DNA of 64,000 bases from Ascidia mentula (lineage: Eukaryota; Chordata; Ascidiacea; Phlebobranchia; Ascidiidae), in the NCBI GenBank assembly GCA_947561715.1, contig OX387201.1, positions 15,018,001 to 15,082,000 on the forward strand, given 5' to 3'. The translations under genes and the position numbers were made by a program. Below are positions 1-64,000 of this stretch, in pieces. The notes beneath the pieces were generated by a model that did not search any database, was not told the origin of the DNA, and worked only from the letters and a program-made list of their open reading frames with translations. Every line of letters begins with the position of its first letter. The first letter of the stretch is position 1.

Positions 1-1230
1 GTTCTAGCCGGAGTCAAATAATCTTTTCTTCACACGTTTTATTAAACGTCCATGCAGCATCTCATAACAATCAAAGCCTTGAAACCTATGAAGAATTTTG
101 GCTGAAAGTGCATTTCCTCCTAATTAAACTACCACAGAATCTCAGGCGCAGCATCAATCTCTGCTTACAAGGTCAGTGTTTTTATAGATGTGAAACGATT
201 CTTTAAATACGGTACGTACAATATATACCTCAATGCATGCGGTGCGCTCCCTATCGTAAATGTTTCAAAAATATAGATGACGCGTAAGGTCGCGAGAGAG
301 TCGCGTCAAAAAAACACTGATACACCGGGACCCAGAGTTTACACCGGGAACAAAACGCAGTTTTAAGAATAAATACCGCGATTACGTGGATCCTATTACT
401 GGGAAGAAAGTATTAAAAAACATCCAACCTCCTAATCTTTCAGCAAAACTATAGCAAAACAAATTTTAACAAAATATCACAAATTCAAAAAAGAAGCGCT
501 TACCGATCACAACATACATTTGCAATGTTTTGCTTCGCATGCTTCTGGCGTCCACCCGACTGTTTTCTTAGGTGTAAATTTGTCCAGCATTAGCAAAAAA
601 AACACAGCAAATTTGGGTGTGACCTTGGTGCGAACAGTTAATCGTGACTTCTAAATTTGCCCATTTTGCTGAAAAATACAAAAAAAATATAGGCTACAGT
701 TCTCCCTTTGTTGAAAATGTTTTAATGAATGTTTTATTATTAAAACTCTAGTTTGCGGTTTGGTGCCTAAATTGCTCTCTTTCGTGCAGTAAATATGTTA
801 CATCGTGTGGCATTCGCACATTCTCCAACATTATTCTATCAAATGCAAACTCGAAACATTATTTCGTTACAAGCTGGACTTCAAAAAATAGATTAATCAA
901 ATCAAACAGTATAGCCTACATCAGGCCAATCAAACAGTATAGCCTACATCAGCCTACATAAAACCATAAATGTTATCAATTCAGGCGCCCATGTTTGAGG
1001 TAATCTCCTCACGGAGAATCACCGTCTGTCGTAGGATCGCAGCCAGTAGTATTGGGAGGTGATGGGTTGCGATAAGCCGTATATGACGTTAGGTAACCAG
1101 TCGGCCGTGCTGGCCAAAGCAAAAGCCATCCTATCGTGGTGATGGATTAAGGAAATGTTCGGGAATCAACTTTTTATATTCAAATATATTTCTACTTGTT
1201 TCTAAAATTGTTTGGTTTTCCGTTTCTTAC

Positions 1231-1387
1231 CTTTTATGAATGAAAAATAGGAATTAAAAGAAATGCCTCCCAACGTAGGACAACTCAAATACAATGAACC
1301 GGTATCTGACTTCACAATTCGAGATGTACTTCCATCACCAGTAAACGTTCCTAACAAGGTACCGTTTGTGTTGCTCCCTTCGCAAAC
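1231..1387 (-). CDS. CUB-like domain exon (partial gene)
   Basis: Read on the minus strand, a CTGCAG acceptor precedes position 1387 and a GTAAGA donor follows 1231. Between them is an open exon with the order VCEGSNTNGTLLGTF, then GDGSTSRIVKSDTGSLYL and FNSYFSF. The pattern of a ligand-side loop, LLGTF, a polar stretch and SLYL is typical of the second half of a CUB domain, an extracellular beta-sandwich of about 110 residues. No partner exons were found, so the gene is incomplete here or this is a stray exon. The whole exon is absent from the right copy of the duplication. The domain call is by eye. Confidence 0.45.
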
Positions 1388-1902
1388 CTGCAGTAAAGCC
1401 ATGACATTACATACAATGAACGATTAATAATTGTATTTTATAACTGATTGCATTACATGCGTGGAATTTTTAGTATTGAACGATTGGTACTTTTTGAAAG
1501 AGTTGTTTTGGAAAGGTGAACACCTTTTCGATTACCTCATTAGTTGGAGGGTAACATACTATGAACAAATATTAATTAACTGTGATTTTACAAAAAAAAT
1601 TATTTAAACAGCACTTGGATCTTCAGTGTGTTCTTTTTACCTCATAACATACTTCCCATAGACATCTATACTGAAGTACCTTGAAGACTGCCAGAGTTAT
1701 AATATACCACCACTAAAGTACTGGTTTCTCCGCATGGGTGTGGTTAATTAACACAACGGTGAAAAGATATATGTTTAATTGTTCCAATGCTAGCTTTGAG
1801 AAACCAAGCAACGAAATCAGCAAACATTTCTGCGCAATGCTTGTTATGTAGAACAATTAAAATCTAAATTATACACGATTATTTGGTTGTTACATTGGAC
1901 AG

Positions 1903-2022
1903 AGATCACTCTGCAGAGCTGAACCCTGTAGACGTATTGGAATCAAAGGATTCAAGAAAATAGGATGTGAAAAAGAAGGCGGAAGTTGGAATAGTTTCTG
2001 TGAGTTTGGTTGCTTCAAATAA
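1903..2022 (+). CDS. Cysteine-rich terminal exon candidate, copy 1
   Basis: After a pyrimidine-rich stretch ending in ACAG there is a 40-codon open frame closing in TAA. It encodes a basic peptide with cysteines in RSLCRAEPC, KKIGCEKEGG, SFC and EFGCFK; a sixth cysteine would be added if the frame began a little earlier. The spacing suggests a small disulfide-rich secreted peptide. No signal-peptide exon was found. The frame is kept in the second copy at 41141-41260, with one silent change seen and two replacements, one of them Cys to Tyr. Unrecognised family; it could be a chance frame. Confidence 0.3.
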   Translation, partial: RSLCRAEPCRRIGIKGFKKIGCEKEGGSWNSFCEFGCFK

Positions 2023-2454
2023 ATCCAAATTCCACGCTCACACTATGAAAGTAACTCTTTGAAAACAACTTCTAATACTTAACTGTAAATAGATTTGCCA
2101 TTGTAAGCAAAAATTAAATATTATGTTGTAGTATTATATTATTAAATATTATTTTAAATATTATCATCTAATATGTTTGCCATCAAGGAAAACATATCCT
2201 AATTAAAAATAGTTGTTTAGACGTAGTTTAGTTTCAACAATCACGTTGTTTTTGCCTAAATTTACGTTTCAGAGGTTTACAAGGGAATTACGCAGTGGGC
2301 AGAAGTTACGGATCGAACTGGTACAGGAAGGTCAGCGTCGTTTGTGGCACATGCCACAAAGGACTGGCAAAAAGGGTCCGAGCCGCTGCGACTGGAACAA
2401 TACGTATGCGGGAAACGTTTTCAGTGACTGAAATAGAGCTTAATCCTTGGGGTT

Positions 2455-2555
2455 CACAGGCTGAAAAATCAAGCTCCCGGTGAGGCTTGAACTCTCGACC
2501 CTGGACGGACTAGGCCCAACGCTCTACCAACTGCAGTGGTTTCACAGGGTATATT
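2455..2555 (-). repeat. tRNA-derived SINE head
   Basis: On the minus strand an A-box-like TGGTAGAGCGTTGGGCC (2513-2529) is followed by a B-box-like GGGTCGAGAGTTCAAGCC (within 2482-2501), then a tail reading CACCGGGAGCTTGATTTTTC. The same tail recurs at 22880-22915. No cloverleaf with a proper acceptor stem is formed, so this is a SINE rather than a tRNA gene. The duplicate lies at 41657-41752. Confidence 0.7.
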
Positions 2556-2875
2556 GTGGCCAAGGTACACTTATGCGCAAGCTCGCACTTGTCAGGAAAA
2601 AATGGAAACCTAATGGTTGGCATATTTCATTTATTAAAAGTTATTAACTGTGTAAAAACAAACAGTCCCCCTGATTGAAAACTTTATACGAGTATACTTA
2701 ATCTGTTTTTTTTCTGTATTTGCTGGCAGGAACGTTGTTTACAGCAATTTAGCACTTTGCAGTTGCAATATATTAGTTTGTGTGTCATGTATTGGCCAAA
2801 ATTGAGGTGGGAAACCAAATTTTGACGGCCTATAAATCAAAAAACACAAGAGAATACTGCAAATCAACGAAACGT

Positions 2876-5800
2876 CTATTTCTGTCCGCTGTATCGATAT
2901 GGATCATGACCCAAAACAAAGAAATCATCAGCGTATAGATCCCTTAATCTGTTCACATCAGCTTCTGAAATAAGTTGAAGAGCATCGACGGTTGTTTTGC
3001 TTTGAGTAAAAGGTTTTGATTCTCCCGGAAATGTAATGTTTGTGTTGCGACCTCGCTGAACAAACTCGAGGAGTCGGTTGGATTCATCCACCAAGTTCTC
3101 AAAACGCATCACCATGCTGTATGTGAACGAACACGGCTGACATAATAACACTTGAGGGCGCCAATGCACGTCCATTTGGTGAGCAGTTTTGCCTCGTTGA
3201 AAAGAGAGCACGTGTCTGCAAATTATTTACAGATATATGTCTTTAAAGTATAATGCTTCATTGCCCAAAATAATGCATACTACCCATATTTTTAACGAAC
3301 TGCCATTGAAAGCGTTGTTATATTTATTAAAATTAAACTTTGCTATCCATCAGTTGACCAGCACAACTAATATTGCTCTAAAACAACTAACCTGTTCGGG
3401 ATAATATCCAAATCAGCATTTTAAACCCTTTTTCAATTGGTTTGGATGCAAGTCACGACGAACGTAAAACTTCAAAGACAAACAGCATTTGGAACTAACC
3501 TGATAAATTGCTGGAAAGAAATTTCGCCAGTTTGAAGAGTGCGACGGTACGCGATTACGTCATTTTTCTTTTTCTGTTCCAGTTGAGTGAACTGCGATGA
3601 GTTCAGTAACGCTTCCAAACCACCTGTGGCCAAAGGAACTCTACAATAAACAAATATCCTGGTATATTTTTTGTATGCAAGATTTTGAGAATTTCTTTGA
3701 AAGTTTCCTTTTGTATTGGAAGTATAGTAAAGATCGAAAAGGGCGGCTAGGTGGAAAGGGTAAACAAAAAAGAACAGACGAAAAGAGGAAAGCAGACATT
3801 GGAGATGAAGTATATGGAGTGACTTTAACTAAAACATCACGATCTTGGTATTTCGCGAGAAAGCTATTCCCCTGTGCGCTGTGGTTTTCCGCTTCGTCGC
3901 GTTTCCTTGCGTTGCTATGGCCGATTGAACATCGCTCTCAGGCTTTAGCCACAAAAGATCGCCTGAACAAGCTAGTTTGGTAATCGGAAATCATTTGCAA
4001 GATTTTTGTTTGCACTAATACTCTTTTTGCCACCAGTAATTGAGACGTACGTAGATATATTGAGAATTACATTAAAACGCTAAATATTTTTTAATACTAT
4101 ATTTTATTATGATATAAGAATTATAGTGTCTGCTACAACGTTGCCATCGAATTTTGCTTTGATTTTAAAGTTTCAATCCCGGCAAAAAGTTCAAAATATT
4201 TTGTGTTTATATTTTTTACCGATTAAAATAAATTAAAAATAACCCTTGTTTTTTTTCGATGATACATTCACTCTTAATCTCCAAAAACGGATATAGTCCA
4301 ACCATCGTGATGGGAAAGATATACGTCACATTACGTGGGGTTTGGATGACTTTGTAACCAAAGCTGCTTGGCGACAAGAACGACCACAGGAGAAACAATA
4401 GAGAACCTCAGATTTGCGCACAGTTCTACGTTTATAAACATTTTGTTATCAGGGTTATTCGGTAGAGTTGGGACTTTCAACTACAATCACAACCAAAACT
4501 TCAGGGTTAGGTCTTCCAGACATGCGTGCGAGACATTTCTCAGGGAATTTACAAAACCGAAATGTGCTGGAACCAGTAAATTAAACCTACTCAAGTTGCA
4601 ACTATATGCTACTATCAATACTCTCACCCGATTCCATGAAGAAAATCCGGAGCCTGTTTTTTAGCGATGGGAATCCCCACCTCGCGTTGGTAATAGTTCA
4701 AAGTTGATCGGTTTGAAAACTTTTCGAAGTAAGCGGACACCAGTCGTTCCAATGGGTGTCGGGTGACCATGAAAGTCGTTTGAACTTTGACCATCTCCTT
4801 GGCTTGCTCCTCAGTTACACTACAATAAGAATAGATAGGATTTGTTAGCTATAGATAAGAGTTGTGTCACAATAACTGGAAGATTCTTTTTATCGAAATT
4901 CTGTTCTTTTTTTAAGACCTTTGGAACATGTGGGAAAAGAAGTTGGAGTTATGAAAAAACTTTCCATTGCAGTGTGGTATAGTATGAAAATATCTACGTT
5001 TCTTTGCAATATTATGGCTTTTTTTTGCACATATATCTACGATTCTGTTATTTAAAAATGTGATGAGGTAGTCAAGTGTTTGTGATGCCGTCTTGAAAGA
5101 AGTTATGGCTTTAAACTTTTAAAAAATACACTTTTATCAACTTAATTGGTGTAACTGGAAACTTTAAATGACATCACAACCATCAGTACATCCGAAAACG
5201 CTCCGCTCAACCAATTTTTTCAAGTATTCCTTCAATTTCACATCAGGTTCAAATTAATGAAATGAATATTTTTTTGAGCCTTGTCCGGTCCGTTCCAACA
5301 TAGTTTTTCTTTTCTTGCTTATATTTTGTTCATACGTTTCAAACACTGATATTCCAAAAAGTTACAAGTAATCTTCTATGAAAAACTATATTAAAACGAT
5401 GATTCGATTCATTACTGGTGCTGCCAGGCATATTACCGACACAAAAAATTCTTTCAGGAATAATATTTATAAATACCAACGTTTCGGTTGATATATAGCA
5501 GTCTCTATCACACACTTGTGTACTCACATAAGCGTACAAAGGTTGTGACGCGCTTGGACAACTTTGGTCAAGACGCCCAACCAAGTAGAAAACCTAGTCG
5601 GGATTCGTGGCCAGTATAACTTTGTTCATAACCGTCATTGCTCTGCCAAACCTTTTTACGAATCAATCCAAAGCTGTTGTGGTGAACGTAATTTCACGGT
5701 TGTTTGAAATAATTTTACAAACTATTCTAAATGGCAGAAGTATAGAAACCTACTTTCCTAATGTCTTGAGCGGAAATCCACCGTAAGCAATCCGGTGCAT

Positions 5801-8316
5801 CAGTTCTTTCGTAAAGTTTCCATCAAAACCGTTTAGTTGCATCAAAACTTTCTGCCATGTGGAGCTTGCAACCTACAAAAACTTTTCTGTTGGTTTCGAA
5901 CCTGCAAATCTATTAAAAAGTTTTCATATCCACGCCGAAAGCTAAGAAAAATTGCAACAAATTCATACTTTCAATAAGCCAGACAGCAAGGAAATCCATC
6001 GCAATAATTGACGAAACCCTTCTAAAGAATCATGTGTTTTGTATTCATCAATACCTTATTTACTAATACATACTTTGGGAAGTTCGCACATAATCAATGG
6101 TATTTTGTCGTTGTACTTGAAGCGCTTAGTATTAAATGATCCTGGTTTGATGTTGCGTTCTTCGCATCTACGTCGAATCTCCTGAAGTCTACAACCGTAC
6201 GGTGGCTCGGAGGAAAGGGGATGCACCCCACCGAAAGTTGACGGGCACTGGGGTGGCGTTGGGAAGGCGTAAGTTGGGCATGAGGCTGATAAACAGATTG
6301 TGTCAAGTTTTATTAATTTTTTTCAATTGGTAAAATAAATCATTAAGTTTGCAGGCATGGCAGCCCAGGCTTGGCAGCCCAGACTTGGCAGATCATGCAT
6401 TGCAGCTATACGGTAGCTGTGATCGCCAAGCAAGGACCTGCGCAGTGGGACAATCCTGCCAATCATGTCATTGCATGAAAAATTACTGCATTGGTAAAAT
6501 CAATTGCCGCAAGTCAAACACAGTTTCGAATGCATTTTGTTGCAGAGTATAGAATTTTTTTTTGTTTCATCAGCCTATAATAAATTAAGAAGAGTTACAA
6601 ATTATTAGATAAGGTTCTCCCAGCTACACCCCTATTAAGCAGTTGGTGCTTCAGCTGCCTGAGAACTATGCTCATGTTCATGTACGCAAGCAGCCTTCAC
6701 GTTTTGGTTGTTTCTCCACATCGTAATCAGACACATAAACGTTACATGTCCTGGCATTGAACTTATTTTCACTTTTCGAGAAAACTAGCAGTCAGTCTTT
6801 ATGACAAAATTGCGTGACTTCATGGAAAATAAGCAAACACTAGTTCTTAAAAATCAAATATGACTGGAAGGCATTGGTGAAGGATGTTTTTTTCTTTGCA
6901 TGCTGTGTTTGTTGGATTATTTGTACTGCAAATGTTTTTGGACAAGGTGCAGTTAGGTTTGTCAATGTTACTTTTAAGTAATATTAGAAAAGTCTAGAAA
7001 TGCGCTCAGGTAGTTATATTTATTTGGTCATGTTGAAAGTGTGTTCATAAATAAAATAAAGTATTTCAAAATCGAATGCGTGTTTTCAAATATGTCGTCG
7101 AATAAACTTTTGAAAGGGAAAGACTGGCGGAGGATAGGTCTGCGTGGAATATTCTGCGTGGCGTCGAAAAAATGCATTGTTTAGATAGGATAAGGCGCCT
7201 TTTTTGCAGATATCGAATAGTTTCAAACATAGGACAATCCACAGATTACGTTACCTTAAAGGTCAGGAAAGGGTTTTGCATCACACAAAAATATGTCATT
7301 GTGACGTCACAAACCAAAGACTTATTTGTCCCTAATTAACGGAAGACCATAGGGTATAGCAGAAACGACATAACTCTGTACTTCGATAAGACAGGAATGG
7401 TGCGTTTCTTTGCTAAGTGACATTACATGACGCCATTCTGGATGTGATGTCATGACTTTAACCTTCCCTTTGTGTTGACTTTAATTTGATGATTCCAACA
7501 TTTCTAGTTACGAACTATATTGCGAAAAATACATTAGTGGTTGAATTGTGGCGAATTAAATAAATGATTTATGACTCGAACTCGTAGGCAACGCCACTGT
7601 CGGGCAAAAAGTGGTATTATGACAGAGTAACTGTGTTGCATAATCAGCTAATTTGGTCGGTCTTTCTCGGCGGCCAAAATTCAATTAAGCTACTTCTATC
7701 TTTTGCTGTGAGTGGACAAAACGACAATGCTAAACTAACGGTTTGTCTCTGTCGTGTTTTCAAAAATCTGTCTTCGGCTTAAATTAACGTAAAATCCGTT
7801 AATTACACTTGTTGACTTTTTGTCCTCTGTTTAATGCAATATTATGCTAAACCAGTTTTACAATGTTTTCCATTCCTACGCATAAGGCTTGCTGCCAGCA
7901 CTCGCGCACGACCGAAGCGCCTTCTATTACGTCACGCAACAATATCTCGCTTTCGTACGATTTCGTTCGCAGCGGCAAAAGTGCAACTTTGATCAGCTGT
8001 ATCTCAGAAACCAGTCGCCGTATCAAGCTACATTTTTCGCCAAAAATGTTCTAAAGTTATGGACATCTCTTAGGTTGATTATTAACATGTTTCATTTTTA
8101 CGTGTCATATGCACTTTAAGTGTGCATCATATCATGCCAGAAGTGTGAACCTATGTAAAATTTACTATATTTATTTATCCTCTTACCTTTTAGGCTTTCA
8201 TGCTTGGATTGAACATATGGAAGTGAATATAAACCAAATGTGAAAATCCAAAGCAATGCAGCAGCAACCATCAAAAGCAGCACGTAACCAAAACACTTTC
8301 TTCGTCCCACCCCCAT
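2876..8316 (-). CDS. Carbohydrate sulfotransferase (CHST8-14 / Sulfotransfer_2 type), complete six-exon gene
   Basis: Coding exons on the minus strand: 8187-8316, 6074-6285, 5754-5872, 4628-4819, 3500-3640 and 2876-3215. All splice sites are GT-AG and all phases join, giving 377 aa. Exon 1 encodes a type II signal anchor (residues about 8-30, FGYVLLLMVAAALLWIF), so the enzyme should sit in the Golgi with a luminal catalytic domain. The 5' PAPS-binding loop is ELPKVASSTWQKV (residues about 111-123) and the 3' PAPS-binding motif is VTRHPLERLVSAY (172-184). The family hallmarks HWRPQ...CQPC (from 282) and a C-terminal ISEADVNRLRDLYADDF follow. The family transfers sulfate from PAPS to sugars such as GalNAc or GlcA; the acceptor cannot be told. 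The PAPS loop has SST where vertebrate enzymes usually have CTN or GCT. A minus-strand AATAAA lies at 2630-2635. Length fits the family. Confidence 0.9.
6349..6552 (+). other. Cysteine-rich open frame inside sulfotransferase intron 1
   Basis: A plus-strand frame of 67 codons with many cysteines toward its end (GSC, RTC, SCQSCHC, NYC, NC, FCC). Its first half overlaps repeat sequence also seen near 22960-23080 and includes GGCAGCCCAGGC stretches of the SINE tail. The cysteine-rich look may therefore come from repeat DNA. No signal peptide or splice partner is seen. It lies antisense within the first intron of the sulfotransferase gene. Confidence 0.2.
7120..7770 (+). repeat. Inverted repeat family, arm at 7 kb
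   Basis: Reads as the reverse complement of about 44955-45720, with substitutions and small gaps. Shared landmarks include GATATCGAATAGTTTCAAAC, GTGACGTCACAAACCAAAG and TTTGTCTCTGTCGTGTTTTC. It lies in sulfotransferase intron 1. No protein is recognised; it may be a fragment of a mobile element. Confidence 0.8.
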
Positions 8317-8394
8317 TATATTTTAAACACTAAAACAATACAAAAAAATGCATGGTCGTTAATATTACTTATATTCGTTATGTATTTCAAGTAT

Positions 8395-11300
8395 TTTGCA
8401 CGTTAATTATAACTGGATAATTATAACACGAAAAAGAACCTAAAAGTATAGCACATTCGCAACGCCAAAGCAGTAACAATAATGACGTATTAACAACAAA
8501 TCGCACTTTGATACATTTAGCATATATTGATAAGCTGAACAAACGAAAGAACACTGTTAGTTAATATCGTGTCTGAACTGTGCGTAACTGCCCTACGTGA
8601 TCGAGATTGTGTTGAATTCAACTAGCGAGTTCTTTTCACCTATTCTGGTGACTTTGAACCTTAAATCAAAGGTCACTTTGATCGAAGCATTTATTGTTTC
8701 GAAGCCTTTGGAAGTCCTTTGGATGTCGAAAAGGCGTGACTCTTTGGATTCAGACAGTGTAACAGGCGGGGGACTACGCGCCGCTCAAAAGCCACAAATG
8801 TTTTGCAATAGGCGCCGAAACACACCTGTGCTCGAACGAACACTTTTAGTTTCATCAGGTTGCGTCTCAACGATTCGACCGATCGAGCATTTCAAACGAC
8901 AATCGGATTCGCCCACAAATAGGACCGCATTATTTTTCTTGAAGTTGCGTTGGGAATCATGCCACTTTGGACGATCAGTGATAACCGGCAGGTAATCTTG
9001 CACGAACCTCTACCAGAAGTGGTCAGCGAGAAACTGCACCTGACGCCAACGCCGTCTTGTATAGCAATCCTTCTTCTCTTCAATTGCCGGGGGTATAGGT
9101 ACGAGGATTCTCTCATCAGCAGGAGATGTTCGTGGCCAGCGGTTCTTCGTCTCTGTGATCGAATGTCACCGGGACAAAGTGCCTAGAGTTTATTACGGAT
9201 TTAAGTTCCACAAACAAGGTCTCCATGGTTTCATTACACATCAGGTGGAAAGCAGCAAATGATTCGCCGAAAGGAACGAATCATGCATTCCCAAAGGCCA
9301 CCCATGTGGTTTGCAGCAGGAGGTTGAAATGAATACGACATCTGTATTTGAAGCAGAAATTTGGTTATTTGAAGTTGATTCAGCCGGATTGCTTCTTCTG
9401 TAGGACGCCATGCAACTTTTTGTGGTAAAACGTGCCAGTACAACCTTCCACAGATCATTTCGAATCGTACATTTCCCGCAACGATGACCAAAGCAAAGAC
9501 ATTTAAAACATGGCTATTTGTGGTCTATCCCGGATTTCGGGCAGTAGTACAATTCGTGACGTTTGTTGCTGCGCATGAATCGGGAGTAGAGGCGAGGACT
9601 GATGACGCGGCTGACTGGAGCTCTAGGACGAGACGCTACTACACAACCTAATCCTAACACCACTAATTAACAGAACTAAATCTACCAAAAGCGACTGTTT
9701 CTATATTTTTGTTAGTAAAGAATGTTATTGCTCTTGATTTGGCACTATCTGTAGGTCTTTGCGCGACATAGTATAAATCAAAATTGTTGGCAAAAAGGTG
9801 GCATTTCTTTTTCAAGGATGTTGACTCCGTACGCCTTGCCTGTTTGAGCTAGGCCTCACGAATGCCCAAACAAGTTGAAATACGCCGCGCCGCCCATTGC
9901 ACGGTATGTAACGGAACGAACGCAAGTGGAACGAAAATTTGGCAAAAGCACTGAACACAGAATCCGATATCGTACGAAGTCACGCTTGGTTGCGAAGGTC
10001 GATGGAAGACCAAAGCCTACTGCTGCGCGTATAAACAGTTCCAAAAGTGTGGTTTTAACTTTGTACGATTATATTCTATTGCACGGTAGACAACTATTGA
10101 AAATAAAAGTCTGAGAATATTTGATAACTATGAAATGCTTCTTATTTTGTGTGTCCGATTTTTTTTATCATTATGACAAAGAAAAACTGACACAAAGGAC
10201 CGGCAGGACTTCAGAAGGGAACTAGGCTGCGAGGACATAATCCGACGAACGGAACGAATCATTCGTTCTCAAAAGCCATCCCTGTGGCTTGCAGCAGAAA
10301 ATAAATAAATACGGCGTCTGCTGTCTTTGAAGCAGAAATTCGGTGATTTGAAGTTTTTCCACGCTTGCAGTGACTCTTTCAAAATTTTCTCGGTACAAAC
10401 GAAATTTGTTCCATTGTCGCTGAAGATGTGCTTCCGTGCTCCGCGTATCCCATAAAACGACGAAGATCAGCTATAATCGAATCAGTTGACAGACTGTGGA
10501 CAACCACCAGATGATTTAGGGCAGGTAAATATGCAACCATAATGTTTCACCTCGCTGCGACCATGCTTCACCAGAGGTGGGCCGGAATCCAATCCCATAG
10601 GAGTGTCCAACTCTTTCATGGTGCTCTTGGATTAACAGATCAGTCACATTCGAAGCATGCTGGGGTATGATTGCAGGGTATATCGCGTTGAAACTAATCG
10701 ACACTTTTTCTAAGCGCCCATCAACACAAATCACTTGATCAACCAGAACAGGGTTTAACTTTTACACGGAACGACTGCAGTCAGTCTTTTTAAGTGGAAA
10801 TTTCCGATTAATGCAGAAAGATGCGAAGCAAAGATGTTTTGCTGCTCGTAATTGACAATTTCCAACTTGGTGGTGTTCAACTCAGGCACGCCAATATTAG
10901 TCAACATGGCAACTGATGATTTCCTTCGTTGCATCAAAAACATCCCATTGTGGATGTACTTGAAAAGTGCAATAGCCTGCGGCCTTCACCATCGGATTAA
11001 ATTCCCTCGAAAGCATGCGGCAGTTGCAACAGCCATTTGGTTTCAGGCTAAAGTCAAAACACAGCCTCTTTAATCAACGACTCGGCAGGTAGTCCTCTTC
11101 GAGCATCATCGGCGAGATTTACCGTCGTAGGAACATGTTTCCAAATCGTAATGTCGGTCAGTCGATCAATCTTGGCCATGCGATTGCCGACAAATACGGA
11201 AAACCGTTTCGTCGCATCTTGAATACTTAACAGAAAAGCAGTGGAATCGAACTCTCAATGGACAATCCCGGTTCATTTCTTTTGAGGCGATAAACCTCGC

Positions 11301-12615
11301 AGCGAGCATCGTCTTCGATGCGAAGTGGTGACACGGTGCCATACGCATACTTGGATACGTCAGCGAAAATACGTACTTCAGTGGGGGGTTTCAGATTCGA
11401 GGACTTGAAGCAACGTAGAATACCAACATTATACTTAAACAAGACAGCAAGCCTCCTCTTTCAGTTATCAGAAATCAAATCCGGAATGTCGTCGTCCCAA
11501 TTTAATTTAGATTTTTGCAAGACTTGGGTCACAAGGATACAAAACCCAGAGGTTCGTAAAGATTTCTAGGAAGTTCGACCTTGAACCGAAATGCGCCATA
11601 GCCACAGACCAATGAACACTCTGCCAAGCGAAATCTTCGTCAAGTGCGAGACCAAAAACCAACCGAGAGACGTCTTTCCATACAAGGTGTCCCTTCTAGT
11701 CCGGAACGCGTTCACTGCACGTGGAAGATTGTGGGAATATTGGCTCCGATCATTATTGTCACAGTTCCTCGTTCTTAACGACGCAGGGCAAATCCTTGAG
11801 GGGAGAGTACTCAGCAAGCTTCTACGCATCAGGAATTCTTTCAGGTGACCCGGTAATTTTGTCGATGGGAACTGACAACAACAACGGTTCTCCTTCACCG
11901 AGAGGCATGCCTGTGAAAGCTACAGTGGTGCCTTGATACACTTGCGGTTTATCTGCCAGAGTGTTCGGACAATCCTTTCGATCCTTACAGGCCAAGTTTA
12001 ATAACCAGACCTTGTTTGCAAAATGTAGACGTAAAACCTTTATCAAGAAACGCGTACCCAATTTATCAAGGTTATCAGAAATTCAGCCAGATTGCTTCAT
12101 CTGTAAGGCGCCATGCAACTTTGAGTGATAAAACGTGATAGTACAACCATCCACAGAGCATGACTTTCGAATCGTATATTTCCCGCAACCATGACCAAAA
12201 CAAAGACATTTAAAACATAGCTATTTGTGACAACAAACTCATGTCTATCTCAAATTTTGCGCACTATTAGTGGGGCTTGTTACAGCATACGCATGAAACG
12301 GATGGCACGGCTGACTGGACCTCGACGACGAGATGCTATACTACACAGCCTAACCCCAAAACAACTAATTAACCAAACTAAGTATACAAAGAGCGACTGC
12401 TTCTATATAATTTGTTTGTAAAGAATCATATTGCTCTTGATTTTGGCAATATCTGTAGGTCTTTGCGCGGCACAGTATAAGTTAAAATTGTTGCTAGGAA
12501 GGTGGCATTTCTGTTTGAATGCTATTGTAGACTCCGTATGCCTTGCCTGTTTGAACTATGCCTCACGAATGTGGTAATAAGTTGAAACACGCCGCGGCGC
12601 CCTATTCATGGTATA
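8395..12615 (-). mobile_element. BEL/Pao LTR-retrotransposon fossil, rearranged
   Basis: Minus-strand remnants of BEL/Pao proteins occur in roughly element order. They are a gag-like zinc-knuckle piece (about 12100-12225), a protease/RT-region piece (11820-12060), an RNase H-like piece (about 11230-11440), the integrase zinc-binding piece (10516-10734), the integrase core end with a PPAANHMGGLWE motif (9234-9491) and the integrase C-terminal domain (8785-9003). The stretches 9380-9910 and 12080-12610 are direct repeats of each other, so parts are duplicated or nested. Clear LTRs were not found. The element is broken, with many breaks, and looks old. Confidence 0.8.
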
Positions 12616-12861
12616 CTGACGTCTAAACGTAAACATCGACAATGGCACTACTGCTGTATTCAATACGACGGTGACAGCGGTTTTATGCAACGAATAAACG
12701 AAACAAGAACAGCAATCAATACTAAACGCCAGCAAGCAGTCCGCAACTATGTCATATCCTGTCATCAGCCAAAGTTTATTTTCCTTAGCTACTAACATTC
12801 CCGGTGCCCACTATCAGCATAGCAATCAATCAAAACAAGAATAGCAATCAATCACAAAGAG

Positions 12862-13019
12862 TCCAGCAATCGATCGAAAAACCGTTTGTTTTGTCCAATG
12901 TAGGAACTTGTCAATCACCTCACTCTGGCCAAACTTATAAAACTAGTGAAAACACAATCAAGATTTTGAGACGTTTGGAACTGATACAACGTCCAAAATA
13001 CAAATAACATCTCAAAAAA
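12862..13019 (+). repeat. Dispersed direct repeat X, copy 1
   Basis: About 158 bases, starting CAGCAATCGATCGAAAAACC, recur almost unchanged at 36234-36394. Downstream, 13122-13300 matches 39640-39800, so the same block stands uninterrupted here but is split by about 3.2 kb, including BEL/Pao sequence, on the right. An A-rich stretch fills 13020-13130. Confidence 0.85.
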
Positions 13020-14247
13020 TGTAGAGTGTACAGTGAAGTATAAATAAAAACACAAGAAAACACCAGAAAAAAGGAGGAAAAACGCAATAAACGATAAAAA
13101 GAAAAAAGGGAAAAAAGGAAAAACGGAACGGTGCCGGAATCGATGTATGATTTGTGAAGCTTTGTTATTAGTATTAGCTATATTTAGTTCTAATTACGTA
13201 ACAAAGTGAGCAGGTGACCTTCGGTTTGACAATAGACAGGTTTTAAATGTTTTAGCCGGAGTCAAATAATCTTTTCTTCACACGTTTTATTAAACGTCCA
13301 TGCATTATCTCATATCAATCAAAGCCTTGAAACCTATGAAGAATTTTGGCTGAAAGTGCATTCCACGCTTGAAGTTTCCTCCTAGTTAAACTACCACAGA
13401 ATATCAGGCGCAACATCAACCTGTGCTTACAAGATCAGTGTTTTTATAGATGTGAAACGATTCTTTAAATACGGTACTTACAATATATACCTTAATGCAT
13501 GCGGTGCGCACCTTATCGTAAATAATTTTAAAAATTTGATGCCGCGTGAGGTCACAAGGGAGTCGCGTCGAAAAATCACTGATACACCGGGACACAGATT
13601 ACTTGGATGCTCTTACTGGGTAGAAAGTATTATAAAATATCAAAACCCATCATTTTTCAGCAAAACTATAGAAAAACAAATTTCATAAAATATCACAAAT
13701 TTGTAATGAGCGCTTACCGATCACAACACACATTTTTTGTTTTGCTGTTTCTGTAACGTAAAAATGAAAATTTTTTTCGATAACGTATTTTATTGGTAAG
13801 TAGTTGGATTTGTATGGAAAATCCAGTGTTTATTTTGCATCAAAACCAAATCTATTAGAAAAAAATATGTTTTCTTTCAAATCAAAACCGAAATTTTTAT
13901 TCTTGGCACTGCTGTTCGTGCAACAACATTTGATAGTGGCTCAGTGTGGCAAAGGTGCATTCAGTGGTGATGCCAGGCGATGAAACTAGCGTCGAATTTG
14001 GCCATTTTGCTGATAAAATACAAAATTATATACGGTTTTCTCCCTTTGTTGAAAATATTTTAATGTACAATTTATAAATAATTTTGTTTGCGGTTTGGTG
14101 CCTAAATTGTCCCCTTTCGTTCAGTAAAAATGTGTTGCATCGTGTGAAATTCATACGTACTCCAACATCAATGTTACAAATGCAAACTCGTTCGGCCTAT
14201 GACGTCTATGTTTCGTATCAGGTTATCGAGTTCAAAGGCAAACAATT

Positions 14248-14541
14248 GTGCAAGCAACGTTTGGAGTTTATTTCGAATCAGATGCAAAAGCAATTAGAAA
14301 AAGGGATATGTGGTGGTTCCGTGTAAACAATGAAAGCACCTTCCAACGCCGCAGAAAAATGTGTAAGAAATGTTTGTCACAAATGGATGAAGAGTTTACC
14401 ATTAATATTTCGATAATAATTTTTCTATTTCAACAAATACATTGTAGAATCAAGACCCATATAGAATCATTAAGAGCGATAAAATTTGGACTGGTGGTTA
14501 TAAATTTAGGAAATTTGCCAGGTTATTCTGACAGGGTTTAG
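14248..14541 (+). other. Conserved antisense open frame downstream of WxxW copy A
   Basis: A 97-codon plus-strand frame, converging with the 3' end of the WxxW gene. The same frame stays open in all three units (20869-21168 and 58494-58793), with shared core FRVNNESTFQRRRKMCKK and SQMDEEFTI. It resembles no family I know. It may be a real short exon or an unconstrained 3' flank that has not yet gained stops; A has about a dozen replacements relative to B. Confidence 0.3.
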
Positions 14542-14570
14542 AAGGTGCTGTGCTTTATTGAGATTTTGGG

Positions 14571-15745
14571 TTACTTCCCAACTAGGTGGGGACCGAGATT
14601 TTGGTGATTCATAACGTCAAGTGGTGGTAGAACCCCCCTTCTACAACAAAACCGCACTTTGTAATCTTGGCATTTCTGCCAAATAGATTTACACAATAAC
14701 CCATCCGTGGGGTTTAACTTGAAGAAGGTATTTCCCCCATTAATGTAAGGCAAGCCGTTAGTAAGGCGTGCCTCGATGGCTGATCTCGGCTTGCACATTT
14801 TGAATTCCATGTTTGTCTGGATGTTGTTCACGGTTTTGTCGTCGTCGTATATCGGTAGTTGGGTCCATGGGCAAACCGAGTTCTATGTTTGCATTCACCG
14901 ATCACTTTTTTTGAAAATAAACATACAGGAAAGTAGATTGAGTCAAAGAACACAATATTTTTATTAAATAGGCTAATAATCGGTTAATTTGATATTTCGT
15001 TTATCATATATATATGTACATATTGTACATGGGTGTTTAACCAGACAAAGTTGTAGTTTTTCACAATACAAGCAAAAAGCAGTAAAAAGCAATTGGAACG
15101 ATTCATTGACCACTCGTCATGAGTTGTTTTGCATACCTGCCGGACAGCAGTAGCGAACTTTGTAAACCATTAAAGCCCGGATTTGCACAGCAGCATCGCA
15201 GAAGTGAAATGGAGATGTAGATGTTCCAAACGTACGGATGCATCTGCGTACCGACCAAACCCACATCGACGGCGGTCGGATTCCTGCAAACGGTTCCCGG
15301 GAAATTCTGTTGAATGGCGCCGAGAGTTTCAATGTCACAATTGTCACCCGATGGATCGTCGAGATCAAACCAATCGGTCCAACCCCCTTTTTCACATTCA
15401 ACTCGCGGTTTGGATGCTGGTTTTACGCGACCATCCAAGCACTCTGAACAGAGAATGTTAGAAAAGTATTAGAGCTACCTAGATCAGCTCTAAATAACCA
15501 TGGAAGTAGGCCAGCCACCAGCAGAAAGTTTTGTAGCGCAGACCGAATGAATGCCACATTGGCAAACCAACAATTTGTTTCGAGTTGTATTTATTTTTCA
15601 AATTTAGTCGTTGAGAGTAATTACCACATAATTAAATTTACGCAAACTGTATTTTGATTATTAGAATTTCAGAGCAACTATTTATGTACTCACGCGGATT
15701 TGCTGCAATCACAATCGTCGACACTACGATGAGAAATTTCAACAT
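14571..15745 (-). pseudogene. Two-domain WxxW secreted protein gene, copy A (pseudogene)
   Basis: Three exons correspond to the intact copies: 15694-15745 (signal peptide MLKFLIVVSTIVIAAN), 15137-15443 (first WxxW domain, GWTDWFDLDDPSGD) and 14571-14904 (second domain). The middle exon is 307 bases instead of 327, a 20-base loss near its end that shifts the frame before the final DYKVRYCC motif. The third exon has lost the segment coding for the WSPWYD core of domain 2 and is also shifted, although its later part (AIEARLTNGLPYINGG, VRFCC) is still readable. The TATA-like box is intact. A transcribed but non-functional copy is likely. Confidence 0.8.
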
Positions 15746-15820
15746 GTTGTCGTCTTTTCTGATAAGACTGAACATATCAAATGTTAGTCAAATTTAAGAA
15801 AATGTGGTTATTCCTTCGCT

Positions 15821-15828
15821 TATATATA
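15821..15828 (-). promoter_or_regulatory. TATA-like box, WxxW copy A
   Basis: TATATATA about 75 bases upstream of the copy A start codon. The element and surrounding bases (TCTCTATATATAAGCG on the minus strand) are shared with copies B and C. Confidence 0.5.
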
Positions 15829-17129
15829 GAGACGTTCTCAACGCTTAAGGCGAAGAGTGCTTTTACCTTCTGAAAACGTTCCGCGTTAAAGAGAAACCCA
15901 ATATCTTAAACTAAAATGTCACAAAAAAACACACAATAAAATGGGCCAAGGTGGTTTTTGTTTATTACTAGCCCATTCTTTACTGTTGTTGTTTATCAGA
16001 CTTTATTAAAAATATATTTATTGTGTTTACTGTAAGGAACTGAAGATGCCCATCGAGCGCAATATGTGTTCCTGATAAAAGGCTAGGCTGATCCTGTACT
16101 AAAAAGCTACTGTTTTTTTTTGTATCATTACGAAAGTATGCAGTAATCGCTATGCCTGGATCTTCAGTTTTGATTAGATCCCAACTTTTCAATTTTTCAA
16201 GTCAGTTTTGAAACTAAAATTACACTCTCGTTTGCTTTACCAAGTTAAGATTGCTTTACTCTTTCTTCACCCTAGCTATCTTTCATTATCTATTTTTGCG
16301 TTTATCTTAATGTTTTGTTTCTATATGTGTTTGTTGTCGTATATTTGTTTTTAGGGGTTATTTCTGCGTTTTCCTGCTCACCTTTATGAAGAGTTTGTTG
16401 ATTTTGCATGTCCCTACAACTAAGGTGCGTGTTGCATTGTAATTGTGCTTTTGCCAAATAACTGTTTCACGGTCGATGTTATTTTGATCTAGTATGGTGA
16501 CGAAAAGCAGTTATTTACGTTTTGCAAATTGATGTATGCTTTCTAGCCGCAAACAGCCCAGGCCAAGTAGAAACGTAAAACCAGACGCAGCTCATGTGGT
16601 CAAACTAATGCTCGAAGCTATATTTCCACGGTTTACAGGTCACGCATGAATTTGTGCAGTTTTACAACGATGACCATTTCGCTCGGGACGGAAGTTTTAC
16701 AAGAGCCAAAAAAAGAAGTCAAAGGCATCTTATCGTTAGTCGGGTCGTGTTTGACTGCAATTTTTTTCTCTGCCTGGTTCCACCATTCGCGCAGTCCAGA
16801 AATTTTGCAGTTTTATGTGTACTAAATTCCGTTCGGAATTCACCAACAAAGCGACAAAGGGCGCTAAAACCGCTTAATTTAGACCGTATAATTTCAGCAG
16901 TAACTTTTGACTCAATGTACAATAGTAGCGTTTCACAAGGAGCACAAGCGAATTTTTCTTGGTAAAAAAATATTGTAAACCTCAGGGTTATGTCACCAAT
17001 AATGCATCAAGCGCATAAACAACTAAAAACTTAGAAAAACTTAGAAAAACACAAGAATATAAGATTGGCACCGCTTACATCGTCACGTGACAGGTGTGTA
17101 GCGAGGCGTAACACTTACAAGAAGTTGTT

Positions 17130-18335
17130 TTAAACCGCTGGAAAATACACCTTGTCATTAACACAATGGTCGTTCTTGTGAATGTGGAACGTCTCTACGA
17201 ATAGACGTTTGTGTGGTCCTCTTCCATCTCCAGGACTCGGGCCTCGCCAAAGTGAACTCGATGGCCGAGTGTGCGTGTTTCGCCAGTAATGTCCTCTGGC
17301 CATTCTTCGCTGCAACGTCGCGGCGATGCTCTTTTAACCGAGTCTATAACGCTCCTTCGGTTTCACCGATATATGCTCCACCGCAGTCCTTACACGGAAT
17401 GTAATACACAACGCCTGTGGGTTGGGCTGTATCCTTCTCGATAGGGTGTGACACCATCCTGCACAGTGTTCTGTGTGGCTTGGTGTAGACCGCTATATCA
17501 TAGCCCAACATTATATGCCTTAGCGTGTCTGTTAAAACAGGAACATACGGCAAAACGATCGTACCGGTAATTGGCGCTGCTTCTCGTGTCTTGACCGCGG
17601 GCTTTCTTCTAAAAATCTATGAAGGATACAGAGTGCATTTTTGATGAACTTCACCTCTTTGTCACGGTCTTCTTCTCTGAAAACCAGAGCCTCGGCTCTA
17701 TCCATCAGCGACCGCACTATACCGCTGTCTTGTGCTGCATTGGATGTGTCGACCTAAACGACAGGTACCGATTGGTGTGCGTCGGCTTGCGATACACACG
17801 AGTACTGATCAAACCATTATCAACACAGATAACCTCTGCATCTAAAAACGGTAGTGTACCACCACTTTCCTTTTCTAAAGTAAACTTGATCAAATCTTTC
17901 TCATGGTTAATGTGGGTGAGGAACAACTGGATGTGTGCTTCATCAACGATGGCGAAGGTGTCGTCGACATAACGCTTCCAGTAGCGGGGTGGATGTGCAA
18001 AAGTAGCGAGTGCCTTATCCTCAATTATTTACATTACTATATTTGCCACTACCACAGAGATGGGAAAAACCATCGCTGTACCAAACACCTGTTGGTAAAA
18101 CACACCACGAAAGGAGAAATAGGTGGCGTTCAAACATAATTTCAGCCCTTCTCCGATATCCTCACAGGATAGCAACGTGCGCTGCTCAAGGTTACTGTCA
18201 TCCTCCAAGCGTGCCATGACATTAGCAACAGCTACCGATATTAGCACATTAGTGAAAAGAGACACGACGTCAAAGGACACCATACACTCATTATCTGCTA
18301 TTGCCAAGTCCCTCACTTCAGCTGCAAATTCAAAG
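17130..18335 (-). mobile_element. Penelope-like retroelement remnant (RT plus GIY-YIG)
   Basis: On the minus strand the order is a reverse transcriptase piece with FDVVSLFTNV (about 18125-18335), a primer-grip-like YFSFRGVFYQQVFGTAM, the catalytic YVDD in WKRYVDDTFAIVDEAHIQ (about 17915-17990), a thumb piece with LPFLDAEV, and a GIY-YIG nuclease start VVYYIPCKDCGGAYIGETE (about 17360-17430) running on to 17130. This order is diagnostic of Penelope-like elements, which pair a telomerase-like RT with a GIY-YIG endonuclease. It interrupts unit A relative to units B and C. It is broken in several places and 5' truncated; the terminal repeats were not found. Confidence 0.85.
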
Positions 18336-19461
18336 TTTGTATTTTCACCATTTTTTTCACATATTTTGAACAAAAAAGAAGTAACAAATTTTGCCATACC
18401 GCCAATAATTGTGATGTTTGTATTTATTTGTGGCTGGGCGCCTTTTAGGCATGTTTAATTTTTATTTACTTTTGTCTTAAAAAAAGTGCAGTTGAGCACA
18501 AGCGTTTCTTCGGTTCTCAAATCGCGACTATCAAGGTCATGCTGAAATTTCTGTCAAATTTTGTATTAGAAACATATGTTCAGTTCATGTCCAAGTATAA
18601 GTAACTGTGAAATGAACTACGTTTAAAATTCATTCCATGTTTACTTGTAAATAAATGTGAAATTTTTATTTCGTTTATACGTTTATACATTTATACGCCT
18701 TCTCTTAAACTTGTTGCGTTACTCGTAGCATGACGACCACAATTCAAATTACGTAAAAAGCAGATACAACACCAGAGCATGACCAACCATTCAACGAAAA
18801 ATCGTTTCGTCCCTGAGCATATTAGCTCTGTAGCGCCGTCAGCCGGCGACGATAAAAGCGATTATATGCGTCGTCAAACTAATTCTATCTCTGAGCGCGA
18901 AGGTGGATATTAACAAAAGTTCACCAACGTGTCGAATTTTCTCCACCTTTGCACTCCCGGATGTTCACGCTATTGTTGCGATCCAATGCGCCAGTCAAGC
19001 AAGATCACTAGGTTTTCTTTCCATCCGAGGAATGAATCCACAACTCATTTTCTACGCCACGCTATATGTTGCTAGTTAAGGAATGTTTGATACATAAGGA
19101 TTCATTCTTAACAAATTAAATAGCTTGTACATTATCTTTGTAATGCAATACTACAAGCTGTACTCAAACAACAACATTAAGTGGCGAAACCATACCATTT
19201 ATCGCATCAACGAATTTTTTAAATTGTTTTGTTTTAAACCACCACTTTGTCTGACAAGGTCGACTTTTACAGATATGTGATTAAATCATCAATTCCCTAA
19301 GATACGGATGACTGCAATGAACCCATAAAGTCACCAAGTGTAACCAAGAACCCTTTCGCATAACGTTCCGACCCATTGGTTTTGATTGTACAATAAACAT
19401 GTAAAATCTGATTGATTGTACAACAAACCATATACATATAGTAATACACAGCAAAATATAC

Positions 19462-19640
19462 CTTTGGAAGTTTGCACAGTACTAAAGGCATATTAACCCC
19501 GTATTTAAACCGATCAGATTGCAGGGATCCTGCTTTGATGTTACGTTCAGGACATCCGCGCCGAATTTTCTGCAATCTGCAACCGTAAGGGGGCGCGGAA
19601 GAGAGTGCGTGCAAGCCAGTGGACATTGAGGCGAAGGCTC
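19462..19640 (-). pseudogene. Sulfotransferase-like exon relic, unit B
   Basis: Matches exon 2 of the sulfotransferase gene at 6074-6285: PYGCRLQKIRRGCPERNIKAGSL, then RFKYGVNMPLVLCKLPK ending at a GTATAT donor in the same phase. Relative to the complete gene about ten bases are missing in the first part, shifting the PQCP segment out of frame with the rest. No matching PAPS-loop exon or later exons follow before the unit ends, so this is an orphan exon. The open frame reading on to 19297 runs through the donor and is not a gene. Confidence 0.7.
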
Positions 19641-20868
19641 AGTTTCAGCAATGGGGCAATTTAATGATTGTAACACGAATTGTAGATGTCCATCAGGAAT
19701 ACAGACCGTTTGGACCTTAAATTGCTATTATAATAGGTTAACATGAACTATTGTATATAGCATTACAAAAAAAGTAACAGTATAACAACCTACGCGTTTT
19801 TATAGATGTGAAACGATTCTTTGAATACGGTACGTTTAATATATGCCTTAATGCGTTTAAAAATTTGATGTTGCGTGAGGTCACAAGGGAGTCGCGTCGA
19901 AAAAAACACTGACACTCCGGGACACAAAGTTTGCACCGGGAAAAAAACGCAGGGGCAAAATGCAGTTTTGAGATTGAATACCGAGATTGCGTGGATCCTA
20001 TTATTTTGAAGAAAGTATTTAAAAACGTCAAACCTCCTAATCTTCAGCAAAACTATAGCAAAACAAATTTTACAAAAAATAACAAATTTGAAAAGAAGCG
20101 CTTACCGATCACAACATACCTTTGTGATGTTTATTTCTGGAATGTATGAAAATTTTTCTCGACTTAAAGTATTTTATTGGCAAGTAGATGGATTTGTATA
20201 AAGAGTATTGTTTTCCTTCAGATCAAAACCAAACTATTTAATCGTGGCACTGCTGTTCGTGCAACAACATTTGGTCATGGCTCAGTTTGGCACAGATACA
20301 TTCAGTGGTGATACCAGGCGATGAGCCTAGCGTCGATTTTTAACTATTACTTTCACATTTAGAAGCGAATCAGAAAAGAAATCACACAGAAATATTTTTT
20401 TTCAATTGAATATAAAATGAAATTTTTGGTGCCAAAGTAAATCTCCTTGTGTTCGCGTGCTGCTGACGCCCGCGTGACTGCTTTCTTCGATATAAATTTG
20501 TCCAGCATCAGCAAAAAACGCAGGAAATCTGGGTGCAACCAGTTAAGCGTGACCGACATCGCCTACTTTGACCATGAAGCTTTGATGCATTCCGAGTGGT
20601 AATATTTGCATTGTTCGCAACTAAATTTGGCCATTTTGCTGATAAAATACAAAAATTTATACTGCTTTCTCTCCTTGTTGAAAATATGTACATTTTCTTG
20701 ATAATTTTGTTTACGAATTGGTGCCTAAATTGCACTCTTCCTTGCAGTAAAAATGTGTTGCGTCGTGTGATAATCACACGTACTCCAGCATCAATGTAAC
20801 TAATGCAAACTCGTTCAGCCTATGGCGTCTATGTTTGGTATCAGGTTATCGAGTTCAGAGGCAAATAA

Positions 20869-21168
20869 TTGTCTTTGCAACCACCGGTTGGAGTTTATTT
20901 CGAATCAGATGCAAAAGCAATTAGAAAAAGGGATATGTGGTCGTTCCGTGTAAACAATGAAAGCACCTTTCAACGCCGCAGAAAAATGTGTAAGAAAAGT
21001 TTGTCACAAATGGATGAAGAGTTTACCATTATTAATTCGATTATACTTTCTCGATTTCAACAAATACATTGTAGAATCAAGGCCCATATTGAAACATTAA
21101 CAGCGATAAAATCTGGACTAGTGGTTATAAATTTAGAAATATTGCCAGGTTATTCTAACAGGGTTTAG
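20869..21168 (+). other. Conserved antisense open frame downstream of WxxW copy B
   Basis: Ninety-nine codons, identical in protein to the C copy at 58494-58793 and clearly related to the A copy. It contains a basic RRRKMCKK stretch and ends in GYSNRV. No start context, splice partner or domain supports coding beyond the open frame itself. Confidence 0.3.
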
Positions 21169-21193
21169 AACGGTGCTTTTTTAAGATTTTGGG

Positions 21194-22556
21194 TTACTTC
21201 CCAAAAACCCACGTCCTACAGCAAAACCGCACTTGGTAATCTTGGCATTCCTGCTCAATAGATTTACACAATAACCCATCCGTGGGGTTTAACACGTCAA
21301 AGGTGTTTACCCCGTTAATGTAAGGCAAGCCGTTGGTGAGGCGTGCCTCGATGGCTGTTCTCGGCTCGCACATTTTGAATTGCTTCTTTGTCTGGATGTT
21401 GCTCACGGTTTCGTTGTCGTCGTATATCGGTAGTTGGGGCGACGGGTCGTCTACATCGTACCACGGTGACCAGTAGGCGTGGACATATAGAGTACTGTTC
21501 TCGCACTCGCCGATCACTTTTTTTGAACATAAAAATACAGAAATGTAGAGTTATTGAACAACAAGCGCAACACAGTATTTTTTCAAAATAGTCTGACACG
21601 AGGTTAATTTAATACTTTTTATCTTACGACAAGCACAGTACACTGTTCGTAGGCACATAACCGGACAAGGTTATAGTTTCTCACAATACAAAGCAAAAAG
21701 CAGCAAGAACGTAATTGGAACGATTCATTGACTATACTCAACATGAGTTGTTTTGCATACCTGCCGGACAGCAGTAGCGAACTTTGTAATCGTGGCACGG
21801 CCAACACCGACCATTAAAGGCCTGATTTGAAGAGCAGCATCGCAGAAGTGCAACAGAGATGTAGATGTTCCAAACGTACGCATGCACCTGCGTACCGACC
21901 AAAGACACATCGACGGCGGTCGGATTCCTGCAAACGGTTCCCGGGAAATTCTGTTGAATGGCGCCGGGTGTTTCAATATCACAATTGTCATCCGATGGAT
22001 CGTCGAGATCAAACCAATCTGTCCATCCATCATTTTCACATTTGACTTCCGGTTTAGGTGCTGGTTTTACGAGACCATCCAAGCACTCTGAACAAAGAAT
22101 ATTAAAAGATGTAAGAGTTACTTATAGGTGATATATGACGCTATCCAGATCAAGAAGTAGGCAAGCAATGTCAATTAGTAAACTGAAGATGCGTGAATTG
22201 TTAAGAAACGTCTTGAATAAAAAAATCATCTCAAAGGATACTATTTTTACCTTGGTACACAGTTTTTATCAGTACACCATTGAATAACATTTGTAATTGC
22301 AATACATCCACCTTCAGAAAGTTTTGTAGCGCAGAGCAATATCACATTTGCAAACCAACAATTTTCTTTTGAGTTGTATTTATTTTTTAAATTTAATCGT
22401 TGAGAGTAATTGTACTTAGTATTTATCATGAAACTATATTTACATAAACTGTATTGTCGGAAGTTGAATTATTAGGATTTCAGAGCAACTATTTATGTAC
22501 TTACGCGCATTTGCTGCAATCACAATCGTCGACACTACGATGAGAGATTTCAACAT
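21194..22556 (-). CDS. Secreted protein with two WxxW domains, copy B (intact)
   Basis: Three coding exons: 22505-22556, 21761-22087 and 21194-21516, phases 1 and 1, giving 233 aa. Residues 1-17 are a signal peptide (MLKSLIVVSTIVIAANA). Exon 2 carries the first Mucin2_WxxW-type domain (GWTDWFDLDDPSDDNCDIE, residues about 38-56, ending DYKVRYCCP near 125). Exon 3 carries the second (HAYWSPWYDVDDP, about 139-151, ending DYQVRFCC). The family occurs in gel-forming mucins, CILP and many invertebrate secreted proteins and is a disulfide-rich module without known catalysis. One domain per exon suggests exon duplication. The exon 3 acceptor has a poor pyrimidine tract but its phase fits. A matrix, mucus or defence role is inference. 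Confidence 0.88.
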
Positions 22557-22626
22557 ATTGTCGTCTTTTCTGATAAGACTGAATATATGTTAGTCAAGTT
22601 TAAGAAAATGTGGTTGTTTGTTCGCA

Positions 22627-22635
22627 TAATATATA
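22627..22635 (-). promoter_or_regulatory. TATA-like box, WxxW copy B
   Basis: ATATATTAT context about 75 bases before the start codon on the minus strand, followed upstream by a segment (CTCTTTAACGCGGAACG) shared with copies A and C. Likely core promoter. Confidence 0.5.
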
Positions 22636-22869
22636 GAGACGTTCACAACGCTTAAGGCGGAGAGTGCTTTTACCCTCTGAATACGTTCCGCGTTAAAGAG
22701 ATTTGTGGCTTTGCCATGCATATTAGATAACATCACAAAAATATTGGTTTTCCGAAAACGTTCGTTTGGAGTCGCAATCTTTCGCCCGTGGCGATAACAG
22801 CAGTTTGTGACTGAACTCATAGTGTTTTCAAACACTGAACAACAACTGCTACAACTATTTCATATTGAG

Positions 22870-23070
22870 CTATCTTTGACTCACGACTTCAAACCTCACC
22901 GGGAGCTTGATTTTTCAAATCTTGCTCCGACTTGTCAGGAAAAAGTGGCTGATCCAGCTAGGCTGCAATGCCTGGGCTGCCAAGCCTGCAAACCTCGTAA
23001 TCGCGATACGATAGCTGTGATCGCCAAGCAAAGTCCTGCGCAGTGGGGCGTTCCTGACAATCATGCCATT
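22870..23070 (+). repeat. SINE body and tail
   Basis: Begins with a degenerate B-box region and CACCGGGAGCTTGATTTTTC, then CTTGCTCCGACTTGTCAGG, GTGGCTGATCCAGCTAGGC and TGCAATGCCTGGGCTGCC. The same tail occurs inverted at 24590-24690, 51795-51970 and 62300-62395, which defines an interspersed family. Confidence 0.65.
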
Positions 23071-24589
23071 GCATGAAATATTACTGCTTTATCGATGTAT
23101 ATTGAGATTTTACGAATCAATTTTACGTGTTGGTTTATTTTGGCTTAATTTCATCAAAGCTTAGTTTATTTTACATATTCTTTACCCTAGCTATCTTTTA
23201 TCATGTATTTTGCGTTTATCTCTCTGTTTTGTTTCTAAATGTGTGTTTAGAAAACCAAGAATGGTTCCACCGGTCCCTCGTCACCGTCTACTTTCAAATT
23301 GTCCACCGCAAATTGTACTGATTTTCGCTGACATTTACGAAAATAAAAATGAATTAAATTGAATTGTCGTATATTTGTTTATAAAGGTTATTTCGGAGTT
23401 TTCCTGCTCACCTTTATGTAGAGTTTGTTAATTTTCTATGTCCCTACATTTTCGGTGCGTGTTGCATTGTAATAATTGTGCTTTTAACAAATAACTGTTG
23501 CACGGTCGATGTTATTTTGGTATATTTAATGCATAGTATTTTGACGAAATTAAGTTATTGAAGTTTTGCAAACTGATATTTGCTTTCCAGCCGCAACAAG
23601 TGCAAATGAAACAAAACATCGGTCATGTTGTCGAAGTAATGCTCGAACTATGTTTCAACCGTTTGCAGGTCACGCATGAATGTGTGCAGTTTTACAACGA
23701 TCGCCATGTCGCTCGGGACGGTAGTTTACAAGAGCAAAAATAATTTAAAGAAGTAAAAGAAATCGCATCGTTAGGCAGGACGTGTTTAAATGCAAGTTTT
23801 TCCTCCGTCTGATTCTACCATTCGCGTACTTAAGCGGTCCACAAATTCGGCAGTATTATGGATACTAAATTCTTAGCGAAAAGGCGGCTGAGGAAAAAAG
23901 GCTTTGAAATTGCTTCGGCATTGTCTACCGACATAGCACTGGGGCTACATTCCATTCAATGAGTGATAATAATAACAGTCTTATAATTTTATTGATAACT
24001 TTTGACCCAATGTACAATTGTAGCATTTCACGAGGAGCACAAGCCATTATTTTCGTTGTTAGAAATTTAAACAACAGAGTATGAAATGATTCCATGTTGT
24101 TTTGGAACTAGTAGGATAATTTATTTCACTTGTGGAATTTCGAGTTCCAACCATGAAAAAATACCAAGAAATACCAACCTTGAAAAAAAATATTATAAAC
24201 ATTGTTAAGCTTATTATTACGCACAACTTGCAATGATAAATACTACGTTTAAAAAGTACTGACGCAAACACTAGTAGGAATATTTCATCAAAGTTTGTAT
24301 TTTCACCATTTTTTTCACCTTATTTCAACAAAAAAGAAGTAAGAAATGTTGCCATACCGCCAATAATTGTGAGATTTGTTTTTATTTGTGACTGGACGCC
24401 TTTTTGGCATGTTTAATTTGTCTCAAAAAAGCGCAGTTAAGTACAAGCGTTTTTAGTCAACGTCATTTCCATTCTGTTCTCAAATCACGACTATAGAAAG
24501 GTCATGCTGAATATTTTTGTCAAATTATGGCATCATTTAATCGCATTCCTTTCGTCCTTATTTTTCGGTTTCAAGGTTCGCTTGCATTG

Positions 24590-24690
24590 CAGCAAAGACA
24601 TTGCGGCCAAGCTGGATCAGCCACATTCCCTGATAAGCCGGAGCGACTTCTAAAAGATTAGGCTGCCAGTATATTCGGTTTCACGTCGTT
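24590..24690 (-). repeat. SINE tail fragment
   Basis: Minus-strand copy of the GCTCCGGCTTATCAGGGAA and GTGGCTGATCCAGC tail. Shared with unit C at 62300-62395, so it predates the B to C duplication. Confidence 0.55.
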
Positions 24691-25615
24691 AGTAATCCTG
24701 CCTAGCGTCAAGAATGAACATAACATTATTTGGTTGTGGGAGGAAAACCGCAGAAAATGATGTACCTGATGTCAAACAAAGACCACACAAACAAACGAAA
24801 TTCAATATTTGGACAATTTATGGATAGGATCAACATTGGGCATACTTTATTCATTTATTGTGATGCACTTTATTGAGCAAGGTATTTACATACTTCGACC
24901 AAATAGTTTGCATAAAAGATCGCTGGAAAATGTATTTTGACTAAATTTTGTTATGCGTGCGATATAAATGTTTCAAGAGGCGAAGTTAAATTTATGTTAA
25001 AACGTTGCAATGGTACCGAGGACATGAAAAAGTAGCAACCGCTAACGTAAAGTTTGATTTGGGACTGTTGCCCAAAATGCTATATTGCAAATTTGCGAAA
25101 ATTCTGTGAAGCATGACATGGATCTGTTGATGGGTGTTGTATTCTACGAATGGCATAAACATTTGTGATATGGTTGAAAGATTAAACCTTGTAAATTACT
25201 GCTTGAATGTTTTGATATTAGCATAACAACATGCATCAATGATAGGTTATTTTCAAAATATAAAAAATTCGTTTTCATCTTGAGGATTCTTTTTAAGAAT
25301 TTCTTGTAACTAACCGGCCGACCCATCAGTTTTGATTTGGCATACCGCACAACAAACATAACGCGTTTCACAAAATTTTTCAACATCAGAATCTGTTCCC
25401 GGACACCAATCGTAGGATCTGTCACATGTTCTTTAAAACCCAGCGTTTATTTCACACTAATAGAGACAGAGAGCAAAGAGAAAGATAGAACACGCACTGT
25501 TTAAATACACCATAGTTATTACAATATGAATCAGGGGCATGCTAGGTTAACTGAATAGCGAACACTACATTCCCAATGCGTGGTGATGCTCACACCACTT
25601 GCTCAACGGGTAATT

Positions 25616-25654
25616 AGAGGATGAGGATGAAAGAGGATGAGGATGAAAGAGGAT
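25616..25654 (+). repeat. Short tandem repeat
   Basis: Unit AGAGGATGAGGATGAA (16 bases) repeated about 2.4 times. Confidence 0.85.
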
Positions 25655-25926
25655 AAATCCTTACAAAGCTCAATCCGCAATATAATGAGGTTAAGTTGAG
25701 CCAAGTGCAAGATCAGAGTGTTGAGCCGAGTAATGTGCTGTTTTACGACCCTGTGAGCGGGAGCGGCATTGTTAATTGTTCTCTCAATCACGTCGAGGTC
25801 AACGCAAGTTCACACTTTGAACAATTAGTGTGTTACGCTTGCTTTAATTTTCCACTGCAAAACTATTGTTGTTAAAACTGCGTTGTAGCCCACGCTGGTT
25901 TCCAGAACTGAAAAAGAGTTTATTTA

Positions 25927-26148
25927 TTAAACAAAAGTGTATAGCTGACGTGTCGAATATGGATGTGTTCGATTGACATAGGGCCAAGACGGAATAACAT
26001 TTTCCTGGCCGACAAACATGGATAGCAACCGTTTAAACTTGAGTCGTAGCGGCGGAGAAGCTTTCAAACTGGGTTCTAGCCATTTCATATTAGAGCGTCG
26101 CATTGAAAAGCCCACGACCACAGGAAAAAAGCATTTCACCTGTAACAA
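25927..26148 (-). CDS. Open exon-like frame, unknown protein
   Basis: On the minus strand a TGTTACAG acceptor is followed by an open frame of about 70 codons ending in a stop, with CFFPVVVGFSMRRSNMKW, then LKFKRLLSMFVGQENVIPSW. It would suit the last coding exon of a minus-strand gene whose other exons I cannot find. No family recognised; it may be chance. Confidence 0.25.
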   Translation of the reverse strand: MLQVKCFFPVVVGFSMRRSNMKWLEPSLKASPPLRLKFKRLLSMFVGQENVIPSWPYVNRTHPYSTRQLYTFV

Positions 26149-26561
26149 TTACAATATCAAATTACTCCGTATCAAAACACACCTTTATTTTTAAAATAAC
26201 TTGTGCTTTTGCTTGGTCACAGTGATTTTAAGTCCGAACGCCGATGGTTGTTTGTTTATGATCTGTCGCTGTGTGTGATTGTTAATTTGGCTGACGCAGG
26301 TCATAAAAATCACTCGAGCGATTCAAACTTGGTATTCCAAACGAATTGATTGGACGTTCAACAGAGCTCACACTGTGTTTTCGAGCTGGACGATCAGTTT
26401 ATAACGATGGAAGTTGAATCCGACTCTGATCAAAACAAAATCACATACCAAAAAATTACAATCACTTTATAAGGATGATATTTATAACCAAGCCGAGCAT
26501 GACGTGCTGATACCTTAGGCCGATTGCTAATCTCGAGTGCAGTGCGGTGGTATGAAAGAAA

Positions 26562-26715
26562 AAATTGTTAATTGTTCTCTTCTCTATAATCTGGAGCGGG
26601 CGTGGACACGGATGTTTGGCTCTTCGATTTGCCTGGGAGCATTTCATACACCTTTTCAGGCTTCTGATTGGTTTATTTCCATCCGAAGCATCACACAATG
26701 CATTTGGAGCTGGGT
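26562..26715 (+). repeat. Direct repeat upstream of the R2 pseudogene, copy 1
   Basis: Resembles 27508-27668: both run from AAAATTGTTAATTGTTCT through GGAGCGGGCGTGG to GAGCTGG. Copy 1 contains GATTGGTTTATT, a reversed CCAAT motif. The pair looks like a duplicated promoter-proximal block, with the hAT MITE inserted at the end of this copy. Confidence 0.6.
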
Positions 26716-27150
26716 AATTGGTAGTGATGTTCCCAGTTCCAAATTATCCGGCCTGGCCGGATCCGGATAGTTATTAATCAAATCCGGCAGGATAATTTGG
26801 ATCCTGCAGTTTGTTAACACTGATTCGTGTATTATGGCAAAAATGTTTGATTGCCAAACAGAATGCTATGTTAAGGTTAGCCTGTCATGAGTGAAACAAA
26901 TAAACAATAGGCATTTATTAATATGGTATAACACGTCACGAAAAATCTTAATAACAAATAACAGAAAAATCTTACGTCGGCGAGTATAACAGACTGGGTC
27001 CCAAAAACGAGTAATTTGCGAAATGTTTGTCCGCTTGCAACTATGGTAAAATTAAGTGTATTATCCGGCCGGGTTCGGGTATTGAAAATTGGTCAATATC
27101 CGGCCGGGTCCGGGTACCCGGATCCGGTGCAACACATCACTAGTAATTGG
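26714..27150 (+). mobile_element. hAT-type MITE with perfect 8-bp target duplication
   Basis: The element is 26722-27142 (421 bases). Ends are TAGTGATGTT and, reversed, TAGTGATGTG, an inverted pair. It is flanked on both sides by GTAATTGG (26714-26721 and 27143-27150), an exact 8-bp duplication as made by hAT transposases. Subterminal CCGGCCGG, GGATCCGG and CCGGGTACCCGG motifs occur at both ends. There is no transposase frame inside, so it is non-autonomous. The intact flanking duplication suggests a fairly young insertion. Confidence 0.92.
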
Positions 27151-27313
27151 TACACGGGGGCGGCGTATCGCTGGTATAGGTTTGTTCGCATTAATAAGTG
27201 TTTGACTGGTAAAACATTTGCGATAATATTATTTATTTTTAAATAATGGAAAGAAAGTTTCCCAGCGAAAACAGGGTAGGTGAAAAAGAAAGCCTGCGAG
27301 CGAACAAGAGGGT

Positions 27314-27388
27314 AGGTGGATGCGTTGTAATTAGCTTCAGGTGGATGCGTTGTAATTAGCTTTAGGTGCATGCGTTCTAATTAACATC
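27314..27388 (+). repeat. Minisatellite, three 25-base units
   Basis: Three units of AGGTGGATGCGTTGTAATTA followed by GCTTC or a variant; the third unit is more diverged. Confidence 0.85.
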
Positions 27389-27507
27389 ACAGCGACATGC
27401 GAACCAAACTTGATGTAACAAATGGACGTTCAAAGAAGAGTGCACACTGCGTATTGTTTAACGATGAAAGTCAGAGCACACGCTGTGCTAGTCTTGACGG
27501 GGCGCTG

Positions 27508-27668
27508 TGGGAAAATTGTTAGTTGTTCTTTTCTGTTTAATCCGGAGCGGGAGTGGGCACTTGGCGGGTGTTTTTCTTCGACCCGGCTGGGAGCTTTTCA
27601 CGCAGCTGTTTTATTTATGTTTATTTGGTCCAGTCGAAGCACCGCACAAAGCGTTTCGAGCTGGACTA
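27508..27668 (+). promoter_or_regulatory. Direct repeat copy 2, probable old promoter region of the R2 gene
   Basis: Partner of 26562-26715 and immediately upstream of the first R2-like exon (start codon 27719). It contains GGCGGG, which could be part of an E2F or GC-box site as in cell-cycle genes. This role is inference from position only. Confidence 0.3.
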
Positions 27669-27718
27669 TCATGCAGCTTCGTAAAAGAACCAGTTAAAAA
27701 GAGAGTAGGGGAACCAGC

Positions 27719-30700
27719 ATGATGGCATACAACTCTAATATTCCTTGCGAAGTTCAAGTCAACAAAATCAACGAGTTGAAACAAGAAACGGTAAGTTGGT
27801 TTACTCTTAAACTTGCTACTTCAGTTTTTTTTTGTAAGTCTCATGCTGTAGTAAAAACTAAACGGACTTAAAACATAACTACAATTTAGATATTGTTTAT
27901 TGTTTTGTAGAGCGACAGGGATATTGGGCCATTGCTTCGTGACAACGCACGACGATTTGTCATCTTTCCTTTCCAATATCATGACATATGGAGAATGTAC
28001 AAGAAAAGCAGAGGCTTCCTTTTGAACATCGGAAGAGGTGCAAAATTCATTGTCGCTTCCGACGGGATAGTTAATGAGAATCTCGTATACGAGATAAAAA
28101 AAAATGAGCGAAATTTGAGCGAAAAATTCTGCGAGTGAAACAAAAGCTCGTTTGAAATGAGCGAACAACTTCGCTCACTGTTTTGAGTGATTGAATGACT
28201 AAATTGCTGCGTTTTCGGCGATTGCTTCACTCATTCGTTTAAGCTATTGAATGATTCACTTTGCACCCAACATGCACATTTTTTCACATCCTGTTTTATT
28301 TTTCGTAAATATAAATGAACATACAGTTATTACACATCACATTATAACACTGAAAGAGTGGACTGCACCCTTAGCTTTCATATCAAGGCAATTAACCTCA
28401 AAAATGTTGCAAAATGTGGTTAGTATTCAACATTAAAAAAACAAAATAGGGCTAAAAGTGTTTCAAACGCCAAGAGAATGTCACATCCAACTCCCCCTAG
28501 TGTATGGTCCATTCATACAGCTCTTTGGACTTGTTCAAAGCATATTTGGCCATGTTGACGCCTGCCTTTTTCCTCAACCCCATACTTTGGCAGGATTGTT
28601 GGACCAACATTCTTAATTCTGTTCGCATGTGGCTTTTACCAATGATACTCTTTCAAGATCTGGTTGAACATAAAAAATGCATGGTTAGTAGCTTGATAAA
28701 CAAGACATATACACCAATTCACCTTGATCAACATCAACAAATACTGGGTATTTCAGCACAACAGATGATATGAAAGGGTGATCCTGTTAGATATCCATTC
28801 TTATGTAAACAAATGTTGCACTTATGGCACGGTACATAAGTGGAATGTTGTCGTCACAATAATGTTCCTGCATGTATGTTAAAATATATATAAGATAAAG
28901 AATAAGTTCAGCATTTATAGTACACTTACATAGCCCTTTGTATTCTTGACTTTGCCCATCAAAGCTGTAAAACTTCTTGCCATTGACTTTGCAGGTTCAA
29001 TTTTAAGTAGTTTGGAAGGATAGCTGCAAACAAAATATTACAGCAAATAATAAATGATGACCATCTTTATTGAACTGATTAATTATAATTTATTAATACA
29101 AAATAACACATTAACTTACTTCTCAATTCCTTCTCCATAGTATCGTCAATTTACTGTTTATCCTTCAAAACGGTAGCAGCTCTTCAATACTAAATCGCAA
29201 AATCTCTGCCTTCGACGTTTCAAATGGACTAGCCTACGCTATCAACAGTCGTCCAACTTAGTGATAATGCTCGGGCCTTCAAAAATCATATCCCGCAGTT
29301 TTCGCGCAATAAATATGTGAATGGCGAAATTCAATTTCGATCTCCTCTTTTGCGCCAGCCAATCACGTTGCCGGCTGCAGAGCGCGCGATTTTAAAAAAG
29401 AGACAAAGGTTCTCCTATTTCGATGCGAGAAAAAAGGGTTGAGCGAAAGCTTCGCTTGTCCTGAAGCGAGTGGCGGGAACTTCGCTCGCTGCCTCCCGCC
29501 GGAGAGAAGAAATGAGCGAAGTTTTTAACTTATAAGTTACTCAAATACTACAAACAACTTTCAACAAGCTTGTATGGTTTGGTAAAATGAATTGTTACAA
29601 TTAGGTCGAACGTTTTTCTCAAGAAATACAAGTGACTGAAGCCAGATTTTTCCATGGCTTCCAAATTGCTATTGAGAATATTCATTCGGAGATGTACTCT
29701 CTTTTGATTAATACTTATGCACTAGACAATCAAGAGAGGTATTTAGTTTACATATTTCACGTTAACAATATGATAATTTTTCAATGAATGTTGCTCTGTT
29801 TTGTGAATTCCTAACAGGCATTTTGTTATGTTGACATGTTCTGCAACACGACCATAGTTTTGTAAGCCTAACATCAATCGTCAACCTTTTATCTAAAAAG
29901 GAATTACCTGTTCAAGGTTACAGGAAGTACCTGTTCAAGGCGACCGAAACTATGCCATGTGTTCGCAAGAAGGCTGAGTGGGCCCTCAAATGGATGAATT
30001 AACAACAGTCAACCTGTGCAGATGAGCGAGTGATTGCAATCGCTGCGGTGGAGGGCATTGTCTTCAGTGATTCCTTTGCTGCAATATTCTCACTGAAAAA
30101 AACGAGGCTCATGCCTGGTCTTACCTTTTCCTATGAACTCATCAGCCGTGATGAGGTTTGTATAAATTGTAAAGGCAACCATGTAAAGGGGATATGTGGT
30201 GGTCGAAAATGCCCATACCCTATGCAGCGATGCGGCGTTGACCTTATTTGTGTGTTCATATTGTAATGTTTCTGAGAAATGTCGTTTTGCTAACTTTTCA
30301 ATAATTTAAAACGTGCTTTTTTGTTTCGTACAGGGCTTGCATTGTGATTTTGCCTGCCTGATGACAAACCATTTCATGCCCAAATAAATGAAATAATTGG
30401 AGATGCAGTTTGCATTGAACAGGCAAGTTTCACCTAATACACAGCTCCGCATCCATGCTTTCCAACCTACAATGTTAATCATGCAAAAAAACGCTTACAG
30501 AATCCAAAATCCGCACCAAAGTGTAATGGACATAATTGCTGCAAATAAATTTATTTGGGAGAAAAGCATGCATCAGAATAGTTTTGTAAATTGCTGTTTT
30601 TTTATATTACTTGAGCCAAACGCCACTCAAATAACATAGTTTGTGAAAGGCGAACCAACACACAACACAGTGCTGTAACGCGTCTGTTTGGTTTACAGGA

Positions 30701-30966
30701 GTTTTTGTCCAAAAATTGTGTTTAACATGTTTTTACTATTGTGTCCTAAGAAAATGTATTTCTGTGAATTTGTGATGCCATATATGAAAAATACCGAATT
30801 GTACGTTTTAGGTTTACAAATCCGAAAACCCGTTCGATTTCATGGAGTTGATCTTACTCGAGGGGAAAAAAACAACTTCTTCGAATAGCGCGTCGGCGAA
30901 TATCAGAAAGCTGGTGTGATGGCAAAAGCGAAAGACATGAAATTTACCCCAGATGCAGACATTTAA
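27719..30966 (+). pseudogene. RRM2: Ribonucleotide reductase small subunit (R2) unprocessed pseudogene
   Basis: Exon-like blocks with intron boundaries: 27719-27790 (MMAYNSNIPCEVQVNKINEL), 27911-28084 ([22 protein letters not shown] ... [10 protein letters not shown]), 29605-29738 ([32 protein letters not shown]), 29924-30155 ([16 protein letters not shown], then [31 protein letters not shown]), 30334-30422 (GLHCDFACLM) and 30812-30966 (NPFDFMELILLEGK). In R2 these surround the di-iron centre and tyrosyl radical. Here the segment between YKKAEASFW and LAFFAASDG, with the first iron ligand, is missing and its left edge is shifted; the radical Tyr position (FYGFQ in R2) reads FHGFQ. A stop after KWMN, frame changes in the last exons and a missing exon before 30812 confirm decay. 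It retains introns, so it is not a retrocopy. Confidence 0.85.
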
Positions 30967-32575
30967 TCATTTCCATTGCTCTTTATTATATTTCTATCAT
31001 CGTCTTACTAAAATAACTGGTATTGTTGTTATTTTTCTTGTGGGAATCCAGTAATATCGAATTGAAATGGACGATTTAAGAATATTCTTCACATATTCGT
31101 GCATGTTTGCTAATTGAGGTCGAGTTTTACAGAGAGCAGGCGTGGGTGTCTGCGGAAAATTGTTATTACATTTACTATTGAACGCAGAATGTACACCCAC
31201 AGACAATAAACGTCTTATTTGGACGCCTTATCAGACCATTATTTTGGTTAAAAAACAAAATGGCACCTAATTATCAAAAGAAATGTCCCACAAAGGTTGC
31301 AAAGAAAGTAGTTGTTAAAAAACTGCGTCCATTATTGCTAAAAAATGTATGAATGCTATTTGTTCACCGACTTACCACGACGATTGTTCCGTGCAGGAGG
31401 AAGGTGGGACTTATCTTTCCTCAGTCCATTGGAGGGAACAACAGATTATTCACTTACTTTAAAAATATATTACATCATATTTTCTAAACCAATGCTATGA
31501 TTGATGTAAATTTAACTGCATCTGTATAAAAAAAGCTAGACCCTTGTCCCAAACCACAACCGACACTTTGGTATAAACTTGCGCTCAATATTTACCTAAT
31601 GTATTTCATTTTCTTAAGTGTTCTCTAAAATGCTTACAATTGTCATTATTAATCTGTTACGTAAAAACACCACAAAATTAGACGAGATAAACCAGACCTC
31701 GGTCTAACGATTGACTCGTCGAAAACCAACTTGTTTGTTTATTTCGTTTCAAGGTGTTAATTTAAAACAAAAACAAAACAAAAAAATATTTAGTGGCAGA
31801 GATATATCATTGTAATGTTTGGGAACAATCTTTGGCAGGTTGATCTGGTAATAAATCACGTTTGAGTTTTATTCAGTTACCTACATCCTTTATAAGTTTA
31901 AAATGATGTTTTGCACTGTTTTTGTATAAATTTGAATCAATGCAGTTTGTCTTCCTAGTTTCGAAAGGACATGTCGTAGCCATCAATTAAAAAAAACTGT
32001 TTTCTTTTGAACTAATGCAGTAAAACACGAAATAAACAACTAAGTTTCGTGGTGCGATATATGCCTAAATCAACAAAACGTTTACAAGAAAACACTTTGC
32101 TTAAAGGAAGCATTTTACCTTGGGTCACAGGAGTTTTTAACCGATGCCTGTTGCTCTTATTGATGGTAACAATAGCCCGATGAATTGAGTTTAAATACAT
32201 TAAGTTTGTTGCCGACAGAATGCTTGTTGAGTTGGACTGTCCAAAGTCGATGAATCTGAACTGACGTAGCTATTGACGACGGCGTTGCTGTGTCTTCCAC
32301 GTGAGAAATAGATCGTTGAAATTAATTTCGTTTGAAACAATGAAACGCGTGGATTAAAGAAATGTATGCAATGCAGTTAAATGGTGAACACGCGCAACAA
32401 CATGCAGTTTATTGATCTCACGATCCGCGACAGAAATGTTCTAACTCTGGATCACTATCGAAAACCGAAACTTAATTTTTTGAGTATATGCAATAAGTTA
32501 GGTGACAATAATCTTATGTCTGTTGTGCCTCAAGTTACGAATTTAAGACACGTTTTTTAATCAGTTGATTTCGCT
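27875..32575 (+). repeat. Large imperfect inverted repeat, left arm
   Basis: Reads as the reverse complement of 33336-36176. It contains the R2-like exons 27911-28084, 29605-29738 and the start of 29924-30155, and non-coding sequence 31000-32575 also present in the right arm. Differences: the 1.45 kb insertion (28088-29532) and about 1 kb with the last R2 exons (roughly 29990-30990) occur only in this arm. In 31000-32575 no gene is recognised. Confidence 0.85.
28088..29532. mobile_element. Unclassified 1.45 kb insertion in the R2 pseudogene, flanked by TA
   Basis: The opposite arm of the inverted repeat shows the empty site CTCGTAAGTTACTC; here the sequence is CTCGTA, then 28088-29532, then TAAGTTACTC, so TA is duplicated. 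Ends TACGAGATAAAA and, reversed, TAAGTTAAAAAC match weakly. GAGCGAA and its complement recur many times near both ends. Inside, on the minus strand, are spliced-looking frames: EGIE joined to YPSKLLKIEPAKSMARSF and KNTKGY (about 29020-29140), EHYCDDNIPLMYRAISATF (from about 28870) and a last piece KKAGVNMAKYALNKSKELYE ending at 28501. The product is unrecognised and decayed. Alternatively the other arm lost this DNA, but the exact TA favours insertion. Confidence 0.65.
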
Positions 32576-32846
32576 GGAACCAAGACGACACCCAAGCGAA
32601 GATAAACTTTGCTAGACCTCAATAGCTGTTCCTATCGTAAAATCAACCTATCCAGATGTATTATGTATTTCTGCTCCCTTCTTTCACTGAAAGAACTTGT
32701 ATTATAATCTTTTACCTTGCTTGCGGGTAAACACTGCCCGCATTTACATTCTGTGAGCTTGAGTTGTTTGTTTTCATCATTACAGCTTTACACATTGTAC
32801 GGTTTCAATGTTATAGTTGCAAGTGGGGTTCACTTGATGCTTTGCT

Positions 32847-33271
32847 GTGGTCGTCGCAATCAGAACCGTGTATGAACGAATCTCAACGTTACCATTAAGA
32901 TTAACAATGTCAGCGGAGCATTCGGCGCGTAAAATATTTCCGTCACCTTTCTCTTCCCAACCTGGAGAAGTCGTTCATATATTCCCGGCAAAACGATCGA
33001 GATGTTGGAAATATCTTGGGCCGAAATTGACAAAAACTATAGACCATCAGTCAATTCAAGTCGCTTGTCTTTAAGCGGTATTGTTTCGAATGCGATCCTA
33101 CAGAATGTCAGGGCACATGAGACTTATTACACTGACCCACTATACTTACCAACAGCACCCGCGGTTGAAAAGTCCCACGCAGCAGAAAAGCAAACCATTT
33201 TAAATGTATCAATCAAGAAGAAATATAAAACAAGTAGGTCGGAAAAGAGCGGTCGATTGACGGCCAACTAA
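32847..33271 (+). other. Spacer of the inverted repeat with two overlapping open frames
   Basis: Plus-strand frames 32847-33074 (with GEVVHIFPAKRSRCWKYLGP) and 33002-33271 (with KSHAAEKQTILNVSIKKKYK) overlap in different frames. Neither has a recognised domain or clear splice signals. The stretch is unique to the spacer. Confidence 0.2.
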
Positions 33272-33335
33272 TGTTATTCATTTACGTTAGGAACCAGCTA
33301 TTTTGGTCTAGCAAAGTCTTATCCTCAACTTATTG

Positions 33336-36176
33336 AAAAACGTGTCTCAAATTTGTAACTTTCTTCCCGTGCCGCAGATGTGCACGGTTTTCGGTAGTGA
33401 TCCAGGGTTAGCAAATTGCTGTCGCGGAACGTGCGATCAATAAACTGCATGTGCAGAGAAACTGTTTGATTAAACGTCATTTTTTGTGTTGAATTGTGCA
33501 ATTTCATTACTTTGCATATACGTGCACAGCTGTTAGCTGCGTTAATCACTTCGTTCTATGGGTTTATCTCGCACATATGTGCTAATCGGTTTTAGTTTTA
33601 ATTTTTCATCGACGTTCTTTAATAATCCGTCCATATCGCTTTTTTCTCATTTTCGATGATGTTATAAATACCGCCACACAGCCTTAAGCTAAAAGAAAAG
33701 AGACCGAGTAGAGGGAACGAGATTGACCGAATGAGAGACCGAATTACGCGCATACTAAGAAACATCGTATGTGTATTAAACCAAGGTATGTTTGTTTATC
33801 GTTTTATGTTTTAATTAAAAAGGTAGTTTCTTTGGCAGATGTTTTAATAGTCTTAGGAGTCAGATTAACACGGAGTGTTTCTTTCTGCAAACTTAGGTCC
33901 CTGCACATGTTGTTGCGCGTGTTCACCATTTAACTGCATTGCATACATTTCTTTAACCCACGCTTTTCATTGTTTCAAACGAAATTAATTTGAACGATCT
34001 ATTTCTCAGGTGGAAGACACAGCAACGCCGTCGTCAATAGCTACGTCAGTTCAGATTCATCGACTTTAGACAGTCCAACTCAACAAGCATTCTGTCGGCA
34101 ACAAACTTAATGTATTTAAACTCAATTCATCGGGCTATTGTTACCATCAATAAGAGCAACAGGCATCGGTTAAAAACTCCTGTGACCCAAGGTAAAATGC
34201 TTTCTTTAAGTAAAGTGTTTTCTTGTAAACGTTTTGTTGATTTAGGCATATAGAGCACCACGAAACTTGGTTGTTTATTTCGTGTTTTACTGCATTAGTT
34301 CAAAAGAAAACAGTTTTTTTTTAATTGATGGCTACGACATGTCCTTGTAATGTTTCGAAACTAGGAAGACAAACTGCATTGATTCAAATTTATGCAAAAA
34401 CAGAGCAAAACATCATTTTAAACTTATAAAGGATGTAGGTAACTGAATAAAACTCAAACGTGATTAATTACCAGATCAACCTGACAAAGATTGTTCCCAA
34501 ACATTACAATGATATATCTCTGCCTCTAAATATTTTTTGTTTTGTTTTTGTTTCAAATTAACGCCTTGAAACGAAATAAACAATCAAGTTGGTTTTCGAC
34601 CAGTCAATCGTTAGACCGAGGTCTGGTTTATCTCGTCTAATTTTGTGGTGTTTTTACGTAACAGATTAATAAAGAAAATTGTAAGCATTTTAGAGAACAC
34701 TTAAGAAAATGAAATACATTAGGTAAATATTAAGCGCAAGTTTATACCAAAGTGTCGGTTGTGGTTTGGGACAAGGGTCTAGCTTTTTTATACAGATGTA
34801 GTTAAATTTACATCAATCACATGCATTGGTTTAGAAAATATGATGTAAAATATTTTTAAAGTAAGTGAATAATCTGTTGTTCCCCCCAATGGACTGAGGA
34901 AAGATAAGTCCCACCTTCCTCCTGCACGGAACAATCGTCGTGCTAAGTCGTTGAACAAATAGCATTCATACATTTTTTAGCAATAATGGACGCAGTTTTT
35001 TAACAAATACTTTCTTTGCAACATTTGTGGGACATTTCTTTTTATAATTAGGTGCCATTTTGTTTCTAACCAAAATAATGGTCTGATAAGGCGTCCAAAT
35101 AAGACGTTTATTGTCTGTGGGTGTACATTCTGCGTTCAATAGTAAATGTAATAACTTTTTAAAAACTTTAGTAAATGTAATTTCCTGCAGACACCCACGC
35201 CTGCTCTCTGTAAAACTCGACCTCAAGTAGCAAACATTAAAAAATCGGCCGTTTCAATTCGAAATTGCTGGATTCCCACAAGAAAAACAACAACAATACC
35301 AGTTATTTTAGTAAGACGAAGATAGAAATGTAATAAATGGCAATGGACACTGTTATATATTGTGTTTGTGTTGCAATTACCACGTGTGCTCGCTGAAGCG
35401 TAGCGACCGCTTTATAAGCACTCTGTATGCCGGAGAGGTCATTACAATAAATTATTCGAGGAAAGCGTGTATGTGGCTGTCCCGGAAGGCAAATACTTTA
35501 CAGAAACTCAGCCTTCTTGCGGACACATGGCATGGTTTCGATCGCCTTGAACAGGTACTTTCTGTAAAAAATATGGTTAAAAAAAATGTAATTTTTAGAT
35601 AAAAGGTTGACGATTGATGTTAGGCTTACAAAACTATGGTCGTGTTGCAGAACATGTCAACATAACAAAATGCCTTCACAAAATTAGGAATTCACAAAAC
35701 AGAGCAACATTCATTGAAAAACTAACATATTGTTAATGTGAAATATGTAAACTACATACCTCTCTTGACTGTCTCGTGCAAGTATTAATCAAAAGAGAGT
35801 ACATCTCGGAATGAATATTCTCAATTGCAATTTGGAAGCCATGGAAAAATCTGGCTTCAGTCACTTGTATTTCTTGAGAAAAACGTTCGACCTAATTGTA
35901 ACAATTCATTTTACCAAACCATACAAGCTTGTTGAAAGTTGTGTAGTATTTGAGTAACTTACGAGATTCTCATTAACTATCCCGTCGGAAGCGGCAAAGA
36001 ATTTTGCACCTCTTCCGATGTTCAAAAGGAAGCCTCTGCGTTTCTTGTACATTCTCCATATGTCATAATATTGAATAGGAAAGATGACAAATCGTCGTGC
36101 GTTGTCACGAAGCAATGGCCCAATTTTCCTGTCGCTCTACAAAACAATAAACAATATCTAAATTGTAGTTATAGTT
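33336..36176 (-). repeat. Large imperfect inverted repeat, right arm
   Basis: Inverted partner of 27875-32575. It lacks the left-arm insertion and the last R2 exons; about 150 bases of other sequence (35345-35490) stand in their place, and about 450 extra bases occur at 33460-33915. The central spacer between the arms is roughly 32576-33335. Confidence 0.85.
35540..36136 (-). pseudogene. RRM2: R2 pseudogene fragment in the right arm
   Basis: Three R2-like exon remnants on the minus strand: 35963-36136 ([22 protein letters not shown] ... [16 protein letters not shown]), 35760-35891 ([21 protein letters not shown]; two bases shorter than the left arm exon) and a start of the next exon to 35561 ([18 protein letters not shown]), after which homology to R2 stops. 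It shares with the left arm the missing iron-ligand segment and the FHGFQ change, so those lesions arose before the arms formed or were spread by gene conversion. Its first splice donor (GTAAGT after NENL) is intact. Confidence 0.8.
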
Positions 36177-36233
36177 TGACTTGTATTGCTAAATAATGTC
36201 CAGGCGCACAAATTATTCAGTCACTAACAGTCC

Positions 36234-36394
36234 AGCAATCGATCGAAAAACCGTTTGTTTTGTCCAATGTAGGAACTTGTCAATCACCTCACTCTGGCGA
36301 AACTTATAAAACTAGTGAAAACACAATCAAGATTTTGAGACGTGTGGAACTGATACAACGTCCAAAATACAAATAACATCTCAAAAAATGCCGC
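36234..36394 (+). repeat. Dispersed direct repeat X, copy 2
   Basis: Near-identical to 12862-13019. Immediately downstream the match stops at 36394 and resumes at about 39640, bracketing inserted BEL/Pao-bearing DNA. Confidence 0.85.
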
Positions 36395-36482
36395 ACAACC
36401 GCATTTACCATGACAGTAAGTCGCCCACAAGGGCCATGGAACGCATAAACGCGTGATGTCGCGAGACCTTTTTCTAGATCAC

Positions 36483-36680
36483 GTGAGGTAGAAATCCCTT
36501 AGTTTCAAAGCAACAATCATGTCCAGTGGGAAACATATTTTATGTTCAGTGGTCGCCAACACTCCTTTCAATGTCTCAAATTCATCAAAATTTTAGACAG
36601 TTTAAAGGCACAATACAGGTTTACAGATATTTTTGTGGTGGCGCACATAAGGTGAACTAGTGCTAAACCGTGTAAACAAT
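36483..36680 (+). repeat. Direct repeat flanking a BEL/Pao fragment, left
   Basis: About 195 bases starting GAGGTAGAAATCCCTTAGTT and ending in AAACCGTGTAAAC recur at 38641-38840. They bracket BEL/Pao sequence but do not show TG...CA ends, so they are not called LTRs. Confidence 0.8.
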
Positions 36681-36789
36681 TGTAGTCCCTTTCAATTAGA
36701 ACAAATTGAAACCACAGCCGAAATTCAGGAGAGTATTGCCCGTGTTACTGTGACAAAAGCAGTGCGAACAGACTTACTAATCCTGGGTA

Positions 36790-38640
36790 AACAATTTAAA
36801 TACATGCAAATTTCTGCATATGACTGATTTCTACACAGCCACTATCAGAAACAACGAACAACGACAATACGCAGAACACTAAATATCGCTATGGGGCAAA
36901 AATCAAGTTTCGCAATCGGTCGTTAGACACGTTTTTAATCCAGAATTGTGGATTGGGCCTTTCCATTGTGGATTTGTATTTTGCACATTTATTATAACAC
37001 GAAAAAGAACCTAAAAGTATAGCACATTCGCAACGCTAAATCAGCAACAATAATGACGTATTAACAACAAATCTCACTTTGATACATTAAGCATATCTTG
37101 ATAAGCTGAAAAAACGAACAAATACTGTTACTTCATATCGTGTCTGAACAGTTCTCAACTGCCCTACTGGTGAGGTTGTGTTGAATTCAACTAGCGAGTT
37201 CTTTTCACGTATTCTGGTGACTTTTAACCTTAAATCAGAGGAGCTTTATATAGGTCACCCCTTCCTTACTTTGGTCAAAGCATTTATTGTTGCGAAGCCT
37301 TAGGAGGTCGGGAAGGCGTGACTCTTTTCTTTCAGACAGTGTAACAGGCGGGGGACTATACGCACCGCTGAAAAGCCACAAATGGTTTGCGATAGGGCGC
37401 CGAAACACACCTCTGCTCGCCCGAACGAATACAGTGCGACTTCTTTAAGTTTCATCAGGGTGCGCCTCAACGATTCGACCGATCGAGCATTTCGAACGAC
37501 ACTCGGATTCGCCCACAAATAGGACCGCATTATTTTTCTTGAAGTTGCGATGGGAATCATGTCACTTTGGACGAGCAGTGATAACCGGCAGGTATTCTCG
37601 CACGAACCTCGTCCAGAAGTGGTCAGCGAGAAACTGCACCTGACGCCAACGCCGTCTTGTATAGCAATCCTTCTTCTCTTCAATCGCCGGCGGTAGGTAG
37701 GAGGATTCTCTCATAAGCAGGAGATGTTCGTGGTCAGCGATTCTTCGTCTCTGTGATCAAATGTCACCGGGACAAAGTGCCTAGAGTTGATTACGGATTT
37801 AAGTTCCACAAACAAGGTCTCCATGGTTTCATTGCACATCACGTGGGAAGCAGTAAATAATTCGTCAAAAGGAACGAATCATGCGTTCCCAAAGGCCACC
37901 CATGTGGCATGCAGCAGGAGGTTGAAATGAATACGAAATCTGTCTTTGAAGCAGAAATTCGGTTATTTGAAGTTGGTTGCAGCGATTTTCTCGGCACCAA
38001 CGAAATTTGTTCCATTATCGTTGAAGATGTGATTCGGTGCTCCGCATATGCCAATAAAACAACCAAGGACAGCTATAATCGAATCAGTTGACAGACTGTG
38101 GACAACCACCAGATGATTTAGGGCAGGTAAATATGCAACCATAATGTTTCACCTTGCTGCTACCATAGTTGCAGAAAGATGCGAAGCAAAGATTTTTTAC
38201 TGCTCGTACTTGATAAGTTCCAACTCGGCTATTTTCAACACAGGCACGCCAATATTAGTCAGCATGGCAACCGATGATTTTCGTTGTTGCATCAAAAACA
38301 TCTCTCTGTCGATGTACTTTAACAGTGCAATAGGCTCAGGCCTTCACCGATCAGTATCGTCACGGTTCCTTCTTAACGACGCAAATCCTTGGGAGGAGAG
38401 AACTCAGCAAGCTTCTTCAGGAATTCTTTCTGGTGACCTGGTAATTTTGTTGATGGGAACAGACAACAACAACGGTTCTCCTTCACCGAGCGGTATGTCG
38501 ATGAAAGTTAAAGTAGTGCCTTGATAAACTCGCTGTTAATCTGCCAGAGAGTTCGGACAATCCTTTGATCCCTACAGGCCAAGTTTAATAATCAGACCTT
38601 GTTCGCAAAATGTAGACGTAGAACCTTGATCAAGAAACGC
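36790..38640 (-). mobile_element. BEL/Pao fossil fragment, second copy
   Basis: Corresponds to parts of the element at 8395-12615, including the integrase C-terminal region (about 37300-37680) and segments matching the 10260-11970 region. It is shortened internally relative to the first copy and broken in several places. Old relic. Confidence 0.75.
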
Positions 38641-38840
38641 GCGAGGTAGAAATCCCTTAGTTTCAATGCAACAATCATGTCCAGTGGGAAACATCTTTTA
38701 TGTTCAGTGGTCGCCAACACTCCTTTCAATGTCTCAAATTCATCAAAGTTTTATACTGTTCAAAGGCACAATACAGGTTTACAGATATTTTTGTGGTGAC
38801 GCACATAAGGTGGACTAGCGTTAAACCGTGTAAACTCGAC
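38641..38840 (+). repeat. Direct repeat flanking a BEL/Pao fragment, right
   Basis: Partner of 36483-36680. Downstream, 38840-39640 holds no recognisable gene. Confidence 0.8.
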
Positions 38841-41140
38841 ATTACTCGACTAAAGTTTTTCCACAGTACAGAGATCCTTGGAAATTTAAGTTTGGATGAA
38901 CGCAAACTAGCTTTGTGAACATGAGTGATTAGAAAAAAACAGCAGTTTTGAGCGTTCCAGCAAAACAAACTAGAAGACGTTCGCAATCAATCACATTTCA
39001 AAAAGCTAAATCGGTTTTCAAAACTTCTCCTACGATTTCTAAAAGAGTACATGATGGAGCTATTCAGGAAATCAACCCAAATTAGATTAAAAATCTCATC
39101 CAACCACCACCGTATCACAACAACTGAAAAAAATGGAAGACCACAACGAATGACGTGAACAGTCATCGAATCAACACCTGAATTCTCCACAAATCCGTCA
39201 AGAATTATCAAAGGAGCCACACTGTACAATAACACCAATTAACTTTCTTTAAAAACTCGAGCAGCAGGGGATGTATTAACCATGTCATATGTCCAATTTC
39301 TTGCATTCACAGTGTATGTGTCGCTTAGTTGCCTTATCAAATAACTTTGTCAACAGGTTTTAATTAAATTCGATAAACATAATTTTCCCATATTCACGTC
39401 CAGTTAATTATTTTGAACAACCGCCGTTAGCATCGAAAAATAACCAATTGTGCTAAAAACAAATCTTTTTGAAGTAGTTTTCAGGCGACACACGCTTTTA
39501 ATGTAAGGCAAATATCCTTTGTATAAAATCAGTGGACTAGGCGACTGTAGTTGACAAACAAACAAGGCACTGAGAGGAACGAAATCAAGAAAACGGCCAG
39601 TAGCTATGTTGACGACTGTGTGTGTGACAGAATGTTAAACGGTGCCGGATTCGATGTATGATTTGTGAAGCTTTGTTATTAGTCGTCGTGCGTTTTCTAA
39701 TTACGTAATAAAGTGAGCGGATGACCGTCGGTTTGATAATAGAAAGGTTTAAAATGTTCTAGCCGGAGTCAAATAATCTTTTCTTCACACGTTTTATTAA
39801 ACGTCCATGCAGCATCTCATAACAATCAAAGCCTTGAAACCTATGAAGAATTTTGGCTGAAAGTGCATTTCCTCCTAATTAAACTACCACAGAATCTCAG
39901 GCGCAGCATCAATCTCTGCTTACAAGGTCAGTGTTTTTATAGATGTGAAACGATTCTTTAAATACGGTACGTACAATATATACCTCAATGCATGCGGTGC
40001 GCTCCCTATCGTAAATGTTTTAAAAATATAGATGCCGCGTAAGGTCGCGAGAGAGTCGCGTCAAAAAAAACACTGATACACCGGGACCCAGAGTTTACAC
40101 CGGGAACAAAACGCAGTTTTAAGAATAAATACCGCGATTACGTGGATCCTATTACTGGGAAGAAAGTATTAAAAAACATCCAACCTCCTAATCTTTCAGC
40201 AAAACTATAGCAAAACAAATTTTAACAAAATATCACAAATTCAAAAAAGAAGCGCTTACCGATCACAACATACATTTGCAATGTTTTGCTTCGCATGCTT
40301 CTGGCGTCCACCCGACTGTTTTCTTAGGTGTAAATTTGTCCAGCATTAGCAAAAAAAACACAGCAAATTTGGGTGTGACCTTGGTGCGAACAGTTAATCG
40401 TGACTTCTAAATTTGCCCATTTTGCTGAAAAATACAAAAAAAATATAGGCTACAGTTCTCCCTTTGTTGAAAATGTTTTAATGAATGTTTTATTAAAACT
40501 TTTGTTTGCGGTTTGGTGCCTAAATTGCGCTCTTTCGTGCTGTAAATATGTTACATCGTGTGGCATTCGCACATTCTCCAACATTATTCTATCAAATGCA
40601 AACTCGAAACATTATTTCGTTACAAGCTGGACTTCAAAAAATAGATTAATCAAATCAAACAGTATAGCCTACATCAGGCCAATCAAACAGTATAGCCTAC
40701 ATCAGCCTACATAAAACCATAAATGTTATCAATTCAGGCGCTCATGTTTGAGGTAATCTCCTCACGGAGAATCACCGTCTGTCGTAGGATCGCAGCCAGT
40801 AGCATTGGGAGGTGATGGGTTGCGATAAGCCGTATATGACGTTAGGTAACCAGTCGGCCGTGCTGGCCAAAGCAAAAGCCATCCTATCGTGGTGATGGAT
40901 TAAGGAAATGTTCGGGAATCAACTTTTTATATGTGGTTAATTAACACAACGGTGAAAAGATATATGTTTAATTGTTCCAATGCTAGCTTTGAGAAACCAA
41001 GCAACGAAATCAGCAAACATTTCTGCGCAATGCTTGTTATGTAGAACAATTAAAATCTAAATTTACGTCAAGATCTTCGGCATTTATATTCGACACTATG
41101 TATTTAAAATACACGATTATTTGGTTGTTACATTGGACAG

Positions 41141-41260
41141 AGATCACTCTGCAGAACTGAACCCTATAGACGTATTGGAATCAAAGGATTCAAGAAAATA
41201 GGATGTGAAAAAGAAGGTGGAAGTTGGAATAGTTTCTGTGAGTTTGGTTGCTTCAAATAA
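41141..41260 (+). CDS. Cysteine-rich terminal exon candidate, copy 2
   Basis: Duplicate of the open frame at 1903-2022, same length and same stop. The second cysteine of the peptide is Tyr here and a nearby Ala is Thr, while a glycine codon changed silently. Losing one cysteine of an odd set would be harmful if the peptide is disulfide-bonded, so this copy may be relaxed. No function is assigned. Confidence 0.25.
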   Translation, partial: RSLCRTEPYRRIGIKGFKKIGCEKEGGSWNSFCEFGCFK

Positions 41261-41656
41261 ATCCAAATTCCACGGTCACACTATGAAAGTAACTCTTTGA
41301 AAACAACTTCTAATACTTAACTTTAAATAGATTTGCCATTGCAAGCAAAAATTAAATATTATGTTGTAGTATTATATTATTAAATATTATTTTAAATATT
41401 ATCATCTAATATGTTTGCCATCAAGGAAAACATATCCTAATTAAAAATAGTTGTTTAGACGTAGTTTAGTTTCAACAATCACGTTGTTTTTGCCTAAATT
41501 TACATTTCAGAGGTTTACAAGGGAATTACGCAGTGGGCAGAAGTTACGGATCGAACTGGTACAGGAAGGTCAGCGTCCTTTGTGACACATGCCACAAAGG
41601 ACTGGCAAAAGGGGGCCGTTTTCAGTGACTGAAATAGAGCTTAATCCTTGGGGTTC

Positions 41657-41752
41657 ACAGGCTGAAAAATCAAGCTCCCGGTGAGGTTTGAACTCTCGAC
41701 CCTGGACGGACTAGGCCCAACGCTCTACCAACTGCAGTTTTTTCACGGGGTA
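41657..41752 (-). repeat. tRNA-derived SINE head, duplicated copy
   Basis: Carried along with the SD1 duplication; same A-box-like and B-box-like segments as 2455-2555, with a few substitutions. It was therefore present before the segment duplicated. Confidence 0.65.
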
Positions 41753-42088
41753 TATTGTGGCCAAGGTACACTTATGCGCAAGCTCGCACTTGTCAGGAAA
41801 AAATGGAAACCTAATGGTTGGCATATTTCATTTATTAAAAGTTATTAACTTTGTAAAAAGAAACAGTCTCCCTGATTGAAAACTTTATACGAGTATACTT
41901 AATCTGTTTTTTTTTTTCTGTATTTGCTGGCAGGAACGTTGTTTACAGCAATTTAGCACTTTGCAGTTGCAATATATTAGTTTGTGTGTCATGTATTGGC
42001 CAAAATTGAGGTGGGAAACCAAATTTTGGCGGCCTATAAACCAAAAAACACAAGAGAATACTGCAAATCAACGAAACGTCTATTTCTG

Positions 42089-44019
42089 TCAGCTGTATCG
42101 ATAAGGATCATGACCCAAAACAAAGAAATCATCAGCGTATAGATCCCTCAACCTGTTCACATCAGCTTCTGAAATGAGTTGAAGAGCATCGACGGTTGTT
42201 TTGCTTTGAGTAAAAGGTTTTGATTCTGCGGGAAATGTAATGTTTGTGTTGCGACCTCGCTGAACAAACTCGAGGAGTCGGTTGGATTCATCCACCAAGT
42301 TCTCAAAACGCATCACCATGCTGTATGTGAACGAACACGGCTGACATAATAACACTTGGGGGCGCCAATGCACGTCCATTTGGTGAGCAGTTTTGCCTCG
42401 TTGAAAAGAGAGTACGTGTCTGCAAATTATTTACAGATATATGTCTTTAAGTTATAATGCTTCATTGCCCAAAATAAGGCATACTACCCATATTTTTAAC
42501 GAACTGCCATTGAAAGCGTTGTTATATTTAATAAAATTAAACTTTGCTATCCATCAGTTGATCAGCACAACTAATATTGCTCTAAAACAACTAACCAGTT
42601 CGGGATAATATCCAAATCAGCATTTTAAAACCATTTTTCAATTGGTTTGGATGCAAGTCACGACGAACGTAAAACTTCAAAGACAAACAGCATTTGGAAC
42701 TAACCTGATAAATTGCTGGAAAGAAATTTCGCCAGTTTGAAGAGTGCGACGGTACGCGATTACGTCATTTTTCTTTTTCTGTTCCAGTTGAGTGAACTGC
42801 GATGAGTTCAGTAACGCTTCCAAACCACCTGTGGCCAAAGGAACTCTACAATAAACAAATATCCTGGTATATTTTTTGTATGCAAAATGTGGAGAATTTC
42901 TTCGAAAGTTTTTCTTTTGTATTGGAAGTATAGTAAAGATCGAAAAGGGCGGCAATGTGGAAAGGGTAAACAAAAAAGAACAGACGAAAAGAGGAAAGCA
43001 GACATTGGAGATGAAGTATATGGAGTGACTTTAACTGAAACATCACGATCTTGGTATTTTGCGAGAAAGCTATTCCCCTGTGCGCTGTGGTTTTCCGCTT
43101 CGTCGCGTTTCCTTGCGTTGCTATGGCCGATTGAACATCGCTCTCAGGCTTTAGCCAAAAAAGACCGCCTAAACAAGCTAGTTTGGCAATCGGAAATCAT
43201 TTGCAAGATTTTTGTTTGCACTAACACTCTTTTTGCCACCAGTAATTGAGACGTACGTAGATATATTGAGAATTACATTAAACACCAAATATTTTTTAAT
43301 AGCATGTTATATTATGATATAAGAATTATAGTGTCTGCTACAACGTTGCCATCGAATTTTGCTTTGATTTTAAAGTTTCAATCCTGGCAAAATTTTGCAA
43401 TTGTCAAAATATTTTGTGTTTATATTTTTTGCCGATTAAAATAAATTATAAATAACCCTTGATTTTTTTAGGTGATAAATTCACGGTTAATCTCCAAAAA
43501 CGGATATAGTCCAACCATCGTGATGGGAAAGATATACGTCACATTACGTGGGGTTTGGATGACTTTGTAACCAAAGCTGCGTGGCGACAAGAACGACGAC
43601 AGGACAATAGAGAACGTCAGATTTGCGCGCAGTTCGACGTTTATAAACATTTTTTTATCAGGGTTATAAGGTAGAGTTGGGACTTTCAACTACAATCACA
43701 ACCAAAACTTCAGGGTTAGGTCTTCCAGAAATGCGCGCGAGACATTTCTCAGGGAATTTACAAAACCGAAATGTGCTGGAACCAGTAAATTAAACCTACT
43801 CAAGTTGCAACTATATGCTACTATCAATACTCTCACCCGATTCCATGAAGAAAATCAGGAGCCTGTTTTTTAGCGATGGGAATCCCCACCTCGCGTTGGT
43901 AATAGTTCAAACTTGAAAACTTATCGAAGTAAGCGGACACCAGTCGTTCCAGCGGGTGTCGGGTGATCATGAAAGTCCTTTGAACTTTGACCATCTCCTT
44001 GGCTTCCTCCTCAGCTACA
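42089..44019 (-). pseudogene. 5'-truncated carbohydrate sulfotransferase duplicate (exons 4-6 only)
   Basis: Exons at 43837-44019, 42705-42845 and 42089-42419 match the last three exons of the gene at 2876-8316 and stay open. The first is nine bases shorter, in frame, just after the 3' PAPS-binding motif, and the C-terminus stops earlier (after DPYRYS). The anchor exon and the 5' PAPS-loop exons are absent because the duplicated block ends in the intron upstream, where BEL/Pao sequence follows. Without the PAPS loop no active enzyme is expected unless 5' exons are supplied from elsewhere. The preserved frames suggest recent duplication or remaining constraint. Confidence 0.8.
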
Positions 44020-44114
44020 CTACCATAAGAATAGATAGGATTTGTTAGCTATAGATAAGAGTTGTGTCACAATAACTGGAAGATTCTTTTCATCGAAATT
44101 CTGTACTTTTTTTA

Positions 44115-44954
44115 GGAATACATGCAAATTTCTGTATATGACTGATTTCTACACAGCCACTATCAGAAACAACGAACAACGACAATACGCAGAACACTAA
44201 ATATCGCTATGGGGCAAAAATCAAGTTTCGCAATCGGTTGTTAGACACGTTTTTAATTCAGAATTGTGGATTGGGCCTTTCCATTGTGGATTTGTATTTT
44301 GCACATTAATTATAACACGAAAAAGAACCTAAAAGTAGAGCACATTCGCAACGCTAAATCAGTAACAATAATGACGTATCAACAACAAATCTCACTTTGA
44401 TACATTTAGCATATCTCGATAAGCTAAAAAAACGAAAAAATACTGTTACTTCATATCGTATCTAAACTGTGCTCAACTGCCCTACTGTGAGGTTGTGTTG
44501 AATTCAACTAGCTAGTTTTTTTAACTTATTCTGGTGACTTTTAACCTTAAATCAGAGGAGCCTTATTTAGGTCACGCCTCCCTTACTTTGGTCAAAGGAT
44601 TTATTGTTGCAAAACCTTTGGAAGTCGAAAAGGCGTGACTCTTTGCATTCAGACATTGTAACAGGCAGGAGACTACGCACAGCTCAAAAGCCATAAATGG
44701 TTTGCGACAGGGCGCCGAAACACACCTCTGCTCGCCCGAACGAATACCGTGCGAACTCCTTTAGTTTTAGTTCGACCGATCAAGCATATCGAACGACACT
44801 CGGATTCGCCCACAAATATAGGACACATTATTTTTCGTTGGGAATCATGACACTTTGGACGAGCAGTGATGAACGGCACGTGTTCTCGCACGAATCTCTT
44901 CCAGAAGTGTTTAGCGAGAAACTGCACCTGATGTCATTTATGATCGCTAACGTG
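44115..44954 (-). mobile_element. BEL/Pao fossil fragment, third copy
   Basis: Matches the start of the 36790 copy over about 840 bases, including an integrase C-terminal piece at 44673-44927. It begins exactly where the sulfotransferase duplication SD1 ends. Broken relic. Confidence 0.75.
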
Positions 44955-45720
44955 ACACACAACGTTTGAAAACACGACAGAGACAAACCGTCAATTTAGC
45001 ATTGTCGTTATGTCCACTCGCAGCAAAAGATATAATAGGTTAATTGAATTTTCGAGGCTTTTCAAATTAGCTGATTGTGCACCACAACACTGTTATTCTG
45101 TCATAGTACCACTTTTTGTCCGACAGTAGCGTTGCCTACAAGTTCGCGTCAAGAATGATTTATTTATTGGCTCCACATTGCTTATCATATGAATATTGTG
45201 ACACGGGGCCTGACGGCACTATTGGTTGAGCTTGCTTGGCCGTTTGGCCAGCAAAGTCGTCTGATAGTCACACCAGCTGCACTGATGAGACCTTTTAGGT
45301 CGAAACAGTGGCCACCTGTCTGCAGCTTATACACAAATGATTTATTTAATTCGCCACAATCAACCACTAATGTATTTTTCGCAATATAGTTCGTAACTAG
45401 AAATGTCATCAAATTGAAGTCAGCACAAAGGTGAGGTTAAAGTTATGACATCACACCCAAAATGACGTCATGTAGTCACTGAGCAAAGAAACGCACCTTC
45501 CCGTCTTATCGAAGTGAGTAATGTCGTTGCTGCGATACCCTTTGGTCTTCCGATAATCAAGGACAAATAAGCCTTTGGTTTGTGACGTCACTGTGACATA
45601 TTTTTGTTTGGTGTAAAACCTTGTCCTGACCTTTGAGGTCTGTGAATTCTCCTATGTTTGAAACTATTCGATATCTGCAATCCAAGGCGCCTTCTCCTGT
45701 GTAAACAATGAATATTTTCG
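44955..45720 (-). repeat. Inverted repeat family, arm at 45 kb
   Basis: Inverted partner of 7120-7770. It directly follows a BEL/Pao fragment and precedes a BEL/Pao protease-like remnant. Open frames here (for example 45557-45754, minus) have no recognisable domain. Confidence 0.8.
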
Positions 45721-45879
45721 ACACGAGCGCCTTGTGTGATGTCAATTTCGCCACAGCGAAAAAGGTTCACTATTTTTGGTCGCCGCTACTTTTCGTGCAG
45801 TTTTCTGCATGTTTTAGTTGACGTATAACCGGAAAACTTTGGATATATGTTTGTTGTAGATGTACCTTTAGTTTTACGC

Positions 45880-46140
45880 ATAGTCGTCATGACCGTGTCA
45901 TATGCACTTTTAGGAATGACGTCGTGTGACACGAATGTGTATCGACCGGTATAGTTGTCACTGTGGTGATCTTGAAGCGTTCACCTGCTTCAGGTGTCAC
46001 GTGTAGCAGCTCAGTCAGTTGCCGTTCACAAAACGTCTGATTAGCTTTTGAGTCGAGTAAAGTAAACGATTCCACCTCACTTCCTATGTTTCTGATGCGC
46101 ACTGGTACAATATCGAGATAATCAGGATGAAGCTACACAA
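45880..46140 (-). mobile_element. BEL/Pao protease-region relic
   Basis: A minus-strand frame with VESFTLLDSKANQTFCERQL and ITTVTTIP resembles the retropepsin region of BEL/Pao polyproteins. Isolated fragment; from 46141 to 47133 nothing is recognised. Confidence 0.6.
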
Positions 46141-47135
46141 ACCGCGTCAGTCAAACTGATGATGGCATAAGTTCTTGCCGAAACGTTTTTCAAACATGAC
46201 AATGTTAATCACAGTATGGGTCAGTATTTTTGTTCACAGAATTATGAGTTACGTGATTTGTGTTCCTAACTTCACATAACAATACATAAAAACATAAAAT
46301 ATCGATCAAAAACAATGACAAAATACTCGCTTGGCGACAATAAAAAACACTGTGCAGCGCGACGCCCATTTCAAGACTAACAGATTGTTCACGCAGCACT
46401 ACTTGCACCTGCCAATTAACCAATTAGCGACTTGTACGGGATGTGGCCAAAATAGAAAAAAAACTAGAAAATAAAAGTAAATACGAAGGGAAAATTGATA
46501 AAAACAACAAAGATAATCTAAGAAAGTACAAAGAAAAACATTAGTTGTGCCTTGTTTCAATTTCGCTACAATTAATAACGATATGAGTTGAAAAAAGTCA
46601 TCTGTCCTTCGTGTACATAAGGTTTGTTTGTCAGCCGTGACGTCAATAGTTCCAGCGCATTCAGCTTCACTTTTATGTTTTCTGATCAAACAAATCGGGA
46701 AACTTGAGAAGCCAAAGTTCAAACCCGCCATGAAAATATGTTTGTGTCACGTTTGCGGCGTTAAAAACACTATTTGTTTCTTGAGATTAATTAGCAGTAA
46801 GCAAAGTTAAGTGTTAGTACATGTATTAGTCATGGCGTATGTTAAAGGTTTAAATAGATTTTGTAATATCTAGAAAGAAGTATTTATGGCCAATAAACAA
46901 AAAATGGCGGGCAATATACGACAAATATAACAGGCGAATGTGTGTAGACAAGTTAATACCTATAATGATTTGAAGATCAATAGAGTTTAAAGTTGTATGT
47001 AGTCGGCTCAACAACAACATCAACAAAAACTGCCCGTTACCATAGGAAAACATCGTTTTTTCTTTTGTTGTTGTACAACAAAACTAAAACGTGTTATGAC
47101 GCCAGTCTCAATACAGGAAAAATATAGGAAGCCTG

Positions 47136-47155
47136 CACTGTAAACCAGTTTGGGT
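47136..47155 (+). repeat. Left terminal inverted repeat
   Basis: Twenty bases starting CACTGTAAACC; pairs with 50266-50285 with one mismatch. Confidence 0.9.
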
Positions 47156-47423
47156 CAAAAAAGCCCAAAAAAATTGGGTCTGTTCGTTGGGAAACCCAAA
47201 ATATTTTTTGGGTTATTCAAACCCAAAAATTTTTGGGTTAAATATCTTCTTACCCTATAGATTTACCCAATAATCTTTGGGTAGAAACACATTCGACCCA
47301 ATTTTATCTGGTCACTATTTTGGGTTTGAATTCACTATGCCCAGAATCTGTGTCATTTTTTGCCCATTAATCATAGATATTGCACAGCTTGTTTTTTCGA
47401 AGAATCACATTTATTGTTTCTTG

Positions 47424-49367
47424 TCATTCTGTAGAAAGAACATGAACATTTAAAATAACTACAGTCAACACAAATAACCACAGGCTTAGTTTGTCAAGTT
47501 GAAGTTTTAACTCCCGCACTGAATCATACATTGAGTTTTCAGGAATATTAAGCAAATATGTCTGAAGAAATTGCAGTGTTTTGGTTATATGTGGGCAGTA
47601 TTGATAATTGAGAATATAATACACAGCAAATAAAGCTATGATGCCTTTAGAAATGCTGTCCACACTGAGCACAGGGTTCTTCTCCGCAAAAAGTGCATTT
47701 TTTTGCGGCAAGAAAATGTCTCCATATACAAACAACACAGTTTGTTGCCGATCTCCAAAATCGGCCCTGATATCTTCAAATGTTGTGTTGATCTAAATAG
47801 TAAAACAATTTAGTTACATACTCGGTTACTATTGGCCTGTGCTAAATAATAAGGATGCTGCTTTCCAATACCTAAATTGTACTTTTTACACTATGCCCAA
47901 TTTTAAATAATTATGCACAGAATAACTTTTTGGAAGCTAATAGCCTTGCTAGTCTTGTGGATATAAAATGAGTACATTAGGTCAATACAAAAACTGCCCT
48001 CACACTAATGACCTGGCCAATGACCCAAACAACAACAAAAATTTTCCATGAAAATATGAAATATGATTGCTTATACTTACAGGGCACAAATCTAGCAAAT
48101 ACCACTCCTGCCAACTTGCTGTTTTGTATTGGACTTCGATTAAGTACACAAAAGTAATCTTCTAACCATAAAGTGAACATCTACAAAAACAAAAATTTTG
48201 TAACCTTTTTAAGTGATAGTTTTTTCAGGCTTACCAGCAAAGCAATCATTCTCATCAAATGGCAAAAAGTCCAATATTTTTTTCATATAGGATGTTTTGT
48301 TTGGTTTTCCCGAAGAATATTTAATAATTGTTTGAAACAAGTTTTTGGCAATGCTGTTCAAAGCAGCTTCATCAGTAAAATTTTGTTTTCTTTTAAATTC
48401 ACGAAGCAACTACAAGAAATAGAAATTACATTAAATTCAGTCCATAAATTTACAGTACCGCAGTCAAGCTATGGTTCAAAGCCGCTACAAATTGGCAAGT
48501 CAGACGAAGATTTAAAGAATCAGCAGTGGAGCTCTGACTTGTCAATATGTGGCTTTGATGTATATGTAACAAAAATACATTAAAATACAATTAACATACC
48601 TTGTTGTACATAGTTAAAGCTGGCCATTCTTTTATTAATGTCATAAGAGAAGGATTATTTTCCAAAACAAAGTTTTTGCGGACACAAAATGTTTCCTCCA
48701 TTTTTTCTGCAATAAGTTTCTTATTGCGCAGCAAAGTTGTTTTTTTAAATTCATGCAGCAGGATCTAAAATAATCAAGTCAAAAATCCATCATAACAAAG
48801 CTTTAAAAAGTTTAAATCCATACTTCTTTTGCCTCGTCATACAAGTTTTCGCCCCGTGTATGTACTTCATTTGATTGATGAGAAACCTTTCTTCGCTTTA
48901 AAGAAGGGTTGTTATATGCTCTTTTGATTTAGGGGTACCCACGACACTTCCGCTGTTTTTTAGCATGCACATTTAATCGGTCTGATATATTTTTGTACCA
49001 AAATGCCTGTGAAATGTAAATAAATAAGCATGGTTATTGAATTACTTGGTAAGTTATACTTCACTCTAACCTTGCCATCTGTTGCACCTAGTCCAAGACG
49101 AGCTGATTTGTACTGCTCCAAGAAAGCATCTAAACGCCTCGTTCTTTAGATGTCGGCATGGTCTGCAAAATATATATATATAGCTTATAGCCTACCTTTT
49201 CCAAGTTAAGTGTAATTTATCAAAGCTTTGGCAATTTTTTCACGTTTAAAGAAGTATATGTAAAACTTACTCTCAATTTCAGCATTTATTTGAAGAACTT
49301 CCCCTTGTGGGACATCTTCCAGAGTAGTCTTGACAAAATCAATTAAACCCTGGATGCTTAAATCCAT
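47424..49367 (-). pseudogene. SAMD3-like multi-exon gene inside the CACTA-like transposon, degenerate
   Basis: Minus-strand exons: 49271-49367 (MDLSIQGLIDFVKTTLEDVP), 49071-49162 (RTRRLDAFLEQYKSARLG), 48824-49006 (FWYKNISDRLNVHAKKQRK ...), 48600-48764 (KMEETFCVRKNFVLENNP, LIKEWPAL), 48235-48409 (ALNSIAKNLFQTIIKYSSG) and the last, 47424-47792 (IIALFAVYYILNYQYC, TLQFLQTYLLNI). The RK-V-ENP-L-L-EWPAL block and the FAVYYILNYQY-TL-FLQ block match the multi-copy uncharacterised SAMD3-like proteins of fish and invertebrates. The first five exons join in phase. There is an in-frame TAA in the second and third exons, and the candidate exon 48081-48180 does not join in phase, so this copy is decayed. 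A minus-strand AATAAA follows the stop at about 47411. Function unknown. Confidence 0.7.
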
Positions 49368-50265
49368 ACTAAGTCTTTTTCACTTTTTTTGATTAACTCA
49401 CAAAATGATACACGAAACAGCTTACAACACTACCTGTAATTAAGAAAAAGGCGCGCCCAAACGTTCGGTAATCAAGTTCGCACAGGTAGAGACAAAGAAG
49501 TTCAAAGAACTAAGACTGGGGAGGCAAGTTAGTTTGGCGCCCTTTTCAGTGAGCAGTCAGGCGTGACGCGCACATTGTTTGAACTTTAAAAAAATAATTT
49601 TGAAACACAAGAATTGTTTTAAAAAAGTTTTTGTACTTCACACGGTTGAAGGATTGTAAATTAGAATTTTTTTTATAGTTTTAATGGTAAATCTGTTTCG
49701 TCGAGCAGATTTCAATAAAATTCAGATAATTCAAGTGGTTTATTTTCACAAGATTGAGATTTATTATGAGCTCATTATGAGGATAATACACCATAGTAAG
49801 AGTATAATACAAATAAACTATTTTTAATTCTATCGCAGCATTACGTAATCAACCGGTGTCAAAAACATTTCGCAGCAGCGAGTGGTGCAAACAAAAGTTC
49901 TAACGGCGTAAAGCGATTTGTAGCTATGCCGTATGAATGAAATTTTTGTCATTCTTTCTTTATAAGCTAGATAGCCCTTAAACTGACATGTATGCAAACC
50001 ATACCGACGATGTAAGGTTCAGACTTGTTTGCAAAATTGATAATGTATGGTAAAATAAAACAAAAAAAATAACCCAATTATTTTGGGTACAGTACAAGCA
50101 TCACTTTACCCAAACACTTTTGGGTAAACAACAGTAAGCCCAATAATTTTGGGTATAATTAATTGGGTAACTTTCCTTTGGGTATAAATCATAAAGGTAA
50201 AGCAGCATTTTACCCAAAAACTTTGGGTATGTTAACATTGTACCCAAAGTTGCCTTTGTAATTTT

Positions 50266-50285
50266 ACCCAAATTGGTTTACAGTG
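50266..50285 (-). repeat. Right terminal inverted repeat
   Basis: Inverse of the left terminus; ends in CAGTG followed by TG. Confidence 0.9.
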
Positions 50286-50872
50286 TGAAGTTCAGCGAAC
50301 TTAGTAGGTAGACCTACACAGTCGACAAAGTAAGCTATTAAAAATTCTTTCTTGTATAATTTCATTGAATTGGAAAATTATTAGTGATTAACATTTTTAA
50401 AATCGACCCGGCATTGTCACAAAACTTATCTTAATTTGTTTTTTGGTGGAATATTTTTATATTTGCCTAATAGCGCAACCTGTAGTTAGCGTGTACAGTC
50501 GTCTGCGCAACGATAATTGGCATCGCAAAATAGATAACGGCCAAACTTAGCAAACAAGGGCAGTTTAACTTTGTGAATGTATGCACATCCTGTAGTAGTA
50601 GGATGTTGCTGCTACCAGCCTTGTTGTGTGAAATTAATTCTGATAAACAACCGAAGCCAGTTGTTGGCGGTGGTGGATATTTTGGTGATATGGTCTTTGT
50701 GTTATTTGCAACTATATGAAAAGAAATTATGTTAATGATAGGATTGACTTCAATTCATGTTTTATTTTGAAATAGTTTTTTTCTTGTTTGCAGTTATATT
50801 TTTTGTCATTTATTTTGATGGATAATTGCTTTAAATTTGAAAGAAGCTACAGCCAACACTCGACCACTCATC

Positions 50873-53800
50873 ATGTCGAACCCTGAAGCCCAGAGGAAAC
50901 CAATGCCAGATACAAAACGTGTTGCCGATTTTGAAACTAAACCACAGAGACCAGGTAGGAAGTGTGTTTGAACAACTAATTTCTCAATAACATTCTGGTA
51001 TTATTGTCCAAAGTAACTCATTTCTGCAGCATGCTTCAAAGTGATCAGAGAATAAAACAGTTTCTGGCTTGATTTATGTTAACTTAGGTTTTTTTAATCA
51101 GGTCCTTCACTGCAATTATCAACACAGAGAGCCAACATAGCTGGTAGCATAGTTGGAGTTCTGGGTGATGTGAATATAACAAACTACTATACAGGAGGTG
51201 ACAAACACGTGTCATAGTTAACAATGACTGAATATACCCATAGAGAAAAACACTCATTTGTAAATTATGTTTATGTCCCGTTTTAGAGCTAGCAGATTAT
51301 AACCCAAGTGCGTAATTGCACAGTCTTAGTTTTATATAATTATGTTGCAAATTCAGTCAACAAAAAGTAAACAAATAGGAATTGTTCTCTGTCTCCAACT
51401 GGCATTAAAATAATGTGGTGTGCTTAAGTAGTTCCAATTTTCTGCTTTCTAAATTAAAAAAAAAAATCAACTTTCTTGAACTATATTTTTGTTATAAGGT
51501 TCATTAAACACCAAAGCAGATGAGCAACAAGATAAAGGTAAAATAATATTGTAACTATAACTTTTAGGACAGGGATACATTAAAAAAATTGTAAAAGTTC
51601 CAAAAATTCAAAAGTTGGCCAACAAAAATTGAAAATCAGATTTGACGCAGGGGAACGGGTGGCATTTTGTTTTGGGCGCATACAATTTTGCACAAAATTA
51701 TTGTAAAATTATATTAATGCAGTGTCTATATATACTTAACCATAAAACAAATAAAATGTTTTTGTTCTCCCAAAATTTAACTGCAAATTTGGTAAAAGTC
51801 TGTCGCACCCCAGGCATTGCAGCCTAACTGGAACAGTCACTTTTTCCTGACAAGTCGGAATGAGATCTGAAAATTTTTAAGTTCCTAGTGAGGTTGTACT
51901 TTTTAAGGTTGATTTCTTAAGGAAGTAGAAAGTGGCTACATTCCTCTAGGCTACATGCCTGGGCCATGAAGCCTATATACCTAACAACTTTAAATTATAT
52001 ATTATTTTGAAAAATCGTATGGCCACATTTTCACTGGTAGTACCTTTTTTGAGTTTTATTTTAATGCTATTAACTGCTACTTGCCAGTGTTAAAGTTTGT
52101 GGAATCAGGTTAACACATGATTGTTTGCTCAAATTTAATATAGAGCAGGGCTGTTCAAACAATAGGTTGTAGAAAAGTCTGTCAGGTAGTTTCATAAGTT
52201 TGTTGGCAATGTAAACGAATCTCAAGTCAACTAGTTTCATAACCCTTACATTTCTGGTGTGCTTTGTTTCTTGCAGCCAATTACAACACCAACTTAGTAT
52301 CACAACTATGAAGTGCTAAGCTATTCTTATTTACCTTATTTCATATGACAAACAAAGTATATGCGGTTAAATTTTGTTTTAGAAAGGCAGAATTTATGCA
52401 CTGAATCAGCATTATTGCCAAATTCAAGTTTTAGAGGTTATCAGCAATAACACACACACTGAGTGATTCGCCTTTTTGCCCAAAACAAATCATATTGCCA
52501 ATGAAGTCAACTAATACTACTCAAACCGTAAAATGAGAAGGGCTTAACACCAAATCACAAACGACTGTTGTTTACTTCTGTGTTTAAATTTTCAGCAAAA
52601 TTCCACTAAACATTTTTTACATCACCCAGCACCAAATGACTAGCTGACTAAAGATGTCAGAAAATGCACTAAAACTTCACAAAACATAACAAAAATCATC
52701 CAAGTAAGAGATGTCGTCTCCCTGCTTATTCAACCCTTAAATTGACCACCATGCATCACCAGTTTTAATGTTAGATGCCAGCTTTCTTAATAACAGAGGA
52801 CAAGAAGGGCATTTTCTCTCAACAAAACATACTTCATTATAAATATTGCAGTCTTTAATGTTTCTATAAACATGTTTTTTATTCTAATAGTCTGTTACTC
52901 TGGCACATTAAAACAATATGGCAGCAACACAAAACATTCTTTTTCATTTTCTAGATTTTTTAATGTTTTCAGTAACATTTCTTTGAAATTCTTCCCTTTC
53001 CATGGATTGGCATTAAAAAGTCCAAACAACCTTACATTTCTTTAAATAGCTTGACCCAAACCCAAAATCATGCTGCATACAAACAAAGAATCTTGAATAT
53101 AGGTTTAATAGCTGGTCTTGTGCAGGTTTTAAAAGATCCAAGCAACAAATCCTGGACACTATTTTCCAAATGTTTGAAAAAAAAGATCAAGGTGACCATA
53201 TTTGGTTTTTTGATCATTATTTCTAATCCAAATAAACTGCTGATAAGAAATTGCAATTTATTCCTTCAGGCTTTTGACATGACAGCAAGATTATAATTGG
53301 ATACAAAATATAACTTCCTAAAATTTCTTTAAATTTTGTAATATTGGCAAATAATAAATCATCATTTGCAATGACTGACATATCTTCAGTACAATAAAAG
53401 TATATATATCGGAACTGGTTAAAATAAGGGAATATGCTTGGTTTTTCTAAAAAAGTGCAAAAGAAACTCTGTCATAAATTTTAAACTTGTTTTTCTTTTA
53501 GATGAAAACATCAATTTAACTTCACTTCTTCAAAATTATGTGGATTTGTTGAAAAAAAGAAATTATCCCAAAACAAATGAAACAAGAAACCAACTTTTAA
53601 GCTTACTTGAAGGGCTTGCGGCAACTGCAGAAACTTTGAAAACAGCTGGGCATGAAATGAGAAAAGAAGGATACTGTTTGGAATCAATTTTATTTCATGA
53701 TGTTGCAGCAGAATTTTATCTGAAACACCAGGAAGGGATTGAAGCAACAGAGGGTGTGAAGGACTGTGTATGGGGGTTGTGTTTGGCGAACAAACAATGG

Positions 53801-54259
53801 CTGGAAGCATCAGGATATTTTGAAAAAATTGGAAACAAGCAAGTAGTTCGCGATCATGTCATCCCACTCATGGAAAAGATGAGGCTCAAAATACGAAATA
53901 TCAAAAATGCAGAAGATCAAAATAAATGCTTATGTGAAGTTTGGTGTTTGGTCAGGATTGAATGGAGTCAAGATTTAATCGAAGAAGTTTCGTCAAGGGA
54001 AAATACACTTAAAAATGGACTTGATATAATGAGGAAACAGTTTGGTGAAAACTCAGCAAAGTATGTAGCATTTGGGCATTTGTTAAATGACTATGGCATT
54101 GTTTGCGAGCAAACAAATCGACTGAAAGAAAGCGTAGACTTTTATGAAAGATCAATCCAAGTCAAAAGCATGGCAACAGATGTAACTGAAGAGAGGAAGA
54201 AAAAGTTCATTGAAGGAAGTAAATCCAATTTGCGACGTGTTACAGAAATTTTGCAATAG
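50873..54259 (+). CDS. TPR-like helical repeat protein, complete five-exon gene, unknown function
   Basis: Exons 50873-50954, 51102-51197, 51287-51307 (a 21-base microexon), 51499-51537 and 53502-54259 are all GT-AG and all in phase 1, giving 331 aa. The first 80 residues are polar and include NIAGSIVGVLGDVNITNYYTG (residues 39-59), a glycine-rich strand-like motif resembling linker segments in some NLR-type proteins (inference). Residues 81-331 are helical with TPR-like periodicity, clearest in YVAFGHLLNDYGIVCEQTN and LKESVDFYERSIQVKS (about 266-303). No signal peptide or membrane segment is seen, so it is probably cytosolic and a protein-binding scaffold. The large exon's open frame extends upstream to 53438, but TTTCTTTTAG at 53501 and matching phase place the start of the exon at 53502. 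The first ATG at 50873 is chosen because it opens the joined frame. Confidence 0.8.
51795..51970 (-). repeat. SINE in intron 4 of the TPR-like gene
   Basis: Minus-strand tail CTCATTCCGACTTGTCAGG, then GTTCCAGTTAGGCTGCAATG, the same family as 22870-23070. Confidence 0.6.
52400..52810 (+). repeat. Dispersed repeat Y, copy in intron 4
   Basis: Shares landmarks with 55285-55800: CAAGTTTTAGAGGTTATCAG, CACACTGAGTGATT, AGCACCAAATGACTAGCTGA and CATGCATCACC. It is moderately diverged. No coding content is recognised; possibly an old SINE or MITE. Confidence 0.65.
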
Positions 54260-55284
54260 TGGAAAAGACAGAGCTAATTTTGGACACACTTGATCAAATT
54301 AGGCCTTGGACAAAAAAGAGGCCCAGCAGTTAACCTGGAGGACAAAATAAGAAAAATGTCACAACTCTGACATCACAAAAAAACTCTGACATCACTGTAT
54401 TAACAGCAGCTTTTTTAACATCCAATTGCAGAACAATTCAAAATTTGTGGCTTTTGGCATAAGACAAAAATTTGACCAAAGACACAAAACAGGGAAATCA
54501 TGTGTAAATATTGTGAGCATGAACTTTTTTGGTTTCCTTTTTAGTGTCAGTAATTAATTGTAAATAACTGCCAAAATAATGTCCAACCAGGGAAACGCCC
54601 CTTGGAGAGCAGCTAAAGCTATTCTTATGCAACTAATTTTGTCCTGAATGCATAAACAAGAGGTGTTCAAACATGAAATGACTAACTGACTGAAAAGCTA
54701 GTAGCCGCGACCATTCTAAAAGTGTGCAAAAAAGCTGTAATTTTCCATCACTAATGATAAACACAGCCTAATGTTTTTAATTTCTTTTAATTTTTATTTA
54801 ACTGCTATGTGACAGGAGAAAATTTATTATGTCTGCCTTGCAAAGAATTTATAATTAACACAACTAATTAATGCACTAAGGTAATATTGTTGTGCACTAA
54901 AGCCAAATTGGTTGTTGTGTTGTGTAATTTCCAGTATATCGTCTATGCTGGTGTTGGCTGAAGTCTAGCCATGTCAACACAAGTTAGCTTTGCCTTTCAT
55001 GTTGTTGAACAACGTTGTTTCATACGCCCAAAATGACGTGGCCATTTCCTCTCTGACCACTTTTCGCATGTACTGTGGCATTCTATTCAATTTGTATCGG
55101 TTGCCACTTAACTGCTTATGTGAATAGCATCGAAGTTAACGTTGCCTGCCTTGTGTCTCCATATTGGCACTTGGTAAGAATAAAATCCTAAATATTACTT
55201 GGAAGATTGGATTTTTTCAAAACCTAAAGAAAGGAGAAATTTTCAGCCCCAAGGCTAAAGATTTTAAGGCCCCATATCAGTATT

Positions 55285-55800
55285 AAATCCCCCAAATCAA
55301 GTTTTGAAGGCTATCAGCATTATTACCCACACTGGGTGATTTAATTTTTTGCCCACAACACTTCCTGTGGTCGGTGACCCATGAAGATCTACTGGTACAA
55401 TTCAAAGAGAAAAAAATTGATTGCAGCTGCATCGGACAAAACACAGCAAGGATCTGAGGAGCCTCCAGGAGGATCTTATGTCCCATAGGATAGCAAAATC
55501 AGTCCCAGGAGGCAACCGAAGCAACTTTTCCTGTGACAAATTAAAATCACAAATTAAGGTTCTACTTCTGGGAATCAATTTCGAGCTTGAACATTTTGAT
55601 GCTTTTTCGACTACCTTTTCACAGCACCAAATGACTAGCTAGCTGACTGAGAAGGGAAAAAATGCGCTGAAACTGCCCCAAACATGCTGAAAAACCGCTC
55701 TGGCAACAGCACGTACCCTCTGCTCATTCAACCATAAATTTGACCCTATTGCATCACCGGTTGCCCTGCGACATCAATCACCGAGTTTCTCTATGACAGA
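55285..55800 (+). repeat. Dispersed repeat Y, copy downstream of the TPR-like gene
   Basis: Partner of 52400-52810. The rest of 54260-56310 holds no recognisable gene; a possible polyadenylation signal AATAAA lies near 55179. Confidence 0.65.
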
Positions 55801-57152
55801 AGTCGCAACATGTTAGCTTGACGTCTAAAACTTATTACATCATTACAATTGTCAATTTAGTCACTTGTCTTGCAAAAGAAAAACACTGAAAGTGTGATGT
55901 GACAGGAACTCACATCAACACAAAATTAAAACTGCAGGATTGCCAATAGCAACACTCCATGCATAAGTGCTTATTCAACTGTAAAAAAGATGTTTACGTA
56001 ACACTGATTGGTTTGTCACTTCCAAAACAAAACGGTTATTATCAAGAAGAATGGAGCACGTGGTGGGTATTTCCCGATTTCGAAAGTTACTTTATGAGAA
56101 ATGCAACATATCACGAGAAAGGGATTTCAAATTAAAATATTTTTTTTTCGGATTAAACACTTTGAACCTGAACATTCAAAGGAAGTTGAAATTACAAATA
56201 TTTTAGCAAATTTCTGGAAAATGTGTTAATGTCTGTTACAAGTTTGGTAAAACCTCCTGTTGTTCTTGAATGGGTCTTCCATAAACTTTAGATGAACATG
56301 CTAGAAGACTTTTTGTATTAGAAACATATGTTAAGTTCATGTCCAAGTATAATTAAATGTGAAATGAACTACGTGTAAAATTCATTCCACATTTACTTGT
56401 AAATAAACGTAAAATTTTTATTTCGTTTATACGTTCATTCATTCATACGCCTTCTCTTAAACTTGTTGCGTTTCTCGTAGCTGGACCATCCCAATTCAAA
56501 TTACGTATAAAGCAGATACAACACCAGAGCATGCCCAACCATTCAACGAAAAATCGTTTCATCCCTGAGAATAATATTAGCTCTGCAGCGCCGTCAGCCG
56601 GCGACGATAAAAGCGATTACATGCGTCGTCAAACTAATTCTATCTCTGAGCGCGAAGGTGGATGTTAACAAAAGTTCACCAACGTGTTTAATTTTCTCCA
56701 CCTTTGCACTCCCGGATGTTCACGCCATTGTTACGATCCAATGCGTCAGTCAAGCAAGATCACTGAGTTTTCTTTCCATCTGCGGTATGAATCCACAACT
56801 CATATCTATGCCACGCTTTATGTTGCCAGTAGATACATAAGGATTCATTCTTAACAAATTAAAAAGCTTGTACATTATCTTTGTAATGCAATACTACAAG
56901 CTGTAATTTTTTAATTGTTTTGTTTTAAACCACCACTTCGTCCGACAAGGGCGACTTTTACAGATATGTGATTAAATCATCAATTCCCTCAGACACGGAT
57001 GACTGCAATGAACCCATAAAGTCACCAAGTGTAACCAAGAACCCTTTGGCATAACCTTCCGACCCATTGGTTTTGATTGTACAATAAACATGTTAAATCT
57101 GATTGATTGTACAATAAACCATATACATATAGTAAAACACAGCAAAATATAC

Positions 57153-57320
57153 CTTTGGAAGTTCGCACAGTACTAAAGGTACATATTAACCCCGTATTTA
57201 AACCGATCAGATTGCAGGGATGTTACGTTCAGCACATCTGCGCCGAATTTCTACAATCTGCAACCGTAAGGGAGCGCGGAAGAGAGTGCGTGCAAGCCAG
57301 TGGACATTCAGGCGTAGGCT
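57153..57320 (-). pseudogene. Sulfotransferase-like exon relic, unit C
   Basis: Copy of the relic at 19462-19640. It has a further loss of about eleven bases around GCAGGGATGTTACG and an extra few bases near the donor, so it is more decayed than the B relic. No other exons of the gene are present. Confidence 0.65.
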
Positions 57321-58493
57321 TAGTTTCAGCAATGGGACAATTTGTTGATTGTAACACGAATTGTAGATGTCCATCAGGAATACAGACCTTTTGTACCTTA
57401 AATTGCTATTACAATAGTTCAACATGAACTATTGTATATAGTATTACAAAAAGGTAACAGTATAGCAACCTACGTGTTTTTATAGATGTGAAACGATTCT
57501 GTGAATACGGTACGTTTAATATATACCTTAATGCATTTTAAAAATTTGATGTTGCGTGAGGCCACAAGGGAGTCGCGTCGAAAAAAAACACTGACACCCC
57601 GGGACACAGAGTTTGCATCGGGAACAAAACGCAGGGGCAAAATGCAGTTTTGAGATTGAATACCGAGATTACGTGAATCCTATTACTTTGAAGAAAGTAT
57701 TAAAAAACGTCAAACCTCCTAATCTTCAGCAAAACTATATCAAAACAAATTTTACAAAACATAACAAATTTAAAAAGAAGCGCTAACCGATCACAACATA
57801 CTTTGTAATGTTTATGTATGTATGGAGAGTCTCGGGTTTTCCTTCAGATCAAAACCAAACTGTTTAATCGTGGGACTGCTGTTCGTGCAACAACATTTGG
57901 TCATGGCTCAGTTTGGCACAGATACATTCAGTGGTGATACCAGGCGATGAGCCTAGCGTCGATTTTTAACTATTACTTTCACATTTGGAAGCGAATCAGA
58001 AAAGAAATCACACAGAAATATTTTTTTTCAATTGAATATAAAATGAAATTTTTGGTGCCAAAGTAAATCTCCTTGTGTTCGCGTGCTTCTGACGCCCGCG
58101 TAACTGCTTTCTTCGATGTAAATTTGTCCAGCATCAGCAAGAAACGCAGGAAATCTGGGTGCAACCAGTTAAGCGTGACCGACATCGCCTACTTTGACCA
58201 TAAAGCTTTGACGCATTCCGAGTGGTAATATTTGCATTGTATGCAACTAAATTTGGCCATTTGCTGATAAAATACAAAAATTTATACTGCTTTCTCTCCC
58301 TGTTGAAAATATGTACATTTTCTTGATAATTTTGTTTACGAATTGGTGCCTAAATTGCTCTCTTCCTTGCAGTAAAAATGTGTTGCGTCGTGTGATAATC
58401 ACACGTACTCCAGCATCAATGTAACTAATGCAAACTCGTTCAGCCTATGGCGTCTATGTTTGGTATCAGGTTATCGAGTTCAGAGGCAAATAA

Positions 58494-58793
58494 TTGTCTT
58501 TGCAACCACCGGTTGGAGTTTATTTCGAATCAGATGCAAAAGCAATTAGAAAAAGGGATATGTGGTCGTTCCGTGTAAACAATGAAAGCACCTTTCAACG
58601 CCGCAGAAAAATGTGTAAGAAAAGTTTGTCACAAATGGATGAAGAGTTTACCATTATTAATTCGATTATACTTTCTCGATTTCAACAAATACATTGTAGA
58701 ATCAAGGCCCATATTGAAACATTAACAGCGATAAAATCTGGACTAGTGGTTATAAATTTAGAAATATTGCCAGGTTATTCTAACAGGGTTTAG
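58494..58793 (+). other. Conserved antisense open frame downstream of WxxW copy C
   Basis: Same protein sequence as 20869-21168. Unknown status; the identity reflects the recent B to C duplication, so it says little about selection. Confidence 0.3.
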
Positions 58794-58818
58794 AACGGTG
58801 CTTTTTTAAGATTTTGGG

Positions 58819-60192
58819 TTACTTCCCAAAAACCCACGTCCTACAGCAAAACCGCACTTGGTAATCTTGGCATTCCTGCTCAATAGATTTACACAATAAC
58901 CCATCCGTGGGGTTTAACACGTCAAAGGTGTTTACCCCGTTAATGTAAGGCAAGCCGTTAGTGAGGCGTGCCTCGATGGCTGTTCTCGGCTCGCACATTT
59001 TGAATTGCTTCTTTGTCTGGATGTTGCTCACGGTTTCGTTGTCGTCGTATATCGGTAGTTGGGTCGACGGGTCGTCTACATCGTACCACGGTGACCAGTA
59101 GGCGTGGACATGCAGAGTACTGTTCTCGCACTCGCCGATCACTTTTTTTGAAAATAAAAATACAGAAATGTAGAGTTATTGAACAACAACCGCAACACAG
59201 TATTTTTTCAAAATAGTCTGATACGAGGTTAATTTAATACTTTTTATCTTACGACAAGCACAATACACTGTTCGTAGGCACGTAACCGGACAAGGTTATG
59301 GTTTCTCACAATACAAAGTAAAAAGCAGCAAGAACGTAATTGGAACGATTCATTGACTATACTCAACATAAGTTGTTTTGCATACCTGCCGGACAGCAGT
59401 AGCGAACTTTGTAATCGTGGCACGGCCAACACCGACCATTAAAGGCCTGATTTGAAGAGCAGCATCGCAGAAGTGCAATAGAGATGTAGATGTTCCAAAC
59501 GTACGCATGCATCTGCGTACCGACCAAAGCCACATCGACGGCGGTCGGATTCCTGCAAACGGTTCCCGGGAAATTCTGTTGAATGGCGCCGGGTGTTTCA
59601 ATGTCACAATTGTCATCCGATGGATCGTCGAGATCAAACCAATCTGTCCAACCATCATTTTCACATTTAACTTCCGGTTTGGGTGCTGGATTTACGAGAC
59701 CATCCAAGCACTCTGAACAAAGAATGTTAAAAGATAAAAGAGTTACTTATAGGTGATTAATGACGCTATCCAGATCAGCCCCGTGGAAGTAGGCAAGCAA
59801 TGTCAATTAGTAAACTGAAGATGCGTGAATTGTTAAGAAACGTCTTGAATAAAAAAATCATCTCTAATGATACTATTTTTACCTTGGTACACAGTTTTTA
59901 TCGGTACACCATTGAATAACATTTGTAATTGCAATGCATCCACCTTCAGAAAGTTTTGTAGCGCAAGCAAAGGAATATCACATTTGCAAACTAACAATTT
60001 TGTTTTGAGTTGTATTTATTTTTCAAATTTAATCGTTGAGAGTAATTGCACATAGTATTTTCCATAAAACAAAATTTGCATAAACCGTATTGTCGGAAGT
60101 TCGATTATTACAATTTCAGTGTAACTATTTATGTACTTACGCGCATTTGCTGCAATCACAATCGTCGACACTACGATGAGAGATTTCAACAT
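58819..60192 (-). CDS. Secreted protein with two WxxW domains, copy C (intact)
   Basis: Exons 60141-60192, 59386-59712 and 58819-59141 have the same lengths and phases as copy B and encode 233 aa. I count about six amino-acid differences from B (for example Lys to Asn and Val to Met in exon 2, Tyr to His and Pro to Thr in exon 3). All cysteines and both WxxW cores (WTDW, WSPW) are kept. The signal peptide is identical. B and C are therefore young, both apparently functional duplicates about 38 kb apart, while A has decayed. Confidence 0.88.
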
Positions 60193-60267
60193 ATTGTCGT
60201 CTTTTCTGATAAGACTGAACATATCAAATGTTAGTCAAGTTTAAGAAACTGTGGCAATTTGTTCGCA

Positions 60268-60276
60268 TAATATATA
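60268..60276 (-). promoter_or_regulatory. TATA-like box, WxxW copy C
   Basis: Same TATATATT context and spacing to the start codon as in copies A and B. Confidence 0.5.
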
Positions 60277-60687
60277 GAGATGTTCTCAACGCTTCAGGCG
60301 AAGAGTGCTTTATCCTCTGAATACGTTCTGTGTTAAAGAGACTTGTGGCTTAATCATGCATATTAGATAACATCTAGAAAATATTTGTTTTCCAAAAACG
60401 TTCATTCGCAATCTTTCGCCCGTGGCGATAACAGCAGTTTGTGACTGAATTCATAGTGTTGTCAATCACTGAACAACTACTACATATTAAGCTATTTTTG
60501 AAACCAGTTTGTCGTATATATATCCAAAGCAATACAGAACAAATGACTTTTTGTTCACGTTGGTGAAAGGTTTTTCGGGAGATAATAAACCTAAGTATCT
60601 TAAACTAAAATGGCACAAAAATAAGATTAGCTTTTCACTACAGGATCAGCCTGGAATATATATTTCTTCAGTTCCTTACAGTACACA

Positions 60688-60931
60688 ATGAAAAGATCGA
60701 AGTTGCTGTTTTTTATCACTAGCTTATTCTTTACTGTTGTTGTTTTTTCAGACGGTTTTAAAAATCTTTTTATTGTGTACACTGTTTGGAACTGAAGATG
60801 CCCACGGGGCGAAATATATATTGCCGATAAGAAAGAACCAGGATGATCCTGTAGTAAAACGCTACTGTCATTTTTGTGTAATTACGCAAGTATACAGTGA
60901 TCGCTGGGCCCGCATCTACAGTTTTGGTTAG
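60688..60931 (+). other. Candidate secreted short peptide region in unit C
   Basis: From an ATG at 60688 a frame reads MKRSKLLFFITSLFFTVVVF, signal-peptide-like, and ends in a stop at about 60795. In another frame a stretch to 60931 reads EDAHGAKYILPIRKNQ and YCHFCVITQV. The matching region in unit A (about 15940-16170) has a hydrophobic start and a premature stop, and unit B lacks it. It may be a decayed secreted-peptide gene; the evidence is weak. Confidence 0.2.
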
Positions 60932-62299
60932 ATCCCCATTCTTGAAGTCACGTTTGAAACCAAAATGACCCTCTTTCACATGCTTTATCGATGCATACTG
61001 AGATTTTACGAATCATTTTTTCATGTTGGTTTATTTTGACTTAATTTCATCAAAGCTTAGTTTATTTTACTCATTCTTTACCCTGGCTATCTTTTATTAC
61101 CTATTTTATTTGTTTTGTTTCTGCATGTGTGTGCTGTCGAATATTTTTTTACAGTTTTTTTCACCTTTATGGAGAGTTTGTCAATTTTGTATGTCCCTAC
61201 AACTTAGGTGCGTGTTGCATTGTAATTGTGCTTTTGACAAATAACTGCTGCACGGTCGATGTTATTTTGTTATATTTAATAGATAATATGGTGACGAAAT
61301 TAAGTTATTCACGTTTTGCAAACTGATATTTGCTTTCCAGCAGCAACAAGTGCAAATGAAACAAAACATACCTCATGAGGTCGAACTAATGCTCGAAGCT
61401 ATGTTTCAACTGTTTGCAGGTCACGCATGGATGTGTGCAGTTTTACAACGATCGCCATGTCGCTCGGGGCGGTAGTTTACAAGAGCAAATATAATTTAAA
61501 GAAGCAAAAAAAATCGCATCGTTAGGCAGGACGTGTTTAAATGCAAGATTTTCCTCTGTTTGCCTCTACCATTCGCGTATTTAAGCGGTCCAGGAATTCG
61601 GCAGTTTTATGGACTAAATTCTCACCGAAAAGGCGACTGAGGAGAAAAAGCTTTAAAATTGCTTCGGCATGGTCTACCGACATAGAACTGGGCTACATTC
61701 CATTCAATGAGTGATAATAATAACAGACTTGACCAATGAACAATTGTAGCATTTCATGAGAAGTACTAGCCATTAAAATTAATTTGAACAACAGAAATAT
61801 GATTTCATATTGAAATGATTCCATGTTGTTTAGGAACTAACACGATAATTTTTTTTTTGAGTACCATCCTTGAAAAAATACCAAGAAATACCAACCTTGA
61901 AAAACTATTATAAATATTATGGAGCATATTAATGTGCACATCTTGCAGTGATAAATACTACGTTTTTAAAATACTGACGCAAACACTAGTAGGAATATTT
62001 CATCAAAGTTTGTATTTTCATTATTTCTCTTCACCTTGTTTCAACAAAAAAGAAGTAACAATTGTTGCCATACCGCCAATAATTGTGAGATTTGTTTTTA
62101 TTACTGGGCGTTTTTAGGCATGTTTAATTTTCATTAACTTTTGTCCCAAAAAATGCAGTTGAGTACAAGCGTTTTTAGTCAACGGCATTTCGCTTCTGTT
62201 CTCAAATCACGACTATAGAAAGGTCATGCTGAATTTTTTGTCAAATTATGGCATTATTTCATCGCATTCCTTTTCAGTCGTCCTTATTTTTTGGTTTCA

Positions 62300-62395
62300 A
62301 GGTTCGCTTGCATTGCAGCAAAGACATTGCGGCCAAGCTGGATCAGCCACATTCCCTGATAAGCCGGAGCAAGATCTAAAAGATTAGGCTCCCAT
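62300..62395 (-). repeat. SINE tail fragment (unit C)
   Basis: Same fragment as 24590-24690, inherited with the unit. Confidence 0.55.
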
Positions 62396-62500
62396 ATTCG
62401 GTTTCACGTCGTTAGTAATCCTGCCTAGCGTCAAGAATGAACAAAACGTCATTTGTTTGTAGGAGGAAAACCACAGATAATGATGCACCTGATGTCAAAG

Positions 62501-62897
62501 TGATCATTGCAATAGACTTTTGCGCCACGAACCACTTCGCAAATATTTGTGTTTTTGTGCAATTGTGTGCAAACGATACAGATCGAATTTAATCACGGTA
62601 TAACAACTTTCCAATACCTTGCGCGGTAAAACGCTGTGTAAACTTCATATGCGTTTTTTTTTGGTCACAGGATTTAACTAAAAATTTGTTTCTGAAGTTA
62701 AGCAGTTTTTTCACCACACCGGGATTTGAACCCTGTTTTTTTGAATTTTTATTGAAAAATGAACGATAAATGGCGAAGAAAAGAAGAAAGGCAACATTCT
62801 TACAGGCGAGAAATCCGCACAGATATTTCCAAATATTTCCAATTGCATATCAGCGCACGGCGATAGTGCAGTGACACCTTGTGGCAAGTATCGAAGA
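62501..62897 (-). repeat. SINE-like insertion specific to unit C
   Basis: About 397 bases absent from the matching place in unit B, flanked by CAAAG on both sides (62496-62500 and 62898-62902). On the minus strand it contains GGTTCAAATCC, a perfect Pol III B box, preceded by a tRNA-like GCCTGTAAG segment. The family differs from the 2455-2555 SINE. Confidence 0.7.
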
Positions 62898-63494
62898 CAA
62901 AGACCACACAAACAAACGAAATTCAATATTTGGACAATTTATGGATAGGATCACAATTGTTCACACTTTGTACATTTATTGTGAAGCACTTTATTGAGCA
63001 AGGTATTTACATACTTCGGCCAATTAGTTTTTATAAAAGATCGCTGGAAAATGTATTTTGACTAAATTTTGTTATGCGTGCGATATAAATGTTTCAAGAG
63101 GCGAAGTTAAATTTATGTTAAAACGTTGCAATGGTACCGAGGACATGAAAAAGTAGCAACCGCTAACGTAAAGTTTGATTTGGGACTGTTGCCCAAAATG
63201 CTATATTGCAAATTTGAGAAAATTCTGTAAAGCATGACATGGATCTGTTGATGGGTGTTGTATTCTACGAATGGCATAAACATTTGTGATATGGTTGAAA
63301 GATTAAACCTTGTAAATTACTGCTTGAATATTTTGATATTAGCATAATAACATGCATCAATGATAGGTTATTTTCAAAATATCAAAAAAATTCGTTTTCA
63401 TCTTGAGGATTCTTTTTAAGAATTTCTTGTAACTAACCGGCCGACCCATCAGTTTTGATTTGGCATACCTCACAACAAACATGACGCGTTTCAC

Positions 63495-63870
63495 AACAAA
63501 TTTGCCTATGTCGTTTAGAATTTTATTTGCGACCGAAAACGCATGTTTGACTCTATGGTGGCTAAGGATCGGCGAAATTAACTCAAATTGACAGTTGCCC
63601 GCCTGCAATTTGAACATTTTCATAACAAGCGACTTGAAATTATGCACACAAATATTAGATGCCAGTAAACAAATGAACAATAAAAACCAAATTGGCGCAT
63701 GTCCTTTAGTTTTTTATTCGCGAACGAAAACGCATGTTTGAGACTATGGTGGCTAAGGTTCTGCGGAAATAATTGATTTTGAGAGTTGACCGCCTGCGAT
63801 GGTGCTCGAAGAATTTTTGACATTTTTATATCAAGTGACTTTGAACTTTACACACAAATAACAGATTCTG
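63495..63870. repeat. Two tandem copies of a roughly 200-base unit
   Basis: Shared landmarks GAAAACGCATGTTTGA, CTATGGTGGCTAAGG and ACACACAAATA occur at about 63536 and 63727. The window edge follows; 63870-64000 has short partial repeats around CCACTATG and ACAACACAGTG. Confidence 0.75.
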
Positions 63871-64000
63871 TTTCCACTATGAACAACATATTTGTGTCGG
63901 ACTAATGGTATTACAACACAGTGATTAACGGATCAACGGCATTTGTAGTCGAATTTTGTTTCACAAACAAATTTTGTTTCCCACTATGTACAACACAGTG

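Follow-up and report, generated by a model that had tools for sequence, protein, structure and literature searches.

SAMD3-like genes accompany the transposase of CACTA/EnSpm-type transposons in the ascidian Ascidia mentula, and a 3,150-bp element is a deletion derivative of such a two-gene element

Two-product CACTA elements have been described in plants, and animals have CACTA elements as well (PMC1636069). Movement of the plant elements requires the transposase TnpD and a second protein, TnpA, the binder of the subterminal repeats, and deletion derivatives which retain the cis-acting ends transpose in trans (available text of PMC2613891). A fish samd3 gene is described as adjoining a sex marker in the accessible part of PMC11258905. 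Among the matches listed by our literature search, with Repbase and most subscription papers outside its scope, no report links SAMD3-like genes to CACTA elements in its title or the opening of its abstract. SAMD3-like predicted proteins are very numerous in fish and invertebrate genomes, and we know of no host SAMD3 within a transposon.

In this study, we analysed a window of 64,000 bp from Ascidia mentula (contig OX387201.1, positions 15,018,001 to 15,082,000), in which a sequence-only reading had proposed a DNA transposon with TTTGGGT clusters and TG flanks. The proposal holds. The boundaries of the element, 47136 and 50285, are exact, its length is 3,150 bp, its termini read CACTGTAAACC...GGTTTACAGTG and it is flanked by a 2-bp target-site duplication, TG (47134..47135 and 50286..50287). 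Its terminal inverted repeats are located at 47136..47159 on the plus strand (CACTGTAAACCAGTTTGGGTCAAA, of which the first 12 bp are perfect) and at 50262..50285 on the minus strand. The subterminal regions are enriched in TTGGGT/ACCCAA sites, with 10 in the left 260 bp (47136..47395) and 11 in the right 260 bp (50026..50285), both strands counted; Markov resamplings (n=300) gave means of 0.57 and 0.87 and maxima of 4 and 6, respectively. Elsewhere, again on both strands, the motif occurs once in the 2,630-bp interior of the element and 23 times in the remaining 60.9 kb of the window. A DNA search of the source genome (196 Mb, 79 contigs) with the element returned 52 matches. Eleven, the window copy and ten others, are full-length copies with 93-100% identity end to end, one is a copy cut at element position 2908, and the remainder is partial or divergent. 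Nineteen copies were extracted for inspection, 15 of which keep both ends. A perfect 2-bp duplication (TG, TA, AG, CA, AT or TT) flanks 14 of these 15 and a 3-bp duplication none; L048 is without duplication, and the count leaves out L049, L052, L054/L055 and L058, where one end is absent. Full-length copies with 2-bp duplications and repeat-rich ends establish that the transposon is genuine and has spread recently. CACTGTAAACC alone was dropped as a family marker, as it has 146 genome matches versus 147 for a reversed control 11-mer. Five exact CACTGTAAACC matches on one strand inside 8 kb (C67:2653791-2661518) are perhaps a tandem array.

A 6.7-kb relative, L053 on contig C70 (6,699 bp), has the same type of ends and carries a divergent CACTA transposase together with a SAMD3-like gene including a SAM domain. 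Its transposase exons on the plus strand comprise a 245-aa C2H2 finger exon, an exon with DVHHDVFEGV and a 305-aa exon. The Pfam search of these exons gave Zap1_zf1 above the cut-off and no direct PF02992 match; an L053 exon finds PF02992-type loci in the genome. SAM exons 1 and 2 of L053 read MDLSIQGLIDFVKTTLEDV...EIERNKIDGKALLCTKDCFDMFKCTFPSTPNGYLFRLFGAFHKKF, with the next exon in phase, the acceptor of exon 2 having been picked among three frame-open options for a SAM-like product. The window element aligns with L053 in three blocks (element positions 1-2036, 2051-2908 and 2899-3150), between which L053 has two extra stretches. At the first junction (49171..49186; element 2036/2051 versus L053 2041/2601) about 560 bp including SAM exon 2 are absent from the window copy. 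At the second junction (50034..50043; element 2899-2908) about 3 kb with the transposase exons are absent, and the 10 bp there match L053 twice, in the block ending at 3478 and in the block starting at 6449, an overlap of the pattern typical of microhomology deletions. Since L053, having the same ends, holds both stretches, the window form is a non-autonomous deletion derivative of CACTA/EnSpm type, which has lost its transposase as well as one half of the SAM domain. The SAMD3-like gene, taken for the only gene of the element when read from the window, is the second of two genes in complete elements. As expected for a deleted form, a transposase is found at most 10 kb away at only 4 of the 20 window-subfamily SAMD3-like loci. 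Another long copy of the window family (L054/L055, C52:20915792-20929345) is interrupted between element positions 2750 and 2751 by about 6 kb, a nested MULE-like transposon in which a Ulp1 protease/PHD finger frame (PF02902, PF00628) accompanies a transposase exon of MULE/ZSWIM type (PF21056, PF10551). At L058, a long CACTA copy truncated on the left, that end adjoins a frame (15-335) which we take to resemble retrotransposon gag.

In the window copy, the remains of the SAMD3-like gene are found on the minus strand. Exon 1 (MDLSIQGLIDFVKTTLEDV..., 49271..49367), encoding the first SAM half, has an ATG and a GTAAG donor and is the same exon as in L053. Core exons are located at 48600..48764 (LLHEFKKTTLLRNKKLIAEKMEETF...KEWPAL), alignable with the cores of other groups, and at 48235..48409 (LLREFKRKQNFTDEAALNSIAKNLF...). 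The last exon (47424..47792; NTTFEDIRADFGDRQQ...YYILNYQYCPH...) matches the last exons of other groups in profile comparison, and AATAAA lies behind it (47410..47415). An earlier stop, after DKxSL, is present in this exon in 16 of 19 aligned copies. The spliced minus-strand gene that had been claimed is thus visible in its GT-AG exons and its AATAAA at 47415, but it is a relic and not an intact gene: with SAM exon 2 deleted, exon 1 is joined directly to the next exon and the frame runs into a stop after five residues. SAMD3-like is presumably the fitting name for it; no SAMD3 was found among Pfam or PDB sequences.

The exons left in the 3.1-kb family drift neutrally and show no constraint. Over 642 coding sites in 11 copies (L039-L049), the distinct variants comprise 28 nonsynonymous, 16 synonymous and 2 stop changes, versus 29.9, 10.4 and 2.3, respectively, expected from the rates at non-coding sites of the same copies. 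A pairwise dN/dS of 0.44 among these 11 copies was a candidate sign of constraint, rejected on this comparison. Between the majority sequences of the 3.1-kb and the long lineages, with L050 placed among the long copies, there are 17 synonymous and 21 nonsynonymous changes, and the resulting dN/dS of 0.30-0.35 speaks for selection having acted on the SAMD3-like gene earlier. For L053 versus L055, dN/dS is 1.05, a value resting on five changes. Neutral exons and a broken gene are in line with chance capture (Pack-CACTA), i.e. a host SAMD3-like passenger gene which has no part in transposition, and plant CACTA elements do capture host genes; the dN/dS between the lineages argues against such a passenger.

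Together with L053, the window subfamily constitutes one of four divergent element groups (F1). L060 (F2) is a 7,174-bp element extending from CACTGAAAAAAAA to TTTTTTTACAGTG, with TA/TA flanks and CAC(T)-type ends (CACTGAAAAAAAA/CACTGTAAAAAAA). As in L053, transposase and SAMD3-like gene are a divergent pair, and TTGGGT occurs 13 and 10 times within the outermost 350 bp of the two ends and 4 times in the interior. In F3, the transposase is encoded in a single frame (815 aa open in L059, above the PF02992 cut-off; 871 aa in L061) and is followed in the same orientation by the SAMD3-like gene. L061, a complete element of 5,917 bp (TA/TA, CAC(T) end CACTGTAAAAAA), has no TTGGGT site at either end. 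F4 is represented by three seemingly lone transposases, whose downstream flanks, once read, revealed a SAMD3-like gene in all three, with core and last exon as in the other groups and a different N-terminus. The F4 N-terminal domain has no Pfam match; from its sequence pattern we take it to be PB1-like, and an exchange of oligomerising domains, PB1-like in place of SAM, may have occurred here. PB1-like N-terminal stretches are located at L062 709-993, L067 300-524 and L068 277-582. Profile comparison ties the SAMD3-like genes of F1-F4 together: the last exons reach probabilities of 95.6-96.3 in all three pairings of groups and the cores 93.7 (F1/F2 to F4), 63 (F1/F2 to F3) and 31 (F3 to F4), and the shuffled profile controls (four sets, 20 each) all stay at or below 2.6. 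C52:14119248-14120276 was matched by both the F3 core query and the F4 last-exon query.

The features of CACTA/EnSpm (CMC) elements recur in these groups. Inverted repeats start with CAC(T) in the window element, L060 and L061, the target duplication, 2 or 3 bp in such elements, is 2 bp (14 of 15 copies; TA/TA in L060 and L061), and subterminal repeat arrays are present (10 + 11 sites in the window element, 13 + 10 in L060). The complete members have a Transposase_21 (tnp2) transposase, which the window copy is without, and beside it a second element-encoded protein, the place of a TnpA-like accessory protein. Both genes lie inside CACTG...CAGTG ends with 2-bp duplications in three complete elements, L053, L060 and L061.

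Pairing of the two genes was counted genome-wide by merging the matches of seven protein queries; the locus numbers are lower bounds, the best candidates having been scored. There are at least 85 transposase loci, 50 of them with a merged match of at least 1 kb, and at least 20 SAMD3-like loci of the window subfamily besides at least 92 others. Of these 92, 59 have a transposase no more than 10 kb away, where random placement expects 0.85. Conversely, a SAMD3-like exon is found at a distance of up to 10 kb from 45 of the 50 long transposase loci, and a protein search with L061 adds C1:1746419 and C70:20542577, bringing the number to 47; with fragments counted too, 64 of 85 transposase loci are paired. 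PF02992 matches 18 loci in the genome, ten over the cut-off and all of the F3 kind, and a SAMD3-like exon is found 1.7-1.9 kb away in every one. The strand order, clear in 58 cases, is same-strand downstream in 49, divergent in 7 and other in 2. Gene gaps of 569, 573 and 642 bp recur to the base on different contigs with identical strand order. Copies inside one group are not independent, and the argument rests on the four groups, the recurring gaps and the matched ends. Given this recurrent pairing, spacing and orientation across divergent groups, the second gene of CACTA/EnSpm elements in the Ascidia mentula genome is usually a SAMD3-like one. Late capture by a single family cannot explain the pairing in four groups, at 18 of 18 PF02992 loci and in the three flanks of seemingly lone transposases, nor the dN/dS between lineages, and we regard chance capture as very improbable. 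The pattern named beforehand as counter-evidence, such ends around unrelated DNA only and SAMD3-like genes never flanked by them, was not seen.

Thirty-two of the 92 SAMD3-like loci are without any transposase up to 15 kb away, as might be expected if these were host genes clustering by chance with transposons in repeat-rich regions. This explanation is hardly credible in view of gaps that recur across contigs with the same strand order and of both genes lying inside matched, duplication-flanked ends in L053, L060 and L061. Three of the 32 loci are F2 copies (C52:18052702, C70:716519 and, partial, C1:15232383). A cluster of SAMD3-like exons at C69:21215424, C69:21250514, C69:21403948 and C69:21410004, with no transposase detected within 15 kb, contains three loci with 233-aa frames and one TGA each; it could consist of derivatives or of host copies.

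In two of the F2 copies (C52:18052702-18056352 and C70:716519-719864), the match to L060 is interrupted by an identical gap (query 3333 to 6809), with loss of every transposase exon seen in L060; as the L060 query started about 40 bp in from the left end, the comparison covers all but the outermost left bases. The C52 copy retains all SAMD3-like exons seen in L060, and the C70 copy is without a further 389 bp including one core exon. Breakpoints common to two loci show that this derivative transposed after its formation. Derivatives which keep the SAMD3-like gene and have no transposase have arisen separately in two subfamilies, F1 and F2. Retention in both may be due to chance or may be of use to the element; we give it no weight, as our searches are biased toward derivatives retaining this gene.

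For the N-terminal part of the L061 SAMD3-like frame, a predicted structure supports a SAM fold, in agreement with the N-terminal SAM domain of SAMD3-like proteins; of the whole-protein model, the SAM part alone was used. The comparison with transposase structures suggested by the sequence-only reading yielded this SAM fold and nothing further. The SAMD3-like core has no match among PDB sequences or in Pfam. The middle domain was aligned in 5 rows. No BEN-like or other DNA-binding fold, a candidate taken from the sequence, was found for its model among PDB or viral structure matches, an absence which excludes nothing. No relatives outside this genome were confirmed in viral_contigs, and the PDB sequence search gave none.

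Probably, then, the window element is an internally deleted animal member of CACTA/EnSpm (CMC), whose complete relatives are two-gene elements with the SAMD3-like protein acting as a TnpA-like accessory. In this model, two genes lie inside the CACTG...CAGTG ends of the complete elements, one for a Transposase_21-type transposase that has C2H2 fingers and one that is SAMD3-like. The SAMD3-like protein would combine a conserved helical core and the part encoded by the last exon with an N-terminal domain, which is SAM or, in some groups, PB1-like. By analogy with TnpA, the core would bind the subterminal repeats (the TTTGGGT arrays in the window element), and SAM or PB1 would oligomerise and so bring both ends together for the transposase; the protein perhaps also regulates the element. 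The 3.1-kb copies, which kept the ends and repeats, would have been mobilised in trans by complete relatives. A transposase, repeat arrays at the ends of F1 and F2 elements and a second protein, which has an oligomerising domain, make up a plan shared with the plant elements, and the SAMD3-like protein most likely works like plant TnpA, as a partner of the transposase that oligomerises and binds the ends. The main rival to this role is a regulatory or anti-silencing one, in which the protein would protect the element or regulate it through host chromatin, silencing or protein partners of SAM/PB1, with no end binding. Accessory genes of such a type are known in transposons, fungal TET/JBP dioxygenases being carried in DNA transposons (available part of PMC12730594), and no DNA-binding fold was found among PDB structure matches. 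That almost every long transposase locus is paired suits a core function better than an optional one, and plant CACTA elements have such a two-protein design (PMC2613891, available text); neither point is decisive, and we consider the rival rather unlikely. The earlier proposal of a transposon-encoded, transposition-related protein therefore stands as to encoding (47 of 50 long loci, 18 of 18 PF02992 loci, three complete elements), and its action in transposition is what we infer from the plant analogy.

A wider reading, tentative and to our minds somewhat doubtful, is that SAMD3-like proteins across animals are the standard second CACTA/EnSpm protein, an independent counterpart of TnpA, and that vertebrate SAMD3 was domesticated from one. 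If true, transposase-less derivatives keeping SAMD3 would bring their own end-binding protein and borrow the transposase alone. If the pairing is general, a large unexplained group of predicted animal proteins would be reclassified as parts of transposons instead of host genes, gene counts and claims of expansion would change for the genomes of fish and invertebrates, and animal CACTA elements would gain a plant-like two-protein design in which the second gene is divergent or tandem and not a splice product. A TnpA-like function becomes directly testable, and vertebrate SAMD3 gains a concrete hypothesis of origin.

The SAMD3-like proteins described here resemble vertebrate and invertebrate SAMD3(-like) proteins, a label we presume to apply, in having a SAM domain, as predicted for L061, followed by a helical region. 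The ends of zebrafish EnSpm-N elements presumably resemble the CACTG ends. Like the window element, zebrafish EnSpm-N6_DR is a non-autonomous EnSpm derivative in an animal, but it measures 346 bp (available text of PMC3485254). SmTRC1 and other animal and fungal TRC elements share Transposase_21, the 2-bp duplication and spliced transcripts, whereas their terminal inverted repeats start with CCC and not with CAC; in the accessible text, their additional products are splice variants from a single locus and no SAMD3-like second gene is mentioned (PMC1636069). TnpA-type mRNAs likewise arise by alternative splicing of one gene, whereas the SAMD3-like gene is separate, divergent or tandem; the likeness to TnpA is one of plan, and no sequence relation is claimed. 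Tgmt has a 3-bp duplication in place of the 2 bp found here (available text of PMC2613891). In their design, the elements of Ascidia mentula are like plant En/Spm, Tam1 and Tgmt, with CACTA-type ends, short inverted repeats, subterminal arrays, a tnp2-domain transposase, a second protein (TnpA/TNP1 in plants) and deletion derivatives (PMC2613891, same text).
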